Position numbers and translations under genes: made by a program. Below the pieces are notes generated by a model. That model was not told the origin of the DNA. It did no database searches and worked only from the letters and a program-made list of their open reading frames with translations. Shown here piece after piece: positions 1 to 64,000 of a DNA stretch of 64,000 bases (its first letter is position 1; every line of letters begins with the position of its first letter). The DNA comes from an uncultured Bacteroidota bacterium (GTDB taxonomy: Bacteria; Bacteroidota; Bacteroidia; Bacteroidales; P3): positions 186,001 through 250,000 of the forward strand of contig CACYSB010000005.1 in NCBI GenBank assembly GCA_902777005.1, written 5' to 3'.

Positions 1-435
1 GCCGTTGCTGGCAAGCCGCACTGGCTCAATGTCGGCATAGGTCTCGGTGGTGCTCAGCTCCACCTCGGCGCCACGCTGTCCTTCACGCACCTGCGCCATC
101 AGTTGCGGCAGGCGGCGGTAGGAGTCCGGACCGCACACAAACGACACGTTGTCTTCCTCGGCCATCAGGCGGCTCTGCAGCCGCTCGGCCATGCAACCCA
201 GTATACCGATGCGCAGGCGTTTGTTGCGTCCTTGTTGCGCACGCAGCTCACGCACGCGGTGGCGTACCCGCTGCTCGGCGTTGTCGCGTATGGCACAGGT
301 GTTTATCAGCACAAAGTCGGCTCCATCCACGCTCTCCGCCAGGCAGTGACCGGCGTCGCGCAGGATGGCCCCGACAACCTCGCTGTCGGCGAAGTTCATC
401 TGGCACCCATACGTCTCTATATACACTCGTTCCAT
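1..435 (-). CDS. miaB: MiaB, tRNA-2-methylthio-N6-dimethylallyladenosine synthase (partial, 3' end outside window)
   Basis: The first 145 codons of a radical-SAM methylthiotransferase, starting at the ATG at 435 and running off the left edge. The N-terminal MTTase (UPF0004) domain is visible with its three cluster-binding cysteines: in YGCQMNF (about residue 11), NTCAIR (about 47) and GILGCMAE (about 81). MiaB adds a methylthio group to i6A37 of tRNAs reading U-starting codons. The SAM-binding CxxxCxxC motif and TRAM domain would lie outside the window. MiaB rather than RimO or MtaB is chosen from the YGCQMN and NTCAIRDNAEQ signatures. A TATCTTTG box lies 27 bases upstream, so it has its own promoter. 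A second family member, rimO, is at 53.3 kb. Confidence 0.93.
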   Translation of the reverse strand, partial: MERVYIETYGCQMNFADSEVVGAILRDAGHCLAESVDGADFVLINTCAIRDNAEQRVRHRVRELRAQQGRNKRLRIGILGCMAERLQSRLMAEEDNVSFVCGPDSYRRLPQLMAQVREGQRGAEVELSTTETYADIEPVRLASNG

Positions 436-461
436 TCTTTCTATCGCGTACAAATAAAATG

Positions 462-469
462 CAAAGATA
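462..469 (-). promoter_or_regulatory. Bacteroidota -7 promoter box for miaB
   Basis: TATCTTTG read on the minus strand, matching the TAnnTTTG consensus, 27 bases before the miaB ATG. Confidence 0.7.
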
Positions 470-512
470 CGTCATTTCCGCCACATGGCAAAATTATTTT
501 TGCCCCGGAGGC

Positions 513-547
513 AAAAAAAAAGGGTTCCACTGTCGAGTGAAACCCTC
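513..547 (-). terminator. Intrinsic terminator of the DUF177-rpmF operon
   Basis: On the minus strand a hairpin with GGGTTTCACT and AGTGGAACCC arms is followed directly by nine T residues. It lies 26 bases after the rpmF stop codon. Confidence 0.85.
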
Positions 548-572
548 TTCTTTCTGTTGCTCAGGTTGTAGC

Positions 573-758
573 TTACTGCTCCTCGTTCTTGGCGATGGCG
601 AGTTTACCACGGTAGTAGCCGCACTCGGGGCAAACGTGGTGATACATAACCTGTGCGCCGCAGTTGCTGCAAGTGGTCAGCTGTGCGGTCTCCAACGCAT
701 CGTGCGTTCTTCTCTTGGCCGTTCTGGTCTGCGAGAATCTGTGTTTTGGATGTGGCAT
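573..758 (-). CDS. rpmF: 50S ribosomal protein L32
   Basis: A 61-residue basic protein of the usual L32 length beginning MPHPKHRFSQ. The zinc-ribbon type cysteine pairs CSNC and CPEC (residues about 31-34 and 44-47) are intact, so this is the zinc-binding form. It sits in the large ribosomal subunit. It follows the DUF177 gene by 45 bases on the same strand, the conserved yceD-rpmF pairing found across bacteria, and the pair ends at a strong terminator. Confidence 0.97.
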   Translation of the reverse strand: MPHPKHRFSQTRTAKRRTHDALETAQLTTCSNCGAQVMYHHVCPECGYYRGKLAIAKNEEQ

Positions 759-803
759 ATTATTACTTTTTTTTTGTTTATTATTTCATCGTTTGTTCTA
801 CTC

Positions 804-1328
804 TCACTCACCTTTCAGCCCTCTCAATGCTTCCCATCTCGGGTCAACCTCTCGGTTCTCCTCGCGCTCCCTCTCCAGTGTCTCCTCGCTCTTTATGTAG
901 CTCACCGTCTCCGGATTGCATTCCCCCTCTTCGTGACTGTGCTGCAGCGGTATGCGCACTGCCACATATTCGTACAGCCACTGCGAGAGGTCTATCTCAT
1001 TTGCCCCTTCGGGCAGGATGGCGACGTTCTCGTCGTCGCTCACCTCGGTGTCGCTGAAGCGCAGATGAAGCGTCTCTTCGCCCTCTATCGGCACCGTCAT
1101 CTCGTCGAGGCACCGGTCGCACAGCGTGGTCACCTCGCCTCGGAGTGAAATTTTCACCGTCGTCACCCTCTCCGTTTTCTCCAGAATGGCCTCTATTTGC
1201 ACATTTCCATCGCGGATTTCCTCGTTTTCGAAGCTCTCGAAGAACTCCTTTCCGAGGGTGAAGCTATAGCTGTAACGCCCTGGTTTCAAGCCGCTCAAGC
1301 GGATTATGGTGTCATCGTTCCGGCTCAT
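804..1328 (-). CDS. DUF177 (YceD-type) protein
   Basis: A 174-residue member of the DUF177/YceD family, known for its linkage to rpmF and for a role in 23S rRNA metabolism in other bacteria and in plastids. The conserved CDRCL motif, typical of the family core, lies near residue 88. The C-terminal third is acidic and charged. The ATG at 1328 is preferred over an in-frame GTG six bases upstream because an AGGAG sequence sits seven bases before the ATG. A TATCTTTG box lies about 23 bases upstream. Transcribed with rpmF. Confidence 0.88.
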   Translation of the reverse strand: MSRNDDTIIRLSGLKPGRYSYSFTLGKEFFESFENEEIRDGNVQIEAILEKTERVTTVKISLRGEVTTLCDRCLDEMTVPIEGEETLHLRFSDTEVSDDENVAILPEGANEIDLSQWLYEYVAVRIPLQHSHEEGECNPETVSYIKSEETLEREREENREVDPRWEALRGLKGE

Positions 1329-1350
1329 TTTCACACTCCTATTGAGTTTG

Positions 1351-1358
1351 CAAAGATA
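1351..1358 (-). promoter_or_regulatory. Bacteroidota -7 promoter box for DUF177-rpmF
   Basis: TATCTTTG on the minus strand, with an A/T-rich stretch upstream. Confidence 0.7.
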
Positions 1359-1409
1359 CGACCTTTTTTGAAACCGCCAAAATTTTTTTTATTTTTGTCT
1401 CTAATCACG

Positions 1410-1554
1410 ACGTGCTTCCGCCGTATCCTCTCCGTATCCCCTCCGACTGTTCTACGGTTGTTTACCGGTTGTTCTACGGTTTATATAGTTAAACAGTCGG
1501 TAAACAACCGTTGAAATGATGGCGAGACATCGTAGTGGAAGCGGTGAGGAGGCG
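1410..1554 (+). repeat. 11-bp-phased palindromic array, copy A
   Basis: CG dinucleotides preceded by one base (A, C, T or G) recur at 1410, 1421, 1432, 1443, 1454, 1465, 1476, then after a 21-base central step at 1497, 1508, and again at 1530, 1541, 1552. A perfect 14-bp inverted repeat (1454-1467 with 1498-1511) flanks a 30-base centre. It lies in the divergent gap between the DUF177 and LysE-type genes. Members of the same family are at 10.9, 18.5, 30.5, 38.2 and 48.9 kb. Confidence 0.85.
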
Positions 1555-1593
1555 TTGAAAAAAAATATGTTTTGCCATGTTGTTTTTTTTTAC

Positions 1594-1601
1594 TATTTTT
1601 G
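1594..1601 (+). promoter_or_regulatory. Bacteroidota -7 promoter box for the LysE-type exporter
   Basis: TATTTTTG, 19 bases before the ATG at 1621. Confidence 0.65.
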
Positions 1602-1620
1602 CACTCGCTATTTGTGAGCA

Positions 1621-2439
1621 ATGGAACTGCTGATAGGCATACTATGTGGTATTGCGCTCTCGCTGTTTTTTAGTTTCGGACCTGCGTTCTTTGGTCTGAT
1701 ACAGAACAGTATAGAGCATGGTTTCCGTCGCGCCATGGCTTTCGCCATTGGCGTGAGTTTGAGCGATGTTGTTGTCGTCGGATTGATGCTGACGGTGCTC
1801 AAAAACGTGGATATGGAGGCCGTGATGCACAATGTCTACGTGGCGTCGATATGTGGCGCCGGCATCGCTGCCATGGGTGTTTACACTTTCCGCAAGAAAG
1901 GCCGTATACGGCGCGACAAAAACGGCCGGCTGCATCTGATTAGCGCTAGCAAGGTGGGCCGGCGCCATATCTTGTTGCAGGGTTTCCTGCTCAATTTCCT
2001 CAACCCGTTCATCTGGGTCTACTGGATTTCCGTCATCACGCTGCTTTCGGGCGAGGTGGGGCTTAACGGCACCGAGCGTTACTGGTTCTTCGGTGGCCTG
2101 CTGGCTGCCACGCTGGGCTGTGACCTGCTGAAGTGCCGCTTGGCATCGCTGCTGCAGCAATGGTTCACCCCGAGGGTGATGATTGGCTTCAACAAGGGCA
2201 CCGGCGTGGTGCTGATTGCTTTCGGCATCTACATGGTGGTGTCGATGATTGTCTACCAGACCAATCCCAAGTTGAGAGAGAAGGAACAGGAGTCAATGCC
2301 ACAGGGCACCAAGCTGATACAGACGCTGCACAACCATGTGGGCAAAGATTCGAACAATGCTGAGAAGAGGACGGCCAAGGAGGCCGACACTTTCTATTTG
2401 GATACGGCTGCTCTGGCCGACCCCGTTTATCTTGAATAG
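1621..2439 (+). CDS. LysE family transporter
   Basis: A 272-residue inner-membrane protein with about six hydrophobic segments over residues 1-215 and a hydrophilic, probably cytoplasmic, tail of about 55 residues. The N-terminus (short helix, then SFGPAFFGLIQNSIEHGFRRA) has the LysE/RhtB layout of a glycine/proline-bearing first helix followed by a GFRRA-type loop. Family members export amino acids or other small metabolites; the substrate here cannot be told. The gene has its own promoter box. Its last 13 bases overlap the end of the convergent LRR gene. Confidence 0.85.
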   Translation: MELLIGILCGIALSLFFSFGPAFFGLIQNSIEHGFRRAMAFAIGVSLSDVVVVGLMLTVLKNVDMEAVMHNVYVASICGAGIAAMGVYTFRKKGRIRRDKNGRLHLISASKVGRRHILLQGFLLNFLNPFIWVYWISVITLLSGEVGLNGTERYWFFGGLLAATLGCDLLKCRLASLLQQWFTPRVMIGFNKGTGVVLIAFGIYMVVSMIVYQTNPKLREKEQESMPQGTKLIQTLHNHVGKDSNNAEKRTAKEADTFYLDTAALADPVYLE

Positions 2440-3491
2440 CTGACTTTCAACGGGGCCGCGTTGCCTATGTTGACTATGTAAAGTCCCTTGGCGGGGAGGG
2501 CTACGCGTATGTCGTTTTGTGCACAGGTGGCACTGTATATACGGCGGCCGGCCATGTCGGTGACGGTGATGAGTTGGCTCTCGGCACCGCTGACGGTGAG
2601 GATGTTGCCGTTAACGGCTGCCTTAAACATGGGCGTTCCTGCTGCCTGTATGCTTATCGGTGGGGCGGGCGTTGGGCAGGTGTCCTCGACGATGTTGAGG
2701 GTATTCCAATTAGGTGCCGCATTGTAGGCTGCCGCGCTGCCGCAGGGGACAAGGATGGTCATTGTGGAGGGCGTGCCTTGGAAGGCGTTGTCGCCAAGGG
2801 TAGGGGGTATGGTGTCGAGCATTTGGACGGTGTCGAGGAGCGAGCAAAGGAGGAACGCCTGTTCGCCGATAAAACGGAGCCCTTCAGGGAGCACACACTT
2901 GGTAATATGGCAACTTTGGAGGGCTATGTTGGCGATGCCGAAGGTGTTGTCTGCCACTGTGAGGATACCGGTGCGTGCTTGCTTGGAAGAGACGAGGTAG
3001 TGGCTAATATAAAGCATAGAATCCTGCCAGCATTCGAAGTTGTTTTCTATGCCGGTGTAGCTGAAGCAGCCTGCTGATATCTGTGTTATGGTAGTGGGTA
3101 GGCTGATGGTGTCGAGTGCCGTGCAGCTGGAGAAGACCATCATGCCTATGGTCTGCACACCTTCGCCGAGGAAGGCCGACGTCAGGGCGCTGCAGCCAGC
3201 AAAGGCGCGCATGCCGATGGTGGCGACGCTGCCCGGTACAGTCACAGAGGTGAGGCCGGTGCAGCCGTTGAAGGCCATGCTGGCAATCTCGGTGACGGCA
3301 TGACCCTGCGCTGTGGCGGGGATGGTGAGGCGTCCCGTAGGTTTGTCGGTGCCGGAGACTACCTTGACGGTGTTGCCCGATGTGATGGTGTAGTAGAGCG
3401 TTTGGCCTGTAGGAGCGGCCTCGCTGAAATCAAAAGCCCTCGCCACCATGACGATGGCGAGGAGCATTAGGGTGATTGTAAGTCTTTTCAT
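2427..3491 (-). CDS. BspA-type leucine-rich-repeat secreted protein
   Basis: A 354-residue secreted protein: signal peptide (residues 1-19, ending ARA), then LRR_5 repeats with the CTGLTSVTVPGSVATIG pattern spaced about 23 residues, and a C-terminal region of about 75 residues (VTDMAGRRIYSA ... GLYIVNI) that resembles a type IX secretion sorting domain. BspA-like proteins are displayed on the surface and have been linked to adhesion. The N-terminal YYTITSGNTV block is closely matched by the giant LRR protein at 49.3 kb, so the two are paralogues. It starts 8 bases after mutB and may be read with it. The sorting-domain assignment is inferred from pattern only. Confidence 0.85.
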   Translation of the reverse strand: MKRLTITLMLLAIVMVARAFDFSEAAPTGQTLYYTITSGNTVKVVSGTDKPTGRLTIPATAQGHAVTEIASMAFNGCTGLTSVTVPGSVATIGMRAFAGCSALTSAFLGEGVQTIGMMVFSSCTALDTISLPTTITQISAGCFSYTGIENNFECWQDSMLYISHYLVSSKQARTGILTVADNTFGIANIALQSCHITKCVLPEGLRFIGEQAFLLCSLLDTVQMLDTIPPTLGDNAFQGTPSTMTILVPCGSAAAYNAAPNWNTLNIVEDTCPTPAPPISIQAAGTPMFKAAVNGNILTVSGAESQLITVTDMAGRRIYSATCAQNDIRVALPAKGLYIVNIGNAAPLKVSYSR

Positions 3492-3498
3492 GATGTGA

Positions 3499-5652
<2,154 letters not shown>

Positions 5653-5694
5653 TATCAATTGTTTATATTGTTATCGTTTATCGTATCTGAAATG

Positions 5695-5702
5695 CAAATA
5701 TA
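5695..5702 (-). promoter_or_regulatory. Bacteroidota -7 promoter box for mutB
   Basis: TATATTTG on the minus strand upstream of the mutB start. Confidence 0.6.
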
Positions 5703-5729
5703 ATAAATAATATTTATATGGCAAAATAT

Positions 5730-6524
5730 TTATTTGCTGATGGTTGTGTAATCTGTCACTGGGCCGAAGTCGTAGCCGTCGACCATGATGCGGTTCTTGG
5801 TGGTGCGACCGAGGAAGCAGCAGTTGAGACGGGCTTCACCGAGCTTTAGTAGGAACTGGTCGTCTGTACTTTCGCTTAGGACAACGATATAACGTCCAGG
5901 CTCTTCGCCGAAGAGGAAAGAGTCAAGGCGCACCTCTCGTGGAGTAAGAATGTCATATCCCAACGGAGCAGTGAGTCTTAGGGCAGAACGAAAAAGGCCC
6001 CCGGCACCAATGGCGCCGGAGGTCTGTATCAGTTTGCCGCTTTGCAGGGCGGAAAGTATCAGTTCTATGTATTGGCAGTCTTCGTCGTGACCGCCGGTGG
6101 CCATGGGCTCACCGACGAGGTGCAGACACTGCCGTGCGTATTCGCTGTCGGCAAACTCTGTGCTGACGTTGCCGACCATGTATAGTAGCGTGCCTGTGTT
6201 TAGTGTGTAGTGAGAGGTGTTTGGTATTAACTTCTTGCATAGATTGTGGGCTATCTCTACGCACTCTTTGACTTTGGGCTCCTTGATAGCTTTGTGGTCG
6301 GCGTTACCGCTGTAGAGATATTCGTCGCGCTCCACGGTGTGGCGCTGTCCCCGCAGCCAGCCGTATAGGCTTTGCTGCCGACCATTGCTTTCCCACATGG
6401 CCAGTAGGGTGGAAAGCTCCTCCATGGTAGGTATGCGCCCCACTATGTCGAGCACTTCGTCGTAGGCTTCATGGCTTATGCCCAACGCTTCGGCCTGCTC
6501 GTAGTCAATCTGTTGCTCAGCCAT
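5730..6524 (-). CDS. PurL-like (AIR synthase-related) protein lacking the catalytic domain
   Basis: A 264-residue protein that looks like an internally shortened phosphoribosylformylglycinamidine synthase. Residues 8-40 (AEALGIS ... DIVGRIPTMEELSTLLAMW) match the PurL N-terminal linker pattern; the C-terminal half (SGAIGAGGLFRSALRL, then IVVLSES) matches the AIR-synthase C-terminal domain. The ATP/FGAR-binding part with its ESHNHP-type motif is absent, so the normal FGAM synthase reaction is not expected. The ATG at 6524 is preferred because a longer frame would lie mostly inside the upstream phosphatase gene, which it still overlaps by 8 bases. Function unknown; a structural or regulatory purine role is possible. 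No frameshift is seen. Confidence 0.7.
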   Translation of the reverse strand: MAEQQIDYEQAEALGISHEAYDEVLDIVGRIPTMEELSTLLAMWESNGRQQSLYGWLRGQRHTVERDEYLYSGNADHKAIKEPKVKECVEIAHNLCKKLIPNTSHYTLNTGTLLYMVGNVSTEFADSEYARQCLHLVGEPMATGGHDEDCQYIELILSALQSGKLIQTSGAIGAGGLFRSALRLTAPLGYDILTPREVRLDSFLFGEEPGRYIVVLSESTDDQFLLKLGEARLNCCFLGRTTKNRIMVDGYDFGPVTDYTTISK

Positions 6525-6987
6525 TGAGTTCCTCAAAGAGTGCTGTGCAGCCGGTGTATATGTCGTCCCAAGCGATGTTGAACTTACGCGTGTACCACGG
6601 GTCCGACACGTCACGTCCATGGTGCTTGGTGTCGCTCTCGGGCGTATGGTCGAGCAGTAGGCTCAGCTTGCCCTCGGGGTCGCCACCGAAGATGCGCAGC
6701 ATTTCTTCCATGTTATCGGCGTCCATGCCGATAATCATGTCGTAGTGCCCATAGTCGCTCTCGTCTATTTGACGTGCCACATGCCCCGGGCATCCTATGC
6801 CGTGCTTGGCCAGCTCCTGTCGCGCCATAGGGTATACGGGGTTGCCCAGCTCCTCGACACTGGTGGCTGCCGAGGCTATTTCAAAGTCCGCCTCGCGCTC
6901 TGCCGAGCGTGCCATCTTCTTCAGTATAAACTCAGCCATTGGGCTGCGGCAGATGTTGCCGTGACAAACAAATAGTATCCGTTTCAT
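6517..6987 (-). CDS. Low-molecular-weight protein-tyrosine phosphatase
   Basis: A 156-residue LMW-PTP. The P-loop VCHGNICRSPM (residues about 6-16) gives the nucleophilic Cys and phosphate-binding Arg; the general-acid loop is SDPWYTR near residue 128. Such enzymes remove phosphate from tyrosine or arginine residues, and in many bacteria act on capsule-synthesis kinases; no such kinase is visible here. The ATG at 6987 is chosen because the upstream TTG lies within the TATCTTTG promoter box, which ends only 4 bases before this ATG, so the mRNA would have almost no leader. Confidence 0.93.
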   Translation of the reverse strand: MKRILFVCHGNICRSPMAEFILKKMARSAEREADFEIASAATSVEELGNPVYPMARQELAKHGIGCPGHVARQIDESDYGHYDMIIGMDADNMEEMLRIFGGDPEGKLSLLLDHTPESDTKHHGRDVSDPWYTRKFNIAWDDIYTGCTALFEELNG

Positions 6988-6991
6988 GGTG

Positions 6992-6999
6992 CAAAGATA
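6992..6999 (-). promoter_or_regulatory. -7 promoter box placed for a leaderless transcript
   Basis: TATCTTTG on the minus strand ends 4 bases before the phosphatase ATG, so transcription should start at or next to the start codon. Confidence 0.65.
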
Positions 7000-7031
7000 C
7001 AACTTTTTCTCGATACGGCAAAATAAATATC

Positions 7032-7068
7032 AAAAAAAAGCAAAACACCCGCACGAGAGTGCAGGTGT
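7032..7068 (-). terminator. Intrinsic terminator after rplS
   Basis: Arms 7045-7054 and 7059-7068 pair with one mismatch around a four-base loop; on the minus strand the stem is followed by TTTTGCTTTTTTTT. Confidence 0.8.
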
Positions 7069-7105
7069 CTTGTTATATCCAAGCCGTATCGCCAAAGAGG
7101 GCTGC

Positions 7106-7459
7106 TTAGAAGCGTTTCTCTTTGATACGGGCTTTCTTACCGGTGAGGTCGCGCAGGTAGAAGATGCGGGCGCGGCGCACAGCACCGTGCTTGTTGACAT
7201 CAATCTGCTCGATGAACGGGCTGGCGATGGGGAAGATACGCTCCACACCCACGCCGTTGGCGATCTTACGGACAGTAAAGGTCTCAGTTGCTCCGCTTCC
7301 ACTGCGCTGCAGGACAACGCCCTGGAAGTTCTGGATTCTCTCTTTGTTACCTTCTTTAATCTTGTAATGGACGGTGATGGTGTCGCCTGCTTTGAACTCG
7401 GGGAACTCCTTGCGCTCGACAAGGGTCTCAACGAACTGCATTATCTGATTTTTTCCCAT
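7106..7459 (-). CDS. rplS: 50S ribosomal protein L19
   Basis: A 117-residue protein of normal L19 length, with the family signatures [10 protein letters not shown], the FQGVVLQR core and the basic C-terminus ([21 protein letters not shown]). L19 lies at the 30S-50S interface. In many bacteria it is the last gene of rpsP-rimM-trmD-rplS; here none of those partners is present and it instead follows rplT by 26 bases, so it probably ends the infC operon. A terminator follows. Confidence 0.97.
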
Positions 7460-7485
7460 GACTATACTTTCTTTAGGTGTTAAAC

Positions 7486-7812
7486 TTATTTCTTAACCAT
7501 CTTGACAACGGCGGTGAAGGCCTCGGGATTGTTCATAGCGAGGTCGGCAAGCACCTTGCGGTTGAGCTCGATGTTGTTCTTGTGAAGTTCGCCCATAAAG
7601 ACAGAGTACGAGATACCGTTGATGCGGCAACCGGCATTGATACGGTTGATCCACAGCGAGCGGAACTCGCGCTTCTTGTTCTTACGGTCACGGTAAGCGT
7701 AGGTCTGACCTTTTTCCCATTTGTTCTTGGCAACGGTCCATACGTTTTTACCTCTGCCCCAATAACCTTTGGTGCGGTTGAGGATTTTCTTTCTGCGGGC
7801 TCTGGAGGCCAC
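7486..7812 (-). CDS. rplT: 50S ribosomal protein L20 (start codon anomalous)
   Basis: L20, the 23S rRNA-binding assembly protein, typified by [10 protein letters not shown] near the N-terminus, [15 protein letters not shown] and NRKVLADLA. The only accepted start codon in frame is a GTG at 7812, giving 108 residues. However, the seven codons just upstream (7813-7833) still read P-R-S-V-N-A after an AAG codon, and PRSVN is exactly the conserved L20 N-terminus that normally follows the initiator Met. So the true start position appears to be 7833, where ATG has become AAG. A TAG in frame at 7842-7840 excludes a longer start. Follows rpmI by 78 bases (57 from the AAG). Confidence 0.93.
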
Positions 7813-7890
7813 AGCATTGACTGATCTTGGCTTGTTGTTCTAACCTGCTGCTCTTGTCGGCGCTGAACAATGGTTAATAACTCCGTTTGT

Positions 7891-8085
7891 TTACGCGAGA
7901 AGCATACGTTTCACGCGGGCCTCGTCGTCACGGCTCACAAGGGCGGTGTGGTCGAGGTTGCGCTTCTGGGTCGTCTCCTTCTTGGTCAGGATGTGACTGT
8001 GGTAAGCATGCTTTCTCTTGATCTTGCCGGTGCCGGTGAAGGTGAAACGCTTCTTGGCAGCGGCCTTGGTTTTCATTCTAGGCAT
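7891..8085 (-). CDS. rpmI: 50S ribosomal protein L35
   Basis: A 64-residue, very basic protein of standard L35 length: [14 protein letters not shown] at the N-terminus, then [12 protein letters not shown] and the C-terminal VKRMLL. It is the middle gene of the widely conserved infC-rpmI-rplT operon, 52 bases downstream of infC. Confidence 0.96.
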
Positions 8086-8137
8086 TACTTTACTGTTTTT
8101 TTAAGTTAGACTATATTGATACGGTTTGGATAATTCT

Positions 8138-8707
8138 TTATTTCTTGGGAGCAATTATCATCAGCATCCTCTTGCCCTCCAACTTCGGCATCTGCTCGGG
8201 TTTGCCGTACTCCAGCAGCGCCTCGGCAAACTTCAGCAACTGCTGCTCGCCCTGCTCTTTGTAGACTATCGAGCGGCCACGGAAGAACACGTCTACCTTC
8301 ACCTTGTTGCCCTCCTTGAGGAAACGGATAGCGTGGTTGAGCTTGAACTCGAAGTCGTGGTCGTCAGTCTGCGGGCTCAGGCGTATCTCCTTGATGACAA
8401 TCTTCGTCGAGTTGGCCTTGCGCTCTTTCTCGCGCTTCTTCTGCTCGTAGAGGTACTTCTGGTACTCGATAATCTTGCACACCGGCGGGTTGGCGGTGGG
8501 CGAAATCATCACCAGGTCCAGACCTTCGTCGTAGGCGCGGCGCAATGCTTCCTTGGTGTTCATGATGGTGGGCTCCATGCCGTCGCCTACCACGCGCACC
8601 ATGGGCACGTCGATGCGCTCGTTAATCAGGTGCTCAGGCTCCTTCTTGACAGGTCCGCGGCCTCTCATCGGCACTCGCGGCGCGTTGGGGTTGAATGGGT
8701 TTGCTAT
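8138..8707 (-). CDS. infC: Translation initiation factor IF-3
   Basis: IF-3 keeps 30S subunits free and checks start-codon choice. N-terminal domain PEHLINERI ... MVRVVGDGMEPTIM and C-terminal domain VIKEIRLSPQTDDHDFEFK ... are both complete. Start choice is not trivial. A clear AGGAG (8721-8717) lies nine bases before an in-frame ATA at 8707, while the next options, GTG at 8674 and ATG at 8668, are more than 40 bases from it. ATA is chosen (189 residues, N-terminal extension rich in Asn/Pro); if the ATG is used the protein has 176 residues. Rare infC start codons are known in other bacteria, where IF-3 represses itself through them. First gene of infC-rpmI-rplT. Confidence 0.95.
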   Translation of the reverse strand: MANPFNPNAPRVPMRGRGPVKKEPEHLINERIDVPMVRVVGDGMEPTIMNTKEALRRAYDEGLDLVMISPTANPPVCKIIEYQKYLYEQKKREKERKANSTKIVIKEIRLSPQTDDHDFEFKLNHAIRFLKEGNKVKVDVFFRGRSIVYKEQGEQQLLKFAEALLEYGKPEQMPKLEGKRMLMIIAPKK

Positions 8708-8721
8708 AACTTGGTTCTCCT
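8705..8721 (-). promoter_or_regulatory. Shine-Dalgarno plus ATA candidate start of infC
   Basis: AGGAG at 8721-8717, nine-base spacer, ATA at 8707-8705. A good Shine-Dalgarno is unusual in this window, where most genes lack one. Confidence 0.55.
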
Positions 8722-8787
8722 ATATTAGGGTATAACTTCTTGTTTCTATTGTTGTTAGCGCAATGATTCTTTGTACAATTCGGACTG

Positions 8788-8795
8788 CAAAAATA
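8788..8795 (-). promoter_or_regulatory. Bacteroidota -7 promoter box for infC-rpmI-rplT
   Basis: TATTTTTG on the minus strand, about 80 bases before the proposed infC start, leaving a leader of about that length. Confidence 0.65.
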
Positions 8796-8827
8796 CAACT
8801 TTTTATTATACTGACAAAATTATTTTA

Positions 8828-10771
8828 TTATGCTTCAGGCGATAGGGCCTTGGTGTCGATGTCCTTGCGTATCTCGGCGATAAAGTCGGCCAGCTTGGTG
8901 GCACCCTTGTCGCCGGCCTTGCGGTTCCACACAGACACGACGCCTTCGTCGCTCTCCTTCTGACCCACGATGAGGGCATACGGTATGCGCTGCAGGCGCA
9001 GGTCGCGCAGCTTGTAGCCAATCTTCTCGGCACGCTCGTCGACCGACGAACGCACACCGGCCTTCACCAGCTCGGCGTTGACGGCGTTGGCGTAGTCGAG
9101 GAACTTCTCCGATATGGGCAGCACGCGCACCTGCTCTGGGCAGAGCCAGGTGGGGAAGGCACCCTCGTATTTCTCAATCATCCAGGCCAGCGTGCGCTCG
9201 TAGCAGCCGAGGCTGGTGCGGTGGATGACGTTCGGGCGCACCTTGTTGCCGTTCTGGTCGATGTAGAACATGTCGTAGCGCGGTGCCAGCAGGGCGTCCC
9301 ACTGTATGGTGATCATGGTGTCTTCCTTGCCGTAGACATTCGAGGCGTTGATGTCCACCTTGGGGCCGTAGAAGGCGGCCTCGTCGTCGTCCTCCACGAA
9401 GGGGATGTTCAACTCGTTAAGGATGTTGCGTATATGCTGCTGGCTGTCCTCCCACTCCTCGGCGGTGCCGATATATTTCTTCGTGTTGTTGGGGTCCCAC
9501 TTTGAGAGGTGGTAGGTCACGTCGTCCTGCAGACCGAGAGTCGTCAGGCAGTATTTGGCCAGGGCCAGGCACTTCTTGAACTCTTCAACCATCTGGTCCG
9601 GACGCACAATGAGGTGGCCTTCCGAGATGGTGAACTGGCGCACGCGCGTCAGACCGTGCATCTCGCCCGAGTCCTCGTTGCGGAACAGGGTCGAAGTCTC
9701 GCTGTAACGCTTCGGCAGGTCGCGGTACGACTTGGGCGAAGCCTTGTATACGAAGTACTGGAACGGGCAGGTCATGGGGCGCAGGGCCAGCACCTCGGGG
9801 TCTTCGGGGTCGCCGATGACGAACATGCCGTCGCGGTAGTGCTGCCAGTGGCCCGATATCTCGTAGAGGTCCTTCTTGGCCATCAGCGGCGTCTTGGTGC
9901 GGATGTAGCCCCACTCGTTGTCCTCCAGGTCCTCAATCCAGCGCTGCAGTGTCTGCACAATCTTGGCACCCTTGGGGAGCAGCAGCGGCAGGCCCTGACC
10001 GATGACGTCGACCGTGGTGAAGAGTTCCAGCTCGCGGCCCAGCTTGTTGTGGTCGCGGTTCTTGATGTTCTCCAGGTATTCCATGTGCGCCTCGAGGTCC
10101 TCCTTGCTGAAGAAGGCCACACCGAAAATGCGCGTCAGCGACTTGCCGTTGCGGTCGCCACGCCAGTAGGTGTTCGAGTTGGCTATCAGCTTGAAGCCCT
10201 TGATGGGGCGGGTGTTCAGCAGGTGCGGGCCCGAGCACAGGTCGACAAAGTCGTCCTGGCTGTAGATGGTGATGCGGGCGTCGGGGGCGATGGCGTCGAG
10301 CAGTTCCAGCTTGTAGGGCTCGTTCTTCTCCTCGAAAATCTTGCGGGCCTCGTCGCGGCTCACAATCTTGCGCTCCAGGCGCGTGGCTTTCTTGATGATG
10401 GACTTCATCTCCTTCTCGATGGCGTCGAGGTCCTCGCGGTTGAACGGGCGGAAATCGAAGTCATAGAAGAAACCCTTGTCGGTCGAAGGGCCGATGGTGA
10501 GCTTGGCCTCGGGGAAGAGGTGTTTCACGGCCTCGGCCATGATGTGGGCGGTGGTGTGGCGCAGGATGGCCAACGACTCGGGAGCCTCCTTGTCGAGCAG
10601 CTCAATCTCGCAGTCCTTTTCCACGATATCTCTCAAATCCACAACATTGCCGTCGATTTTGGCGGCGCAATAGTTGTTCAAATCCTCTGGCTTTTTCTGC
10701 AGTATCAAATCAATGATAGAGCATGGGGAAGCCATCTCAACCATACCTAATGGTTTGATATTTACGTTCAT
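8828..10771 (-). CDS. thrS: Threonyl-tRNA synthetase
   Basis: A 647-residue class II synthetase charging tRNA-Thr. Order of domains: TGS (residues 1-65), the SAD editing domain (with HTTAHIMAEAVKHLFP and the ICSGPH-like VDLCSGPHL), the catalytic core (MTCPFQ, GLTRVRQFTISEGH, FYGPKVDI, then HRTSLGCYERTLAWMIEKYEGAFP) and the anticodon-binding domain (VLPISEKFLDYA, with YALIVGQKE). Full length for the family, so editing of Ser-tRNA should be intact. Own promoter box at 10820-10813; separated from infC by its own gap. Confidence 0.98.
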   Translation of the reverse strand: MNVNIKPLGMVEMASPCSIIDLILQKKPEDLNNYCAAKIDGNVVDLRDIVEKDCEIELLDKEAPESLAILRHTTAHIMAEAVKHLFPEAKLTIGPSTDKGFFYDFDFRPFNREDLDAIEKEMKSIIKKATRLERKIVSRDEARKIFEEKNEPYKLELLDAIAPDARITIYSQDDFVDLCSGPHLLNTRPIKGFKLIANSNTYWRGDRNGKSLTRIFGVAFFSKEDLEAHMEYLENIKNRDHNKLGRELELFTTVDVIGQGLPLLLPKGAKIVQTLQRWIEDLEDNEWGYIRTKTPLMAKKDLYEISGHWQHYRDGMFVIGDPEDPEVLALRPMTCPFQYFVYKASPKSYRDLPKRYSETSTLFRNEDSGEMHGLTRVRQFTISEGHLIVRPDQMVEEFKKCLALAKYCLTTLGLQDDVTYHLSKWDPNNTKKYIGTAEEWEDSQQHIRNILNELNIPFVEDDDEAAFYGPKVDINASNVYGKEDTMITIQWDALLAPRYDMFYIDQNGNKVRPNVIHRTSLGCYERTLAWMIEKYEGAFPTWLCPEQVRVLPISEKFLDYANAVNAELVKAGVRSSVDERAEKIGYKLRDLRLQRIPYALIVGQKESDEGVVSVWNRKAGDKGATKLADFIAEIRKDIDTKALSPEA

Positions 10772-10812
10772 ATGTTTATATTTTATTTATTCTTTCGCAA
10801 AGTTTCAATCTG

Positions 10813-10820
10813 CAAAGATA
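10813..10820 (-). promoter_or_regulatory. Bacteroidota -7 promoter box for thrS
   Basis: TATCTTTG on the minus strand, about 40 bases before the thrS ATG. Confidence 0.7.
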
Positions 10821-10886
10821 CGCTTTTTTTTTATAATTGGATGAAAAAATATTTATATATGCTCTTTCTGTGGGCTGTTTTTTTCA

Positions 10887-11009
10887 TCGTACCCTCTCCG
10901 TACCCTCTCCGACTGTTCACCGGTTGTTCACCGGTTGTTCTACGATTTAAACCGTTAAACAACCGGTGAACAACCGTGAAAAAGACGGAGAGGGGTCGGA
11001 GAGAATACG
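10887..11009 (+). repeat. 11-bp-phased palindromic array, copy B
   Basis: NCG triplets recur at 10887, 10898, 10909, 10920, 10931, 10942, then after one 10-base step at 10952, 10963, 10974, 10985, 10996, 11007. The central arms 10921-10939 and 10958-10976 are a perfect 19-bp inverted repeat. The array fills most of the gap between the thrS promoter and the tRNA-Val terminator. Confidence 0.88.
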
Positions 11010-11043
11010 GATGGGGTATGTGGAGGATGTGGGAGGTAATGGT

Positions 11044-11072
11044 AAAAAAAAAGCAGTCCGCTGCGGACTGCT
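11044..11072 (-). terminator. Intrinsic terminator of tRNA-Val
   Basis: A perfect 9-bp stem (11052-11060 with 11064-11072) with a three-base loop, followed on the minus strand by a run of T residues; 15 bases after the tRNA. Confidence 0.88.
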
Positions 11073-11086
11073 TGTGGGTTGGAATG

Positions 11087-11161
11087 TGATCTGTACAAGA
11101 TTTGAACTTGTGACCTCTTGCCTGTCAAGCAAGCGCTCTAAACCAACTGAGCTAACAGATC
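11087..11161 (-). tRNA. tRNA-Val (anticodon GAC)
   Basis: A complete cloverleaf on the minus strand: 7-bp acceptor stem GATCTGT/ACAGATC, D arm closed by GCTC/GAGC, anticodon stem CTTGC/GCAAG with loop TTGACAG (anticodon GAC, reading GUC and GUU), variable loop of five, T arm ACAAG/CTTGT with TTCAAAT loop, discriminator A. No CCA is encoded. It stands alone between its promoter box and a terminator. Confidence 0.93.
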
Positions 11162-11183
11162 ATTTTCTTGCGATTTGCGGGTG

Positions 11184-11191
11184 CAAAAGTA
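11184..11191 (-). promoter_or_regulatory. Bacteroidota -7 promoter box for tRNA-Val
   Basis: TACTTTTG on the minus strand, about 23 bases upstream of the tRNA, with a TTTG-type -33 region (TTTGAAAAAAGG) before it. Confidence 0.65.
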
Positions 11192-11233
11192 CAACCTTTT
11201 TTCAAACTGACAAAATTATTTTGAAAAAAAATG

Positions 11234-11241
11234 TATATTTG
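11234..11241 (+). promoter_or_regulatory. Bacteroidota -7 promoter box for the DUF2147 operon
   Basis: TATATTTG preceded by TTTTG at about -33 spacing; 20 bases before the ATG at 11262. Confidence 0.65.
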
Positions 11242-11261
11242 CACTTATAAACCTAAACGTT

Positions 11262-11726
11262 ATGAAAGCGAAGAAAGTATTTATGTTGTTGGCAATCATG
11301 TTGATGGGTGGCCAGATAACGATGGCGCAGAATGCGCTCAACAACAACGGCGACAATATCGTCGGAACGTACGAAGGCACGCAAAACGGTGACCGTTTTA
11401 AGGCAAAAATCGAAAAATTGAAGGATGGAACCTACCGCGCCCAAGTGTTCTGGGTGGAGAACGACAAGGACGCGAATGGTAACAAAAGGCTCGACGAGAA
11501 GAACCCCGACAAGAGCCTCCGCAGCACTCCCGCCGACCGCATAGTGCTCTTCAGCGGCCTGAAATACGACGCCAAGAAGAAGGAGTGGAATGGCACCAAG
11601 ATATATGACCCGCAGCGCGGCATTAGGGCCAAGATGACGGCAAGTTTCGAAAAGGACGGCCGCCTTAAGCTTACGGGGTCGGTGCTCCTCATCAGCGAGA
11701 GCGTATACTGGAAGAGAATTCAATAG
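11262..11726 (+). CDS. DUF2147 family exported protein
   Basis: A 154-residue exported protein with a signal peptide (residues 1-22, ending MAQ). The body has the DUF2147 pattern: GTYEGTQNGDRFKAKIEKLKDGTYRAQVFWVEN, then GLKYDAKKKEWNGTKIYDPQRGIRAKMTASFEKDG and a final YWKRIQ. DUF2147 domains are small beta barrels of unknown function common in Bacteroidota periplasm or outer membrane. Two bases separate it from the nitroreductase gene, with which it should share a transcript. Confidence 0.82.
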   Translation: MKAKKVFMLLAIMLMGGQITMAQNALNNNGDNIVGTYEGTQNGDRFKAKIEKLKDGTYRAQVFWVENDKDANGNKRLDEKNPDKSLRSTPADRIVLFSGLKYDAKKKEWNGTKIYDPQRGIRAKMTASFEKDGRLKLTGSVLLISESVYWKRIQ

Positions 11727-11728
11727 TT

Positions 11729-12373
11729 ATGGCAGACAACTACTTGGAGAAGCGCTACGAGGAGACGCTCGGCTCGGCAAAGCCCAAGGTGAAGCGCATT
11801 GGCAACACTGTCGACAGCCTGCTGCTGCGCAGCCGTAGCCACCGCGCCTACAAGAAAGCCTATGTGGTGTCGCGCGCCGAGTTGGAGCGCATCGTGGGCG
11901 TATGCACCAAGCTGCCCTCGGGCTGCAACCAGCAGGTGCTGCGCTACTGGCTGGTGACCCGGGAGACCGGTGCCGACCGCCTGCTGCCGCTCCTCAAGAT
12001 GGGCGCCGCCTTGCCGGAACTCCACCTGCCTGTCGAAGGCACTGAGCCGGAGGCGTTCATAATCTGCTGTTCGGTGGTGCCTGAGAGCAAGCTCGTCGAC
12101 ATTGACCTCGGCATCGCCCTGCAGAGTATGGCCCTCAAGGCTGTGGAGATGGGGCTTAATACGCTGATGATAGGAGCCTTCAACCGCGAGAAGGTCAAGG
12201 AGGCTTTCTCGCTGCCGCTCGAGCCGCTGATGCTGCTGGCTGTTGGCAAAGGAGCCGACCGCATAGAGCTGGTGCCCACCAATGCCGACGCTCCGCGAGC
12301 CTATTACCGACGCGACGGGGTGCACTATGTGCCCAAGGTGCGCCTCGACGACCTTATCCTCAATCATGCGTAG
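11729..12373 (+). CDS. Nitroreductase family protein
   Basis: A 214-residue FMN-dependent nitroreductase-fold protein. The N-terminal RSRSHRAYKKAYV corresponds to the RxSxRxY FMN-binding start of the family, followed by KLPSGCNQQVLRYW (ligand-contact helix), and the C-terminal GLNTLMIGAFNREKVKEAFSLP and LLAVGKG segments. It should reduce an organic substrate with NAD(P)H; the substrate is unknown. Its end overlaps the ComEC-like gene by 8 bases, so translation is probably coupled. Confidence 0.87.
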   Translation: MADNYLEKRYEETLGSAKPKVKRIGNTVDSLLLRSRSHRAYKKAYVVSRAELERIVGVCTKLPSGCNQQVLRYWLVTRETGADRLLPLLKMGAALPELHLPVEGTEPEAFIICCSVVPESKLVDIDLGIALQSMALKAVEMGLNTLMIGAFNREKVKEAFSLPLEPLMLLAVGKGADRIELVPTNADAPRAYYRRDGVHYVPKVRLDDLILNHA

Positions 12374-13355
12374 GGCACCACTGGTGCCTGTGGCACTGGT
12401 GCTGATGGCATTGGTGCTACTCACTGGCGGCCTGTGGCATGCCGGTGGGCAGCGTGTGTCCGATTCTTCACCGTTGCGCACATTCAGCGAGCCTTTGCGT
12501 ACGCGTCTGCTGCATCGTATGCAGGACGGTCCGCTGCAGGACGGCGGCGTGGCTGAGGCGCTGGCGCTCGGTTGGAAGGCCGACATCGGCCGCGACACCA
12601 AGGCGCACTACCGCAACGCTGGTCTCGCGCACCTGCTGGCGGTGAGCGGCCTGCATGTGGGTATACTTGCGGGGATTGTGGGAATTCTGTTTTGGTGGAC
12701 TGGCCGTGAACGGCGTGGACGCATTGTGCGTGGCTCGCTGCAGCTTGTGGCGGTGTGGGGCTTTGCGCTCATTACCGGTGCGGCGCCCTCTACACTACGT
12801 GCGGCACTGATGTTCTCAATGTTTATTGTCAACGACATGGTTGGCCGCCGTGTGGTGCCGCTCAACCTGCTGGCACTGGCTGCCATCGTGATGCTTATGG
12901 CCGACCCGCTGCTGCTCTACGATGTGGGGTGGCAACTGTCGTTCAGCGCCGTGGCCGGAATACTGTTGGCGCAGCCGGCCATCCATGCTTTGCATACGCC
13001 GTTCGGACAGGCCGCCGCAGTGAGTGTTGCCGCCACGCTGGCCACGCTGCCCGTGGTGGTGGCCACATTCCATCGGCTGCCGCTATACTTTATTATTGCC
13101 AACGTGATTGTGGTACCCGCCGCTGGTGTGATACTTGCGCTCTCGCTGCTCTATATGGCGATGCCGTGCATGGTGACGGCCTGGCCGCTGCAGATGTTGT
13201 TGCGCGGTACCGACGCGCTCACGGCGTGGGTGGGCTCGCTGCCGTATGCGGTGGCTGAGGATATATACCTGTCCGCGCCGATGTTGGCAGCGGTGACGTT
13301 GCTTGTTGTGGGATTGCTGATGTTGCCGCAGTTCCTGTTGCGGCGTAATGCTTAG
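12366..13355 (+). CDS. Short ComEC/Rec2-type membrane protein
   Basis: A 329-residue polytopic membrane protein consisting of little more than the Competence domain: HLLAVSGLHVGIL (residues about 89-101) is the ComEC signature, followed by about eight hydrophobic helices. It lacks both the N-terminal DUF4131/OB region and the C-terminal metallo-beta-lactamase domain of full ComEC (normally 650-800 residues). ComEC carries single-stranded DNA through the inner membrane. Start chosen at the ATG overlapping the nitroreductase stop. It may be a minimal DNA channel or a derived protein; it ends 4 bases inside the convergent ung gene. Confidence 0.85.
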   Translation: MRRAPLVPVALVLMALVLLTGGLWHAGGQRVSDSSPLRTFSEPLRTRLLHRMQDGPLQDGGVAEALALGWKADIGRDTKAHYRNAGLAHLLAVSGLHVGILAGIVGILFWWTGRERRGRIVRGSLQLVAVWGFALITGAAPSTLRAALMFSMFIVNDMVGRRVVPLNLLALAAIVMLMADPLLLYDVGWQLSFSAVAGILLAQPAIHALHTPFGQAAAVSVAATLATLPVVVATFHRLPLYFIIANVIVVPAAGVILALSLLYMAMPCMVTAWPLQMLLRGTDALTAWVGSLPYAVAEDIYLSAPMLAAVTLLVVGLLMLPQFLLRRNA

Positions 13356-14029
13356 CCGATACGTGTCCAGTCTATTGGCTGCTGCCCCTGCGCCTGCAGG
13401 TAGGCGTTGGCCTGGCTGAAATGGCGACAGCCGAAGAAGCCCCTGTATGCCGAGAGGGGCGAGGGGTGCGGTGCTGTGAGCACGAGGTGTCGGCTTTGGT
13501 CGATGAGGGTGCGCTTGGCTATGGCATAGCTGCCCCAGAGGAGGAAGACAATGCCCGTGCGCTGCTGGCTGATGGTCTGGATGGCGGCATCGGTGAAGGT
13601 CTCCCAACCGTGGCGCTGGTGGCTGCCGGCCTGATGGGCACGGACAGTGAGGGTGGCATTTAGGAGCAGTACCCCTTGTTCGGCCCAACCGCTGAGATCG
13701 CCGCAGGTTTTGGGGATGTCAACACCGAGGTCGGTGTTAATTTCGGTGATGATATTGACTAATGAGGGCGGCACCTGTATGCCTTGTGGAACCGAGAAGC
13801 AGAGCCCCATGGCTTGGCCAGGCTCATGGTAGGGGTCCTGGCCGAGGATGACCACCTTTACCTTGTCGAATGGTGTGCTGTCGAAGGCATTGAATATCTT
13901 GCTGCCGGGAGGATAGCATGTGTGCTGTGCCCGCTCTGCCACAAGGAACTGCTTGAGATCCGCAAAGTATGGAGCCTCGAACTGCGGTTGCAGCACAGCG
14001 TACCAGCTGTGGTCTATCTTCACACTCAT
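13352..14029 (-). CDS. ung: Uracil-DNA glycosylase, family 1
   Basis: A 225-residue UDG of normal length that removes uracil from DNA. All signatures are present: GQDPYHEPGQAMGLCFSVP (with the catalytic Asp, residues about 62-80), the LLNATLTVRAHQAGSH segment, LLWGSYA, and the minor-groove loop HPSPLSAYRGFFGCRHFS. Its first four bases overlap the metallo-hydrolase stop (ATGA), so the two are in one operon. Confidence 0.97.
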   Translation of the reverse strand: MSVKIDHSWYAVLQPQFEAPYFADLKQFLVAERAQHTCYPPGSKIFNAFDSTPFDKVKVVILGQDPYHEPGQAMGLCFSVPQGIQVPPSLVNIITEINTDLGVDIPKTCGDLSGWAEQGVLLLNATLTVRAHQAGSHQRHGWETFTDAAIQTISQQRTGIVFLLWGSYAIAKRTLIDQSRHLVLTAPHPSPLSAYRGFFGCRHFSQANAYLQAQGQQPIDWTRIG

Positions 14030-14664
14030 ACCAGAAAGCTGTTGTATTTCTTCTCTTTGCCTATCTGGCTGGCTATGCCGTGGCCTGGGAGCACACGGTA
14101 GTCGTCGGGCAGAGTGAGCACGCGGCTCTTGAGTTTCTCAATGAGGGTGGGGTAGTCGCCGCCCGGCAGATCGGTGCGGCCTATACTGAAGTGGAACAGT
14201 GCGTCGCCAGTGATGACGGCCTTGTCGGCTGGCACCACGAAACATATGCTTCCTGGGCAATGACCTGGGACGTAGCGGCATTCTACGTCGAGGCTGCCGA
14301 TATGCAGAACCTCGCCGTCCTCTATCTCGCGTACCTCAAGGTCTCCCATGTTGTCTACTGCAAAGCCCATGATTGAGCCATAGGCCTCAGCCTGCTTCAG
14401 AAGTTTGCGCCCTTCGGCGTGCATGGTAACCGGAAGTTTGTAGTGCTCGCACACCTGACGAAGGCCTGCGATATGGTCCACATGGGCATGGGTGAGGAGT
14501 ATATGCGTCACTTGCAATTGCTCCTGCACAATGTATTGTGTCAACTGGGCATCCTCGAACGAAGCCTCGCAGGCGGGGTCGACGATGGCGCACTGCTTTG
14601 TCTGCTCATCGACAACCACGTAGCAGTTGACCTCAAAGTGGTTGAACGTAAACTGCTTAATCAT
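14026..14664 (-). CDS. MBL-fold metallo-hydrolase (glyoxalase II-like)
   Basis: A 212-residue metallo-beta-lactamase fold hydrolase. The metal-binding motif THAHVDH (about residues 58-64) is complete, followed by PGHCPGS (His ligand), [17 protein letters not shown] (bridging Asp) and LPGHG (last His). This is the single-domain glyoxalase-II-like type (no HAGH C-terminal domain) common in Bacteroidota; likely a thioester hydrolase. It overlaps lysS by 8 bases upstream and ung by 4 bases downstream, so lysS-hydrolase-ung form an overlapping set. Confidence 0.9.
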
Positions 14665-16381
14665 TGAGCCAAGCGTCGAACTGTTCGCGTTTGAGGGCGG
14701 GTATGTCGAGCTTCATCTTCTTGCGGAGGCCGCCGAGGTCGTTGAAGAGCTTGTTGGGGTTGGCGGCCTTCAGCTGCTCGTAGGTCTTCACGCCGGCTTT
14801 CTGCAGCACAGGCACCCAGGCCTCGTCGATGCCGTGGGCGGTGAGGTCGGAACCCTCGTCTTCGCCCGACTTCTCATGCACTTCGGGCTTCATCTGCGGG
14901 AAGAGTAGCACATCCTGTATGCTCTGGGCACCGGTCATCATCATAACCAGGCGGTCTATGCCGATACCCATGCCGGAAGTCGGAGGCATGCCGTATTCGA
15001 GGGCGCGCACGAAGTCCATATCGATGAACATGGCCTCGTCGTCGCCTTTCTCGCTGAGGCGTAGCTGCTCCTGGAAGCGGCCCAGCTGGTCTATCGGGTC
15101 GTTGAGCTCGCTGTAGGCGTTGGCCAGTTCCTTGCCACAGACGAAGAGTTCGAAACGCTCCGTGAGCTCGGGGTTGTCGCGGTGACGCTTGCAGAGGGGA
15201 GACATCTCTATGGGGTAGTCGGTGACGAAGGTGGGCTGGATGAGCTTGCCTTCGCATTTCTCGCCGAAGATGGCGTCGATGAGCTTGCCCTTGCCCATAG
15301 TGGCGTCAGTCTCAACGCCAAGGCGCTTGCATGCCTCGCGTAACTCGTCCTCATTCATCGGAGCCACGTCCACGCCGGTCTCTTCTTTGATGAGTTCACA
15401 CATCGGGGCTTTACGGAAAGGCGCCTTGAAACTGATGTCGTTGCCCCATACCTTCACTTCGGTGGTGCCATGGAGGGTCATGGCGATACGCTCCAGCATG
15501 GTTTCCACAAAGCGCATCATCCAGTTGTAGTCCTTGTAGGCCACATAGATCTCCATGCAGGTGAACTCGGGATTGTGGGTGCGGTCCATACCCTCGTTGC
15601 GGAAGTTGCGGCTGAACTCGTACACACCGGCGAAGCCTCCCACGATGAGGCGCTTCAGGTAGAGCTCGTTGGCGATACGCAGGTAGAGGTCAATGTCGAG
15701 TGCGTTGTGGTGCGTCACGAAGGGGCGCGCGGCGGCACCGCCGGGGATGCTCTGCAGCACAGGCGTGTCCACCTCGAGGTAGCCCTGCTCGTTGAAATAG
15801 TTGCGCATCTCGTTGACAATCTTGGTGCGCTGCACAAAGGTTTCGCGCACCTGGGGGTTGACGATAAGGTCCACATAGCGCTGGCGGTAGCGCAGCTCGG
15901 GGTCGCTGAAGGCGTCGTACACCACGCCGTCCTTCTCCTTGACGATAGGCAGCGGGCGCAGGCTCTTGCTGAGCACCGTGAGGCTCTTCACGTGGATGGA
16001 GGTCTCACCCATCTGGGTCACGAAGACATAGCCGGTCACGCCTATGATGTCGCCAATGTCCAGCAGGCGCTTGAAGACAGTGTTGTAGAGGGTCTTGTCC
16101 TCGCCGGGGCATATCTCGTCACGCTTGATATAGAGCTGTATGCGGCCGTAGCTGTCCTGCAGCTCCACGAACGAGGCGGCACCCATGATGCGGCGGCTCA
16201 TGATGCGGCCGGCGATGCTGATGTTCTGGAACAGTGTGTTGTCCTGTGGAAACTTCTCCAGTATCTCGGCGCTCTTGGCGTTCACCTCATAGAGGGCTGC
16301 GGGGTAGGGGTTGATGCCCAAGTTCTTCAGCTCTGCCAGCGAATTGCGGCGTATCTGTTCTTGCTCAGTTAGTTCTGCCAT
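14657..16381 (-). CDS. lysS: Lysyl-tRNA synthetase, class II
   Basis: A 574-residue class II synthetase: OB-fold anticodon domain (residues about 50-150, [14 protein letters not shown]), the motif 2 region ([26 protein letters not shown]) and motif 3 ([15 protein letters not shown]). After motif 3 there is an extra C-terminal segment of about 85 residues (from [14 protein letters not shown]) with a helix-hairpin-helix-like pattern, which is usual in the Bacteroidota form. Own promoter box upstream. Confidence 0.97.
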
Positions 16382-16418
16382 AATATGTTGGTCTATTTAT
16401 TGTTTCTAAAATAAAGTG

Positions 16419-16426
16419 CAAAGATA
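16419..16426 (-). promoter_or_regulatory. Bacteroidota -7 promoter box for lysS
   Basis: TATCTTTG on the minus strand, 37 bases before the lysS ATG, with TTTG about 19 bases further up. Confidence 0.7.
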
Positions 16427-16449
16427 CACACTTTTTGCGACATGCAAAC

Positions 16450-16477
16450 AAAAAAGTGCCCAATAGGGCACTTTTTT
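16450..16477 (-). terminator. Intrinsic terminator between the lipoprotein operon and lysS
   Basis: A perfect 12-bp stem (AAAAAAGTGCCC with its complement) and AATA loop; T runs on both strands make it able to act both ways, but it mainly serves the minus-strand operon ending at 16504. Confidence 0.88.
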
Positions 16478-16503
16478 AACATAACGGTATGTCTCAACCG
16501 GTA

Positions 16504-17196
16504 TTATTGCGCATTCTTTACGGCGCGGACGGGGTATCCTGTTGTGCGATCGCCGTTCCCCATCCAACGCCAAGGGTAGTGTGATATAAAGCCGACGCAA
16601 ATTGCAAACTGCGGCTCGCTTGTTTGTAGCGTCGAAGTCCAGCATTTGACGCATTCCCCTGACTGGTAAAGTTCAGGGCCAGCCCTATAGCCTGCAGCGG
16701 GTATGAAAATAGTGTTGCCGTTACGGCCGGTGAGCAGGCGTCCGTTGACGCCATTCTGTGTCGTCCATATGCCAGTGGTGTTATCGATGAGTTCATGCCA
16801 CTCTTCTGCTGTCGGTGTACGTGCGCCGTTGCCAATCTTGGCTGTGGCGGCATCGTCGCCCGGCACAAGGATAGTCAGTGTGTCGGTGAAGCCGTCGAGG
16901 CCACGGTCGGCTCTGGTGCAGTATTTGGTGAGTTGGTTAGTAGCAGTACCATAAGGGTATGTGCTATAGTTATATGTGTAGGTGGTGCATGTCATGCCCC
17001 AGGCGTAATAGTCGCCATAGCCTTCCGGGGCGTCGGCCCCCACGTTTCTATCAGCCCACAGCAGTCCGCTCGGCAGGCCAAGGTCTACCCAGTTGACAAC
17101 TTGTTGTTCGGGCTCCTCGCTGTCTTTGTGACATGAGACAAGGCTCACAACGGCCATAGTCGCCGTAATCGCAAGTGCAATGTACTTTTTATTCAT
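16504..17196 (-). CDS. Lipoprotein with FISUMP-like (major paralogous) domain
   Basis: A 230-residue lipoprotein: signal peptide with lipobox VSC at residues 20-22, then a domain starting VDLGLPSGLLWADRNVGA, with YGDYYAWG, ARTPTAEEWHEL, FIPAAGYR and a C-terminal YPVRAV. This pattern is that of the Fibrobacter succinogenes major paralogous domain, common in surface lipoproteins of Bacteroidales. Function unknown. The ATG at 17196 overlaps the NlpC stop by 4 bases; the far longer upstream frame is a shadow of that gene. Last gene of the operon before a terminator. Confidence 0.85.
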   Translation of the reverse strand: MNKKYIALAITATMAVVSLVSCHKDSEEPEQQVVNWVDLGLPSGLLWADRNVGADAPEGYGDYYAWGMTCTTYTYNYSTYPYGTATNQLTKYCTRADRGLDGFTDTLTILVPGDDAATAKIGNGARTPTAEEWHELIDNTTGIWTTQNGVNGRLLTGRNGNTIFIPAAGYRAGPELYQSGECVKCWTSTLQTSEPQFAICVGFISHYPWRWMGNGDRTTGYPVRAVKNAQ

Positions 17197-17762
17197 TGGA
17201 CAATTCGGCGTATTGAGTGCAGCGTATGGCTGTAGGTGCCGGTCTTCTCCACAAGGATGCCGCGGGTGTCGAGGGTGTCGATGCGCACCTGGCCTGAAGC
17301 GTGGATGATGTGGCCGTCGCCCATGCAGATGCCCACATGTATGATGCGGCCCTCGGCGTTGCGGAAGAAGGCGAGGTCGTCGCGCTGCACGTCGCAGCCG
17401 CACACCTCGACGCCGCAGGTGGCCTGCTGCGAGGCATCGCGCGGCAGCCATATGCCTTTGGCCTTGAAGCATATCTGCGTAAGTCCGCTGCAGTCGATGC
17501 CGCCGGTCGAGCGTCCGCCCCACAGGTAGGGTGTGCCGAGGAAAAGGCTCTCCGCCAGCGAGGCGGCGTCCTCGAAGGGAGCGTACTGCTTGTTGTCCAC
17601 CCAGCCCTCGTAGCCGTCGTAGTCGCTCTTCACGTGCGACCACTTTTCTTGGCGGTCAATGACATCGACGGTGTCGCCCAGCACCAACTGGTTCACCATC
17701 TCGGCGCGGTCGCTGGCCTCGGCCCTCATGGGCACGGCGCTTAAAAAACAATAGCCTTTCAT
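17193..17762 (-). CDS. SH3 and NlpC/P60 domain endopeptidase
   Basis: A 189-residue cell-wall peptidase: an SH3-like domain (residues 1-65, ending GYEGWVDNKQY) and an NlpC/P60 domain with catalytic Cys in GGIDCSGLTQ (about residue 92), His in GRIIHVGICMGDGHIIHASG and a second His downstream. Family members cut gamma-D-Glu-diaminopimelate bonds in peptidoglycan stem peptides, often for peptide recycling. No obvious signal peptide is seen with this start, which is odd for a wall enzyme but is the rule for dipeptidyl-peptidase VI-type recyclers. Two bases from the DUF4294 gene. Confidence 0.9.
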   Translation of the reverse strand: MKGYCFLSAVPMRAEASDRAEMVNQLVLGDTVDVIDRQEKWSHVKSDYDGYEGWVDNKQYAPFEDAASLAESLFLGTPYLWGGRSTGGIDCSGLTQICFKAKGIWLPRDASQQATCGVEVCGCDVQRDDLAFFRNAEGRIIHVGICMGDGHIIHASGQVRIDTLDTRGILVEKTGTYSHTLHSIRRIVQ

Positions 17763-17764
17763 TA

Positions 17765-18379
17765 CTATATCTGTCCGCGTTCTATTGATATGCAGATGCG
17801 GTCTATCAGGTCGTCCTTCTTGTTGTGCTTTGGGTCGAAGGTATCCTTGAGGTTGTATCCGAAGAGCCTGGCCAAAGCCTGGTAGAGGCCTGCGCGCAGC
17901 GAGCCGCGCAACTCGCCGACAATCTTGTATGCCGAGCGGTTGGTCTCGCGGTCTATGAGCTTGATGAGCACAAGCCCTTGCGAGAAGGTATAGTTGGAGA
18001 GCTCGCCTTTGTAGTCGGCAAGCAGCTGACGTTCAGCTTCCTTGATGGCGGCACGGCGGTCCTTGCGTGGCAGGGCTGCTATCTCCACCTCCAGCTTGTC
18101 GAGGCGGCGTTTGCCCTCGATGGCATAGGGACGCATCAGGCGCACGTTGCGTATCAGCTTTGCGTTCTGCTTTATCTCCTTGGGTGTTAGCAACATGCCG
18201 CTGGAGTACACGGTGACCTCTTTGAGGTAGTACAGCGGTACGGTGTCCCCGTCCAGTACGGTGCCGAAAGTGTAGTGACCCTGCACGAGACTGGTGACGG
18301 GCGTCTGCCCGAAGGAAGTGCCGGCGGCGAGCATGGCCGCCAGTGCCAGTATGAGTCTGCTATTCTTCATCACTGTCAT
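17765..18379 (-). CDS. DUF4294 exported protein
   Basis: A 204-residue exported protein restricted to Bacteroidota. Signal peptide (residues 1-25, ending FGQ), then GDTVPLYYLKEVTVYS, LIRNVRLMRPYA and the C-terminal FSQGLVLIKLIDRETNRSAYKIVGELRGSLRAGLYQALARLFG, the conserved DUF4294 core. Function unknown; helical C-terminal half is highly basic. First gene of DUF4294-NlpC/P60-lipoprotein, suggesting an envelope role. A second ATG nine bases in could also be the start. Confidence 0.87.
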   Translation of the reverse strand: MTVMKNSRLILALAAMLAAGTSFGQTPVTSLVQGHYTFGTVLDGDTVPLYYLKEVTVYSSGMLLTPKEIKQNAKLIRNVRLMRPYAIEGKRRLDKLEVEIAALPRKDRRAAIKEAERQLLADYKGELSNYTFSQGLVLIKLIDRETNRSAYKIVGELRGSLRAGLYQALARLFGYNLKDTFDPKHNKKDDLIDRICISIERGQI

Positions 18380-18486
18380 CTTTAACGACGCTTTTGTTGA
18401 TTTAGTATGTCTGGAATATGTTTTCTTGCACTTGACGTGAATTGCCTTAGGTGGCCAATCCGGTCCGCTGTGACGCCCGTGGCGCT

Positions 18487-18577
18487 ACGCAGCCTCTCCG
18501 ACTCTGGTCCGACTGTTCAACGGTTGTTCGACGGTTTTTTGTCGGAGAGAGGTCGGAGAGGGGACGGAGAGGGGACG
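18487..18577 (+). repeat. 11-bp-phased palindromic array, copy C
   Basis: NCG triplets recur with exact 11-base spacing at 18487, 18498, 18509, 18520, 18531, 18542, 18553, 18564, 18575. Left units are of CTCCGACTGTT type, right units of GTCGGAGAG type, centred on a T6 run. In the divergent gap before the SPFH gene. The rest of this 350-base gap shows only the promoter box at 18663. Confidence 0.87.
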
Positions 18578-18662
18578 GGGAGATGTGGTGTTGAACGCTG
18601 CGAATTGTGTGTTAAATGTTGTTAAATTTGCAGTTTTGTTTTGCAGGTATCGGGAATGTTTG

Positions 18663-18670
18663 TATTTTTG
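18663..18670 (+). promoter_or_regulatory. Bacteroidota -7 promoter box for the SPFH-ABC operon
   Basis: TATTTTTG, 62 bases before the ATG at 18733, with TTTTGC about 20 bases upstream. Confidence 0.65.
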
Positions 18671-18732
18671 CAGTCGGAATGATATTGAAATGATATTAAC
18701 AAAACGACGATAAACAATTAAAAATAAGAAAT

Positions 18733-19695
18733 ATGGAAAGTAAAGAAGTTTTGAAAAAGATGAATGTCTGGAACAATGGTTTCCTGCATCTGGTTCTGAA
18801 TTTGGCCATGATGGTGCTGGCCATCTGGCTGTGTGTCATTGCCGGCGCCAAGGGGATGTCCGGTGCCGGCCTCGCTGGCGGACTGTTGTGGGTGGTGTGG
18901 GGGTTCCACCTGCCGGGCTTCATGGTGATACAGCCCAACCAGTGCCGTGTGCTGACCTTCTTCGGCCGCTACAGTGGAACCGTGACCGAAAACGGGTTCT
19001 TTTGGACCAATCCCTTCTACGTGAAGCGCAAACTCTCGTTGCGTGCCCGCAACATGGACGTGCCGCCCATCAAGGTGAACGACCGCGGCGGCAACCCCAT
19101 CATGATCGGCCTGGTGCTGGTGTGGCGCATCAAGGACACCTACAAAGCTTGCTTCAACATCGACGTTGAGACCACCACGCAGCCTGCCGCGAGCCGTCAG
19201 GTGACGGTGAACACCAACAGCACCACCGTGCAGCAGCAGCTGAAGGGCTACGACAACTTCGTGTCGGTGCAGAGCGACTCGGCACTGCGCAAGGTGGCGA
19301 GTCTCTACAGCTATGACAACCTCGAGGACAAGAACGAGGTGACGCTGCGCACCGGCGGCGAGGAGGTGAACCGCCGTCTGGAGCAGGAAATCAGCAAGCA
19401 CCTCGACATAGCCGGTATCGAGGTCGTGGAGGCGCGTATCAATTATCTCGCCTACGCGCAGGAGATTGCCAGCGTGATGCTCAAGCGCCAGCAGGCCGAG
19501 GCCATCATTGCCGCCCGCGAGAAGATTGTCGAGGGTGCTGTGTCGATGGTCGACATGGCCCTTAGGAAGCTGGCTGCCGACAAGGTGGTGGAGATGGACG
19601 AGGAACGCAAAGCCGCCATGGTGAGCAACCTGATGGTGGTGCTCTGCGGCGACGAAGGTGCCAGCCCGGTAATTAACACAGGAAGCATTTATTGA
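18733..19695 (+). CDS. SPFH (Band 7/prohibitin) membrane protein
   Basis: A 320-residue protein with two N-terminal hydrophobic segments (residues 16-36 and 40-62), then PNQCRVLTFFGRYSGTVTENGFFWTNPF, the SPFH domain, and an alpha-helical region ending in the AYAQEIASVMLKRQQAEAIIAAREKIVEGAVSM flotillin-like segment. SPFH proteins form large membrane rings that organise microdomains or control proteases. It is the first gene of a five-gene operon; only 2 bases separate it from the ABC ATPase gene, suggesting it scaffolds the transporter. Confidence 0.92.
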   Translation: MESKEVLKKMNVWNNGFLHLVLNLAMMVLAIWLCVIAGAKGMSGAGLAGGLLWVVWGFHLPGFMVIQPNQCRVLTFFGRYSGTVTENGFFWTNPFYVKRKLSLRARNMDVPPIKVNDRGGNPIMIGLVLVWRIKDTYKACFNIDVETTTQPAASRQVTVNTNSTTVQQQLKGYDNFVSVQSDSALRKVASLYSYDNLEDKNEVTLRTGGEEVNRRLEQEISKHLDIAGIEVVEARINYLAYAQEIASVMLKRQQAEAIIAAREKIVEGAVSMVDMALRKLAADKVVEMDEERKAAMVSNLMVVLCGDEGASPVINTGSIY

Positions 19696-19697
19696 TT

Positions 19698-20474
19698 ATG
19701 GAAGAGATACTGAAAGTGGAAGGGCTCAGCAAGACGTTCACGCTGAGCCGCAAGCAACAGAAGATAGAACGTACCGCCGCCAAGCGCAAGGTGGCGGTGG
19801 ACAACTTGACGTTCAACGCTGTGCGCGGCGAGATATTCGGCCTGCTGGGCCCCAACGGCGCTGGCAAGACCACCACGCTGCGCATGCTGAGCACCCTGAT
19901 AAAGCCCGACAGCGGCGACGCCGTGCTCGACGGCTGCAGCGTGGTGCGCCAGCCCGAGGAGGTGAGGGGCAAGATAGGCTTCCTCACCAGCGAGCTGAAG
20001 CTGGAAGACTTCTTCACACCCAACTACCTGTTCGACTTCTTCAGCGAGCTGCATGGCGTGGACCCCAACGTGTGTCGTGAGCGCAAGCAGAAGATGTTCG
20101 AGCGCTTCGGCATCGACAAGTTCGCCGAGGTGAAGGTGGCCAACCTCTCTACCGGCATGAAGCAGAAGCTGAGCCTGGTGATATCGCTGGTGCATGACCC
20201 CGAGGTCATCATCTTCGACGAGCCCACCAACGGCCTCGACGTGCTGACGGCACGCACGGTGACCGACTATCTGCAGGAGCTGCGCGGCGAAGGCAAGACG
20301 ATAATACTGAGCACGCATATCTTCAGCCTCGTGGAGCGCCTGTGCGACCGCGTGGGCATAATCATCGACGGCCGTCTGGTGGCCTGCGGAGCGCTGGACG
20401 AGGTGTGCAGCGGATTGAGCATCGAGGACCGTTTCTTCGAGATATACAAAGAAGTGAAAGGAGGTGAAGAATGA
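19698..20474 (+). CDS. ABC transporter ATP-binding protein, NatA/DRA type
   Basis: A 258-residue ATPase with Walker [11 protein letters not shown] (about residue 52), Q-loop region [17 protein letters not shown], signature [11 protein letters not shown], Walker [13 protein letters not shown] and the switch His in ILSTHIF. The N-terminal insertion [18 protein letters not shown] before the core strand is of NatA type. With the next gene it should form an ABC-2 exporter (Na+ or a drug/lipid). The ATG at 19698 is chosen over the TTG six bases upstream. Confidence 0.93.
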
Positions 20475-21652
20475 AAAGCAATACATGGACAATAATAAAG
20501 AAAGAGTTCGCGCGCTTCTTCGGCGACCGCCAGCTGCTGTTCACTACTGTGATTATGCCCGGCCTGCTGATATATATCATCTACAGCCTTATGGGCAGCG
20601 GCATACAGAAGATGGTCACCGAGGGTGCCGGCGAGGTGGTGACGATGCGCGTGGAGAATATGCCCGAAAGCTTGGCGCCTGTCATTGCCAGCATGGACAG
20701 CAGTCTGGTGGTGGTGCAGCAGCCGGTGACCGAGGCCGACATTGCACTGCTCGAGGACAAGGAACTCAACGCCGTGCTGGTGCGCTTCCCCGAAAGGTTC
20801 GACGAGGTGGTATTCGGCAAGAATGAAGTGGCCGGTGAGGCTTTGCCCAACGTGGAGATATACTACAACAGCACCAACAATGCCGCCAGCCGCGTGTATA
20901 TGGTGATGAACACTATGTTGGGTAACATAGGCCGCACCTTCACGGTCAATGTGCCGCAGGAGGAGGGCCAGCGTTTCGACCAGGCCACCGACGAGAGCAT
21001 AGGAGCTATGATTTGGAGCAAGATACTGCCTATGCTGATAATAATGATGCTCTTCAGCGGCGTGATGGCCATAGCGCCCAGCAGCATAGCCGGTGAGAAG
21101 GAGCGCGGCACCATTGCCACACTGCTCGTCACTCCCATGCGACGCAACGAGCTGGCGCTGGGCAAGATTGTTTCGCTCAGCGGCATAGCGTTGCTCAGCG
21201 GTATCTCCAGCTTCATAGGCATAGCCCTCTCGCTGCCCAAGATGGTGGGCATCGGCGAGGCCGCTGACCTCGGCTTCAATTACACCACCAGCGACTACAT
21301 AGCCCTGCTGCTTGTCATCCTCGCTTCGGTGCTCATTATGGCCTCGGCGGTCAGCCTGCTGTCGGCCCTGGCCAAGGATGTGAAGAACGCCGGCACCATG
21401 GTGACGCCCTTCATGTTGGTTGTGATGCTCGCAGGCCTTCTTCCTATGTTCCAGAATGGTGCCGCCGAGTCGCTGGGAGTCTACCTCATACCCTTCTACA
21501 ACAGCATCGAGGTGATGACGGCGGTTTTCTCGCATGAGCTCGCATGGACGCCGTTGATAGTCACAATGGTGTCCGACCTGGTGTACACCGGCATTGCCGT
21601 TTGGGGCTTGACCCGTATGTTCAACAGTGAGAAAGTTATGTTCTCAAAATGA
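20471..21652 (+). CDS. ABC-2 type permease, NatB-like
   Basis: A 393-residue membrane subunit: one N-terminal helix (residues about 22-42), a large extracytoplasmic domain of about 150 residues, then five helices from about residue 178 including MIWSKILPMLIIMMLFSGVMAIAPSSIAGEKERGTIATLLVTPMRRNELALGK, whose EKERGT-LLVTP element is the conserved coupling motif of ABC-2/NatB permeases. Overlaps both neighbours by 4 bases, so the ATPase, permease and small regulator are translationally coupled. Confidence 0.93.
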   Translation: MKSNTWTIIKKEFARFFGDRQLLFTTVIMPGLLIYIIYSLMGSGIQKMVTEGAGEVVTMRVENMPESLAPVIASMDSSLVVVQQPVTEADIALLEDKELNAVLVRFPERFDEVVFGKNEVAGEALPNVEIYYNSTNNAASRVYMVMNTMLGNIGRTFTVNVPQEEGQRFDQATDESIGAMIWSKILPMLIIMMLFSGVMAIAPSSIAGEKERGTIATLLVTPMRRNELALGKIVSLSGIALLSGISSFIGIALSLPKMVGIGEAADLGFNYTTSDYIALLLVILASVLIMASAVSLLSALAKDVKNAGTMVTPFMLVVMLAGLLPMFQNGAAESLGVYLIPFYNSIEVMTAVFSHELAWTPLIVTMVSDLVYTGIAVWGLTRMFNSEKVMFSK

Positions 21653-21807
21653 AGAAGAACTTTGCACTACGGCTTGACACAGAAGTCTACGACGCCATTG
21701 AGAAATGGGCCGCGGACGAGTTCCGCAGTGCCAATGGGCAGATAGAATGGATAATAGCCGAGGCCCTAAAAAAGGCCAAGCGGATGCCTAAAAAGAAACA
21801 AGAATGA
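21649..21807 (+). CDS. 52-residue Arc-type ribbon-helix-helix protein
   Basis: A small frame with ATG at 21649 (overlapping the permease stop) and TGA at 21805-21807 (overlapping the next ATG). The product starts MKKNFALRLDTEVYDAIEKW, followed by RSANGQIEWIIAEALKKA: an N-terminal beta strand with alternating residues (FALRLD), helix, NGQI turn and second helix, as in Arc/Mnt repressors and HicB-like antitoxin DNA-binding parts. Probably a DNA-binding dimer controlling this operon. Its tight coupling on both sides, and lack of a toxin gene, argue against a free toxin-antitoxin pair. Confidence 0.85.
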   Translation: MKKNFALRLDTEVYDAIEKWAADEFRSANGQIEWIIAEALKKAKRMPKKKQE

Positions 21808-23138
21808 AGAAGATTGCAATAGCAATGATGCTGTGCGTGGGTTTTACGGCCCACGCACAGTGGTTTACAGGAATGAGTAAGCAGACGGGACTGGTGTTGT
21901 GCATACACTTGACGGATTCAGTGGCGGAGATTTACAGTCCGCTGCAGACGCAGGCGGCGATACCGGTGAGCCGATGGAGCTTGCGTAACGATACGCTGCG
22001 AATAGAATGCAGTGGCATTGGGTTCAAGACGGTGCTGTCGCGCGATGCCGATGGCTGGAGTGGCTACTGGAAGCAGGGCTTCATGAAAGAGAACATCAGT
22101 TTTGCGCCAACCGACACTTTGTACCAGCTGCGCCGTCCGCAGACGCCAGTGGCACCGTATGGCTTTGACGAGGAGACCATAACAGCCGACTACACCGACA
22201 GCCGAGGCAATGCCGTACATCTGGAGGGTTCGCTCACCTATCCGAAGGGCGGTGGCCGCTATCCTTGCGTGGTGCTGGTCAGTGGCAGTGGTCAGCAGAA
22301 CCGCGACGAAGAGATTATGCATCACAAGCCTTTCCTGGTGCTGGCCGACTACTTGGCGTCGCGGGGTATTGCCGTGCTACGCTATGACGACCGTGGCGTA
22401 GGAGCCTCGACGGGGGTACTCGACAGTTCCGACACACGCCTCTTCGCCGAGGATGCTGAGGCAATGTTCCGTGCTGTGAAAGGCAACCGGCATGTGGACG
22501 CCAAGCGCTTAGGCATGGGTGGCCACAGCGAAGGCGGTGTCATAGCACCAATGGTGGCGGCACGTAACAAGGATGTGAACTTCGTGGTGATGCTTGCCGG
22601 ACAAGGATGCAGTGGCATGGAGGTGATGGTGCAACAGAATGAAGCCCTCTTCCGTGCCCGAGGTGTGAGTGAACGTCTCTGCAAGGTGCGTGGCGCTTGC
22701 ATGAGGGAGTTGATGGGCTTGCCGCAAGGAAGCACGATAAAAGAGTATCAGGCCGTGATAGTGCGCCACATAGATGGTCTTACTAAGTCGGAGGCCGACA
22801 GCGTGGAGTTGAAGAAAGGTATGGCTCACGCCGTGAAGCAGCAGTTGGACACGCGCTGGATGAGGAGCTTCATAGCGCTCGACCCGGCAGAGTATTTGCC
22901 AAAGGTAAAGTGTCCTGTGCTGGCGTTGAACGGTATGAAAGATTGTCAGGTATTGGCCGAATCTAACCTGCGGCGCATCAAAGAACTATGCCCAAAGGCG
23001 GACTGCCGTTCTATGGAGGGGTTGAACCATTTGTTTCAGCATTGCGCTACTGGCGATGCGGCGGAGTATATGCTGATAGAGGAGACTATTGCGCCGGAGG
23101 CTATGAAGGCAGTGGCAGACTGGATATTGGCACAGTAA
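21804..23138 (+). CDS. Secreted alpha/beta hydrolase (S9/acyl-peptidase-like)
   Basis: A 444-residue exported protein: signal peptide (residues 1-19, ending AHA), an N-terminal beta domain of about 110 residues, then an alpha/beta hydrolase fold with oxyanion region VVLVSGSGQQNRDEE, RGIAVLRYDDRGVG, and the nucleophile elbow GHSEGG (about residue 237); the last catalytic residues would be Asp in LNGMKDCQV and His in GLNHLF. Predicted esterase or peptidase in the periplasm. It overlaps the ribbon-helix-helix gene by 4 bases and meets the convergent kinase gene with no base between stop codons. Confidence 0.9.
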   Translation: MKKIAIAMMLCVGFTAHAQWFTGMSKQTGLVLCIHLTDSVAEIYSPLQTQAAIPVSRWSLRNDTLRIECSGIGFKTVLSRDADGWSGYWKQGFMKENISFAPTDTLYQLRRPQTPVAPYGFDEETITADYTDSRGNAVHLEGSLTYPKGGGRYPCVVLVSGSGQQNRDEEIMHHKPFLVLADYLASRGIAVLRYDDRGVGASTGVLDSSDTRLFAEDAEAMFRAVKGNRHVDAKRLGMGGHSEGGVIAPMVAARNKDVNFVVMLAGQGCSGMEVMVQQNEALFRARGVSERLCKVRGACMRELMGLPQGSTIKEYQAVIVRHIDGLTKSEADSVELKKGMAHAVKQQLDTRWMRSFIALDPAEYLPKVKCPVLALNGMKDCQVLAESNLRRIKELCPKADCRSMEGLNHLFQHCATGDAAEYMLIEETIAPEAMKAVADWILAQ

Positions 23139-24365
23139 TCAGCCATTTATGGGTAGGCTTACTGTGAATGTGGAGCCATCGCCAGGATTACTCTCGACGG
23201 CGATATGGCCGTGGTGCAGGTGCACCACTTGGGCAACGTAGTTGAGGCCAATGCCGAAGCCTTTGACATTATGCACATTGCCCGTGGATACACGGTAGAA
23301 TTTCTCGAAGATATGCTTCTGGTCGGCTTTGCTGATGCCGATGCCGTGGTCTTTGACTCTCAAGAGGAAGTGTTTGCCGTCGGTTGCGGTGCTGACGATG
23401 ATGTGGGGGGCGCCGGTTGAGTACTTGATGCCGTTGTCGACAAGGTTGTAGATGAGATTGGTCATGTGCAGCTCGTCAGCAAAGATGACGGACGGGTCGG
23501 CGTCGAGGTGAGTCTCTACTATGCCGTTGCGGTTGGCAAAGGTAAGCTTGAAACTGTTGAGTACTTTGCATACTAGAGCGTTGACGTCCACCTCCTTGGG
23601 GTTGATGGTGAAGTTCTTGTTTGACATCTTTGCACTCTGGAGGATAGTCTCTACGAGGACACGCATACGCTGATTCTCGTCGGCTACGATGCCGATGAAG
23701 TTTGAGCGTGAGGCTGCATCTTGCGAGATACTGTCGTCACTCAGCATTTCGCATGCAAGACTGATGGTGGAGATGGGTGTCTTGATCTCGTGGGTCATGT
23801 TATTAATAAACTCGCTTTTCATCTGATCAAGCTTTCGCTGGTTGGAGATGGTGCGCAGAGATATGAAGAACATGACGGCAATGACGAGTATGAGGAAAAT
23901 ACTCATATAGAGGTATATGGATGGGTTCCGTTGCAGGAAGAGGTCGGCCCATGAGAAGCTGAGAATGATGAAGAACTGGTTGGTAGATACCACGCCTTGG
24001 GGGCGGAAACTATAGCGGTAAGGTGAGTTGGAGAGGTCGTCCTCATGGCGAGGGTCGGAACTGTAGAGGAACGAACCTTGCGAGCCGTCATATACACCGA
24101 TTACAGGATGCAGGTCGATGCCGTTGATGATGAGTTCATCTACAATGAGTGAGTCGAGGTCTTGATAGTTAAAGATGGTTGCTGCATTAGGATTGTCGTT
24201 GTCAAGCTGGTTTATTACATCCTCCATGGCGTTGCCTACGCTGACACTGAACATATTGTCGCTAATTGATAGTGTGCGGCGTGTTTGCACAAGTTGAATG
24301 ACCACCAAACTGACGGCCGCAAGGGCGAAAATGGATATTATGACGACTCTGAACCAACGTTTCAT
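23139..24365 (-). CDS. Membrane sensor histidine kinase (orphan)
   Basis: A 408-residue kinase: first helix residues 8-26, periplasmic sensing region of about 110 residues, second helix near 147-168, then HisKA with the phospho-accepting His in MTHEIKTPIST (about residue 190) and HATPase_c with NLVDNGIKYS (N box), VKDHGIGIS (G1) and KGFGIGLNYV (G2). Autophosphorylation machinery is intact. No response-regulator gene lies next to it, which is unusual for this RagA/BaeS-like class in Bacteroidota. It is divergent from mtnN. Confidence 0.93.
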   Translation of the reverse strand: MKRWFRVVIISIFALAAVSLVVIQLVQTRRTLSISDNMFSVSVGNAMEDVINQLDNDNPNAATIFNYQDLDSLIVDELIINGIDLHPVIGVYDGSQGSFLYSSDPRHEDDLSNSPYRYSFRPQGVVSTNQFFIILSFSWADLFLQRNPSIYLYMSIFLILVIAVMFFISLRTISNQRKLDQMKSEFINNMTHEIKTPISTISLACEMLSDDSISQDAASRSNFIGIVADENQRMRVLVETILQSAKMSNKNFTINPKEVDVNALVCKVLNSFKLTFANRNGIVETHLDADPSVIFADELHMTNLIYNLVDNGIKYSTGAPHIIVSTATDGKHFLLRVKDHGIGISKADQKHIFEKFYRVSTGNVHNVKGFGIGLNYVAQVVHLHHGHIAVESNPGDGSTFTVSLPING

Positions 24366-24453
24366 AAGCTGTTGTTGATATTTTAAGATGTTCTTATAAC
24401 GTGTGTTAAGGAATAATATTATGGCGTGTCACGCTAAATATCAAAAAAAGTCG

Positions 24454-24461
24454 TATTTTTG
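24454..24461 (+). promoter_or_regulatory. -7 promoter box for mtnN-luxS, near-leaderless
   Basis: TATTTTTG ending 8 bases before the mtnN ATG, leaving a leader of at most a few bases. Confidence 0.65.
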
Positions 24462-24469
24462 CAAACGAT

Positions 24470-25132
24470 ATGAAGATAGGTGTTATAATAGCAATGGACA
24501 TAGAGTATCGCCAGATGCACGATGCAATAGGTGGCGATACGGGTCTTTTGGGTAACAATGAAATAGTGCTGTGGCAGTGTGGTATTGGCAAGGTCAATGC
24601 TGCGGTGGGTACTATGCGCTTGGTGCAGCAGCACCACCCAGACGTCATCATCAGCACAGGGCTTGCCGGTGGCATTGACCCGCTTATGAAGGTGATGGAT
24701 GTGATGGCTGCAACACAATGCGTTTATCACGATGTTGATTGTGGGGGACTTGGCTCTGTCCACGGTCAGGTGCAGGGGTTGCCGGCACGTTATGATGCAG
24801 CCCAGCACCTTGTTGACACGGCGCTTAAGGTTCCACGAGAAGAAGGTGAACGTCTTATGACCGGACTAATATGTACAGGCGATCAGTTTATCACTGACCG
24901 TGAGCGTCAGAATGTCATTAAGCGCCATTTCCCCGACGGACTGGCATGCGATATGGAGAGTGCAGCCATTGCGCAGACGTGCTATTTGATGAATATTCCG
25001 TTCATGAGCCTTCGTGTCATCAGTGATACGCCCGGCAATACAGAGAACCATCAGCAGCAGTGGGATGATTTCCTCGCCTCGATGTGCGACCGCTCGTTCC
25101 GCTTCGTTAATAAGTATCTTGGATTATTGTAA
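24470..25132 (+). CDS. mtnN: 5'-methylthioadenosine/S-adenosylhomocysteine nucleosidase
   Basis: A 220-residue purine-nucleoside phosphorylase-fold enzyme: MKIGVIIAMDIEYRQM (Glu/Asp near the N-terminus), GIGKVNAAVGT, STGLAGGI, the ACDMESAAIAQTC segment with the ribose-binding MetGlu, and VISDTPGN with the catalytic Asp. It cleaves SAH to S-ribosylhomocysteine plus adenine, and MTA likewise. The next gene, luxS, uses its product, so this operon is the two-step detoxification of SAH. Slightly shorter (220) than the 230-residue norm. Confidence 0.95.
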   Translation: MKIGVIIAMDIEYRQMHDAIGGDTGLLGNNEIVLWQCGIGKVNAAVGTMRLVQQHHPDVIISTGLAGGIDPLMKVMDVMAATQCVYHDVDCGGLGSVHGQVQGLPARYDAAQHLVDTALKVPREEGERLMTGLICTGDQFITDRERQNVIKRHFPDGLACDMESAAIAQTCYLMNIPFMSLRVISDTPGNTENHQQQWDDFLASMCDRSFRFVNKYLGLL

Positions 25133-25137
25133 GTTAT

Positions 25138-25632
25138 ATGGAAGTAATACAGAGTTTCACCATCGACCATACCCACTTGAAGCCTGGTATATATGTGTCA
25201 CGTATAGACAAGGGGTTTACGACCTTTGATCTTCGCATCACCGAGCCCAACCAAGAACCTGCAGTGGCTCCGGCAGCCATGCACAGCCTTGAACACTTGA
25301 TGGCTACATGGTTCCGAAATTCGGGGGCCAAAGACGATGTGGTATATGTTGGTCCAATGGGATGCCTTACCGGCATGTATATCATAATGACAGGTAATTA
25401 CACTGTCGAGGATATGCGCCAACTCACCATGCAATGTCTTGAATGGATATTGACCCAGAAGGAAGTTCCTGCTACTACACCGGAGACTTGTGGCAACTAC
25501 CTCCTACATGACTTGCCTATGTGCCACTGGGAGAGCCGTCGCTACCTTGAACGCCTGAAAAACGACTTTCACAGCGAGTACACCAAGCTGCAGGTCACGC
25601 TGAAGGACGGCAAGGTGTTTGCCGACGCCTAA
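25138..25632 (+). CDS. luxS: S-ribosylhomocysteine lyase, autoinducer-2 synthesis
   Basis: A 164-residue LuxS. Metal ligands are in HSLEHLMATW (His-x3-His, residues about 55-59) and in the TCGNYLLHDL segment (Cys about 125); GPMGCLTGMY contains the catalytic Cys (about 84). It cuts S-ribosylhomocysteine to homocysteine and DPD, the precursor of AI-2. Coupled to mtnN by 5 bases. The convergent PagL-like gene starts its stop 7 bases later. Confidence 0.97.
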   Translation: MEVIQSFTIDHTHLKPGIYVSRIDKGFTTFDLRITEPNQEPAVAPAAMHSLEHLMATWFRNSGAKDDVVYVGPMGCLTGMYIIMTGNYTVEDMRQLTMQCLEWILTQKEVPATTPETCGNYLLHDLPMCHWESRRYLERLKNDFHSEYTKLQVTLKDGKVFADA

Positions 25633-25639
25633 TGTTTAA

Positions 25640-26710
25640 TTAAAACTCGTAGATGTACGACCACTCGATGAAGTCGATGTGGTCGTAGTGCACTTTCATG
25701 CCGGCGCCGAACAAATGATGACCGGTGTCTCCTATTCTATAGTATACCGCCACACGTTCATAGTATTGCTCCCAGTTGAGTGGGTAGTAGGCTAGGTAGT
25801 GCGCCAAGCCAAGGCGCAGTGTCAACGGCCCCCATTGTGTGTCAAAGAAGCCGAAAATAGCGGGGTATACCGGTAACTCATCTTTTGGAGCCATACGGCG
25901 ATGCGAGAAGTTGTAGCTTAGATCCAACGAACCGCCGACCGAAAAGCAGGGATGCACTCGCTGTATGTATCCCAGTTGAATCATATAGGTGGGGTAATAG
26001 ATTATGTCGTCAATGTCGTCGTAACGCGACATGACTGCACCGGATGAGACCAAGAGGAACGGCCTGCCGTAGGCATGGAAGTTGCTGTCGCTGAAGAAGG
26101 TTGGGCGGTGGTGGTAAGAGCGCCGCGCAGGGCCGAACCGCAAGCCCAGTTCTGCCTGTAGATAGTTGAGGCCGTGGTTGGGCTTATACATGTAACCGTT
26201 GCTGGAATGTACCAACTTGCCTGTCAGCGTCAATGTAAGTGCATTTGTCAGCGGCTGTTCGTACATAAAGCCCAGGTCAATCAAGCAATTCAGCGATGAG
26301 CCTATGAAGGTGTTGTTGGTGTCGTGCGTGATGCTGTATGGCTTGGTGTACATCGACAGCCCCACGCTGTACACCCAGTTGAGATGCCCGATAAGGGGGC
26401 CGTTGAGGGTCCATGCCAACCCTATGCGGTCGCCCGCCACACTGTTCCATATATGGGCGTAGTTCATACGAACCCCAATCATGGGCTCATCCCAGAAACG
26501 GTGCCAGAAGATATTGGTGTCGTTATGACTCCACAGCGCTGCCACGTCTATGCCGCCAGTAGGCGACCGCCCGTCAAACGGCGAGCCGTTGGTGGCAATC
26601 ACGCTGCCATAGGTGCCGCTGACAGCATAATGAGTAGGTTGCCCCTTGGCGGCTGTGTGTAGCAACACAAGCAGCACAAGGGGCAACCATATTTTATGCA
26701 GTGTCTGCAT
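25640..26710 (-). CDS. PagL-like lipid A acyloxyacyl hydrolase family outer-membrane protein
   Basis: A 356-residue outer-membrane protein with signal peptide (residues 1-23, ending KGQ). The central segment KLVHSSNGYMYKPNHGLNYLQAELGLRF (about residues 167-194 region) has the His-Ser-N-G and P-N-x-G-x-N pattern of PagL/acyloxyacyl hydrolases, which remove a 3-O acyl chain from lipid A; the His-Ser pair is the probable catalytic core. Barrel-like alternating strands run to the C-terminal aromatic Phe. Located 6 bases after the acyl-CoA dehydrogenase gene, so in the etf operon. Assignment to a lipid A enzyme is by motif and not proven. Confidence 0.78.
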   Translation of the reverse strand: MQTLHKIWLPLVLLVLLHTAAKGQPTHYAVSGTYGSVIATNGSPFDGRSPTGGIDVAALWSHNDTNIFWHRFWDEPMIGVRMNYAHIWNSVAGDRIGLAWTLNGPLIGHLNWVYSVGLSMYTKPYSITHDTNNTFIGSSLNCLIDLGFMYEQPLTNALTLTLTGKLVHSSNGYMYKPNHGLNYLQAELGLRFGPARRSYHHRPTFFSDSNFHAYGRPFLLVSSGAVMSRYDDIDDIIYYPTYMIQLGYIQRVHPCFSVGGSLDLSYNFSHRRMAPKDELPVYPAIFGFFDTQWGPLTLRLGLAHYLAYYPLNWEQYYERVAVYYRIGDTGHHLFGAGMKVHYDHIDFIEWSYIYEF

Positions 26711-26716
26711 GGGTGT

Positions 26717-28420
26717 TTACTCGGCGCGGAAGCTGGCAAGGTCGGCTTCAGTGAAGTGCATTACGTAGTAGCACTTGGCACATACATCTTCCTCAGTCAT
26801 GCGGACATACACGTTGGCGCTCTTCTCGAAGAGTTCGGGGGCGCGTCTGGCGTCGTCAATGATGAGGAGCGACATAATAATCTCACAAGTCATGTCGTAG
26901 AGGCGGCGTGCCAAGAAGTCGTGCACCTCTTGGCTGTTGGCCTCGTTGACGTAGGCCACGGCCTTCTCGTAGAGGTCAATGAGCGGAGCTACACGGCTCT
27001 TCAGTTCGCATTCGGAAGTCTTGGCCATCATGTCGCGCATCACCTGCAGGTAAGTGCCATTGGTGATGTAGCGCACTGCGGCGACGACCTGCAGCTGTGT
27101 GGTGCCTTCGTAGATGCTGAAGATGCGGGCGTCGCGGTATAGGCGCTGGCTCTTGTATTCCATGATGAAGCCTGAGCCGCCATGGATGCTTATGGCATCG
27201 TAGGCGTTCTGGCTGGCGTACTCGCTGTTCATGCCCTTGGCTATGGGAGTGAAGGCGTCGGCCAAGCGGCTGTAGGTCTTCATCTCGGTGCGTTCTTCGG
27301 GCGTAAGTTTGCGGTCGCGCTGTATGTCTTCAAGACTTTTGTATAGGTCTACATAGCGGGCTGTCTGGTACAGCAGGCTGCGGCCGGCGTCGAGCTTGGC
27401 TTTCATGCGGCTAAGCATGTCGTAGACGGCGGGGAACTGTATTATCTTCTGGCCGAACTGTGCACGCTCGCGAGCATAGGCGAGGCCTTCGTTGTAGGCT
27501 TCCTGCTCCACGCCGACGCTCTGGGCAGCAATGCCGAGGCGGGCGCCGTTCATCAGTGCCATGACATATTTGATGAGGCCCATCTTGCGGTCACCGCAGA
27601 GTTCTGCCTTGGCGTTCTTGTAGGTGAGCTCGCAGGTGGGGCTGCCGTGGATGCCGAGTTTGTGCTCAATGTGGCGCACGTCGACGCCGCCGTTGCGCTT
27701 GTCGTAGATGAACATCGAGAGGCCGCGGCCGTCCTTGGTGCCCTCCTCGCTGCGGGCGAGCACAAGGTGGATGTCAGAGTCGCCGTTGGTGATGAATCGT
27801 TTCACGCCGTTCAAACGCCAGCAATTCTCCTTCTCGTCGAATGTGGCCTTGAGCATCACGCGCTGCAGGTCGCTGCCGGCGTCGGGCTCCGTAAGGTCCA
27901 TGCTCATGGTCTCACCGGCGCAGATGCGCGGTATGTACTTCTGCCTCTGCTCCTCGCTGCCGAACTCATAGAGGGTGTCTATGCAGCTCTGCAGGCTCCA
28001 TATGTTCTGGAAACCGGCGTCCGAGGCGCTGATAATCTCGCTCATCATGCTGAAGACGACACTGGGGAGGTTGAGTCCGCCGTAGCGGCGCGGCATGCTT
28101 ACGCCGTAAAGGCCAGCTTTGCGGGTCACATCGAGGTTCTCCTTGGTCTTGCTGGCATACACCATGCGGTTGTTCTCTAGGTGCGGTCCCTCAAGGTCCA
28201 CGCTCTCCGAGTTGGGCTCTATGACGTTGGCGGCCACATCGCCGGTAATCTCAAGGATGCGGCGGTAGTTCTCTATGGTGTCCTCGAAGTCCACGGGGGC
28301 GTAGTCGATGCCCTTCTGGGCGTCCTCGTAATTCTTTTCGCGAAGCTCGACCAGACGCTTCATTTGCGGATGCTCCAGATGGAACGCTATCTCAGGATGG
28401 TCGGTATAGTAGTTTGCCAT
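26717..28420 (-). CDS. Acyl-CoA dehydrogenase
   Basis: A 567-residue member: FAD and substrate signatures MDLTEPDAGSDL (residues about 172-183), RFITNGDSDIHLVLAR, NGARLGIAAQSVG, the AISIHGGSGFIMEY segment and the catalytic-base region IYEGTTQLQ. It is longer than the usual 380-residue enzyme because of a helical C-terminal domain of about 130 residues, as in the large FadE-like class common in Bacteroidales. Electrons go to EtfAB, encoded directly upstream, so etfB-etfA-acd form an energy-yielding unit of acyl-CoA or short-chain fatty acid metabolism. Confidence 0.95.
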   Translation of the reverse strand: MANYYTDHPEIAFHLEHPQMKRLVELREKNYEDAQKGIDYAPVDFEDTIENYRRILEITGDVAANVIEPNSESVDLEGPHLENNRMVYASKTKENLDVTRKAGLYGVSMPRRYGGLNLPSVVFSMMSEIISASDAGFQNIWSLQSCIDTLYEFGSEEQRQKYIPRICAGETMSMDLTEPDAGSDLQRVMLKATFDEKENCWRLNGVKRFITNGDSDIHLVLARSEEGTKDGRGLSMFIYDKRNGGVDVRHIEHKLGIHGSPTCELTYKNAKAELCGDRKMGLIKYVMALMNGARLGIAAQSVGVEQEAYNEGLAYARERAQFGQKIIQFPAVYDMLSRMKAKLDAGRSLLYQTARYVDLYKSLEDIQRDRKLTPEERTEMKTYSRLADAFTPIAKGMNSEYASQNAYDAISIHGGSGFIMEYKSQRLYRDARIFSIYEGTTQLQVVAAVRYITNGTYLQVMRDMMAKTSECELKSRVAPLIDLYEKAVAYVNEANSQEVHDFLARRLYDMTCEIIMSLLIIDDARRAPELFEKSANVYVRMTEEDVCAKCYYVMHFTEADLASFRAE

Positions 28421-28422
28421 AA

Positions 28423-29445
28423 TTATTTGCTGTTCTGTTTGTAATACTTAATCATCTTGGGGACCACTTCCTCAACCGTGCCGGTGATGACATAGTCGGC
28501 TATCTTGTTGATGGGAGCCTCGGGGTCGCTGTTGATGCTGATGATGATGCCCGAGTCCTGCATGCCCGCTATGTGCTGTATCTGTCCGCTGATGCCGCAG
28601 GCAATGTACACCTTGGGGTGCACCGTTACGCCCGTCTGGCCAATCTGGCGGTCGTTGTCAATCCAGCCGGCATCCACGGCGGCGCGGCTTCCGCCCACCT
28701 CGCCGTGCAGCACCTTGGCGAGCTCGAAGAGCATGTCGAAGCCCTCTTTCGAGCCCACGCCATAGCCGCCGGAGACGACGATGGGGGCGCCCTTGAGGTT
28801 GTGCTTGGCAGCCTCCACATGGTGGTCGAGCACTTTCACTACAAAGGCTTCGGGACCTACATATTTGCTCACTTCCGGATACACCACCTCTTTCTTGCAG
28901 CTGCCCTCATATACGGCTTTCTGCATGACGCCGCTGCGCACCGTGGCCATCTGCGGGCGGTGGTCAGGGTTGACGATGGTGGCCACGATGTTGCCGCCGA
29001 AGGCGGGACGTATCTGGTACAGCAGGTTCTCGTACACCTTGCCGCTCTTCTTGTCCTCGTAGGGACCTATCTCCAACTGCGTGCAGTCGGCGGTGAGGCC
29101 GCTGGTGAGGCTCGACGAGACGCGCGGGCCGAGGTCGCGGCCGATGACCGTGGCGCCCATCAGGCATATCTGCGGCTGCTCCTCCTTGAAGAGGTTCACC
29201 ACTATGTCCGTGTGCGGTGCCGAGGTGTAGGGGAACAGTTCGGGGGCGTCGAAGACGAAGAGCTTGTCCACACCGTAAGGCAGCACCTGCTCCTCCACCT
29301 TGCCCTTGATGCCGGTGCCGATAGCCACAGCGTGCAGCTCCACGCCCAGCTCGTTGGCCAGCTTGCGGCCTTTGGTCAGAAGTTCCTGCGAGACTTCGCG
29401 CACCTCGGTGCCTTCAATCTCTATATATACGAATACGTTGTTCAT
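28423..29445 (-). CDS. etfA: Electron transfer flavoprotein, alpha subunit
   Basis: A 340-residue FixB/EtfA. The C-terminal FAD-binding domain has IVVSGGYGVGSKEGF, DAGWIDNDRQIGQTGVTVHPKVYIACGISGQIQHIAGM and INSDPEAPI, the family signature. With EtfB it shuttles electrons between the acyl-CoA dehydrogenase and a membrane or ferredoxin partner. 36 bases after etfB, and 2 bases before the dehydrogenase gene. Confidence 0.97.
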   Translation of the reverse strand: MNNVFVYIEIEGTEVREVSQELLTKGRKLANELGVELHAVAIGTGIKGKVEEQVLPYGVDKLFVFDAPELFPYTSAPHTDIVVNLFKEEQPQICLMGATVIGRDLGPRVSSSLTSGLTADCTQLEIGPYEDKKSGKVYENLLYQIRPAFGGNIVATIVNPDHRPQMATVRSGVMQKAVYEGSCKKEVVYPEVSKYVGPEAFVVKVLDHHVEAAKHNLKGAPIVVSGGYGVGSKEGFDMLFELAKVLHGEVGGSRAAVDAGWIDNDRQIGQTGVTVHPKVYIACGISGQIQHIAGMQDSGIIISINSDPEAPINKIADYVITGTVEEVVPKMIKYYKQNSK

Positions 29446-29481
29446 GTTCCTTTGTTTATCGTTGTCGGCAGAGCCGGCACG

Positions 29482-30351
29482 TTAGCCAATAATCTTATCG
29501 TTTAACAATTCCTGGATGAGGCCGTTGATGTCCTCGTCTTTTGCTGTGAGGGTCTTGCTCTCCTTGGCCTGGAAGGCGATGCTCTGCACCTCCTTCACCT
29601 TGGTGGGCGAGCCGCTCATGCCGCACTGGCTGGGGTCGCCGTCCACGTCGGCAACGCTCCATTGCGTGAGGTTGAGGTACTGGCGCTCGGCGCGGAGCCC
29701 CTTGCGGCTGTCGTCCTCGGCCACCTCGAGCGGGCAGGCTGCGTACTTGTACTTCATCACCAGCTTTGCGTTCTGGGGGCGGCACTCGGCGGCCGAGCCG
29801 TTGACGGTGACCACCAGCGGCAGTGGAGCTTCCACCACCTCGACGCCGCCGTCGATCATGCGGCGGATGGTGGCCTTGCCGTTCTCAACCTTGAGTATCT
29901 CTTCGGCGTAGGTCACTTGGTTCAGCCCCAGCTTTTGCGCCACCTGCGGACCCACCTGTGCAGTGTCGCCGTCGATGGCCTGGCGGCCGCCGATTACGAG
30001 GTCCACGTTGCCGATCTTCTTGATGGCAGTGGCCAAGGCATAGCTTGTGGCCAGCGTGTCGGCACCGGCGAAGAGGCGGTCGGTCAGCAGCCAGCCGGTG
30101 TCGGCGCCACGGTAGAGGCCTTCGCGGATAATCTCGCCGGCGCGCGGCGGACCCATGGTCAGCAGCCCCACGGTGGTACCGGGGTTCTGTTCCTTTATGC
30201 GGAGCGCCTGCTCCAGTGCATTCAAATCTTCTGGGTTAAAAATAGCGGGCAGCGCGGCACGGTTAACCGTTCCCTCAGCTGTCATAGCATCCTTGCCAAC
30301 ATTCCTTGTGTCAGGTACTTGTTTGGCAAGTACAACAATCTTCAAACTCAT
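29482..30351 (-). CDS. etfB: Electron transfer flavoprotein, beta subunit
   Basis: A 289-residue FixA/EtfB: KIVVLAKQVPDT, NPEDLNALEQALRIKE, GGRQAIDGDTAQVGPQVAQKLGLNQVTYAEEI and the C-terminal insertion with acidic DDSRKG. The ATG at 30351 is preceded by a TATTTTTG box (30381-30374), so this is the first gene of etfB-etfA-acd-pagL-like. Length is somewhat above the usual 260 because of the C-terminal extension. Confidence 0.96.
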   Translation of the reverse strand: MSLKIVVLAKQVPDTRNVGKDAMTAEGTVNRAALPAIFNPEDLNALEQALRIKEQNPGTTVGLLTMGPPRAGEIIREGLYRGADTGWLLTDRLFAGADTLATSYALATAIKKIGNVDLVIGGRQAIDGDTAQVGPQVAQKLGLNQVTYAEEILKVENGKATIRRMIDGGVEVVEAPLPLVVTVNGSAAECRPQNAKLVMKYKYAACPLEVAEDDSRKGLRAERQYLNLTQWSVADVDGDPSQCGMSGSPTKVKEVQSIAFQAKESKTLTAKDEDINGLIQELLNDKIIG

Positions 30352-30373
30352 TTCTATTTGTTTTAATAAAATG

Positions 30374-30381
30374 CAAAAATA
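30374..30381 (-). promoter_or_regulatory. Bacteroidota -7 promoter box for the etf operon
   Basis: TATTTTTG on the minus strand, 22 bases before the etfB ATG. Confidence 0.65.
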
Positions 30382-30465
30382 CGTTAAATTCCCGATATGG
30401 CCAAAAAAAAGTGCCCCTTCTCTGTCATTTTAACTTTTCCCTGTGGGCTTCATATCATGCCTTCT

Positions 30466-30588
30466 TCGCCGCCTCTCCGTATCCGCTCCGTCTGTTCTAC
30501 GGTTGTTTACCGGTTGTTCTCCGGTTTAAGCCGTTAAACAGTCGGTATACAACCGGAAAAATCACGGCGTGGGGACGGTGCGTGGGCG
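30466..30588 (+). repeat. 11-bp-phased palindromic array, copy D
   Basis: NCG triplets at 30466, 30477, 30488, 30499, 30510, 30521, a 10-base step to 30531, then 30542, 30553, 30564, 30575, 30586. The next phase position, 30597, is the last base of the nitroreductase stop codon. Fills the gap between the etf promoter and that gene. Confidence 0.88.
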
Positions 30589-30596
30589 TAGTGGCC

Positions 30597-31346
30597 TCAG
30601 AAGTCCCACATGCCGCTGTCCTTGAGGAACTGCAGGAGGTCGTTGGAGACGGCGGTATTCATCGAGCGCGGGTAGCGCTTGGTGGTGAATATCTCGCAGT
30701 AGTTGCGCGTGCCGTTCTCGGCGACCATCTGGCGGTTGAAGGGGTGCTCGTCGCGGACGCGGTGACTCTCAACGAGTTCGGCGTCGGTGGGCACATGGTA
30801 TGTCTCGCTGTGGAGGACGGCGTCGCGGCCGAGGCGTTCGCTCGTGCGTGGCTCCTCGGCGGGATGGCCCATGGCGATGGCGATGACGGGTATCACGCCT
30901 TTGGGGCACTGCAGCAGCTCGGCTATCTGGCGCGTGTTGTAGTTGACGGTGCCGAGGTAGCAGAAGCCGAGGCCTTGGGCTTCGGCGGCGATGCAGATGT
31001 TCTGGGCGCAGAGCGAGGCGTCGACGAGTGCGGAGACGAACCAGAGGAGGTTGCCGTAGGGTTCGTCGCAGCCGTTGACGCGGCAGTACTGGTGGTAGCG
31101 TGCCACGTCGGTGCAGAGGGTGAGCCACAGTGGTGCGGTGGAGCATTGGCCGAAGTGGAGCTTGCAGAGCTCTCTGCGCAGGGGTTCCTGCGTTGTGGCT
31201 ATGACGCTGTAGAGCTGCATGTTGCCGGTGTTGCTGGCGCGCAGTCCGCAATCCACGATGCTGTTCAGCAGTTCGTCGCTGACGGCTTCGGGGGTGAACT
31301 GGCGCACGGAGCGGTGTTGCAGCATGGTGTCGATGGCGTTGTTCAT
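30597..31346 (-). CDS. Nitroreductase family protein (NfsA/FMN reductase type)
   Basis: A 249-residue FMN-dependent nitroreductase: HRSVRQFTPEAV (residues about 11-22), the RASNTGNMQLYSVI ligand helix, NICIAAEAQGLGFCYLGT and a C-terminal LGRDAVLHSETYHVP and basic tail typical of longer NfsA-like enzymes. Likely NAD(P)H-dependent reducer of nitro compounds or quinones. The ATG at 31346 is chosen; a longer frame to 31760 is only a shadow of the GT39 gene. It follows GT39 by 14 bases, and its end abuts the phased array. Confidence 0.87.
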   Translation of the reverse strand: MNNAIDTMLQHRSVRQFTPEAVSDELLNSIVDCGLRASNTGNMQLYSVIATTQEPLRRELCKLHFGQCSTAPLWLTLCTDVARYHQYCRVNGCDEPYGNLLWFVSALVDASLCAQNICIAAEAQGLGFCYLGTVNYNTRQIAELLQCPKGVIPVIAIAMGHPAEEPRTSERLGRDAVLHSETYHVPTDAELVESHRVRDEHPFNRQMVAENGTRNYCEIFTTKRYPRSMNTAVSNDLLQFLKDSGMWDF

Positions 31347-31360
31347 GGTTATGTTGTGTG

Positions 31361-33130
31361 TTATTGTTTCGTGATGAAAAGTGTGTCGTGGCTGTAGCGC
31401 ACGGTGGCGTTGAATTTGGGACTGTTGTCGGCGGGTTCGTAGCCGATGTGGCCTATGGCGAAGCCTGCCACATGTGTGCCTTCGGCAAGGCCGTAGGGTA
31501 TTTCTATAGGCTGCTGTATCACGGTTGTGGCGTTGGCAGGCAGGGTGTCGGTCAGGAGACCGAAGGCGCCGGGGGCGTAGTGTTGCGTCACGTGGAAGTA
31601 CAGCTGCAGCCTCAGTGGGCAACTGTCGGTGCTGTAGACGTCGAAGTGGTAGGGGTTGTGCACGGCGAGTGTGAGCACTACGGGTGCCAGGCTGTCGGCC
31701 TGTGCGGATAGGCTGTCGCGCCGCAGGCAGGGCAGGGCAAGGTTGAGCGGCGTGAGGCACTCTACCTCGAGCTCGCGCAGGGGTGTATAGTCATTGAAGA
31801 CGCTGTAATAGAATATATGGCCGTCGGCAAGCGCGAGGCTGTTGGCCTGCGTGTTGTTGTTGAGGTTGCCTACTATGACCTCCCGTCCGTGAAAGGTGCG
31901 GTCGAGGGTGTCGTACTGCCACTGGCTGTGGCGCGTGTAGAAGTAAGGCGAGCAGTAGCTCTCGTGCCCTGTGTAGTATCTGTATTTGGCTGCTGCGGTG
32001 TAGTTCTGCATGAAGACCACGGGGCGGTCGCCGGCGATGTCGGCAATCTGGCTGTAGGTCTGCCCTTGGTTCCACAGCTCGCCCTTGATGCCAAAGGGGT
32101 TGGCTACAGCCACTACACGTACGGCAATGAAGAGGACTGCGACGACTATGGCTGCGGTGCGTACAAAGCGGGAATCGCGCGCGCCGTAGAAGAGCAGTGC
32201 AGTGAGAGGTAGCGCTGCAGGCAGCACCCATTGCGGTTGCACTGGGCCACGGACGGTGCTGATGAGGAAGAAGAGAGCGAATCCAGCGGCAAGCCATAGC
32301 ATTGCTGCGCGTAGCGGCACGTCGTTCTTGCGGCTGTCGGCTATGCCGCGCCAGTAGTGGTACAGCCACAGTGGGTTGAATATGGTGAGCAGAAGCGCGA
32401 GATATTCAAGGGTATAGCTGGGCTTGTAGGCCCAGGCGTTGCGACCGGAGAGGTGGTAGCCGAACGAGACCCAGTCGTGGGTGTACTGCCACCACAGGTG
32501 TGGCAGGAAGAGCAGCAGCGCCGTAAGGCCTGCTGCGTATAGCTGCCAGCGCCGGAAGAGCCGCAGGTCGCTTAGCAGTACCAACAGTACTACCAGGGCA
32601 CCGTGGTACTTGCTATAGCCCAGCAGGGCCACAGCCGAGCCCATGATGAGGGCGTTGGGTAGTGTGCTGTTTTCGCGGAAGCGCTTGTAGGCCCACAGGA
32701 AGGCCACGGTGAAGAACATCAGCGGCGCGTCGGGTACCGCAAGGAAGCCGTAGAGCTGCAGCAGCGGTTGCGAGAAGCAGAGCAGCACATAGAGCAGCCC
32801 GTCGCGCCGCGTGGCATCGTTAGGCTTTATCAGATGCCAGAATAATAGCAGGTAGAGCGGTTGCAGTAGGGTGGAGAAAAAACGTATGTCCAAGGCGCCG
32901 GGTAGCCACGATGAGAGCCATACCAGCACTGCAACCATTGGCGGATGGTCGAAATAGCCCCAGTCCAGATGCTGGGAAAAATACCAATAATAGGCCTCGT
33001 CGTTGGCAAGACCGGTCAGGGCTGCCTGCAGCAGGTTGACTGTCCACCATGCCGCGAGCAGCAATAAAACAAGGGTGTCGGGCTTTAGGTTCCCGACACC
33101 CTGTGTGATTTTAGAGCGAAACGCCACCAT
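31361..33130 (-). CDS. GT39/ArnT-like membrane glycosyltransferase
   Basis: A 589-residue polytopic protein: about eleven helices in the first 370 residues, with the GLANDEAYYWYFSQ segment (catalytic Asp-Glu pair near residue 43) that marks the ArnT/PMT superfamily, then a soluble C-terminal domain of about 220 residues. Such enzymes transfer sugars from polyprenyl-phosphate donors to protein, lipid A or polymers in the periplasm. The start ATG lies inside the last bases of fabG (20-base overlap). Its first 25 codons contain the fab operon terminator hairpin, so its expression depends on read-through. Confidence 0.88.
   Translation of the reverse strand: MVAFRSKITQGVGNLKPDTLVLLLLAAWWTVNLLQAALTGLANDEAYYWYFSQHLDWGYFDHPPMVAVLVWLSSWLPGALDIRFFSTLLQPLYLLLFWHLIKPNDATRRDGLLYVLLCFSQPLLQLYGFLAVPDAPLMFFTVAFLWAYKRFRENSTLPNALIMGSAVALLGYSKYHGALVVLLVLLSDLRLFRRWQLYAAGLTALLLFLPHLWWQYTHDWVSFGYHLSGRNAWAYKPSYTLEYLALLLTIFNPLWLYHYWRGIADSRKNDVPLRAAMLWLAAGFALFFLISTVRGPVQPQWVLPAALPLTALLFYGARDSRFVRTAAIVVAVLFIAVRVVAVANPFGIKGELWNQGQTYSQIADIAGDRPVVFMQNYTAAAKYRYYTGHESYCSPYFYTRHSQWQYDTLDRTFHGREVIVGNLNNNTQANSLALADGHIFYYSVFNDYTPLRELEVECLTPLNLALPCLRRDSLSAQADSLAPVVLTLAVHNPYHFDVYSTDSCPLRLQLYFHVTQHYAPGAFGLLTDTLPANATTVIQQPIEIPYGLAEGTHVAGFAIGHIGYEPADNSPKFNATVRYSHDTLFITKQ
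33061..33101 (-). terminator. Intrinsic terminator of the fab operon, inside the GT39 gene
   Basis: A perfect 10-bp stem (GGGTGTCGGG at 33073-33082 with 33092-33101) around a 9-base loop, followed on the minus strand by TTGTTTTATT. It starts 10 bases after the fabG stop and overlaps the first 25 codons of the GT39 frame. Confidence 0.8.
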
Positions 33131-33857
33131 CGACGCAAATCACTTGGCCGGTGATGTATTCCGAGAGGTCGGAAGCCAGGAAGAGCGATGTGCGGGCAAT
33201 GTCGAGGTCGGTGCCGCCGCGGCGCAGCGGTATCTCGGCGAGCCACTTGTCGTGGGCTTCCTTGGGCATGGCCTGGGTCATGGCGGACTCTATGAGGCCG
33301 GGGGCTATAGCGTTGCAACGGATGCCGCGCGAGCCGACTTCCTTGGCCAGACTCTTGCTGAAGCCAATGATACCGGCCTTCGAAGCTGAGTAGTTGCACT
33401 GGCCGGCGTTGCCATTGACGCCCACCACCGAGGCGGTGTTGATGATGCTGCCGCTGCGCTGCTTGAGCATCATGGGCACGAAGGCCTTGCAGTAGTTGAA
33501 CACCGAGCGCAGGTTGACCTCCATGACGAGGTCCCAGTCCTTGGGCTGCATGCGCAGCAGGAGGTTGTCGCGGGTGATGCCGGCGTTGTTGACGAGGGCG
33601 TCGAGGCGACCGAATTCCTTCTGTACCTGTTCGGCAACGGCCATGGTCTGGTCGTAGTCGGCGGCGTTGCTGGCAATGAAGGTGCTCTTGGGGCTGTATT
33701 TCTGCAACTCGGCGAGCAGCTCTTTGCTGGCCTCGTTTTCCTGCAGGTCGGTGAATATCACGGTGGCACCCTCTTCGGCGAAGACGAGGGCGGTGCGGCG
33801 ACCGATGCCGCGCGAGCCGCCGGTTACCAATGCTATTTTGTCTTTTAGGATGTTCAT
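33111..33857 (-). CDS. fabG: 3-oxoacyl-ACP reductase
   Basis: A 248-residue short-chain dehydrogenase: VTGGSRGIGR (NADP loop, residues 11-20), SNAADYDQ, NNAGITRDN, the catalytic Ser in INTASVVG and Tyr-x3-Lys in YSASKAGI, and the C-terminal ITGQVICVDGG. It reduces 3-oxoacyl-ACP in fatty-acid elongation. The ATG at 33857 is chosen over an upstream in-frame start; 4 bases after fabZ. Last member of fabH-fabF-fabZ-fabG. Confidence 0.96.
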   Translation of the reverse strand: MNILKDKIALVTGGSRGIGRRTALVFAEEGATVIFTDLQENEASKELLAELQKYSPKSTFIASNAADYDQTMAVAEQVQKEFGRLDALVNNAGITRDNLLLRMQPKDWDLVMEVNLRSVFNYCKAFVPMMLKQRSGSIINTASVVGVNGNAGQCNYSASKAGIIGFSKSLAKEVGSRGIRCNAIAPGLIESAMTQAMPKEAHDKWLAEIPLRRGGTDLDIARTSLFLASDLSEYITGQVICVDGGVSL

Positions 33858-33861
33858 GTTA

Positions 33862-34293
33862 TTATTCTTTAGGGTTGTCGATAAGTGCAAATGTCAGTTC
33901 TCCCTGGCAGCAGGCTTTGCCGTTCACGGTGGCCTTTGCGTCGACGAAGAATATCATGCCGCGGCGGCTGGTGATTTTGGCACGGAGCTCCATGGTGTCG
34001 CCGGGGCGTACGGGCTGGCGGAAGCGCACGTTGTTGATGCCGCTGTAGAGCGGGGTGCGGCCCACGAGTTCGTCGCGCACCAGGATGCAGGAGGCCTGAG
34101 CCATGATTTCGCACTGTATCACGCCGGGAACCACGGGGTTGCCGGGGAAGTGCCCTTGCAGGAAGAACTCGTCGCCACGAACATGGTAGTGTGCTATGGC
34201 GGTGTCGCCCTCCATCACCACGTCGTCGATGAGCAGCATGGGCTCGCGATGTGGCAGGAAGGTCTTGATGTCGTCTCTGTTAAGTACGTTCAT
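33862..34293 (-). CDS. fabZ: 3-hydroxyacyl-ACP dehydratase, FabZ type
   Basis: A 143-residue hot-dog-fold enzyme: PHREPMLLIDDV, FLQGHFPGNPVVPGVI (catalytic His and, in the second motif, Glu at CEIMAQAS) and VRFRQPVRPGDTMELRA. It dehydrates 3-hydroxyacyl-ACP to trans-2-enoyl-ACP. Between fabF and fabG on one strand with short gaps (4 and 21 bases). Confidence 0.95.
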   Translation of the reverse strand: MNVLNRDDIKTFLPHREPMLLIDDVVMEGDTAIAHYHVRGDEFFLQGHFPGNPVVPGVIQCEIMAQASCILVRDELVGRTPLYSGINNVRFRQPVRPGDTMELRAKITSRRGMIFFVDAKATVNGKACCQGELTFALIDNPKE

Positions 34294-34314
34294 GTTATTG
34301 TGCTTTAGTGTGTT

Positions 34315-35553
34315 TTATACTCTGCGCAGGGCGACGGTGGCGTTGTTGCCGCCGAAACCGAAGGTGTTGCTGATAGCCACGTCGGCCTGCCATTGGCGGG
34401 CGGTATGCGGCGTGTAGTCAAGGTCGCATTCGGGGTCGGGCTGGTCAAGGTGGATGGTGGGCGGTATTATGCCATTTTTCAACGCCATAGCGCTGATGAT
34501 GAGCTCCACGGCACCTGTGGCGCCGAGCATGTGTCCGTGCATCGACTTGGTGCTGCTGATGACAGCCTTGCGGGCACCTTCTTCGCCGAGGGCGGCCTTT
34601 ATGCCCTTGGTCTCGCCCTTGTCGTTCAACGGTGTACCTGTACCGTGGGCGTTGATATAGAGCTTCTCGTCGGCCTTGAAGCCGGCCTCTTCCAAAGCCA
34701 GACGCATAGACTGTGCACCTCCGCGGCACTCGGGATGGGGTGCGGTGTAGTGGTGGGCGTCGCATGTGTTGCCATAGCCGCAGACTTCAGCGTATATCTT
34801 GGCACCGCGGCGTTTGGCGCATTCCTCGCTCTCAAGTATCAGTATGCCGGAGCCTTCGCCAAGCACGAAGCCCTTGCGGCGTGCGTCGAAAGGCAGTGAG
34901 CCCGCCATTGGGTCATCGCTGGTGCTGAGAGCTTTCATGTTGTTGAAGCCGCCAACGGCCATCTCGCAGATGGCAGCCTCGGTGCCGCCGGTTATTACGG
35001 CGTCGGCACGGCCTTCGTGGATGAGACGGTAGGCCTCGCCCACGCTGTGGGTGCCTGTGGCACAGGCTGTAACGACGGGGATGTTGGGACCTTGTGCGTT
35101 GTATGTGATGGCGACGTTGCCGCCGGCGATATTCGATATCATCTCGGGGATGAAGAGCGGTGAGATGCGGCGCAGGCCGTTCTGCAGTTTGTTGGCGTGC
35201 TCGCGCTCAAAGGTCTGTATGCCACCGATGCCGCTGCCTATGGCGGTGCCGAAGCGGGTGGGGTCTACATCCTCGCCGACGCGCAGCCCGCTGTCCTGCA
35301 TGGCCTGTGCTGCAGCGGCCAGTGCATAAAGTGCGTAAGTGTCGTTGTGGCGTATCATCGTCTTGTCGATGCCGAAGTCTTCCGGCTTGAAGTCCTTGAC
35401 CTCTGCGGCAATCTTGATAGGCAGCGTCTCGCGGTCGAGTTTGGTTATGTACCCAATGCCGCATACGCCGTTTATGACGTTGTTCCACAGCGTCTCTACA
35501 TTATTTCCAAGTGGGGTTATACAGCCCACGCCTGTTATATATACTCTGTTCAT
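34315..35553 (-). CDS. fabF: 3-oxoacyl-ACP synthase II
   Basis: A 412-residue condensing enzyme with the full KAS II triad: Cys in TACATGTHSVGEAYR (about residue 162), His in NAHGTGTPLNDKGET (about 302) and His in MHGHMLGATGAVE (about 339), and the FGFGGNN loop near the C-terminus. It elongates medium and long acyl-ACP. Its gap to fabH is 49 bases, to fabZ 21. No acpP gene is nearby, although acpP often precedes fabF. Confidence 0.97.
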   Translation of the reverse strand: MNRVYITGVGCITPLGNNVETLWNNVINGVCGIGYITKLDRETLPIKIAAEVKDFKPEDFGIDKTMIRHNDTYALYALAAAAQAMQDSGLRVGEDVDPTRFGTAIGSGIGGIQTFEREHANKLQNGLRRISPLFIPEMISNIAGGNVAITYNAQGPNIPVVTACATGTHSVGEAYRLIHEGRADAVITGGTEAAICEMAVGGFNNMKALSTSDDPMAGSLPFDARRKGFVLGEGSGILILESEECAKRRGAKIYAEVCGYGNTCDAHHYTAPHPECRGGAQSMRLALEEAGFKADEKLYINAHGTGTPLNDKGETKGIKAALGEEGARKAVISSTKSMHGHMLGATGAVELIISAMALKNGIIPPTIHLDQPDPECDLDYTPHTARQWQADVAISNTFGFGGNNATVALRRV

Positions 35554-35602
35554 AGCTTTATTTGTTTGATAACGCAGCTTTGCTGCAATTTATTGTGTCT
35601 GG

Positions 35603-36565
35603 TTAGTAGCGCATGACGGCGGCGCTGGTGACGAATCCGGCACCGAAGCCGTTGAATACCATCAAGTCACCGCGTTTGATGCGTCCCTCGCGTATCTCCT
35701 CGTCGAGGAGCATGGGGATGCTCGCCGAGCTGGTGTTGCCGCGTTTCTGGATGTTTGAGTGGAAACGTTCCGGCGGCAGGTCAAAGTCCTGTTTGATAGC
35801 GTCTATGATACGCTGGTTGGCCTGATGCAAGAGGAAGTGGTCGATGTCCTCCAGCTTCAGGCCGGCTTTCGCAACCACGTCGCGTATGTCGCGCTGGGCC
35901 GAGGTCACCGCCATGCGGAACACTTCGCGCCCTTTGAGCTGCATGGCAATGTGGGTGTCGATGCCCTCGCCAGTCTCGAATGGGGTGGGTTCGCAGGGCA
36001 GACGGTAGTATATGACATCGGGCATGGGCGTGGAAGTCAGCTTGCTGGCCAGATAGTTGTCGCCTTCGCCAAGCACCATCGCACCGGCACCGTCGCCGAA
36101 GAGCACGCAGGTCTCGCGCTGTGTCCAGTCGACCATGCGTGTCACCTCCTCGGCGCATATATATAATATATGTTTCGCGCGACCGGTTTTGATGAAGGCG
36201 TCGCATATTTCAAGGCCGTAGGTGAAGCCGGCGCAAGCCGAGTTGAGGTCCATCGTGGGGCAGTTGGGGCCCTTGATGCCAAGGATGCCTTGGACAAGTG
36301 CTGCCAACGAAGGGGTTACATAAACATTGCAGACGTTGTGGCAGATGATGAAGTCGATGTCTTCGGGGACAAGGCCGGCGGCGTCAATGGCCCTTTGGCC
36401 TGCCAGGGCTGCCATTTCCTCGAAGCGTTCGGTAGTGATAATCTGTCTTGATTTGATGCCGGTGCGAGTTGTGATCCAAACGTCATTGGTGTCGACAAAG
36501 TCGGAGAGCATGTCGTTCGTGACTGTTTGTTTCGGCACCGCACTTCCTGTTCCTAATATTTTCAT
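35603..36565 (-). CDS. fabH: 3-oxoacyl-ACP synthase III
   Basis: A 320-residue KAS III: catalytic Cys in LNSACAGFTYGLE (about residue 109), His in FLLHQANQRI (about 246) and Asn in RGNTSSASIP (about 276). It starts fatty-acid synthesis from an acyl-CoA and malonyl-ACP. Two catalytic-site motifs and normal length indicate function. First gene of the fab operon; a CTTTG-type weak -7 element lies at about 36646-36653 upstream, and no plsX or rpmF precedes it, unlike many bacteria. Confidence 0.96.
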   Translation of the reverse strand: MKILGTGSAVPKQTVTNDMLSDFVDTNDVWITTRTGIKSRQIITTERFEEMAALAGQRAIDAAGLVPEDIDFIICHNVCNVYVTPSLAALVQGILGIKGPNCPTMDLNSACAGFTYGLEICDAFIKTGRAKHILYICAEEVTRMVDWTQRETCVLFGDGAGAMVLGEGDNYLASKLTSTPMPDVIYYRLPCEPTPFETGEGIDTHIAMQLKGREVFRMAVTSAQRDIRDVVAKAGLKLEDIDHFLLHQANQRIIDAIKQDFDLPPERFHSNIQKRGNTSSASIPMLLDEEIREGRIKRGDLMVFNGFGAGFVTSAAVMRY

Positions 36566-36645
36566 GATATTTTTTTTATGGGCAAGATGTGCTTGATGTG
36601 TGTTATGCCCGTGTTAGTTTATCTTAATTTTTATTAAATTCGGGG

Positions 36646-36653
36646 TGCAAAGA
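36646..36653 (-). promoter_or_regulatory. Weak -7 promoter box for the fab operon
   Basis: TTTCTTTG on the minus strand (one mismatch to TAnnTTTG), about 80 bases before the fabH ATG. Confidence 0.45.
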
Positions 36654-36721
36654 AACAACATCAATATTAAATATAAATGTTAAAATCCGCAAAAAGGACA
36701 ATACGATTGGTAAAAGTGCGT

Positions 36722-36755
36722 TATTTTGGGTGAAATTTACATATTTTGGGTGAAA
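36722..36755 (+). repeat. Two 14-bp direct repeats upstream of the LytTR gene
   Basis: TATTTTGGGTGAAA occurs twice, at 36722-36735 and 36742-36755, 20 bp apart, ending two bases before the ATG at 36757. LytTR proteins bind paired direct repeats about two helical turns apart, so this is a candidate autoregulatory operator. Confidence 0.55.
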
Positions 36756-36756
36756 A

Positions 36757-37668
36757 ATGAACGATAATTATACTGACCAACCGTTAAATCTTGCCTCGAT
36801 AAGGCGTTTTTTGACCCGTCGCGACTCCATTTTGCTCTTTTTGTCGCTCACTCTCGTGTTCGCTGTTTTGCTGGTGGTTTTCGGCCAGCCGACCTCATTG
36901 ATAGAGTATACGTTACAGCAGTCCAAGCTAAGTCCTCTCGGACAGATAACTATCTCGTTTATATCTGGTTTCGGGGTGCTGTTGTTAAGTCGCGGGCTTT
37001 TGTTCCTGGTAGGCCGTGGGCACGAACCTACCTTGGCGGCGATGCTTATATGGATTGTCGCCGAACTGATAGTATGTGTCTCGGTCATTGCCTTGGTTCT
37101 CTGGGGGTTGAGCGGTGGCGGCACCGTGCAGCTTGCTCCCCTTGTCGGGGCTTTGGTGCTCGGTACGATAGGTGTGCTGCTGGTTCCAACGGTGGTCACA
37201 TACCTGATAAGCCGTATGCACGAGACGCGCGGTGAGGTGCATCGCCTGCGCCAACTCCTTGCCGTTCAGGGGCCTCAGCAGCACCAGAACGCTGACGCGA
37301 ATGTCAATTTCTTTGCCAAGGGCGGTCGTCTGGCCTTCTCCACGCGCATGGGCAACATACTTTACATCGAGGCGGCCGACAACTATGTCAACATTCATTA
37401 TATCAATGGTGAAAAGGAAGAGACGTTTATCCTTTTCAATTCGATGAAGAATATAGAGAAGAGCTTTGCCGGCACATGCCTTATGCGATGCCACCGTGGC
37501 TACATGGTCAATGCTGACAATGTGCGTCTTATGCGCAAAGAGGCCCTTGGTCTGGTTTTGGAGATAAACCACAGCACCAAGACGATACCCGTGTCCAAGA
37601 GCTTCGCCGAGCCCATCACGCAGTATTTCGCCTACAATACCAATATGCCGCTCCCCAACGAGCAGTAA
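36757..37668 (+). CDS. Membrane-anchored LytTR DNA-binding protein
   Basis: A 303-residue protein with four hydrophobic helices (about residues 26-42, 62-82, 93-117, 122-148), a linker, then a LytTR domain (FAKGGRLAFSTRMGNILYIEAADNYVNIHYI ... MKNIEKSF ... MRCHRGYMVNADNVRLMRKEALGLVLEINHSTKTIPVSKSF). LytTR domains bind direct DNA repeats. It has no receiver domain, so it likely senses something through the membrane part and acts on DNA from the membrane; this layout is found in Bacteroidota. A pair of 14-bp repeats abuts its start codon. Confidence 0.9.
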   Translation: MNDNYTDQPLNLASIRRFLTRRDSILLFLSLTLVFAVLLVVFGQPTSLIEYTLQQSKLSPLGQITISFISGFGVLLLSRGLLFLVGRGHEPTLAAMLIWIVAELIVCVSVIALVLWGLSGGGTVQLAPLVGALVLGTIGVLLVPTVVTYLISRMHETRGEVHRLRQLLAVQGPQQHQNADANVNFFAKGGRLAFSTRMGNILYIEAADNYVNIHYINGEKEETFILFNSMKNIEKSFAGTCLMRCHRGYMVNADNVRLMRKEALGLVLEINHSTKTIPVSKSFAEPITQYFAYNTNMPLPNEQ

Positions 37669-37713
37669 CGACCTGTCGTAAGACTGTTTGCGAATTGTAA
37701 TTAAACGATATAT

Positions 37714-38127
37714 ATGGAACTGAGACTTACCTTCGCGGAAATCAGCGAAATGATTGAAAAAAAAGCCGGCCGGCCGTTGCCTGTTTGTTATGGCGGTCCG
37801 CATACCGTGCGCGTCAGCTACGACGTCAATGTACTCTTCAAGAGCGCCTCGGTGGGCATCGACCTCACCGTCGACCAGATTGTGGACAGTGACATCTACC
37901 TGAGTTTCAACGGTGGCGCCGGTATCGACTTCATGGTGCGCCAGGCCGTGAATATGGCCAAGAGCCGCCCCGGCGGCGAGTTCATAGAGCCCCTTGACGG
38001 CAACCGCATCTTGCTGGCGCTGAGCCGTACGCAGCAGGCAGGCTCGCTGCTCGAGCATGTCACTCTGCGTGACATACGTTTTGACGAGCAGTACGCCATT
38101 ATCGAGTTCGTTCCCAAATCTTTATAG
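37714..38127 (+). CDS. Hypothetical protein, 137 residues
   Basis: No family recognised. A soluble, mainly beta-plus-helix protein without signal or membrane segment. An N-terminal helical stretch (FAEISEMIEKKAGRPLPV) is followed by alternating strands (VLFKSASVGIDLTVDQIVDSDIYLSFNGG), a GGAGIDFMVRQAVN segment and a C-terminal TLRDIRFDEQYAIIEFV. It follows the LytTR gene by 45 bases and could be co-transcribed, so might be the partner of that regulator; the copy E array follows it. Confidence 0.8.
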   Translation: MELRLTFAEISEMIEKKAGRPLPVCYGGPHTVRVSYDVNVLFKSASVGIDLTVDQIVDSDIYLSFNGGAGIDFMVRQAVNMAKSRPGGEFIEPLDGNRILLALSRTQQAGSLLEHVTLRDIRFDEQYAIIEFVPKSL

Positions 38128-38156
38128 GGCACTGTTTTTGCGAAACCTTTGTGGAT

Positions 38157-38258
38157 ACGGTGTTTCTCTGTACCCGCTCCGTAGTCGCTCCGACTGTTCA
38201 CCGGTTGTTTAACGGTTTTTTGTCGGAGGGAGGTCGGAGGGGATACGGAGAGGGTGCG
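38157..38258 (+). repeat. 11-bp-phased palindromic array, copy E
   Basis: NCG triplets at 38157, 38179, 38190, 38201, 38212, 38223, 38234, 38245, 38256 (the 38168 position is degenerate). Left units CTCCGACTGTTCA, T6 centre, right units GTCGGAGG. In the gap between the 137-residue gene and ftsE. Confidence 0.86.
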
Positions 38259-38321
38259 ATGTATGTGGAGTGTAAAAAAGTGAAAAAAATGCTTTTTTAT
38301 GTTCCTGTAAAAAAAAATGTG

Positions 38322-38329
38322 TATCTTTG
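38322..38329 (+). promoter_or_regulatory. Bacteroidota -7 promoter box for ftsE
   Basis: TATCTTTG, 26 bases before the ftsE ATG. Confidence 0.7.
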
Positions 38330-38355
38330 CATTTTGAATAATACAAGCACGATAG

Positions 38356-39057
38356 ATGGAAAATATCGACAACGCCACGTCGCAAGCTCCAGTTGTTAGC
38401 CTTGAGAATGTGGTGATTAGCTATGGCGATGAGCCGGTGCTGAAGGATGTCAACCTGCGTCTCGCAGGGGGCGATTTCGCCTATCTGATAGGTAAAAGTG
38501 GCGCCGGAAAGACCTCTCTGCTGCGTACATTGTACGCCGACCTGCCTATTGAGAGCGGTTTGGCGCAGGTGTGCGGTTTTGATGTGGTGAACATAGGTCG
38601 CCGTCAGGTGCCCCAGTTGCGCCGCAAGATAGGCATTGTGTTCCAGAACTTCCGCCTGCTGCCGGACCGCAGCGTGCGTTCCAACCTGGAGTTCGTGCTG
38701 CGCGCCACCGGGTGGAAGAAACGTAATGAGATACAGGCCCAGATTGAGAAGGTGCTTGCTTCCGTCGGCGTCGCCGACAAGGCCGATATGCTGCCGGCCC
38801 GACTCTCCGAAGGGCAGCAGCAGCGTGTGGGCATTGCCCGCGCCATCATCAACAACCCGCAGTTGATAGTGGCCGACGAGCCCACGGGCAATCTCGACCC
38901 TGTCACTTCGGCCGAGATTATGCAGTTGTTGCTGGATATCAACAAGAACACCGGCACCACGATGCTCATCTCGACGCACGACTTCATGATGATGGACCGC
39001 TTCCCGGCGCGAGTGCTGGTGTGTGAGGACGGGACCGTGAGGGATACGGAAAATTAG
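38356..39057 (+). CDS. ftsE: Cell division ATP-binding protein FtsE
   Basis: A 233-residue ABC ATPase with Walker [11 protein letters not shown] (about residue 46), the FtsE-type [20 protein letters not shown], signature [14 protein letters not shown], Walker [13 protein letters not shown] and ISTHD. With the membrane protein FtsX it activates peptidoglycan hydrolases at the septum. An ftsX gene is not visible after it; the next gene, 59 bases away, is OmpA-like. Confidence 0.88.
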
Positions 39058-39116
39058 TAATCATGAATGAAATAAAGCTTAGGCTTTAAGTACGAAATAG
39101 AAAACACATATTGGAT

Positions 39117-40091
39117 ATGAAGAAGATACTGTTGATACTGATGGCCTGTCTGCTTGTGGTCGGCACTGTCGACGCGCAAGGCAAAAAGGGCAAGGGCAAG
39201 AAGGGTGAATCGCCTGTGGTAGAGGGTAAACAGAAGGTTCGCGAGAGCGACTACCAGACCTACGACCGCTTCACGCAGTTCTCCACCAAGGACATGGGGC
39301 GCTACTTTACGTCCTTTGACTATTCGAAGATATGCGATGAGACTACCGATCACGTGCCGTCGGCCGTGAGACGGGCCGCAGGTGCTTTTATCCCCAAGCA
39401 TGAGGCCGACTGGGGCGATCTGAAGCCTGTGATGAACTATCTGGAGAATGTGTCGCGCGCCACGCTAACTATGTGTGCCATCTACGCCGTCAACCCCAGC
39501 ATCGAGGACACCAAGGAGCAAAAGCGTATTGCCGCCGAAGGCCGCCAAGAGGCTCTGGAGGCTCTGGAGTGCTTCGAGGCGTGGAAGGTGAGTCAGGGCT
39601 GGCGCAACAAGATACAGTACAAGGTGGCCGAGATTGACTACCGCTACTTTAAGGGTGCCTATTTCGACGAGGCCACCTGCACCGATGAGTTGATACATGT
39701 GGGCATCATGCTCTACTTCGGCACCAAGAAGAAAGCTATGTTCGACCCGGACACGACTACGCGTACCTTCTCGGATATCAAGTTCTTCCCTCATGACGCC
39801 ACCATCGTTGACTCGTGGAATGTGCAGCTTGACGAGATGAGTGACTACCTGAAAGAGAACGACCGCAAGGGTCTGCTTCTCATCGGCCACAGTGACAACC
39901 AGGGCACCGAGGCCTATGTGATTGGTCTCTCGCGCCAGCGCGCCGTGGAGGTGAAGAAAGCCCTTGTGGCTCGCGGCGTCGATGGCTCGCGCATCGAGGT
40001 TGAGGCCCACGGGGCAGAGGAGCCCATAGGCGACAACTCCACCTACGAGGGACGCGTGATGAACAACCGCGTGAGTATCAAGATACAGTAA
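39117..40091 (+). CDS. OmpA family lipoprotein-like outer-membrane protein
   Basis: A 324-residue exported protein: signal peptide (residues 1-20, ending DAQ) and a very basic GKKGKGKKG stretch, a helical middle region of about 180 residues, then a C-terminal OmpA peptidoglycan-binding domain (IKFFPHDATIVDSWN, IGHSDNQGTEAYVIGLSRQRAVEVKKALVARGVDGSRIEVEAHG with Asp and Arg ligands for diaminopimelate). It should anchor the envelope to peptidoglycan. The ATG at 39117 is preferred to a TTG six bases upstream. A heptamer array begins right after its stop. Confidence 0.88.
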   Translation: MKKILLILMACLLVVGTVDAQGKKGKGKKGESPVVEGKQKVRESDYQTYDRFTQFSTKDMGRYFTSFDYSKICDETTDHVPSAVRRAAGAFIPKHEADWGDLKPVMNYLENVSRATLTMCAIYAVNPSIEDTKEQKRIAAEGRQEALEALECFEAWKVSQGWRNKIQYKVAEIDYRYFKGAYFDEATCTDELIHVGIMLYFGTKKKAMFDPDTTTRTFSDIKFFPHDATIVDSWNVQLDEMSDYLKENDRKGLLLIGHSDNQGTEAYVIGLSRQRAVEVKKALVARGVDGSRIEVEAHGAEEPIGDNSTYEGRVMNNRVSIKIQ

Positions 40092-40092
40092 A

Positions 40093-40225
40093 GGTTACAG
40101 GTTACGGGTTACAGGTTAAGGGTTAAGGGTTACAGGTTACGGGTTAAGGGTTAAGGGTTACAGGTTACGGGTTAAAGGTTACGGGTTACAGGTTACGGGT
40201 TACAGGTTACGGGTTACAGGTTAAG
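40093..40225 (+). repeat. Heptamer array GGTTACR, 19 units
   Basis: 19 consecutive seven-base units (GGTTACA, GGTTACG, GGTTAAG, one GGTTAAA) without interruption. It begins 1 base after the ompA-like stop codon and ends 7 bases before the TTG start of the next gene, filling the gap. Confidence 0.92.
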
Positions 40226-40232
40226 GTGGAAT

Positions 40233-41141
40233 TTGGATAACAGGGAGAAATATAAACAGTTGTGTGAGACAGAGGGGGCACGTATCCCTCTGTTTCTGCA
40301 ATATTGGTGGTGGGAGGCTGTCTGCCGCGGCAAGCGGTGGGACGTGCTGTTCTGTGAACGCGACGGAGTGGTTCGCGGGGCTATGCCATACATTGACGGC
40401 CGCCGTTTATGCCTGCGCCATTCGCTCATGCCCCAACTCACCATGTTCACAGGTCCTTGGCTTGCCGACACCACAGAAAAGGAGGCCTTCGGCGACCTGT
40501 GGCGGCAGTTTATGTCGCACCGTTGGGCGCTCTGCAAAGGACGCCTGTCGCCCGAGCTTACGGCAGCGGGGCATGTCCCGCCCAAGGGGTTGGGGCTCAA
40601 GACAGAGATGCACTACACCTATCGTTTTGATCCCATACGTCCGCTGTCAGAGCTGATGGCCGGTGCCTCGCAACTGCGTCGACGCGACTACCGTCGGCTG
40701 TGCGACGTGTTGAGTGTCGACGAGACCGTGAGTCCGCGGGAGTTTGCCGACCTGCATGTAGCATACATGGAGCGGAATGGAGGGCGTGACCTGTTGGAAC
40801 ACAGCCTGATAGTGCATGTCTGCTCCGAGGCAGTCGCGCATGGCAGCGGCATGGTTGTCGGCGCGCGCGACACAGAAGGTACGCTGCATGCCGCTGTGTT
40901 TGTGGCCTATGACACTAAATGCGCATACCTGCTGATGCTTGCGCGCAGTGCCGATGCACCTCGCAACGCCATGAGTTTCCTAATCTGGCGTACCATTGAG
41001 ATTATGGCGTCGCGCACAAAGGTGTTTGACTTCGAGGGCAGCATGGAGCCGGGGGTGGAAGAATATTACCGTTCTTTTGGCCCGCAGAAAGTCAATATGC
41101 TGCAGCTGAGTCGCTGCTGGGTACCATTCATGAAGATATGA
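40233..41141 (+). CDS. FemAB/GNAT-fold acyltransferase-like protein
   Basis: A 302-residue protein of the FemAB/BioF2-like acyltransferase superfamily: N-terminal KYKQLCETEGARIPLFLQYWWWEAVC, the C-terminal HAAVFVAYDTKCAYLLMLARSADAPRNAMSFLIWRTIEIM and VFDFEGSMEPGVEEYYRSFG (peptide-GNAT hallmarks: FEGS and FG end). It probably transfers an amino acid or acyl group from a charged tRNA or CoA onto a cell-wall or polysaccharide precursor. No ATG exists near; start is TTG with GGTGG ten bases upstream. Overlaps rlmH by 4 bases. Confidence 0.85.
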   Translation: MDNREKYKQLCETEGARIPLFLQYWWWEAVCRGKRWDVLFCERDGVVRGAMPYIDGRRLCLRHSLMPQLTMFTGPWLADTTEKEAFGDLWRQFMSHRWALCKGRLSPELTAAGHVPPKGLGLKTEMHYTYRFDPIRPLSELMAGASQLRRRDYRRLCDVLSVDETVSPREFADLHVAYMERNGGRDLLEHSLIVHVCSEAVAHGSGMVVGARDTEGTLHAAVFVAYDTKCAYLLMLARSADAPRNAMSFLIWRTIEIMASRTKVFDFEGSMEPGVEEYYRSFGPQKVNMLQLSRCWVPFMKI

Positions 41142-41611
41142 CGATAAAGTTGATAGTGGTTTCCAAAACCGATGTGCCGTATATACAGACCGGCATTGAT
41201 GAGTATGTGGGTCGCCTGAAGCACTACTGCGATTTCGAGATGGTGGTCGTTCCCGCCCTCAAGGGATTGGGTAAGGCGACGCCCGACGAAGTTAAGGAGC
41301 GTGAGGGAGAGCAGATACTCAAGCAACTGGCCAAAGCAGACGCTGTGGTGCTCCTCGACGAGCACGGCAAGGAGTATACTTCAGTGGGTTTCTCAGAGAT
41401 GCTGCAGCGACATATGAATGCCGGCACACGTGTGCTGGCCTTTGTTGTCGGCGGCGCCTACGGTTTCTCCAAGGAGGTCTATGCCGCCGCCACACAGAAG
41501 ATGTCGCTGTCGCAGATGACCTTCAACCACCAGATGGTGAGGCTTTTCTTCCTCGAGCAATTGTACCGTGCGCATACTATCCTAAGGCATGAAAAGTACC
41601 ATAACGAGTGA
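41138..41611 (+). CDS. rlmH: 23S rRNA (pseudouridine-1915-N3)-methyltransferase RlmH
   Basis: A 157-residue SPOUT methyltransferase: DEYVGRLKHYC, LLDEHGKEYTSVGFSEML, FVVGGAYGFSKEVYA (SAM knot) and the C-terminal MTFNHQMVRLFFLEQLYRAHTILRHEKYHNE. It methylates pseudouridine-1915 in the 70S ribosome. Length matches the 155-160 norm. The start overlaps the upstream stop (ATGA). Confidence 0.97.
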   Translation: MTIKLIVVSKTDVPYIQTGIDEYVGRLKHYCDFEMVVVPALKGLGKATPDEVKEREGEQILKQLAKADAVVLLDEHGKEYTSVGFSEMLQRHMNAGTRVLAFVVGGAYGFSKEVYAAATQKMSLSQMTFNHQMVRLFFLEQLYRAHTILRHEKYHNE

Positions 41612-41748
41612 TGTTTTAAGAATTTTTAACACCAAAATAATATAATAGAGAACAATATTAGACGCGGACGGGCGTTATAGATGCAACCGTAATAAGGAAT
41701 AAAAGCGGTTGTTTTAAAGGAAAGTAAACAAAAAAAAGATAGAAAAAA

Positions 41749-42621
41749 ATGAAGAAAATCTTTTTGGCTTTAGGTCTTTTGACCCTTACATTTGCCTTTA
41801 CGGCTTGCAACCAGAAAGAGCTTGACGCTCAGAAGTCTACTATCGACTCGCTGCAGGGTGTGGTGGATAGCAAGGACGCCGAAATCGACGACCTGTTCCA
41901 GATGCTCAACGAGATTGAGGGCAACCTTTCGATGATCAACTCCAAGTACAGCAGTGTGCAGGAGATGCGCCGCAACAACACCGAGGGCGCCTACAACCAC
42001 AAGAAAGAAATCGCCGACCAGATGAGTTCCATCGAGAGCATCCTGGCCGACAACAAGACCAAGATTGCCCAGCTCAACTCGCGCGTGAGCTCGCTCAACA
42101 AGAAGAACAGTGAACTGATGGAATACATCACCAAGCTCGAGGAGCGCAGCGCCGCCCAGGAGAGCCAGATTGCCGAGCTGCTCACAGAGCTTGAGAACAA
42201 CAAGGTTGTCATCAAGGGTCTCAACCAGAACGTCAGCGAGCTTACCGCTTCCAACAAACAGAAAGACGACTACATCGCCCAGCAGATTGCCGACGCCAAC
42301 CGCGCCTGGTTCATCGTTGGAACATACAGTGACCTCAAAGAGGCCGGCATAGTGGCCAAGAGCGGTGGCTTCATCGGCATCGGTCGCCGTCAGGGCACCA
42401 TGGCCGACATGCCCACCGAACTCTTCAATGAGATTGACCGCACCAAGGTTACCACCATCACCGTCAACATGAAGAAGGCCCAGGTTATCTCCAAGCACCC
42501 CGAGAACAGCTACGAGCTCGTGGCCGACGAGGAGGAGAGCGGCGTCATCGCTTACCTGCGCATTCTCAACCCCACGCTCTTCTGGAAGTATACCGACTAT
42601 CTGGTCATCTCCACCAAGTAA
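41749..42621 (+). CDS. Coiled-coil lipoprotein (Cbp1-like collagen-binding family?)
   Basis: A 290-residue lipoprotein: lipobox TAC at residues 18-20 (Cys 20), then a long alpha-helical region with heptad pattern (residues 25-180, NNKVVIKGLNQNVSELTASNKQK) and a C-terminal globular domain of about 100 residues (AWFIVGTYSDLKEAGIVAKSGGFIGIGRRQG ... WKYTDYLVI). This is the layout of lipoproteins widespread in Bacteroidales, some annotated as Cbp1-type collagen-binding adhesins; that name is tentative. Between rlmH and an outer-membrane protein gene; no promoter box was found for it. Confidence 0.8.
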   Translation: MKKIFLALGLLTLTFAFTACNQKELDAQKSTIDSLQGVVDSKDAEIDDLFQMLNEIEGNLSMINSKYSSVQEMRRNNTEGAYNHKKEIADQMSSIESILADNKTKIAQLNSRVSSLNKKNSELMEYITKLEERSAAQESQIAELLTELENNKVVIKGLNQNVSELTASNKQKDDYIAQQIADANRAWFIVGTYSDLKEAGIVAKSGGFIGIGRRQGTMADMPTELFNEIDRTKVTTITVNMKKAQVISKHPENSYELVADEEESGVIAYLRILNPTLFWKYTDYLVISTK

Positions 42622-42689
42622 TTAAGAGAGAAATCGAATAAACACACATTTTTTAAACAACACATTTTATTAACCAAAAATTCAAAATT

Positions 42690-43550
42690 ATGAAAAAGGT
42701 TTTATTAACCCTCGCACTCGCTGCTTTCGCATTTGCAGCCAATGCACAGTTCGTGGTCAGTGGACAGCTTGGTTTCAATACCAACGGCGGTAGCACTTAC
42801 AACAAGACCGAAGCTGTAGTTACCAATGAGACCAAGATTCCCAATGACATTCTTAACACTTTAACGTTTGCTCCCTCGTTCGGCTATATGCTGAGTGACA
42901 ACATGCAGGTTGGTCTGGGCTTTGGTTTGGGCTACACTTACACCAAGAATTTCAACACTGTCGCTCCTTGGAACGAGGCTTACACCACCCCCAACCTCGA
43001 TGCCGAGAACTGGACTTCTACTTCTCAGTTGAACTTCAACATTGCCCCCTACTTCCGCTATTATTTTGCAGAAGCCGGTAACTTCAAGTTCTTCTGCGAG
43101 GCAAGTATCTTCTGGAGAATTAACGGTACTCCCTCGCATCATCGTTTCGCTACCAAGATTGATGCCAACGCTGCCGCCGGTGTTATCGGACGTGACGCTG
43201 TTGACACCACTTACATTGGCACCTACTATGGTGTCCTTCCTACAGGTACCACCATCGATAAACACACTATAACTGATATGGCTCTCGGTATTACCGTTCT
43301 TCCTGGTGTTAACTATAAGTTCAATGACAACTTCTCGGCAGATCTTTACATCGATTTCCTCAGAGTTAATTTCACTCATAGCTGGCAGAAGGAGTATGCT
43401 GAGACAACTACCACCACTCCTGCTGGTAATGTTACCGCTAAGGATACCTATCGTCACCGTGACAACCAGTTCAACTTTGGTGTCAATTTCAACAATCATA
43501 CCATTAACGATATTCTTGGCTTCCGCTTCGGTATCAACTATCACTTCTAA
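42690..43550 (+). CDS. Outer-membrane beta-barrel protein
   Basis: A 286-residue exported protein with signal peptide (residues 1-19, ending ANA) and alternating aromatic/hydrophilic strands (FVVSGQLGFNTNGG, VGLGFGLGYTYTKNF, FRYYFAEAGNFKFFCEASIFW) ending in GFRFGINYHF, the C-terminal aromatic of a BAM substrate. Small barrel of the OmpW/opacity-like type; role unknown. Codon use appears normal. A strong terminator follows. Confidence 0.85.
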   Translation: MKKVLLTLALAAFAFAANAQFVVSGQLGFNTNGGSTYNKTEAVVTNETKIPNDILNTLTFAPSFGYMLSDNMQVGLGFGLGYTYTKNFNTVAPWNEAYTTPNLDAENWTSTSQLNFNIAPYFRYYFAEAGNFKFFCEASIFWRINGTPSHHRFATKIDANAAAGVIGRDAVDTTYIGTYYGVLPTGTTIDKHTITDMALGITVLPGVNYKFNDNFSADLYIDFLRVNFTHSWQKEYAETTTTTPAGNVTAKDTYRHRDNQFNFGVNFNNHTINDILGFRFGINYHF

Positions 43551-43580
43551 ACCAACATTATTGGTATAGAATACCCAATA

Positions 43581-43617
43581 GGGTGCTCCAATCGGGGCAC
43601 CCTTCTTTTTTTCTTTT
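43581..43617 (+). terminator. Intrinsic terminator after the outer-membrane protein gene
   Basis: Arms GGGTGCTCC (43581-43589) and GGGGCACCC (43594-43602) pair around AATC, followed by TTCTTTTTTTCTTTT. Confidence 0.85.
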
Positions 43618-43649
43618 AATATATTCTCCAGGGTATGGAAATTATTTCG

Positions 43650-43657
43650 TATCTTTG
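43650..43657 (+). promoter_or_regulatory. Bacteroidota -7 promoter box for the DRTGG-PHP operon
   Basis: TATCTTTG, 33 bases before the ATG at 43690. Confidence 0.7.
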
Positions 43658-43689
43658 CACTCACAATTGGAACATAAAAACACCTGTAT

Positions 43690-44025
43690 ATGAAAGTAAG
43701 AGAACTTGTAGAGAAACTGAACCTCAAAGTGCTGAGCGGCGAGAACGGACTGGACCGCGAAATCGACGGCTGCTATGTCAGCGACCTGCTGAGCGACGTT
43801 ATGGGCAATGCCGAGATGGGCAACGTGTGGGTCACCCTGCAGACCCATAAGAACGTAATGGCCATCGCCTCGCTGAAAGAGCTGGCCTGCGTCATTCTCG
43901 TCAAGGGCCTCACCGCCAGCGACGACACTGTGGAGCAGAGCAATGAGGAGGGCATACCCTTCCTCAGCACCGACATGCAGACCTACGAGACCGTCGGCAA
44001 GATATACCAGTTGCTGAACGCATAA
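43690..44025 (+). CDS. DRTGG domain protein
   Basis: A 111-residue single-domain protein of the DRTGG family (HPr-kinase N-terminal-like fold): KVRELVEKLNLKVLSGENGLDREIDGCYVSDLLSDVMGNAEMGNVWVTLQTHKN ... LACVILVKG. Function unknown. In several anaerobes DRTGG and PHP proteins are encoded next to an electron-bifurcating [FeFe] hydrogenase; here only the DRTGG-PHP pair remains. Its stop directly precedes the PHP start with no gap. Confidence 0.85.
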   Translation: MKVRELVEKLNLKVLSGENGLDREIDGCYVSDLLSDVMGNAEMGNVWVTLQTHKNVMAIASLKELACVILVKGLTASDDTVEQSNEEGIPFLSTDMQTYETVGKIYQLLNA

Positions 44026-44793
44026 ATGCTTAACGCCTACAAAGCCGACCTGCACATACACACTGTGCTGTCGCCGTGCGGTGACCTTGAGATGTCGCCC
44101 ACGGCAATAGTGGAGCGTGCCCTCTCTCGCGGCCTTGACATGATAGCCATCAGCGACCACAACACCACACGACAGGTGAAGGTGGCGCAGAAGGTCGGCA
44201 AGGCTAAGGGATTGTTTGTGCTTGGCGGCGTGGAGGTGACCTCGCAGGAGGAGACCCATTGTCTCTGCTATTTCCCCGATGATGCGGCGCTGGATGCTTT
44301 CCAGGAGTTCCTTGACGCGCACCTGCCACCGATACCCAACGATGAAGAACGTTTCGGCTACCAGCTCATCGTTGACGAGAACGAGGAGATAGTGGGCGAG
44401 GAGCCCTACCACCTGCTTAACGCCATCGACGTGGACATCGACGGCATTTACGATGAAGTGCACCGCATCGGAGGTCTTTTTGTGCCGGCACATATCAACA
44501 AAGGTACCACCTCGCTGATGAGCCAGCTGGGCTTCGTGCCCCCTGACCTCAGTGCCGATGGCCTTGAGATCAATGCCCGCACCACGCGCGACGAGATGGT
44601 GAAGAAATTCGCCTACCTCAAGCGCTTCACCTTTATCACAGACAGCGACGCCCACTTCATCGACAACGTGGGCGATGTCTACAACCATGTCTACATGGAG
44701 CACCGCTCTTTTGATGAGTTCGCGATGGCTTTGCACGGCGAAGAAGGGCGATATGTGGACAGCATGTATTTCCGTGACCATAGATTAAGGTAG
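44026..44793 (+). CDS. PHP domain phosphoesterase
   Basis: A 255-residue PHP protein: metal motif ADLHIHTVLSPCG (His-x-His), ISDHNTT, GGVEVTSQEETHCLC and C-terminal FITDSDAHFIDNVGDV with Asp/His ligands. PHP enzymes hydrolyse phosphoester bonds, e.g. histidinol phosphate or nucleotide 3'-5' products. The ATG follows the DRTGG stop directly. Next gene starts one base after its stop. Confidence 0.93.
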   Translation: MLNAYKADLHIHTVLSPCGDLEMSPTAIVERALSRGLDMIAISDHNTTRQVKVAQKVGKAKGLFVLGGVEVTSQEETHCLCYFPDDAALDAFQEFLDAHLPPIPNDEERFGYQLIVDENEEIVGEEPYHLLNAIDVDIDGIYDEVHRIGGLFVPAHINKGTTSLMSQLGFVPPDLSADGLEINARTTRDEMVKKFAYLKRFTFITDSDAHFIDNVGDVYNHVYMEHRSFDEFAMALHGEEGRYVDSMYFRDHRLR

Positions 44794-44794
44794 A

Positions 44795-45538
44795 ATGAAA
44801 AGAGTTATACTAAGCCTGTTTTTATGCCTTGTGTGCGCTGTAGGAATGGCGCAGAAGGGTGGCGCTCCGGCGCCGCAACGCCATACTGTACGCTTCGAGA
44901 GCCAGCATGGTGAAGCGTTCTCAGTGTTTATTGACGGCGAATTGCAAAACCATATGCCGCAGACGCGAGTACTGGTGAATGATGTGAGTTCGCAGACCCA
45001 TGAGGTCATCGTAGTGTTGAAACGCCCTGTAGAGAAAGCCGCTGTATTGAGCTTGCGTCCGGGAGAACCCAATGTGATGGTGAATATAAACTACGACAGG
45101 CGTCTTGAGCGCTTGTATCTGTACACACCGGCTCATAATCGTGGTGACTATGTGGAACCGTTGCCAGAACTTAAGGTTCCCAAGACCTATGCGGGACAGC
45201 GTCCTGTTGTCGTCGTTGTCAATGAGGCAGCGTCGCAGGACACCGCAGTGGTATATACCGAAGAGCAGGTGGACTCGATGATTGTGCGCCTCAAGGGGCA
45301 GTCGTTCGACAGTGACCGTCTGGCATTGGCAAAGGTTATCGTCGCCTCTGCAGCAACGCTGAATGCCGAGCAGATAGCGCGTTTGGCGCAGACGATAGAC
45401 TTCAGTAATTCCCGCGTTGATTTCCTCAAGTATGCTTATCACTACTGTGTAGACCAGGTAAACTATACTGTGGCTGTGAATACCCTCACCTTCAGCAGCG
45501 ACAAGCGCAAGGTGCTCGACTACATTGCGGCGCAGTAG
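44795..45538 (+). CDS. DUF4476 domain exported protein
   Basis: A 247-residue exported protein: signal peptide (residues 1-20, ending MAQ), an N-terminal beta region (RHTVRFESQHGEAFSVFIDGEL) and a C-terminal DUF4476 domain (LKGQSFDSDRLALAKVIVASAATLNAEQIARLAQTIDFSNSRVDFLKYAYHYCVDQVNYTVAVNTLTFSSDKRKVLDYI), a helical bundle of unknown role common in Bacteroidota. It ends two bases before the convergent btuG gene stop. Confidence 0.85.
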   Translation: MKRVILSLFLCLVCAVGMAQKGGAPAPQRHTVRFESQHGEAFSVFIDGELQNHMPQTRVLVNDVSSQTHEVIVVLKRPVEKAAVLSLRPGEPNVMVNINYDRRLERLYLYTPAHNRGDYVEPLPELKVPKTYAGQRPVVVVVNEAASQDTAVVYTEEQVDSMIVRLKGQSFDSDRLALAKVIVASAATLNAEQIARLAQTIDFSNSRVDFLKYAYHYCVDQVNYTVAVNTLTFSSDKRKVLDYIAAQ

Positions 45539-45540
45539 CT

Positions 45541-46632
45541 TTATAGCTGTATTTGTCTTGATATGTTGTCGCTGATGCTGACGACCTCCACCGTGTTCGA
45601 GAAACTCACGGTGACGTAAGCCTTTGTGCCATAGACGGCCAGATCCTGCGCCACGTCGCCCAGGTCGCGTCCGTTGGCGGTACCGAAGACGTTGTTGGTG
45701 ATGGCGCCTGTGGCGAGGATAACGCGGCTCAGGGAGGCCTCGTTGTTGCTCCAGTTGCCTTCGTTGAGCACGTAGGCCGAGCCGTCGCCGAGGGCAGCCA
45801 CTTTCGACGGCAGCATGCCGGCTTCGCTCCGCCACAGCTGTGTGCCGTCGGCGGCGAAGCAAACCACGTCGCCGGCTCCGCCGTAGATGTCCTGTGTGGT
45901 GACATAAATACAATCGCCGATGCAGTTGATGCTGTAGGGTTTTGTGACGCCGCAGCCATCAAGGATGGTCTCCTTGGTGTTGGTCAGCGGATTGAGACGA
46001 TAGAAGCTGGCCGGTGTGCCGTATCCGCCGCTATAGCTGTATACAAGGCCGTCTTTGACGTCGAGCGCTGTCATCTCGTAGCCAAGTTCTGTAACGCCGT
46101 GGGTGGCGGCGTCTATCAGTACCGACGTGGTGGGGACATTATAGCCATTGCCACAGGTGACAATCACGTGGTTGTTGTCTACGGCCACTATGCGCTGCGG
46201 GTCGCTGGGCACGTCGATGACATCTACGAGGCTGAAAGTGCTGATGTCGACAACGAAGATACGCTTGTCGTATATTATTGTGCTTGAGGCGTCGGTGGTC
46301 CATGAGCTGGCCACGAAGAGCTTGCCTGCAGCCACAGCTATCCCCTCAAGGTCGTATTGCGTGTTGAACTTCAGCATGCGGTCGATAACGCCGCTGGCGG
46401 TGTCGATGCGCAGTATCGCCGGAGGGTAGCCGCAAGTGACGTACACTTTGCCGTCGTGGCACACCATTGAGCGGGGCTTTTGGGCTGCACCGGTGCTGTA
46501 TGCACTTTGCGTCGCCGTCACCTGCTCGTCGGCAGGTACATCTGTGCCATCGGGCTTTGGTGTCTCTTTCACGCAAGCCGTTATGGCTACGGCAATCAGT
46601 GTATAGGCTATTATTCTTGCCAAGTGTTTCAT
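45541..46632 (-). CDS. BtuG-like cobalamin-binding surface lipoprotein (beta-propeller)
   Basis: A 363-residue lipoprotein with lipobox TAC (Cys 20). The body is a repeated blade pattern with YVTCGYPPAILRIDTASGVIDRM, IFVVDISTFSLVDVIDVPSDPQRIVAVDNNHVIVT and YVLNEGNWSNNEASLSR, i.e. a seven-bladed YncE/DUF5074 propeller. In Bacteroidales BtuG is the extracellular B12-capturing lid on BtuB. The assignment rests on the propeller pattern plus its position 13 bases after a riboswitch-controlled BtuB-type receptor. Sequence alone cannot prove cobalamin binding. Confidence 0.78.
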   Translation of the reverse strand: MKHLARIIAYTLIAVAITACVKETPKPDGTDVPADEQVTATQSAYSTGAAQKPRSMVCHDGKVYVTCGYPPAILRIDTASGVIDRMLKFNTQYDLEGIAVAAGKLFVASSWTTDASSTIIYDKRIFVVDISTFSLVDVIDVPSDPQRIVAVDNNHVIVTCGNGYNVPTTSVLIDAATHGVTELGYEMTALDVKDGLVYSYSGGYGTPASFYRLNPLTNTKETILDGCGVTKPYSINCIGDCIYVTTQDIYGGAGDVVCFAADGTQLWRSEAGMLPSKVAALGDGSAYVLNEGNWSNNEASLSRVILATGAITNNVFGTANGRDLGDVAQDLAVYGTKAYVTVSFSNTVEVVSISDNISRQIQL

Positions 46633-46645
46633 GTCGTCAGTTGTT

Positions 46646-48631
46646 TTATAGTTCGTACGTTATCTTCAGTCGGTAGTTGCGTCCCATCATTGGATAGGAG
46701 CGCACCACCTCGTATTGTGTGTCAAGCAGGTTGAGCACCTGTACCTGTATGGTCATGGTGCCCCAGCGCAGGTCTATCTTGCGGTCGGCGATGAGCCCGA
46801 GGTCGCAGTAGGCTGGCATGCGGGTGGCGTCGCTGTTCTGCATGCGGTAGTAGCGTTCACCCACCACCATGGCCGACACACCGAGGTTCACCCACCGGTT
46901 CTCCCAGCGCAGCGAGGCGCCGCCGCTATGGCGCGGAGTGTAGGCTATCTGGTGCCCGTAGCTCTTGCTGTTGCGGTCGCTGCGGTCTACGGCATGCTGG
47001 AAGCTGTAGGTGAGATGAAAGTTGATACGTTGATACGTTGATACGTTGAATGACATATCCGTGGTGGCGTCCACACCCAGTATCTCGGCCTTGCCTATGT
47101 TCTGCATGCTCCAAAGGAACATGTTCTGCGTTGGTATGGCTATTATCTTGTCGGTTACGCGGTTGTAATACATGTCCAGCGTGCCGCCCCACCGTTCGGC
47201 GGTGTGCGTGACACCGATGTTGTGCTGGCGGGCGCACTCCGGGCGCAGGGCGCGTGGCATGGTGAAGAAGTAGAGCTCGCTGAAGTTGGGGGCGCGGTAG
47301 GTCTCCTTGTAGAAGTAGCGAAGCGTGGTGCCGTTGCCAATGGTGTACATAAGGCTTGCGTAGGGAGACAAGCGGTGGTAGAATGGCAGCGTGTCGAGGT
47401 CAACCACGCGGTCGCGTATCAGCGTGGCAAGCAGATGGGCGCGAGCCTCGAATCCGGCGCGGTGCATACGCACGTCGGCCACACCGAGCAGGCTTGAGCG
47501 TTGCACCTCGTAGCGCTGCTGCAGGTTGGAATTGAGCCAGTTGCTGGCGGCATCCACCGAGGCATTTATGTCGAGCCACTCTGTCGCCGACCATGCTCCA
47601 CTGCCGCTGAGGTAGGCCTCGCGTTGCAGGTACTCATTGTGCAGGTAGTGTGTGCTGTTGGCCGCTGCACTGTCTTCGTAGAAGTCCCACGTCTGCTGCG
47701 CTTTGGCGAGCAGCTGCCATTTCACCTTCTCGCGTTCCACGCGCCAGCGCAGTTGTCCGAAAGCCACCTCCTCGCGCGTGTTTTCCGCCGAAGGCAGCTG
47801 GTTGTAGAGCTGCACAGGGCCCGGCAGCTGGTGCATGCCGCGCATATAGTGCATCTTGGCCGTCAGCATGTTGTCGCGGGCTATGGTGTAGAACAGCGAG
47901 GCGTCGGCGGTGAACATGTGCATCGCCGAGTGCAGACGTTGCTCGCGGCTTGTCTTGCCCTTGTGGTCGAGGGTGTAGTAGAGCGTGAAGGGGTAGTCGC
48001 CGTCGCTCTTGATGTAGTTCACCCACAGGCTGCTCTTGAGGCGTTTGCTCCATTTCTGTTCCCACAGCAGGGTGGGGGAGAGCATGTTGAAGGAGCCCAA
48101 CTCCATGCCCACCTTCAGGTTGGTGCGCTCGGCGAGGAAGAAGCGTGGCTCGGCGCTCACGAGGCTTATGACGTTGCCTGCGGCGTAGGCGCGCGCCGAG
48201 ATCAGGCTCTCCTGCTGCTGTCCCTGGCTGAGGCTCACGTAGGCGGCGTTGCCCAGCAGGTAGCGGCCGAGGTCTACCTGACCGTTCTGCGAGTTGTCCA
48301 CGGCCACGCCGTCGATGGTGAGCGTCGAAAACTGGGTGCCGAGGCCGCGAGCCGAGACCGTTTTCAGGCCACCGATGCCGCCGTAGTCCTTCAGGGTCAC
48401 GCCGGCCATCTGCTTGATGGCGTCGCTGAGTTGCAGTGCCCCCTGTGCCTCAATCTTCTCTATGTCCATCACCTGTGTCGGCACTGCGGTGCGCATGGTG
48501 GCGGGAGCGCGCTGCGAGGAGACCTCCACCTCGTCGAGCGAGCGCACAGTGTCCTGGGCCTGCAGCGCCAACGGCGCGGCGGCAAACACGGCGAGAAGCG
48601 CGGCTTTCCAATATCTGTTGAAAACGCTCAT
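46646..48631 (-). CDS. btuB: TonB-dependent receptor, BtuB-like (vitamin B12)
   Basis: A 661-residue outer-membrane receptor: signal peptide (residues 1-25), TonB-box-like VRSLDEVEVSSQRAP, a plug domain with LSDAIKQMAGVTLKDYGGIGGLKTVSARGLGTQFSTLTIDGVAV, then a 22-strand barrel with the C-terminal YRLKITYEL. Cobalamin specificity is inferred from the cobalamin riboswitch 40 bases upstream and the adjacent BtuG-like gene. Near residue 530 the gene contains an octamer tandem repeat (47021-47050) whose slippage would shift the reading frame. Confidence 0.92.
   Translation of the reverse strand: MSVFNRYWKAALLAVFAAAPLALQAQDTVRSLDEVEVSSQRAPATMRTAVPTQVMDIEKIEAQGALQLSDAIKQMAGVTLKDYGGIGGLKTVSARGLGTQFSTLTIDGVAVDNSQNGQVDLGRYLLGNAAYVSLSQGQQQESLISARAYAAGNVISLVSAEPRFFLAERTNLKVGMELGSFNMLSPTLLWEQKWSKRLKSSLWVNYIKSDGDYPFTLYYTLDHKGKTSREQRLHSAMHMFTADASLFYTIARDNMLTAKMHYMRGMHQLPGPVQLYNQLPSAENTREEVAFGQLRWRVEREKVKWQLLAKAQQTWDFYEDSAAANSTHYLHNEYLQREAYLSGSGAWSATEWLDINASVDAASNWLNSNLQQRYEVQRSSLLGVADVRMHRAGFEARAHLLATLIRDRVVDLDTLPFYHRLSPYASLMYTIGNGTTLRYFYKETYRAPNFSELYFFTMPRALRPECARQHNIGVTHTAERWGGTLDMYYNRVTDKIIAIPTQNMFLWSMQNIGKAEILGVDATTDMSFNVSTYQRINFHLTYSFQHAVDRSDRNSKSYGHQIAYTPRHSGGASLRWENRWVNLGVSAMVVGERYYRMQNSDATRMPAYCDLGLIADRKIDLRWGTMTIQVQVLNLLDTQYEVVRSYPMMGRNYRLKITYEL
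47021..47050 (+). repeat. Octamer repeat (GTTGATAC) inside btuB
   Basis: Three exact copies of the eight-base unit GTTGATAC (47021-47044) plus a partial fourth. As 8 is not a multiple of 3, gain or loss of one unit shifts the frame at about residue 530 of 661. Confidence 0.85.
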
Positions 48632-48670
48632 TTCCGTCCTTTCCTCGAGGGCTTCATTTCTTTTTTCACG

Positions 48671-48838
48671 GCTTCGGCAGGTCTTCTGGCTTGCCTCCGG
48701 CGCTCCCCCTTCCCATGCGCCTGTGGCAGCGCACAGTGGTCTTCGGAGTACCTAAACGGTTGAGGCTCACAGCAGCGGGACTGCCCGGGACTCTCACCCG
48801 GTTCCCTATTATCGGCCTTCTGTGGCCGACCAAAACCG
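48671..48838 (-). promoter_or_regulatory. Cobalamin riboswitch
   Basis: On the minus strand the leader has the conserved elements in order: GGGAACCGGGTGAGAGTCCC, CAGTCCCGCTGCTGTGA, the GCCACTG-type turn (GACCACTGT ... GCCACAGGCGC), GGGAAGG, and the B12 box AAGCCAGAAGACCTGCC (48692-48676). It lies 40 bases before btuB and begins at the expected start of transcription from TACTTTTG at 48850-48843. Binding of adenosylcobalamin or methylcobalamin should turn btuB expression down. Confidence 0.93.
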
Positions 48839-48842
48839 GTTG

Positions 48843-48850
48843 CAAAAGTA
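48843..48850 (-). promoter_or_regulatory. Bacteroidota -7 promoter box for the btuB riboswitch leader
   Basis: TACTTTTG on the minus strand, 5 bases before the riboswitch region. Confidence 0.65.
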
Positions 48851-48885
48851 CGAAAAAAATAGAAACAGGGAATTATATTTTTTAT

Positions 48886-49031
48886 CCGGCGTCCCTCCGC
48901 CACCGGTCCGGCATCCCTCCGGCCTACCTCCGACAGAAAACCGTAGAACAACCGGTGAACAGTCGGAGCGGAGTCGGAGAGGGGACGGAGAGGAGTCGGA
49001 GAGGCACCGGTGATCCGGCGCCTCCCGTCCG
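48886..49031 (-). repeat. 11-bp-phased palindromic array, copy F
   Basis: NCG triplets at exactly 11-base spacing: 48886, 48897, 48908, 48919, 48930, 48941, 48952, 48963, 48974, 48985, 48996, 49007, 49018, 49029. This is the longest copy, and its strand orientation is opposite to copies A-E. It lies between the btuB promoter and the BspA-like gene. Confidence 0.88.
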
Positions 49032-49048
49032 GCGGGGTATGCCGAGGG

Positions 49049-49092
49049 CCTTTTGAAGGCCTTTTGAAGGCCTATTGAAGACCTATGGAAAG
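49049..49092 (+). repeat. Undecamer array CCTTTTGAAGG
   Basis: Four 11-base units: two identical CCTTTTGAAGG (49049-49070), then diverged CCTATTGAAGA and CCTATGGAAAG. The unit is itself nearly palindromic (CCTT/AAGG). Confidence 0.75.
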
Positions 49093-49119
49093 AGTATGGC
49101 ACATGGCTTCTTTTTTTGA

Positions 49120-49159
49120 CATGAATTACCGTGAATGGCCGTGAATTATCATGAATTAT
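49120..49159 (+). repeat. Decamer array CATGAATTAC
   Basis: Four ten-base units: CATGAATTAC, CGTGAATGGC, CGTGAATTAT, CATGAATTAT. Just upstream of the promoter box of the BspA-like gene. Confidence 0.75.
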
Positions 49160-49182
49160 TTTGTCGGTTGGAAAACATTTTG

Positions 49183-49190
49183 TATCTTTG
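49183..49190 (+). promoter_or_regulatory. Bacteroidota -7 promoter box for the BspA-like gene
   Basis: TATCTTTG, followed by a leader of about 140 bases before the ATG at 49337. Confidence 0.7.
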
Positions 49191-49336
49191 CAGTCACTTT
49201 CGAGAGCGAAAGTTGTAAGCAGAAAAAGCATTGCAATAGTTGCACATAACCTCATGCCTTTTCTTATTGTATAAGGTTAATAAGCATTCCGTTGGAGGGT
49301 CGGAAAAAGGAAGCAATCAACAAAAACATCAATAAT

Positions 49337-52300
49337 ATGAAACAAACCCTTACCCTTTTCGCAAGTTTGCTGCTGGCTTTGGCCATCCCGCACAGCGTTA
49401 AAGCCTATGATTTCAGCTATACCTATCAGGGGAAGACGCTGTACTACACAATCACAGGTAGCAACACTGTATCTGTTGTAAATCCTATTCCTCCTTATTG
49501 GTATGGTTTTACTGGGACAAGACCATCGGGTGACGTTATTATCCCCAGTTCAGTTCAGAACAATTCAACAACCTATACAGTAACCGGAATCGGAGAATAC
49601 GCGTTCAGTTACTGTAGTGTGACGAGTGTCACAATACCAAGTTCTATTACGAGCATCGGTGAGCGTATTTTTTATTCATGTAATAATATAACCACCTTGA
49701 ACTACAATGCAACCAACTGTACATCGCTGCCCTCTAATGAGAATGCTTTCGGCTATTGCCCTAGCCTTACAACAATCAACATAGGTGGCAATGTGACACA
49801 TTTGCCGGACTATCTTTTCTCATGTTGTGAGGGTATTACCAGCATCACTATACCAGCTTCTGTGACAAACATTGGAAATCGTGTCTTCTACGATTGTTCG
49901 GGACTGACAACGGTGTATTTCAACGCCACCAACTGTGCGTCCATGAACGGCACTTCATCTGAATCCGTTTTCTTTGGCTGTCATATAACTACACTCAATA
50001 TTGGCAGCACAGTGGAGCAAATACCTAATAAGGCTTTTAGGAAATGTACTGAACTGACAACGGTGAACTTCAATGCCACCAACTGCACGTCTATGGGTAG
50101 TTGGTCCGATAATGCTGTTTTCTACGATTGCCCCAATCTTGCCACAGTCAATATCGGCAACAATGTAACTCAGCTACCAGCGGATGCGTTCTATAATTGT
50201 ACAGGACTGACATCGGTGTCAATTTCTTCCTCTGTAATAACTAGTATCGGGAATAGTGCTTTTAGAGGATGTAGTAGCCTTACTTCCATAACCATTCCCA
50301 ATTCAATAACCAGCATTTGTGTCAATGCCTTTTATGGTTGTACGAGCTTGATATCCATCACTATTCCGAACTCCGTTACAAGCATTGGCAGTGGCGCCTT
50401 TTACGGCTGTAGTGGTTTGACCTCTGTTACAATCCCGAACTCCGTCACAAGCATTGACCAATCTACCTTCTCCGGCTGTACCGGCTTGACCTCTGTCACC
50501 ATCGGTAACTCCGTCACAAGCATTGGTAGTAGTGCCTTCCAAGGATGTACCGGCTTGACCTCAGTCACCATCCCGAACTCCGTCACAAGCATTGGTAGTA
50601 GTGCCTTCCAAGGATGTACCGGCTTGACCTCAGTCACCATCCCGAACTCCGTCACAAGCATTGGTAGTAATGCCTTCCGCGGCTGTCCCGGCCTGACATC
50701 GGTGACAATTCCTAATTCCGTAACATCCATCGGACAACGTGCTTTCTCTGAATGCAGTGGCCTGATATCCGTCACCATCCCCAACTCGGTGACATCCATT
50801 AGCAACTACACTTTCTATGGTTGCAGCAGCTTGACCTCCGTCACCATCCCCGACGGCGTCACCTCGATAGGCAATGAGGCTTTCTATAATTGCAGCGGCC
50901 TTGATACAGTATATATGAAGTCTGAAATAGCGCCATCTCTCGGCTCCAATTGCTTTTCCTACAATGCCACCGGCCGTGTCTTTATGATTCCCTGTGGAAG
51001 CTACGATTCTTATTATAATAAAAGCCAGTGGTCTGCCTATAGGAATTATTTGCGTGAACCTGTGGTGGATTTATCAATCAGCGTTGCTTCCAGTAGTCCT
51101 TATTATGGCTCAGCGAGCGTGGTGCCATTTAGAGGCAACAATGTCCATTGCGATTCTACAACAATTGTTTATGCCACAGCTGATGAACACTGCGTTTTTG
51201 ACCATTGGAGCAATGGCAACACAGCCAACCCCGACACCCTGCATTTGACCGGCGACAGCACTGTTACGGCAGTCTTTATCCCCAACCAATACACAGTGAC
51301 AGGTGTGGCCTCGGACAACATAAAAGGTACGGTATATGGCAGTGCAACGGTGTACTACCTTGACACTGTAACCTTGACTGCCACTGCAAACTACGGCTAT
51401 CATTATACAGGATGGAATGACAATAACAATGACAACCCGAGACGTGTGGTTGCCACTGGCAATATCACGCTGTCAGCTCTGTTTGATTACAATCAATATA
51501 GCATTACAGTGCAAGCCGACACCTCAATACACGGTAATTGCGCGGGCGGCGGAAGTTACAACTATCTGTCGGAACGCACTATCACAGCAACGGCCAACTA
51601 TGGCTACCACTTCACACAATGGAATGACGGCAACACAGATAACCCTCGTGTCATCACGCTTACCAAGGATACTGCCTTTATCGCACTATTCGCAAAAAAC
51701 CAGTATATTGTAAATGGATTGGCAAATTATGACACCAGAGGCTCCGTGTTAGGCAGCGACACTGTGGATTACCTCGATACGGTAACCTTGACAGCTATGG
51801 CCAACTATGGTTATCATTTTGTAAAATGGAACGACAACAATACACATAATCCCCGTCGCATTGCTGCAACAGGTAATATCACAAAAACTGCCATTTTCGA
51901 ATATAACAAATATAGTCTCACGGTGCAGGCCGACATATCCATTCATGGTACTTGTACGGGTAGCGGAAACTACAACTATCTGTCGGAACGCACTATCAGT
52001 GCCACAGCAAACTATGGCTACCACTTCTCGCAGTGGGACGACGGCAACACCGACAATCCCCGTACCATCACGCTGACGCAGGACACCACGTTTATTGCGA
52101 GCTTTGCACCGAACCAATACACGCTGACTGTGACGGCTGGCGAGCACGGCACGGCCAGCGGAAGCGGTAGCTACGACTATGGCGACACCATCATGATTCA
52201 GGCCTATCCAGAAGCACACTACCACTTCATACGCTGGAACGACGGCAATGCTGACAACCCACGGCAATATCGTGTGGGGGGGGACATAACGCTGACGGCA

Positions 52301-53185
52301 TTCTTCGCCATCGATACGTATACGGTGAATGTTGTGCCAAGTGATCCTGTCCGCGGTATGGTTACGCAAAGCGGCACAGAGTTTGAATATTTATCACCTT
52401 GTACCGTCGAAGCAACAGCATATACGGGTTACATGTTTGCAGGCTGGAGCAACGGCGTGACATCCAATCCCTATACCTTCGCAGTACAGAGTGACGTTGA
52501 GTTGACAGCCATCTTTGTGGCCGAAGGTGAGGAGGTATACACAGTGACTGTGGTTAGTGCAGACCCGACGATGGGAACGGTCAGTGGGGGAGGACAGGCA
52601 TTGAGTGGTGGCACTGTGACCTTTAGCGCCACACCTAACGAGGGGTACCGCTTCCTTTATTGGAACGACGGCAACACTGAGAATCCGCGCACGGTGACCG
52701 TGACAGCAAACGCCACATATACGGCAACATTCGAGGCGATAGCGCCGACGCAGTACACCATCACTGTGATGAGCAACAACGATGCCTGGGGCACTGTGAG
52801 TGGTGGCGGCATCTACAATGAAGGCACCGAAGTGAATATTGTTGCCACACCTGCCGACGGCTATCGTTTTGTTAGGTGGAATGACGGCAACACTCAGAAC
52901 CCGCTTAGTATCACTGTGACAAGCAATGCTACATATATAGCTACCTTTGAGGAGAATGGTGGTACCGAGGGTATCGATGAGGCCGACGGCCAAAGCGTAA
53001 CAATCTATGCATCCGAAGGCCGCATACATGTCTATGCTGCACAGCCTACCGAGGCCGCTATCTATGACATGATTGGTCGCCATGTGGCCACCGTGGCTAC
53101 TGGTGCCAGTACACCGATGCCTGCAGGCGTCTACTTGGTCAAGGTGGGCACGCTGCCCGCACGCAAGGTGGTGGTGATTAAATAG
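49337..53185 (+). CDS. Giant BspA-like surface protein with LRR and nine InlB-type repeats
   Basis: A 1282-residue secreted protein: signal peptide (ending VKA), N-terminal YYTITGSNTV block shared with the LRR protein at 2.4 kb, about a dozen LRR_5 repeats of 23 residues (GLTSVTIPNSVTSIG...) to about residue 540, then nine repeats of about 70 residues with GYHxxxWNDGNxxNPR cores (Flg_new/InlB B-repeat-like), and a C-terminal region (IYDMIGRHVATV ... AGVYLVKVG) like a type IX sorting domain. Likely adhesin or host-binding protein. Start chosen at the ATG at 49337, before the signal peptide. Tandem 69-bp DNA repeats suggest copy-number change. Confidence 0.9.
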   Translation: MKQTLTLFASLLLALAIPHSVKAYDFSYTYQGKTLYYTITGSNTVSVVNPIPPYWYGFTGTRPSGDVIIPSSVQNNSTTYTVTGIGEYAFSYCSVTSVTIPSSITSIGERIFYSCNNITTLNYNATNCTSLPSNENAFGYCPSLTTINIGGNVTHLPDYLFSCCEGITSITIPASVTNIGNRVFYDCSGLTTVYFNATNCASMNGTSSESVFFGCHITTLNIGSTVEQIPNKAFRKCTELTTVNFNATNCTSMGSWSDNAVFYDCPNLATVNIGNNVTQLPADAFYNCTGLTSVSISSSVITSIGNSAFRGCSSLTSITIPNSITSICVNAFYGCTSLISITIPNSVTSIGSGAFYGCSGLTSVTIPNSVTSIDQSTFSGCTGLTSVTIGNSVTSIGSSAFQGCTGLTSVTIPNSVTSIGSSAFQGCTGLTSVTIPNSVTSIGSNAFRGCPGLTSVTIPNSVTSIGQRAFSECSGLISVTIPNSVTSISNYTFYGCSSLTSVTIPDGVTSIGNEAFYNCSGLDTVYMKSEIAPSLGSNCFSYNATGRVFMIPCGSYDSYYNKSQWSAYRNYLREPVVDLSISVASSSPYYGSASVVPFRGNNVHCDSTTIVYATADEHCVFDHWSNGNTANPDTLHLTGDSTVTAVFIPNQYTVTGVASDNIKGTVYGSATVYYLDTVTLTATANYGYHYTGWNDNNNDNPRRVVATGNITLSALFDYNQYSITVQADTSIHGNCAGGGSYNYLSERTITATANYGYHFTQWNDGNTDNPRVITLTKDTAFIALFAKNQYIVNGLANYDTRGSVLGSDTVDYLDTVTLTAMANYGYHFVKWNDNNTHNPRRIAATGNITKTAIFEYNKYSLTVQADISIHGTCTGSGNYNYLSERTISATANYGYHFSQWDDGNTDNPRTITLTQDTTFIASFAPNQYTLTVTAGEHGTASGSGSYDYGDTIMIQAYPEAHYHFIRWNDGNADNPRQYRVGGDITLTAFFAIDTYTVNVVPSDPVRGMVTQSGTEFEYLSPCTVEATAYTGYMFAGWSNGVTSNPYTFAVQSDVELTAIFVAEGEEVYTVTVVSADPTMGTVSGGGQALSGGTVTFSATPNEGYRFLYWNDGNTENPRTVTVTANATYTATFEAIAPTQYTITVMSNNDAWGTVSGGGIYNEGTEVNIVATPADGYRFVRWNDGNTQNPLSITVTSNATYIATFEENGGTEGIDEADGQSVTIYASEGRIHVYAAQPTEAAIYDMIGRHVATVATGASTPMPAGVYLVKVGTLPARKVVVIK
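50507..50644 (+). repeat. 69-bp tandem DNA repeat in the LRR region
   Basis: Two adjacent, base-for-base identical 69-bp units (50507-50575 and 50576-50644) encode 23-residue LRRs; similar but diverged units continue on both sides, as from recent recombination. Confidence 0.85.
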
Positions 53186-53245
53186 GCCGGAGTGTTAAAG
53201 TTTAGTTAAAAAAGCATCTTCCGCTCAAAAGGCCTTATATTATAT

Positions 53246-53283
53246 ACACCCACTTCCGGAAACGGGGGTGGGTGTGTTCTTTG
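53246..53283 (+). terminator. Intrinsic terminator after the BspA-like gene
   Basis: Arms ACACCCAC and GTGGGTGT with further TTCCG/CGGGG pairing around GAAA, then GTTCTTT. Confidence 0.7.
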
Positions 53284-53302
53284 ACATCTTGGGAAGATTG
53301 GT

Positions 53303-54643
53303 TTAAATGTGTGAAATCTCGCCGTAGAGGTCATGCTCTGTGGCGTCGGTGATGCGGACGTTGATGAAGGTGCCGGGAGTGATTGCTTGAATGCTTGAAT
53401 GCTTGATTGCATGAGTGGGGATAAGTACTTCATCGTCGACTTCCGGGCTGTCGTATTCGGTGCGTGCCACGATGTACTCGTCTTCTATTCTGTCGACGAT
53501 GCAGCGGAAGACTTTGCCAATGCGCTGTTGGTTCTTCTCCAGCGATATTTGTTCCTGGACGGCCATGAGTTCGCTGACGCGGCGTTCCTTCTCCTCGTCG
53601 GGCACCGGGTCGCCGAGTGGCTCGGCTGGTGTGCCTTCTTCGGGCGAGTAGGCGAAGCAGCCCATGCGGTCGAAGCGTGCCTGGCGCACGAACTCCTTGA
53701 GCTCCTCGAAGTCAGCCTCGGTCTCGCCCGGGTAGCCTACAATGAGGGTGGTGCGGATGGCTGCCGAGGGCAGCTTCTGTCGGAAGCGGTCGAGGAGACG
53801 CAGGGTGCCTTCGCGGTCGATGCCGCGCTGCATTGAGGATAGGATTCGTGAGTTGATGTGCTGCAGGGGTATGTCGATGTAGTTGCAGATGTTGGGGTGG
53901 TTGGCGATGGCGTCGATGGCGTCCTCAGGGAAGGAGGCGGGGTAGGTGTAGTGGAGGCGTATCCAAGAGGCGCCGCTCTCGGTGGCCAGCCGGTCGAGCA
54001 GCTCGCCGAGAGCGCGGCGGCGGTATAGGTCGAGGCCGTACCAGGTGGTGTCCTGGCTGATGACTATCAGTTCCTTGACGCCCTTGGCGACAAGGGCCTT
54101 GGCTTCGGCAACAAGATCGTCGATGGGTATTGATTTGTGAGCGCCGCGGATGAGAGGTATGGCGCAGTAGGAGCAGCTGCGGTTGCAGCCTTCGGCAATC
54201 TTCAGGTAGGCGTAGTGTGAGGGCGTGGAAATGTATCTCCCGCCTTCGGCGTAATCTATAAATCCGGAAGATTGGATTTCTGTATTGTCGCGAAGGGAAA
54301 GGCTTATGGCTATCTGTTCCCATTCGTGGACGCCGTACCATGCATCCACTTCGGGCATCTCTTTGGCGAGTTCCTCTTTGTAGCGCTCCACCAGACAGCC
54401 GCATGCTATCAGTTTGCGGGCCTTGCGTCCGTGGGTCTTTACGCTAACCTGTTGGAGTATGGCGTTGATACTCTCCTCCTTGGCATCGCCGATGAAGCCA
54501 CAGGTGTTGACGATGATGACGTCGCAGTCGTTGCGTTCGCGGTCGAAATGGACGGTGTGACCCTGGGCGGCGAGTTTTGTGGCAAGGTTCTCGCTGTCGA
54601 CGGTGTTCTTTGAGCAACCGAGGGTGATGATGTTGATTTTCAT
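53303..54643 (-). CDS. rimO: Ribosomal protein S12 methylthiotransferase RimO
   Basis: A 446-residue methylthiotransferase: N-terminal MTTase cysteines (TLGCSKNTVDSE, VNTCGFIG, ACGCLVE), radical SAM cluster CNRSCSYCAIP (about residue 140) and a C-terminal TRAM domain. It modifies Asp-88 of ribosomal protein S12. The TRAM domain has an extra loop encoded by four octamer repeats (53384-53415). The ATG lies 3 bases from a heptamer array that fills the gap to ftsY. Confidence 0.96.
   Translation of the reverse strand: MKINIITLGCSKNTVDSENLATKLAAQGHTVHFDRERNDCDVIIVNTCGFIGDAKEESINAILQQVSVKTHGRKARKLIACGCLVERYKEELAKEMPEVDAWYGVHEWEQIAISLSLRDNTEIQSSGFIDYAEGGRYISTPSHYAYLKIAEGCNRSCSYCAIPLIRGAHKSIPIDDLVAEAKALVAKGVKELIVISQDTTWYGLDLYRRRALGELLDRLATESGASWIRLHYTYPASFPEDAIDAIANHPNICNYIDIPLQHINSRILSSMQRGIDREGTLRLLDRFRQKLPSAAIRTTLIVGYPGETEADFEELKEFVRQARFDRMGCFAYSPEEGTPAEPLGDPVPDEEKERRVSELMAVQEQISLEKNQQRIGKVFRCIVDRIEDEYIVARTEYDSPEVDDEVLIPTHAIKHSSIQAITPGTFINVRITDATEHDLYGEISHI
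53384..53415 (+). repeat. Octamer repeat (TGCTTGAA) inside rimO
   Basis: Units TGCTTGAA, TGCTTGAA, TGCTTGAT, TGCATGAG. They encode a His/Ile/Ser loop in the TRAM domain at about residue 410 of 446; a change of one unit would shift the frame. Confidence 0.75.
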
Positions 54644-54646
54644 AGA

Positions 54647-54688
54647 GGGTAGTGGACAGTGGGTAGTGGGTAGTGTGTAGTGGACAGT
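54647..54688 (+). repeat. Heptamer array GGGTAGT, 6 units
   Basis: GGGTAGT, GGACAGT, GGGTAGT, GGGTAGT, GTGTAGT, GGACAGT. The last T is the first base (plus-strand order) of the ftsY stop codon, and the other end is 3 bases from the rimO ATG, so the array fills the whole gap. Confidence 0.85.
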
Positions 54689-55647
54689 TATTCGAAAAGA
54701 GAGTCCACGAATTCGTCGGGGTTGAAGATCTGGAGGTCGGTCATTTTCTCGCCGAGGCCGATGTAGCGCACAGGGACCTTGAACTGGTCGCTGATGCCAA
54801 TGATTACGCCGCCCTTGGCGGTGCCGTCGAGTTTGGTGAGGGCAAGGGCGTTGACATCGGTTGCGGCAGTGAACTGGCGGGCCTGCTCGACGGCGTTCTG
54901 GCCGGTGGAGGCGTCAAGGACAAGGAGAGTCTCTTGAGGTGCGTCGGGGACGAGCTTCTGCATGACGCGGCGTATCTTGGTGAGCTCGTTCATGAGTCCC
55001 ACCTTGTTGTGCAGGCGGCCTGCGGTGTCGATGATGACGATGTCGGAGCCTTTGGCGAGGGCGCTCTGCAGGGTGTCGTAGGCCACAGAGGCAGGGTCGG
55101 CGTTCATGCCCTGCTGCACGATAGGTACATCCACGCGTTCGGCCCACAGCATGAGCTGTTCGACGGCGGCGGCGCGGAAAGTGTCGGCGGCGCCGAGCAT
55201 GACGTTGCGTCCAGCCTGTTTGTAGCGATAGGCGAGCTTGGCGATGGTGGTGGTCTTGCCTACGCCGTTGACGCCCACGACGAGTATTACGTAGGGCTTG
55301 CATGGCAGTGGCGCATCGAATGTGGCGGGCATATTGTCCAGCGGACGTCGCAGCAGTTGTGCTATCTCGGCGCGAAGGATGGCGTTGAGCTCGGAGGTTG
55401 AGATATATTTGTCGCGCCGTATGCGGTCTTGCAGTTTATCAATCACCTTGAGGGTTGTGTCGACACCAACATCAGAGGTGATAAGAGTTTCCTCGAGGTT
55501 GTCGAGGACATCGTCGTCGACAGTGCTTTTGCCGAGGATGCTCTTGGTGAGTTTCTGGAAGAAGCTCTCTTTAGTCTTGGCAAGACCGTTGTCGAGGGTC
55601 TGTCGTTCGGCGCTTTTGTCTTTACGTGCAAAGTCAAATAGTCCCAT
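54688..55647 (-). CDS. ftsY: Signal recognition particle receptor FtsY
   Basis: A 319-residue SRP GTPase: N domain (four helices, residues 1-100), G domain with GVNGVGKTTT (about 129-138), DTFRAAAVEQL, DTAGR, ALTKLDGTAKGG and the C-terminal GLGEKMTDLQIFNPDEFV. It delivers ribosome-nascent-chain complexes to SecYEG. It lacks the long acidic A domain of the E. coli protein, as in most Bacteroidota. Heptamer arrays lie on both sides. Confidence 0.97.
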   Translation of the reverse strand: MGLFDFARKDKSAERQTLDNGLAKTKESFFQKLTKSILGKSTVDDDVLDNLEETLITSDVGVDTTLKVIDKLQDRIRRDKYISTSELNAILRAEIAQLLRRPLDNMPATFDAPLPCKPYVILVVGVNGVGKTTTIAKLAYRYKQAGRNVMLGAADTFRAAAVEQLMLWAERVDVPIVQQGMNADPASVAYDTLQSALAKGSDIVIIDTAGRLHNKVGLMNELTKIRRVMQKLVPDAPQETLLVLDASTGQNAVEQARQFTAATDVNALALTKLDGTAKGGVIIGISDQFKVPVRYIGLGEKMTDLQIFNPDEFVDSLFE

Positions 55648-55655
55648 TGTGTAAA

Positions 55656-55823
55656 GGTTACGGGTTACAGGTTACGGGTTACAGGTTACGGGTTATAGGT
55701 TACGGGTTACAGGTTACAGGTTACGGGTTACAGGTTACAGGTTACGGGTTACAGGTTACGGGTTACGGGTTACAGGTTACGGGTTACAGGTTACGGGTTA
55801 CGGGTTATGGGTTATGGGTTACG
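55656..55823 (+). repeat. Heptamer array GGTTACR, 24 units
   Basis: 24 uninterrupted seven-base units (GGTTACG, GGTTACA, three GGTTAT-variants) fill the gap: 9 bases from the ftsY ATG, and the next unit GGTTATT contains the thioredoxin-like stop codon. Same unit as at 40.1 kb, but read as its complement in the local mRNA. Confidence 0.92.
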
Positions 55824-55825
55824 GG

Positions 55826-56362
55826 TTATTTGAGGGCTTTCATCATTTCGGGGCGAATCTCGTTGTCGAAGATTTGCATGTATTTGTCGTAAGAGTACTT
55901 GGTGTTGTCGCCCGAGGCGAAGTACCATAATATGGCGGTGAACTCCTTGGGGGGATAGAAGCCGGGGATGACGGTGAGCAGTGTGCCGTCGGCGCGGAAG
56001 ATGGCGAAGGAGGGGAAGCCTAAGCGCTGGCCAAGTGTGGCTTGAGCGAAGATGTGCACCTTGTTCTGTCCGGCAGCTGCTGGAGGATAGACCCGGCCAT
56101 TCCATCGGACCGTTTCGTTGCCTTCGGCGTTGAACTTCACGGGGTAGTAGTATTTGTTCATAATGGAGGCCACCGTGGGGTCGGTGAAGGTCTGACGGTC
56201 CATCTTCTTGCAGTAGCCGCACCAGTTGGTGTAGAAGTCAACGATGTAGAAACGCGAACCAATCTTGGCCTGGGCGGCGTCGGAGATGGTGTGCCAGTTG
56301 ACCTGGGCTGCTGCTGTGCCCACAAGGAGGCTGATGATTGTGATGATGAGGGTCTTTTTCAT
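55826..56362 (-). CDS. Thioredoxin-fold exported protein
   Basis: A 178-residue exported protein: signal peptide (residues 1-19, ending AAA), then a thioredoxin-like fold with YTNWCGYCKKMD (redox pair CxxC, about residue 47) and RLGFPSFAIFRADGT (cis-Pro region). The WCGYCKKMDRQTF pattern is of the DUF255/SoxW-type, so it may reduce periplasmic disulphides or act in cytochrome maturation. In the same direction as ftsY, with the heptamer array between. Confidence 0.87.
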   Translation of the reverse strand: MKKTLIITIISLLVGTAAAQVNWHTISDAAQAKIGSRFYIVDFYTNWCGYCKKMDRQTFTDPTVASIMNKYYYPVKFNAEGNETVRWNGRVYPPAAAGQNKVHIFAQATLGQRLGFPSFAIFRADGTLLTVIPGFYPPKEFTAILWYFASGDNTKYSYDKYMQIFDNEIRPEMMKALK

Positions 56363-56382
56363 GACTTATGATGTTTTGTTGT

Positions 56383-57711
56383 TTACCATTCGTATTGCCA
56401 GTCCTGTTCGTTATCCTGCTCTTCCTCGATATATATTTCCTCGCGCTCCTCCCGGTCGCGGATGCGGAAGAGTCGTCCGAGCCAGTCGTCTTTCTTGGAG
56501 CGTACCTGTGTGCTGCGTTGGCTGTCCTCCTCGATGATACGTGAGAGTTGTGCGGTGTAGTTCTCCACATAGTGGCTGCCCACGGATGGATCGTGGTGGA
56601 GGCGGGCGCCGGTGTAGTAGTGACGAAGTATGGAGTCGTAGGTGATGCCTAAGGTAACCATGCGTATGCATCCTTCTTGGCTGAGGCCAACGCCATGGCC
56701 GTAGCCGTGACCGTTGAGGATGACGCTGTTTGAAGCACTGTCCACGGAGACAGAGAAGAAAGTGGATTTGAGTTGCCAGTCGAGGCGTACACGTGTAAGT
56801 GGTACACCAAGGATACGTGCCTGCCTGACAGGCTGATAGAAATGTAGCAGGCTGTCGCGTACTGTGCTGTCGGAGGTATTGAGCTTGTGTGTTTTGGCAA
56901 AGTAGTTAAGCCAGCGATCCATGTTTATCGTCTTAACCCAGTCGCTCTGACGCATATTGAAAGAGAAAGTGTCCTCGACGGAGCGGAGATAGGGTAGTGC
57001 GGTGCGCCATACATCCTCAGAATTGGCAGTCTGGCCGCCACTATTCGAGTGGAAAGGTGTTTCGATGAGGTTGCCGCTGCTGTCGACAAGTGTTTCGCCG
57101 CTGCTTTGTATGACGCCAAGCATAATATCCGGACGTATGCAACGGTTAAGGTAAGCCTGACAGTGTACGCCGTCGCAGAAGTTGTAGCCGTCGGCGGAGT
57201 GTTTGTTAAGGTTGCGGAGCGCCCAGGTACGGCTGATTATGGCCTGAATGCGGAATATGTCGCTTTGCTGGCCGTATATCTCACTCTGCACTACTCCGGC
57301 GATGTATGTCTCGAACTCCACATCACCGACAAGGAGCAGTTTGTTACCTGCCAGTGGTGTTATCTCGAGGTTGCCCTCATAGGTGCGTTGCTTGCAGCCT
57401 TCAGGGTTAAGGCATATGATGCAGGCTGTGTCGGTGGCGACGAGCCGCACCTTTTTGAATGTGCCGTAGTCGTCCTCGTTGACGCTGACGTGCAGGCCGT
57501 TTTTCTGGGCACGGATAAGCACGGAGCGCCCTTCGCCCACCATATCCTCGAGTAGGGTGTCGTTGTCGGCATAGAGATTGTAGTTGCCCAGATCAAAGCT
57601 TATATTGAGAGTGCTGATGCTGTTTGTTGAGAAGAGTCGCACGCGTATGTGGTCGGCCCGCACCGGCAGGACGGCAAGTATCAGTGTGAGTATGAGCAGC
57701 AGGCGTTTCAT
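56383..57711 (-). CDS. SpoIID/LytB domain protein
   Basis: A 442-residue exported protein: signal peptide (residues 1-19), an N-terminal beta domain, then the SpoIID domain with VEFETYIAGVVQSEIYGQQSDIFRIQAIISRTWALRN (catalytic Glu in QSEIYG), HSNSGGQTANSEDVW and GHGYGHGVGLSQEGCIRM. SpoIID-type enzymes are lytic transglycosylases acting on denuded peptidoglycan glycans. The C-terminal 60 residues are highly charged. It overlaps lpxB by 4 bases. Confidence 0.9.
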   Translation of the reverse strand: MKRLLLILTLILAVLPVRADHIRVRLFSTNSISTLNISFDLGNYNLYADNDTLLEDMVGEGRSVLIRAQKNGLHVSVNEDDYGTFKKVRLVATDTACIICLNPEGCKQRTYEGNLEITPLAGNKLLLVGDVEFETYIAGVVQSEIYGQQSDIFRIQAIISRTWALRNLNKHSADGYNFCDGVHCQAYLNRCIRPDIMLGVIQSSGETLVDSSGNLIETPFHSNSGGQTANSEDVWRTALPYLRSVEDTFSFNMRQSDWVKTINMDRWLNYFAKTHKLNTSDSTVRDSLLHFYQPVRQARILGVPLTRVRLDWQLKSTFFSVSVDSASNSVILNGHGYGHGVGLSQEGCIRMVTLGITYDSILRHYYTGARLHHDPSVGSHYVENYTAQLSRIIEEDSQRSTQVRSKKDDWLGRLFRIRDREEREEIYIEEEQDNEQDWQYEW

Positions 57712-58811
57712 CTGATAATGTCTATAATGGCTTGAGCGGCACGCGATGAGGCGCCGCCGTCGCCGAGCAGGGCGCGCATGTCGGCATACTCATGCAAAAT
57801 GCGTTCGCGGTTTGATTCGTCTGCAGCAATAAGGTTGAACTCACGGCCAAGCCTTTCGGCATTGAAGTCCTCCTGGATCAATTCTGTGACAATTGGACTA
57901 TCGGCAATAAGGTTGACGAGAGAAATGTATTTGATGCGTTTGCTGACAACAGCTTTTGCAATCATGATTGAAATTGGGTTGGCTCGGTAGCACACTACCT
58001 GAGGTACATTGAAGAGAGCAGCCTCAAGTGTTGCGGTGCCGGAGCATACAATGGCGGCATGTGCTTGCGACAGCAAGCTGTAGGTCTGGTCATACACAAC
58101 GTCAATGTTGCTGCCGGTGGGTATATATTTGCAGTATTGGCTTTCTCCCAGCAGGCTCATGCCGGCTACCACGAAGCGGTATTCGGGATGTTGCTGGGCG
58201 AGTTGTACCATCAATGGCAGGCTGTTCTTCAGCTCCATGCGACGGCTGCCGGGGAGGAGGGCGATGATAGGTTTGTCTGTATACGGTAGTGCCGTTTCTT
58301 GAAATGACTTCACTGCATCAAGCAGAGGATGCCCCACGTATACTGCCTGCGGCATATCATTGTCTGCAAAGAACTTCTCTTCGAATGGCAGTATGTAGCA
58401 GAGCCGGTCGAGGGTGCGCCGCATGCCTTTGATGCGTCCTTTCTTCCAAGCCCAAAGGTTTGGTGAGATATAATGTACTGTCTTGTAGCCGTGTTTGTGT
58501 GCCCACGCCTCAATCTTGAGGTTGAATCCTGGATAGTCTATCCCTACCACCACGTCGGGTTGCCACTGCGCAATGTCGTGTTTGCAGAAAGCTATGTTGC
58601 CCAGTACCGTTCGCAAGTGGGCTAGTACCTCGACAAAGCCCATAATAGCAAGGTCGCGTATGTGACGCACTGGTGTACCACCGACAGATGACATAGCGTC
58701 GCCGCCCCAGAATCGAAACTCCGCCTGTGGGTCTTTCTCCTGCAGCGCCCGCATCAGGTTGGCTCCATGCAGGTCGCCAGACGCTTCTCCTGCTATGAGG
58801 TAATACTTCAT
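57708..58811 (-). CDS. lpxB: Lipid-A-disaccharide synthase
   Basis: A 367-residue GT-B/GT19 enzyme: YLIAGEASGDLHGANLMRAL, GHPLLDAVKS, ALLPGSRRMELKNSLP and ATLEAALFNVPQVVCYRANPISI. It joins UDP-2,3-diacylglucosamine and lipid X to the lipid A disaccharide. All signatures are intact and the length is normal. It overlaps the small membrane protein and SpoIID genes by 4 bases each. Confidence 0.97.
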   Translation of the reverse strand: MKYYLIAGEASGDLHGANLMRALQEKDPQAEFRFWGGDAMSSVGGTPVRHIRDLAIMGFVEVLAHLRTVLGNIAFCKHDIAQWQPDVVVGIDYPGFNLKIEAWAHKHGYKTVHYISPNLWAWKKGRIKGMRRTLDRLCYILPFEEKFFADNDMPQAVYVGHPLLDAVKSFQETALPYTDKPIIALLPGSRRMELKNSLPLMVQLAQQHPEYRFVVAGMSLLGESQYCKYIPTGSNIDVVYDQTYSLLSQAHAAIVCSGTATLEAALFNVPQVVCYRANPISIMIAKAVVSKRIKYISLVNLIADSPIVTELIQEDFNAERLGREFNLIAADESNRERILHEYADMRALLGDGGASSRAAQAIIDIIR

Positions 58812-59101
58812 TGCAACACAAGGGCTTTGGTTTTGAGAATGTAGAACATGAATGCCAGGAAAGTGACGAAGAAGACTACGATGAGCGTCTTGGTTACACG
58901 CAGCTGTGTTCGGCCTTTAGCATAATGGTGTAACACGAGGATGAGTGGGATGAACATGCCGCCGAACCAGCGCACATGAGCCATCAATGGCTCGCCGGCT
59001 ATCATCAGCCCTAAGGCCAGTGCCAGACAGAACCCCAATTCGGCTCCCAATCCAGCCACGAGACCCACTATTATTTTGTCCTGTGCAAAAAACTTCTTCA
59101 T
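58808..59101 (-). CDS. Small membrane protein, 97 residues
   Basis: Three predicted hydrophobic helices (about residues 10-38, 47-60 and 70-92), N- and C-terminus with Lys. No family recognised. It is locked into the surE-lpxB operon by 4-base overlaps on both sides, so its role is probably related to lipid A or envelope metabolism. Confidence 0.87.
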   Translation of the reverse strand: MKKFFAQDKIIVGLVAGLGAELGFCLALALGLMIAGEPLMAHVRWFGGMFIPLILVLHHYAKGRTQLRVTKTLIVVFFVTFLAFMFYILKTKALVLQ

Positions 59102-59856
59102 TCCAGTTGTTTAAGACTTTCGATTGCTTTGTATGCCGTGAAGTCTGCGTTGACGGGCACTACGCTGACATAGCCGTTGGTGAGAGCCCATTCGTCGCTA
59201 TCTTCTTCGGGGTTATCGCATACGAACTTCCCCGTGAGCCACCAGTAGCGTTGTCCGCGCGGGTCAATACGCTGCTCGAAACTGTCGAGCCACTGAGCCT
59301 TGGCTTCGTGGCATACACGGATGCCTTTAATCTTGTCGGCTGATATGTGCGGTATGTTGACGTTAAGCGACACAAACTCGGGCAGGCCGTGTTCCAGTGC
59401 GTGGCCGATTATTTGGCGGGCATAGGGGATACACGGAGTAAGGTCTGTTTGGTGGTTGTGGCTCAGTAGAGAGAATCCTATGGCATTAAGACCAAGCACA
59501 GAGGCTTCAATTGCTGCGCCCATGGTGCCGCTGTAGAGCACGTTGATGGAGCTGTTGCTGCCATGGTTGATACCGGAGAGCACGAGGTCTGGCTTGCGTG
59601 TGCAGAACTGTGGGACAGCCAACTTTACGCAGTCTGCCGGCGTACCGTCGCAGCAATATACCTCAAGCCCTTCTTCTTTCGTTACATCATACACACGCAA
59701 CGGTCGCTGTGTGGTGAGGCTGTGACTTAAGCATGAGGCATTGTTCCTTGGCGCCATCACCACCACATCGCCGAACTCACGAGCCACACCTGTCAATGCC
59801 TTAATGCCAGGTGCCTCCACTCCGTCGTCGTTGGTTATCAGTATCAGAGGCTTCAT
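59098..59856 (-). CDS. surE: 5'/3'-nucleotidase SurE
   Basis: A 252-residue SurE: ILITNDDGVEAPGI with the metal-binding Asp-Asp pair (residues 9-10), the APRNNASCLSHSLT (Ser/Asn ligands), CDGTPADCVKLA, SGINHGSNSS and YSGTMGAAIEA. It hydrolyses nucleoside monophosphates and short polyphosphate, a stationary-phase survival enzyme. Starts surE-97aa-lpxB-spoIID; overlaps the DUF4340 gene by 4 bases. Confidence 0.96.
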   Translation of the reverse strand: MKPLILITNDDGVEAPGIKALTGVAREFGDVVVMAPRNNASCLSHSLTTQRPLRVYDVTKEEGLEVYCCDGTPADCVKLAVPQFCTRKPDLVLSGINHGSNSSINVLYSGTMGAAIEASVLGLNAIGFSLLSHNHQTDLTPCIPYARQIIGHALEHGLPEFVSLNVNIPHISADKIKGIRVCHEAKAQWLDSFEQRIDPRGQRYWWLTGKFVCDNPEEDSDEWALTNGYVSVVPVNADFTAYKAIESLKQLE

Positions 59857-60926
59857 TTTATTTCAAGTTTGGAGTCGGCTCCGAGGAAATAGCTTGCCGG
59901 TTGCAGGATGTTGTCGAAGACGTGGTACTGTATCAGTACCGTGTCCTTGCGGTCGATGATGGCATAGAGGCGGTTGACATCGAAGGTCTCGTACATGTCT
60001 TTATTCGATACGAGCTCCAGGTCGTCTGGGTTGACGTATTTGATGTATGTGAACACCTCATGTGTGGAGCCTGTTGTGTCGGTGATGCGCAGTATGGTGC
60101 GTGGCGTTCCCACGAGGCTGCTGTCGTTGCTGTTGGGCACAATGGAGGCGAACTCGTCGAAGTTGAGCCACGAGAAGGAGGCAATGAAAGCTGCCATCCT
60201 CATGGTGTCGAAAGCCGTCACGCGGGTATGGCTTTGCAGGAGCTCCATGTCAAATCCCTCGCCGTTGTTCACCACGGCGAACGACTCGCTCTCGTTGGCC
60301 GGTATCTCGAGTTCGATGCGTGCTATTGACTTCGCGTCAAGGTCCACGATGGTGTGGCTGCGCCATTTCAGGGGGTCGGTGACGAAGCGCGGTGTGAGAA
60401 AACCACGGAAGCCAGGTATATAGATGACACATGGCACCTTGTCGCCTTCGCGGAACATATAGCTTCCCATCATGTCTTTGGTCTCGCTGCCCACGTAGTA
60501 GGTGGTGGTGAGTTTCTCTCGTTTGAACAGCTGCAGTCGACCGCCGAACCAGTTAATGAATGGCACTTGTTGGTATACTTCCACTTTGATAGCTTTCGAC
60601 GAGAGGTTCTTGATTACTGTCGGCACCGCGTTGCGGTTCACCTGTTGGCGTATGCGCATCGAGTGCAGCGTCTCCAAAAATAAGTCAACCATTGCTTGGT
60701 TGGCTATGTATTTCTCGTCTACCATCCATGTCGAATCGCCCATACGGGTCAATAACACTTGGCCCTCCTGCTTGTCGGCCAGGAAGAGGCGCGTTATCGA
60801 AGCAGTATCTTCAATGTGGTAGTTTTGCTTGAATGTCGCCTTGCGCGAGCCATGCAGTGCCACAATGAGTGCCACGATGCACACTGCCGCCACCGCGACG
60901 ATGATTATGATGTTTCTTTTCTTCAT
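59853..60926 (-). CDS. DUF4340 domain protein
   Basis: A 357-residue protein with one N-terminal helix (residues 5-26) and a beta-rich domain: DTASITRLFLADKQEGQVLLTRMGDSTWMVDEKYIANQAMVDLFLETLHSMRI and later the WRSHTIVDLDAKSIARIELE segment. DUF4340 proteins occur beside GldF/GldG-type ABC exporters, and here the fused GldFG gene lies directly upstream with no gap, so it is probably a component of the same complex. Confidence 0.85.
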   Translation of the reverse strand: MKKRNIIIIVAVAAVCIVALIVALHGSRKATFKQNYHIEDTASITRLFLADKQEGQVLLTRMGDSTWMVDEKYIANQAMVDLFLETLHSMRIRQQVNRNAVPTVIKNLSSKAIKVEVYQQVPFINWFGGRLQLFKREKLTTTYYVGSETKDMMGSYMFREGDKVPCVIYIPGFRGFLTPRFVTDPLKWRSHTIVDLDAKSIARIELEIPANESESFAVVNNGEGFDMELLQSHTRVTAFDTMRMAAFIASFSWLNFDEFASIVPNSNDSSLVGTPRTILRITDTTGSTHEVFTYIKYVNPDDLELVSNKDMYETFDVNRLYAIIDRKDTVLIQYHVFDNILQPASYFLGADSKLEIK

Positions 60927-63401
60927 TTATTTTCTATATTTCTTTCTGCGTGCAATTACGATGACAGCGCCGGCCAGAGCCAGTAGTGCTACGGGTAATG
61001 CTACGTTGATTATCTGGTATTTGGTGCGCTCCTCCTTGACCTTCATCACGTCGAGCTTGCGTAGTTTGATGTTGCGCGAACGCGAGGCCATGAGGCCATC
61101 GTCGCCCACGAGGTAATTCACAGCGTTGAGCAGCAACTCCTTGTTGGCGTACTGCGTCTGGGTGTAGAAATCGTATCCCATAGGCAGCACGGCCCCCTCT
61201 GCGGCTATGAAGCGGTTGCGCACTATGTCGCCATCGGAGATGACAATCATCTTGTTGTCACCGCTCTCGTTGCGGAAGCCCATGGCCTCATTTGCTTTGA
61301 AGTCGGGCGACAAGCGGGTGCGCCAGGCCGAGCGGAAATTGCCCTCCAGCAGCACCGCTATCGGACGCTGGCCGCGCGTGTATAGGCGCTGGTCTGGTTC
61401 CCCTTGAGCATCGGCCAGATCCACCATTACCGGGGCATTCTTAACCCTCGTATACTCCGACGTTGTCAGCAGTACAGTCTTCCTCACGTCGTCATCATTG
61501 TCGATGAGGTCTATGGTGCTCACAAAGTCGGTTTTGATAAGGTCGAGGTTTCTAACTATGGGGTGGTCGGCCAGTGGCACTATCTCAGGGAAGTAGAACC
61601 ATGGGCGGTACTCGAACTGCGGCTTTTCGCCAACCATGCCCACCTGTATCGGTATCGGACGGCAGCGCACATCCATAACAAGGTCAGGGTTTACCCTAAC
61701 GCCATAGGTGAAAAGCATCTCATCGATATCCAGCGGGAAGCGTGTCGCTATGAACTGTCCGCGCGATGCCAAGCTGTCGAGGTCGGCATCCACGGCGTCG
61801 AGCAGCCACAGCACCTTGCCGCCGTACATGATGTACTGGTCCAGAATGTACTGGTCCTTCTCGCTGAAAGGTTGCGTCGGCTTTGCAATGATTATGAGGT
61901 CGTAAAGGTTATAGAAACTGTAACTGGAGTCCTTTTCGCTCATGCGGTGTGCCGTGAGGGCTTGTATCTGTCCGTCGATGGTAACGTAATCGAGGCTGTA
62001 GAACTCCTGCAGCGAGCGCTGGAAGTCGTAGAGCACGGGTCCGGCGAGTTCACCGTGTCCCTGCAGAAAGCCTATGCTGCGCTTCTCTCCACGTGCCAGG
62101 GCGCGTATGGCGCTGCTGAGGTTATATTCGAGGTTTTGTATGCTGTTGTTCAGCAGGTCGGCATCACTCACGTACTTCTGGCTTTGCAACAGCTGCACGG
62201 TGGTCTCGCGTCCGCGGTAATAGACATCCGCCGCCGGTATCAGTATCTGCTGTGTCACACCGTTCTCGCCCTTCACCTGTATCTGTGTGGGCTGTATGCC
62301 TTTCTGCGCCAGCTTCTGGTAGAACATCTGCTGCTCTTCGTTGCTCTCAAAGACATTAGGGTTGAAGAATTCGTAGTCGATATTGCTATTATATGCCCTG
62401 AACTGGTTGAGCATCTCCTTCGTCTCGCTTTGCAGACGCTTGAAGTCCGCCGGGAATTCGCCTTCCAAATACACTCGGAAGAGCACCGGCTCGTCAATCT
62501 TCTTGAGCATCTCCTTGGTGTGCTTCGAAAGGGTATAGCGTTTCTCTGCCGTCAGGTCGACACGCAAGAAAAGGAAGTTGCTAATCACACTAATGGCAAT
62601 TACCACCAGCACGGTGGCACCCATCTCCAGCCAATGGCTGCGCCGCAGGCTCTTGCGCCCTTTCCAGCCGTTCCATTGGCGGCTTTGCAGCACCATGCGT
62701 GTGGCCATGAGGAACAGTGCTGCAACGCAGGCGAAGTAGAGAACATCGCGTGTGTCAATCACGCCGCGGCTCATGCTCTCGTAGTGGTAGGCTGCTCCAA
62801 GCTTGCGCACAAAGAGCCCTGCGCCGCCCTGCACGCCCATGTTGTACACCGACTCAAAGCCGAGGTATACGGCTACGCAGAGTACCGCCGCCATGATGAA
62901 GGCTACTATCTGGTTCTGCGTCAGTGACGAGCAGAAGATGCCTATGGCCACGAAGGCGCCGCCGAGCAGCAGCATCCCTATGTACGAGCCAGCCACGCTG
63001 CCAGTGTCAATGTTGCCCACGGGGTCGCCGAGGCTGTACACGCTGAAGTATGCCACCAGCGTTGGCAGCAGAGATATCAGCACCAGTGTCCATGCCGCCA
63101 GGAACTTGGCCCACACTATGGTCCAATCGCTCAGCGGGCGCGTCATCAGCATCTCCATGGTGCCGCCTCGCCGCTCCTCGGCCAGTGATCGCATGGTGAT
63201 GGCTGGTATCAGGAATAGAAAAAGGAAGGGACCAGTGATGAACAAACCGTCCATGCCGGCATAGCCGTAGTCCAGTATGTTGAAGTCGCTGCTGAAGACC
63301 CACAGCGTCAAGCCCGTCATAACCAAGAAGACGCCTATGGTCAGGTATCCTATTATCGAGGAGAAGAAACCCCTCAGTTCTTTCTTATAGAGTGTCCACA
63401 T
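60927..63401 (-). CDS. GldF-GldG fusion, ABC permease plus auxiliary substrate-binding domain
   Basis: An 824-residue protein with two parts. The first 240 residues (WTLYKKELRGFFSSIIGYLTIGVFLVMTG ... RSLAEERRGGTMEMLMTRPLSDWTIVWAKF) are an ABC-2 permease of GldF type with six helices. From about residue 250 a helix and a large extracytoplasmic domain (YTLSKHTKEMLKKIDEPVLFRVYLEG ... GFLQGHGE ... LWLLDAVDADLDSLA) correspond to GldG/ABC_transp_aux, ending with a C-terminal helix. In gliding bacteria these are separate genes; the GldA ATPase is not in the window. The ATG at 63401 is chosen over an in-frame GTG. Confidence 0.9.
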   Translation of the reverse strand: MWTLYKKELRGFFSSIIGYLTIGVFLVMTGLTLWVFSSDFNILDYGYAGMDGLFITGPFLFLFLIPAITMRSLAEERRGGTMEMLMTRPLSDWTIVWAKFLAAWTLVLISLLPTLVAYFSVYSLGDPVGNIDTGSVAGSYIGMLLLGGAFVAIGIFCSSLTQNQIVAFIMAAVLCVAVYLGFESVYNMGVQGGAGLFVRKLGAAYHYESMSRGVIDTRDVLYFACVAALFLMATRMVLQSRQWNGWKGRKSLRRSHWLEMGATVLVVIAISVISNFLFLRVDLTAEKRYTLSKHTKEMLKKIDEPVLFRVYLEGEFPADFKRLQSETKEMLNQFRAYNSNIDYEFFNPNVFESNEEQQMFYQKLAQKGIQPTQIQVKGENGVTQQILIPAADVYYRGRETTVQLLQSQKYVSDADLLNNSIQNLEYNLSSAIRALARGEKRSIGFLQGHGELAGPVLYDFQRSLQEFYSLDYVTIDGQIQALTAHRMSEKDSSYSFYNLYDLIIIAKPTQPFSEKDQYILDQYIMYGGKVLWLLDAVDADLDSLASRGQFIATRFPLDIDEMLFTYGVRVNPDLVMDVRCRPIPIQVGMVGEKPQFEYRPWFYFPEIVPLADHPIVRNLDLIKTDFVSTIDLIDNDDDVRKTVLLTTSEYTRVKNAPVMVDLADAQGEPDQRLYTRGQRPIAVLLEGNFRSAWRTRLSPDFKANEAMGFRNESGDNKMIVISDGDIVRNRFIAAEGAVLPMGYDFYTQTQYANKELLLNAVNYLVGDDGLMASRSRNIKLRKLDVMKVKEERTKYQIINVALPVALLALAGAVIVIARRKKYRK

Positions 63402-63434
63402 TTCAACTAAACACTTATCACCAAACACATAACA

Positions 63435-64000
63435 CTATTTTTGAGGCTGTAGCCACCTGCGGTTGCGGCCTTGATACAACCCATCGCCTAGTTCGGCGAC
63501 GGTCTCCGTCACCAGCTGCGAGCTGATGGTCAATATTCGGCGGTCAATGTTTTCCCACACATCGGTCGTGGTGTGGTTGTGGTGCATGCCGCGCGTGGTG
63601 GTGATGACCACCGACGGTATCTTGGCGGCGTCGAAGGCTCGTGCGTCGCCGCGCACCCCCTGGGGTTCGCCGTTACGTACCACATTGAGACGTCCGGTGA
63701 CGGTGTCGCGGTCGAAGACTATGCCCTCGAGGGTAGGGTACTTGACGCCTCCCAGCACTGTCACGCTGTCTCCGTAGCCGATGTTCTGCACGTTGATGAA
63801 GGCTTCGGCCTTGCCGAGCTGCGGATAGAGCTCCACGAAACGGCGCGATCCGGCGAACTGCTGCTCGCCGCCGCTGAAGAGCACAAAGAGCACGCTGCGG
63901 CGTGGACGGTAGTCGGCCTTAGACAGCAGGCGGGCCGTCTCGAGCACCGCGGCCACACCGCTGGCGTTGATGTCGGCTCCGGGGAAGAGGCAGGTCTCGC
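63435..64000 (-). CDS. M28-family peptidase homologue lacking catalytic residues (partial, 5' end outside window)
   Basis: The C-terminal 188 codons of an M28 (aminopeptidase Y-like) protein, running off the right edge. In the family the sequence GADDNASG carries the bridging metal Asp, but here it reads GADINASG (Ile). The FxGEExGLxGS site with the general base and metal Glu reads FSGGEQQFAGS, so the first Glu is Gly and only the second remains. NLDMIG reads NVQNIGY, so the next metal Asp is Gln. The final metal His is retained (MHHNHTTTDVWENI). It therefore probably binds no metal pair and is likely inactive as a peptidase. It is followed by the GldFG gene. Confidence 0.82.
   Translation of the reverse strand, partial: ETCLFPGADINASGVAAVLETARLLSKADYRPRRSVLFVLFSGGEQQFAGSRRFVELYPQLGKAEAFINVQNIGYGDSVTVLGGVKYPTLEGIVFDRDTVTGRLNVVRNGEPQGVRGDARAFDAAKIPSVVITTTRGMHHNHTTTDVWENIDRRILTISSQLVTETVAELGDGLYQGRNRRWLQPQK

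Follow-up and report, generated by a model that had tools for sequence, protein, structure and literature searches.

The heptanucleotide array upstream of ftsY in an uncultured Bacteroidales bacterium is probably one copy of a dispersed intergenic repeat

Introduction

In one uncultured member of the Bacteroidales (assembly GCA_902777005.1), a seven-letter word repeated in tandem fills nearly the whole gap in front of ftsY, the gene for the SRP receptor GTPase. Does such an array serve the gene beside it, or is it repeat DNA that happens to have settled there? The window, by which is meant the whole stretch of DNA analyzed (64,000 nucleotides of contig CACYSB010000005.1, positions 186,001 to 250,000), carries a second array of the same word. 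A sequence-only reading of the window held that the two arrays present opposite strands to the mRNA, that the heptamer therefore cannot be a conserved RNA signal, and that it acts, if at all, as DNA. The survey described here leads to a different view, in which the arrays resemble repeat DNA that spreads and is for the most part without function, rather than a gene switch.

The two arrays in the window

Read directly, the ftsY array has 24 full units (24 x 7 = 168 nt, 55656-55823, plus strand), of which 21 are GGTTACR and three, starting at 55691, 55803, and 55810, are GGTTATR. The 25th unit, GGTTATT (55824-55830), contains at 55826-55828 the TTA that is the stop codon of the upstream thioredoxin-like ORF (55826-56362, minus strand), and the array as a whole, with this unit counted in part, spans 55656-55828. 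TRF gives 24.7 copies over the same interval with a score of 255, and the earlier description of 24 units filling the gap, with the neighbor's stop codon in the 25th, is confirmed. On the other side lies ftsY (54688-55647, minus strand), with its start codon at 55645-55647; all but 8 nt of the gap belongs to the array, and the motif is antisense to both flanking genes. On the motif strand, the array is immediately preceded by the leader TAAA (55652-55655, plus strand); seen from ftsY, this is a TTTA ahead of the ATG. Chance is excluded as a source of the repeat, since 38 two-unit matches were observed and 0.04 are expected from shuffled sequence.

The companion array of GGTTACR and GGTTAAR units (40092-40227, plus strand; 19.6 copies by TRF) begins right after the TAA stop of the gene upstream (39111-40091, plus strand) and is followed by a gene at 40233-41141 (plus strand), for which a TTG start is proposed. 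Its neighbors are both plus-strand genes, to which it is sense, and those of the ftsY array are both on the minus strand; the two mRNAs do carry opposite strands of the motif. The gap between ftsY and rimO is also filled by an array, although of a different heptamer, GGGTAGT/GGACAGT (54647-54688, also given as 54644-54688, plus strand), so that heptamer arrays flank ftsY on both sides. The family of this last array resembles arrays found in the sister species G023, G008, and G001.

Orientation of the arrays across the genome

The source genome (hereafter G000; 2.30 Mb in 32 contigs, 96% complete) contains 93 three-unit GGTTACR matches, 48 on one strand and 45 on the other, at about 23 places, compared to none for the reversed control pattern. 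These make up about two dozen arrays on both strands, all non-coding once three GGTTATR matches on contig C9, which fall in protein-coding repeats, are excluded. Array length runs from 4 to 41 units, and because the search pattern itself requires about four units, no preference for four is claimed. The genes flanking the arrays are a mixed set, and a 35-bp higher-order repeat can be seen in the array on contig C14. The survey was based on sequence stretches around the arrays, and the genes were called with a home-made hexamer model trained on long ORFs, which may have miscalled some neighbors.

A strict strand preference with transcription, the outcome that would speak against the sequence-only reading, was not found. 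Among arrays of at least four units in G000, 11 are sense and 6 antisense between co-directional genes, with a further 4 between convergent genes and 1 between divergent genes. Adding the arrays that three sister species form from their own heptamers gives 32 sense and 22 antisense (p = 0.22). One gap even holds an array and its inverted copy, facing each other (C10:169109-169200; 3109-3201 of L040), the pair ending in TAAAG...CTTTA; the corresponding gap in the sister measures 3 nt. In RNA form, both strands of the array fold worse than shuffled sequences (z of +3.6 and +2.0). Given both orientations and this poor folding, a strand-specific RNA signal is unlikely, in line with this part of the earlier reading, and RNA structure was rejected as an explanation.

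The strand of the motif agrees with the sign of the local GC skew at 17 of 24 G000 loci (L031-L047) and at 29 of 42 loci in relatives (L263-L302). This is suggestive only of a weak strand bias, due either to replication (the leading strand) or to the coding strand, as the loci are clustered, the windows short, and gene strand a confounder.

The arrays in sister species

Orthologous gaps were located in G019, G008, and G023 by searching with the joined ends of the genes on either side of each array (2925 aa), and most of them are without an array. At the site of the 40.1 kb array, for example, the TAA runs straight into the leader of the next gene in G019, and the gap in G023 is 23 nt long; neither holds an array. 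Similarly, a gap of 75 nt on contig C17 of G000 corresponds to one of 2 nt in a sister, a gap of 111 nt on C10 to one of 3 nt, and where G000 has 124 nt on C14, the sister genes overlap. At several array sites, the sister gap measures only 2-20 nt and contains no seed. In other places something is already there: the gap corresponding to C6:196955 already has TATAAAG in one sister, without an array, and the one corresponding to C6:181930 has a short seed, GTTTACAGGTTACAGTTTAAAG, in G019.

The ftsY gap, flanking a gene found in all 41 of 41 same-genus genomes, is of this second kind. In the nearest sister, G019, it holds AAGGTTTATAGGTTATGG, a short and degenerate array oriented as in G000, and in other species it holds short heptamer runs of other sequences. 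The shared orientation indicates that the antisense placement at ftsY was inherited. From these comparisons, most of the arrays, the one at 40.1 kb among them, are lineage-specific insertions, placed in gaps that hold almost nothing in sister species. The ftsY array would be older, with its units since replaced.

Leader and polarity

The arrays of G000 also have a recognizable beginning. On the motif strand, TAAA stands at the 5' end of 16 of 24 arrays and AAA at 21 of 24, compared to a background for TAAA of 0.9% of positions in intergenic DNA and 22.5% at stop codons. Each of the six antisense arrays has the leader too, and there TAAA is no stop codon. Trailing GA is seen in 9 of 24 arrays. 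Beyond the leader, no common flank, and so no longer shared element, was found around the G000 arrays. The sister G007, whose units are AGTTAWG, has its own leader: in 18 of 23 arrays, a C precedes AGTTA. The GGTTACR arrays of other phyla do not have the TAAA leader.

A gene lies within 12 nt of the 5' end of the motif in 17 of 22 arrays and of the 3' end in 8 of 22. Closeness to the gene on the 5' side of the motif strand is a tendency only: by sign test, arrays are nearer to the 5' than to the 3' neighbor by 14 to 6 in G000 (p = 0.12) and by 42 to 24 over four species (p = 0.036). Since short ancestral gaps would by themselves place any insertion near a gene edge, the leader is stronger evidence of polarity than the distances. 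Together, polarity and leader point to a polar copying process primed by microhomology.

Dispersal from a probable common source

Successive units in the G000 arrays tend to alternate between A and G in the last position. This is the case for 123 of 178 pairs of neighboring units, where 88.9 are expected and the maximum over 2000 within-array unit shuffles was 112. Some two dozen sites share the resulting 14-bp pattern, GGTTACAGGTTACG, which stands in either orientation. At least 115 stretches with four-unit GGTTACR arrays were found outside the genus, spread over many phyla, and in other phyla the arrays are mostly monomorphic (67 of 83, as against 1 of 20 in G000). An alternation shared by so many sites, in contrast to arrays elsewhere, argues for one source over separate seeds, and the G000 arrays look as if they derive from it together.

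The explanation that we favor, and consider probable, treats the ftsY array as a single copy of a dispersed heptanucleotide tandem repeat, which has spread over the intergenic gaps of this species and has no strand-specific function. In the proposed mechanism, the 3' end of a nascent DNA strand ending in TAAA or TAAAG beside a stop or start codon would switch by microhomology onto an existing array, copy some units, and then return to its original site. The leader fits such priming, because TAAAG occurs within the variant unit GGTTAAAGG. Arrays could then grow by slippage of at least two units (14 bp or more). At ftsY, an older array would already have been present, and its units would have been swapped for the current heptamer of the species. 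Array DNA would be tolerated because it lies outside coding sequence, and if ftsY expression were affected at all, this would be incidental. Of course, neutral arrays should also be lost, yet some, including the one at ftsY, are found in the same place in several species, which could reflect tolerance or use. The fixed leader and the GA trailer could also mark a discrete mobile element instead.

Other explanations

The standard account of long simple sequence repeats (LSSRs) with units of 5-11 bp is replication slippage that starts independently at every site from a short local seed, without any transfer from one site to another. It has in its favor that GGTTACR arrays arise repeatedly in unrelated phyla, that 7-bp units are reportedly the commonest long class in most genomes (Mrazek 2007 as cited in PMC4679880), and that some sister gaps do hold seeds, as in the cases of GTTTACAGGTTACAGTTTAAAG and the degenerate ftsY array. 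It does not lead one to expect a mixed A/G pattern of 14 bp common to many sites, nor sister gaps of 2-20 nt with no seed at several of them. Independent local expansion alone, in the manner of LSSR5-11, was rejected for these two reasons, and slippage as the general explanation is unlikely, with perhaps a modest chance of being right. A discrete mobile element or an enzyme-driven insertion with defined ends, the leader TAAA and the trailer GA, would account for the recurrence of both ends, for the leader C in G007, and for the heptamers of G102, which lie within a longer dispersed mosaic with 11-bp repeats. Against this idea, array length is not fixed, the G000 arrays share no flank beyond the leader, and neither a reverse transcriptase nor a Y1 transposase accounts for them. 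No match to reverse transcriptase (PF00078) was found in G000, at 96% completeness, or in the array-rich G007, G008, G023, G034, and G086, and a telomerase-like or retroelement origin was rejected on this ground. That the unit agrees with GGTTACA(G), the telomere word of fission yeast, is taken as a coincidence in view of the same result. The Y1 transposase (PF01797) is present in a single copy in G000 and was not found in the array-rich G008, G014, G079, and G086, some of these genomes being incomplete; since the units are also not palindromic, a RAYT/REP or IS200/605 origin was rejected as well. A mobile element of this kind has only a slim chance. We also regard as rather improbable an insertion process that is strand-polar and independent of reverse transcriptase, Y1, and G-quadruplexes, and that writes a species-specific heptamer at gene edges, with a fixed leader (TAAA, or C in a sister), a varying word, and a constant 7-bp step.

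Two further readings would give the array a function. In one, highly unlikely in our view, it is a regulatory or architectural element of the DNA, whose 7-bp period is read by a protein or through helical phasing. A DNA site would be consistent with indifference to orientation and with a position at gene edges, and the earlier reading had pointed to three units per 21 bp, close to two helical turns. That arithmetic works against the idea, however: with three units per two turns, neighboring units are about 240 degrees apart and face different sides of the helix, and only every third is in phase. Nor does action at the DNA level sit well with the genus as a whole, in which there are many 7-bp (and 11-bp) words, with a conserved period and no conserved binding sequence, most orthologous gaps are without an array, length varies from 4 to 41 units, and the flanking genes are mixed. 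The other reading, also highly unlikely, is a G-quadruplex function, as suggested for the GGGAATC repeats of Xanthomonas. Weak quadruplexes of two layers could form from the GG that recurs every seven bases, and a similar polarity toward the 5' gene is described in PMC4692102. The AGTTAWG units of G007, however, contain no GG and are anchored in like manner beside gene edges with a fixed leader, which argues that quadruplexes are not needed.

Known heptanucleotide repeats

The GGTTACR arrays belong with the dispersed heptanucleotide repeats known from Xanthomonas, Nostoc, and the Beggiatoaceae. The STRR heptamers of heterocystous cyanobacteria are also dispersed heptanucleotide tandem repeats and have been used as strain markers; GGTTACR differs from them in sequence and in phylum. 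The closest description is that of the GGGAATC and GGGGAYT repeats of Xanthomonas and Nostoc, to which no function is assigned, although quadruplexes were considered as a possible role (Rehm et al. 2015, PMC4692102). Like GGTTACR, these are 7-bp intergenic repeats scattered on both strands, roughly equal in sense and antisense between co-directional genes, with the 5' end of the motif near a gene (the stop of a sense gene or the start of an antisense gene) and with occasional inverted pairs. They differ in heptamer and host and in having GGG in place of GG, and the present arrays add units without GG in a sister, a fixed TAAA leader, empty sister sites, and a word that changes among species of one genus. 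The TAACTGA direct repeats of marine Beggiatoaceae, cyanobacteria, and some Bacteroidetes (MacGregor 2015, PMC4679880) likewise form 7-bp intergenic arrays near start and stop codons, with long arrays in some Bacteroidetes and repeat-free gaps in their close relatives. Before start codons, TAACTGA mostly keeps to one direction, and it was interpreted as a possible signal at the RNA level (PMC4679880), whereas GGTTACR has no strict orientation. Tandem 7-bp intergenic repeats in species-specific scattered families, as here, are also described for LSSR5-11 (Mrazek 2007 as cited in PMC4679880) and for prokaryotic satellites (PMC6749651); as far as the accounts consulted go, the shared 14-bp pattern and the polar anchoring are not among their features.

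The work on Xanthomonas and Nostoc left open what causes a heptamer to spread and why it is polar to one side next to genes. In this genus, many closely related species differ in their heptamers and empty sites can be read, which makes a comparison of junctions possible, and it includes a sister with GG-free units that argues against quadruplexes as the cause. The ftsY array itself should not be read as a regulatory element without direct evidence.

Heptamers and other periods in the genus

The exact three-unit GGTTACR pattern was absent from 36 same-genus genomes and 24 genomes of other families. With a looser pattern, (GTTANNN)n, many relatives turn out to have a dominant heptamer of their own, such as AGTTAWG in G007, GGTTAAA in G034, and GGTTATR in G102. 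In about 0.76 Mb around ftsY from 21 species, stretches that were not picked for repeats, the tandem-repeat periods are dominated by 7 (52 cases) and 11 (60 cases); in order-1 random sequence of equal size, period 7 did not occur and period 11 occurred once.

Exact 11-bp tandem repeats are as common as 7-bp ones in the genus. Often they come as adjacent inverted pairs, for example TGTTCTTCGAT beside ATCGAAGAACA, which amount to long hairpins with periodic arms. Examples of 11-bp repeats lie in the window at 10888-10980 and 48885-49090 and in G029 at 13272-13375 of L250. In the longer mosaic of G102 (L285, L286, L287, L290-L292, and L295), (GGTTATR)4 is found together with the 11-bp repeat TGACACGGAGT and AATTGAG repeats. 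The window also holds a coding tandem repeat of 69 bp (50349-50794), inside a large ORF (49292-53185), which encodes leucine-rich repeats of the type SIGSxAFxGCTGLTSVTIPNSVT.
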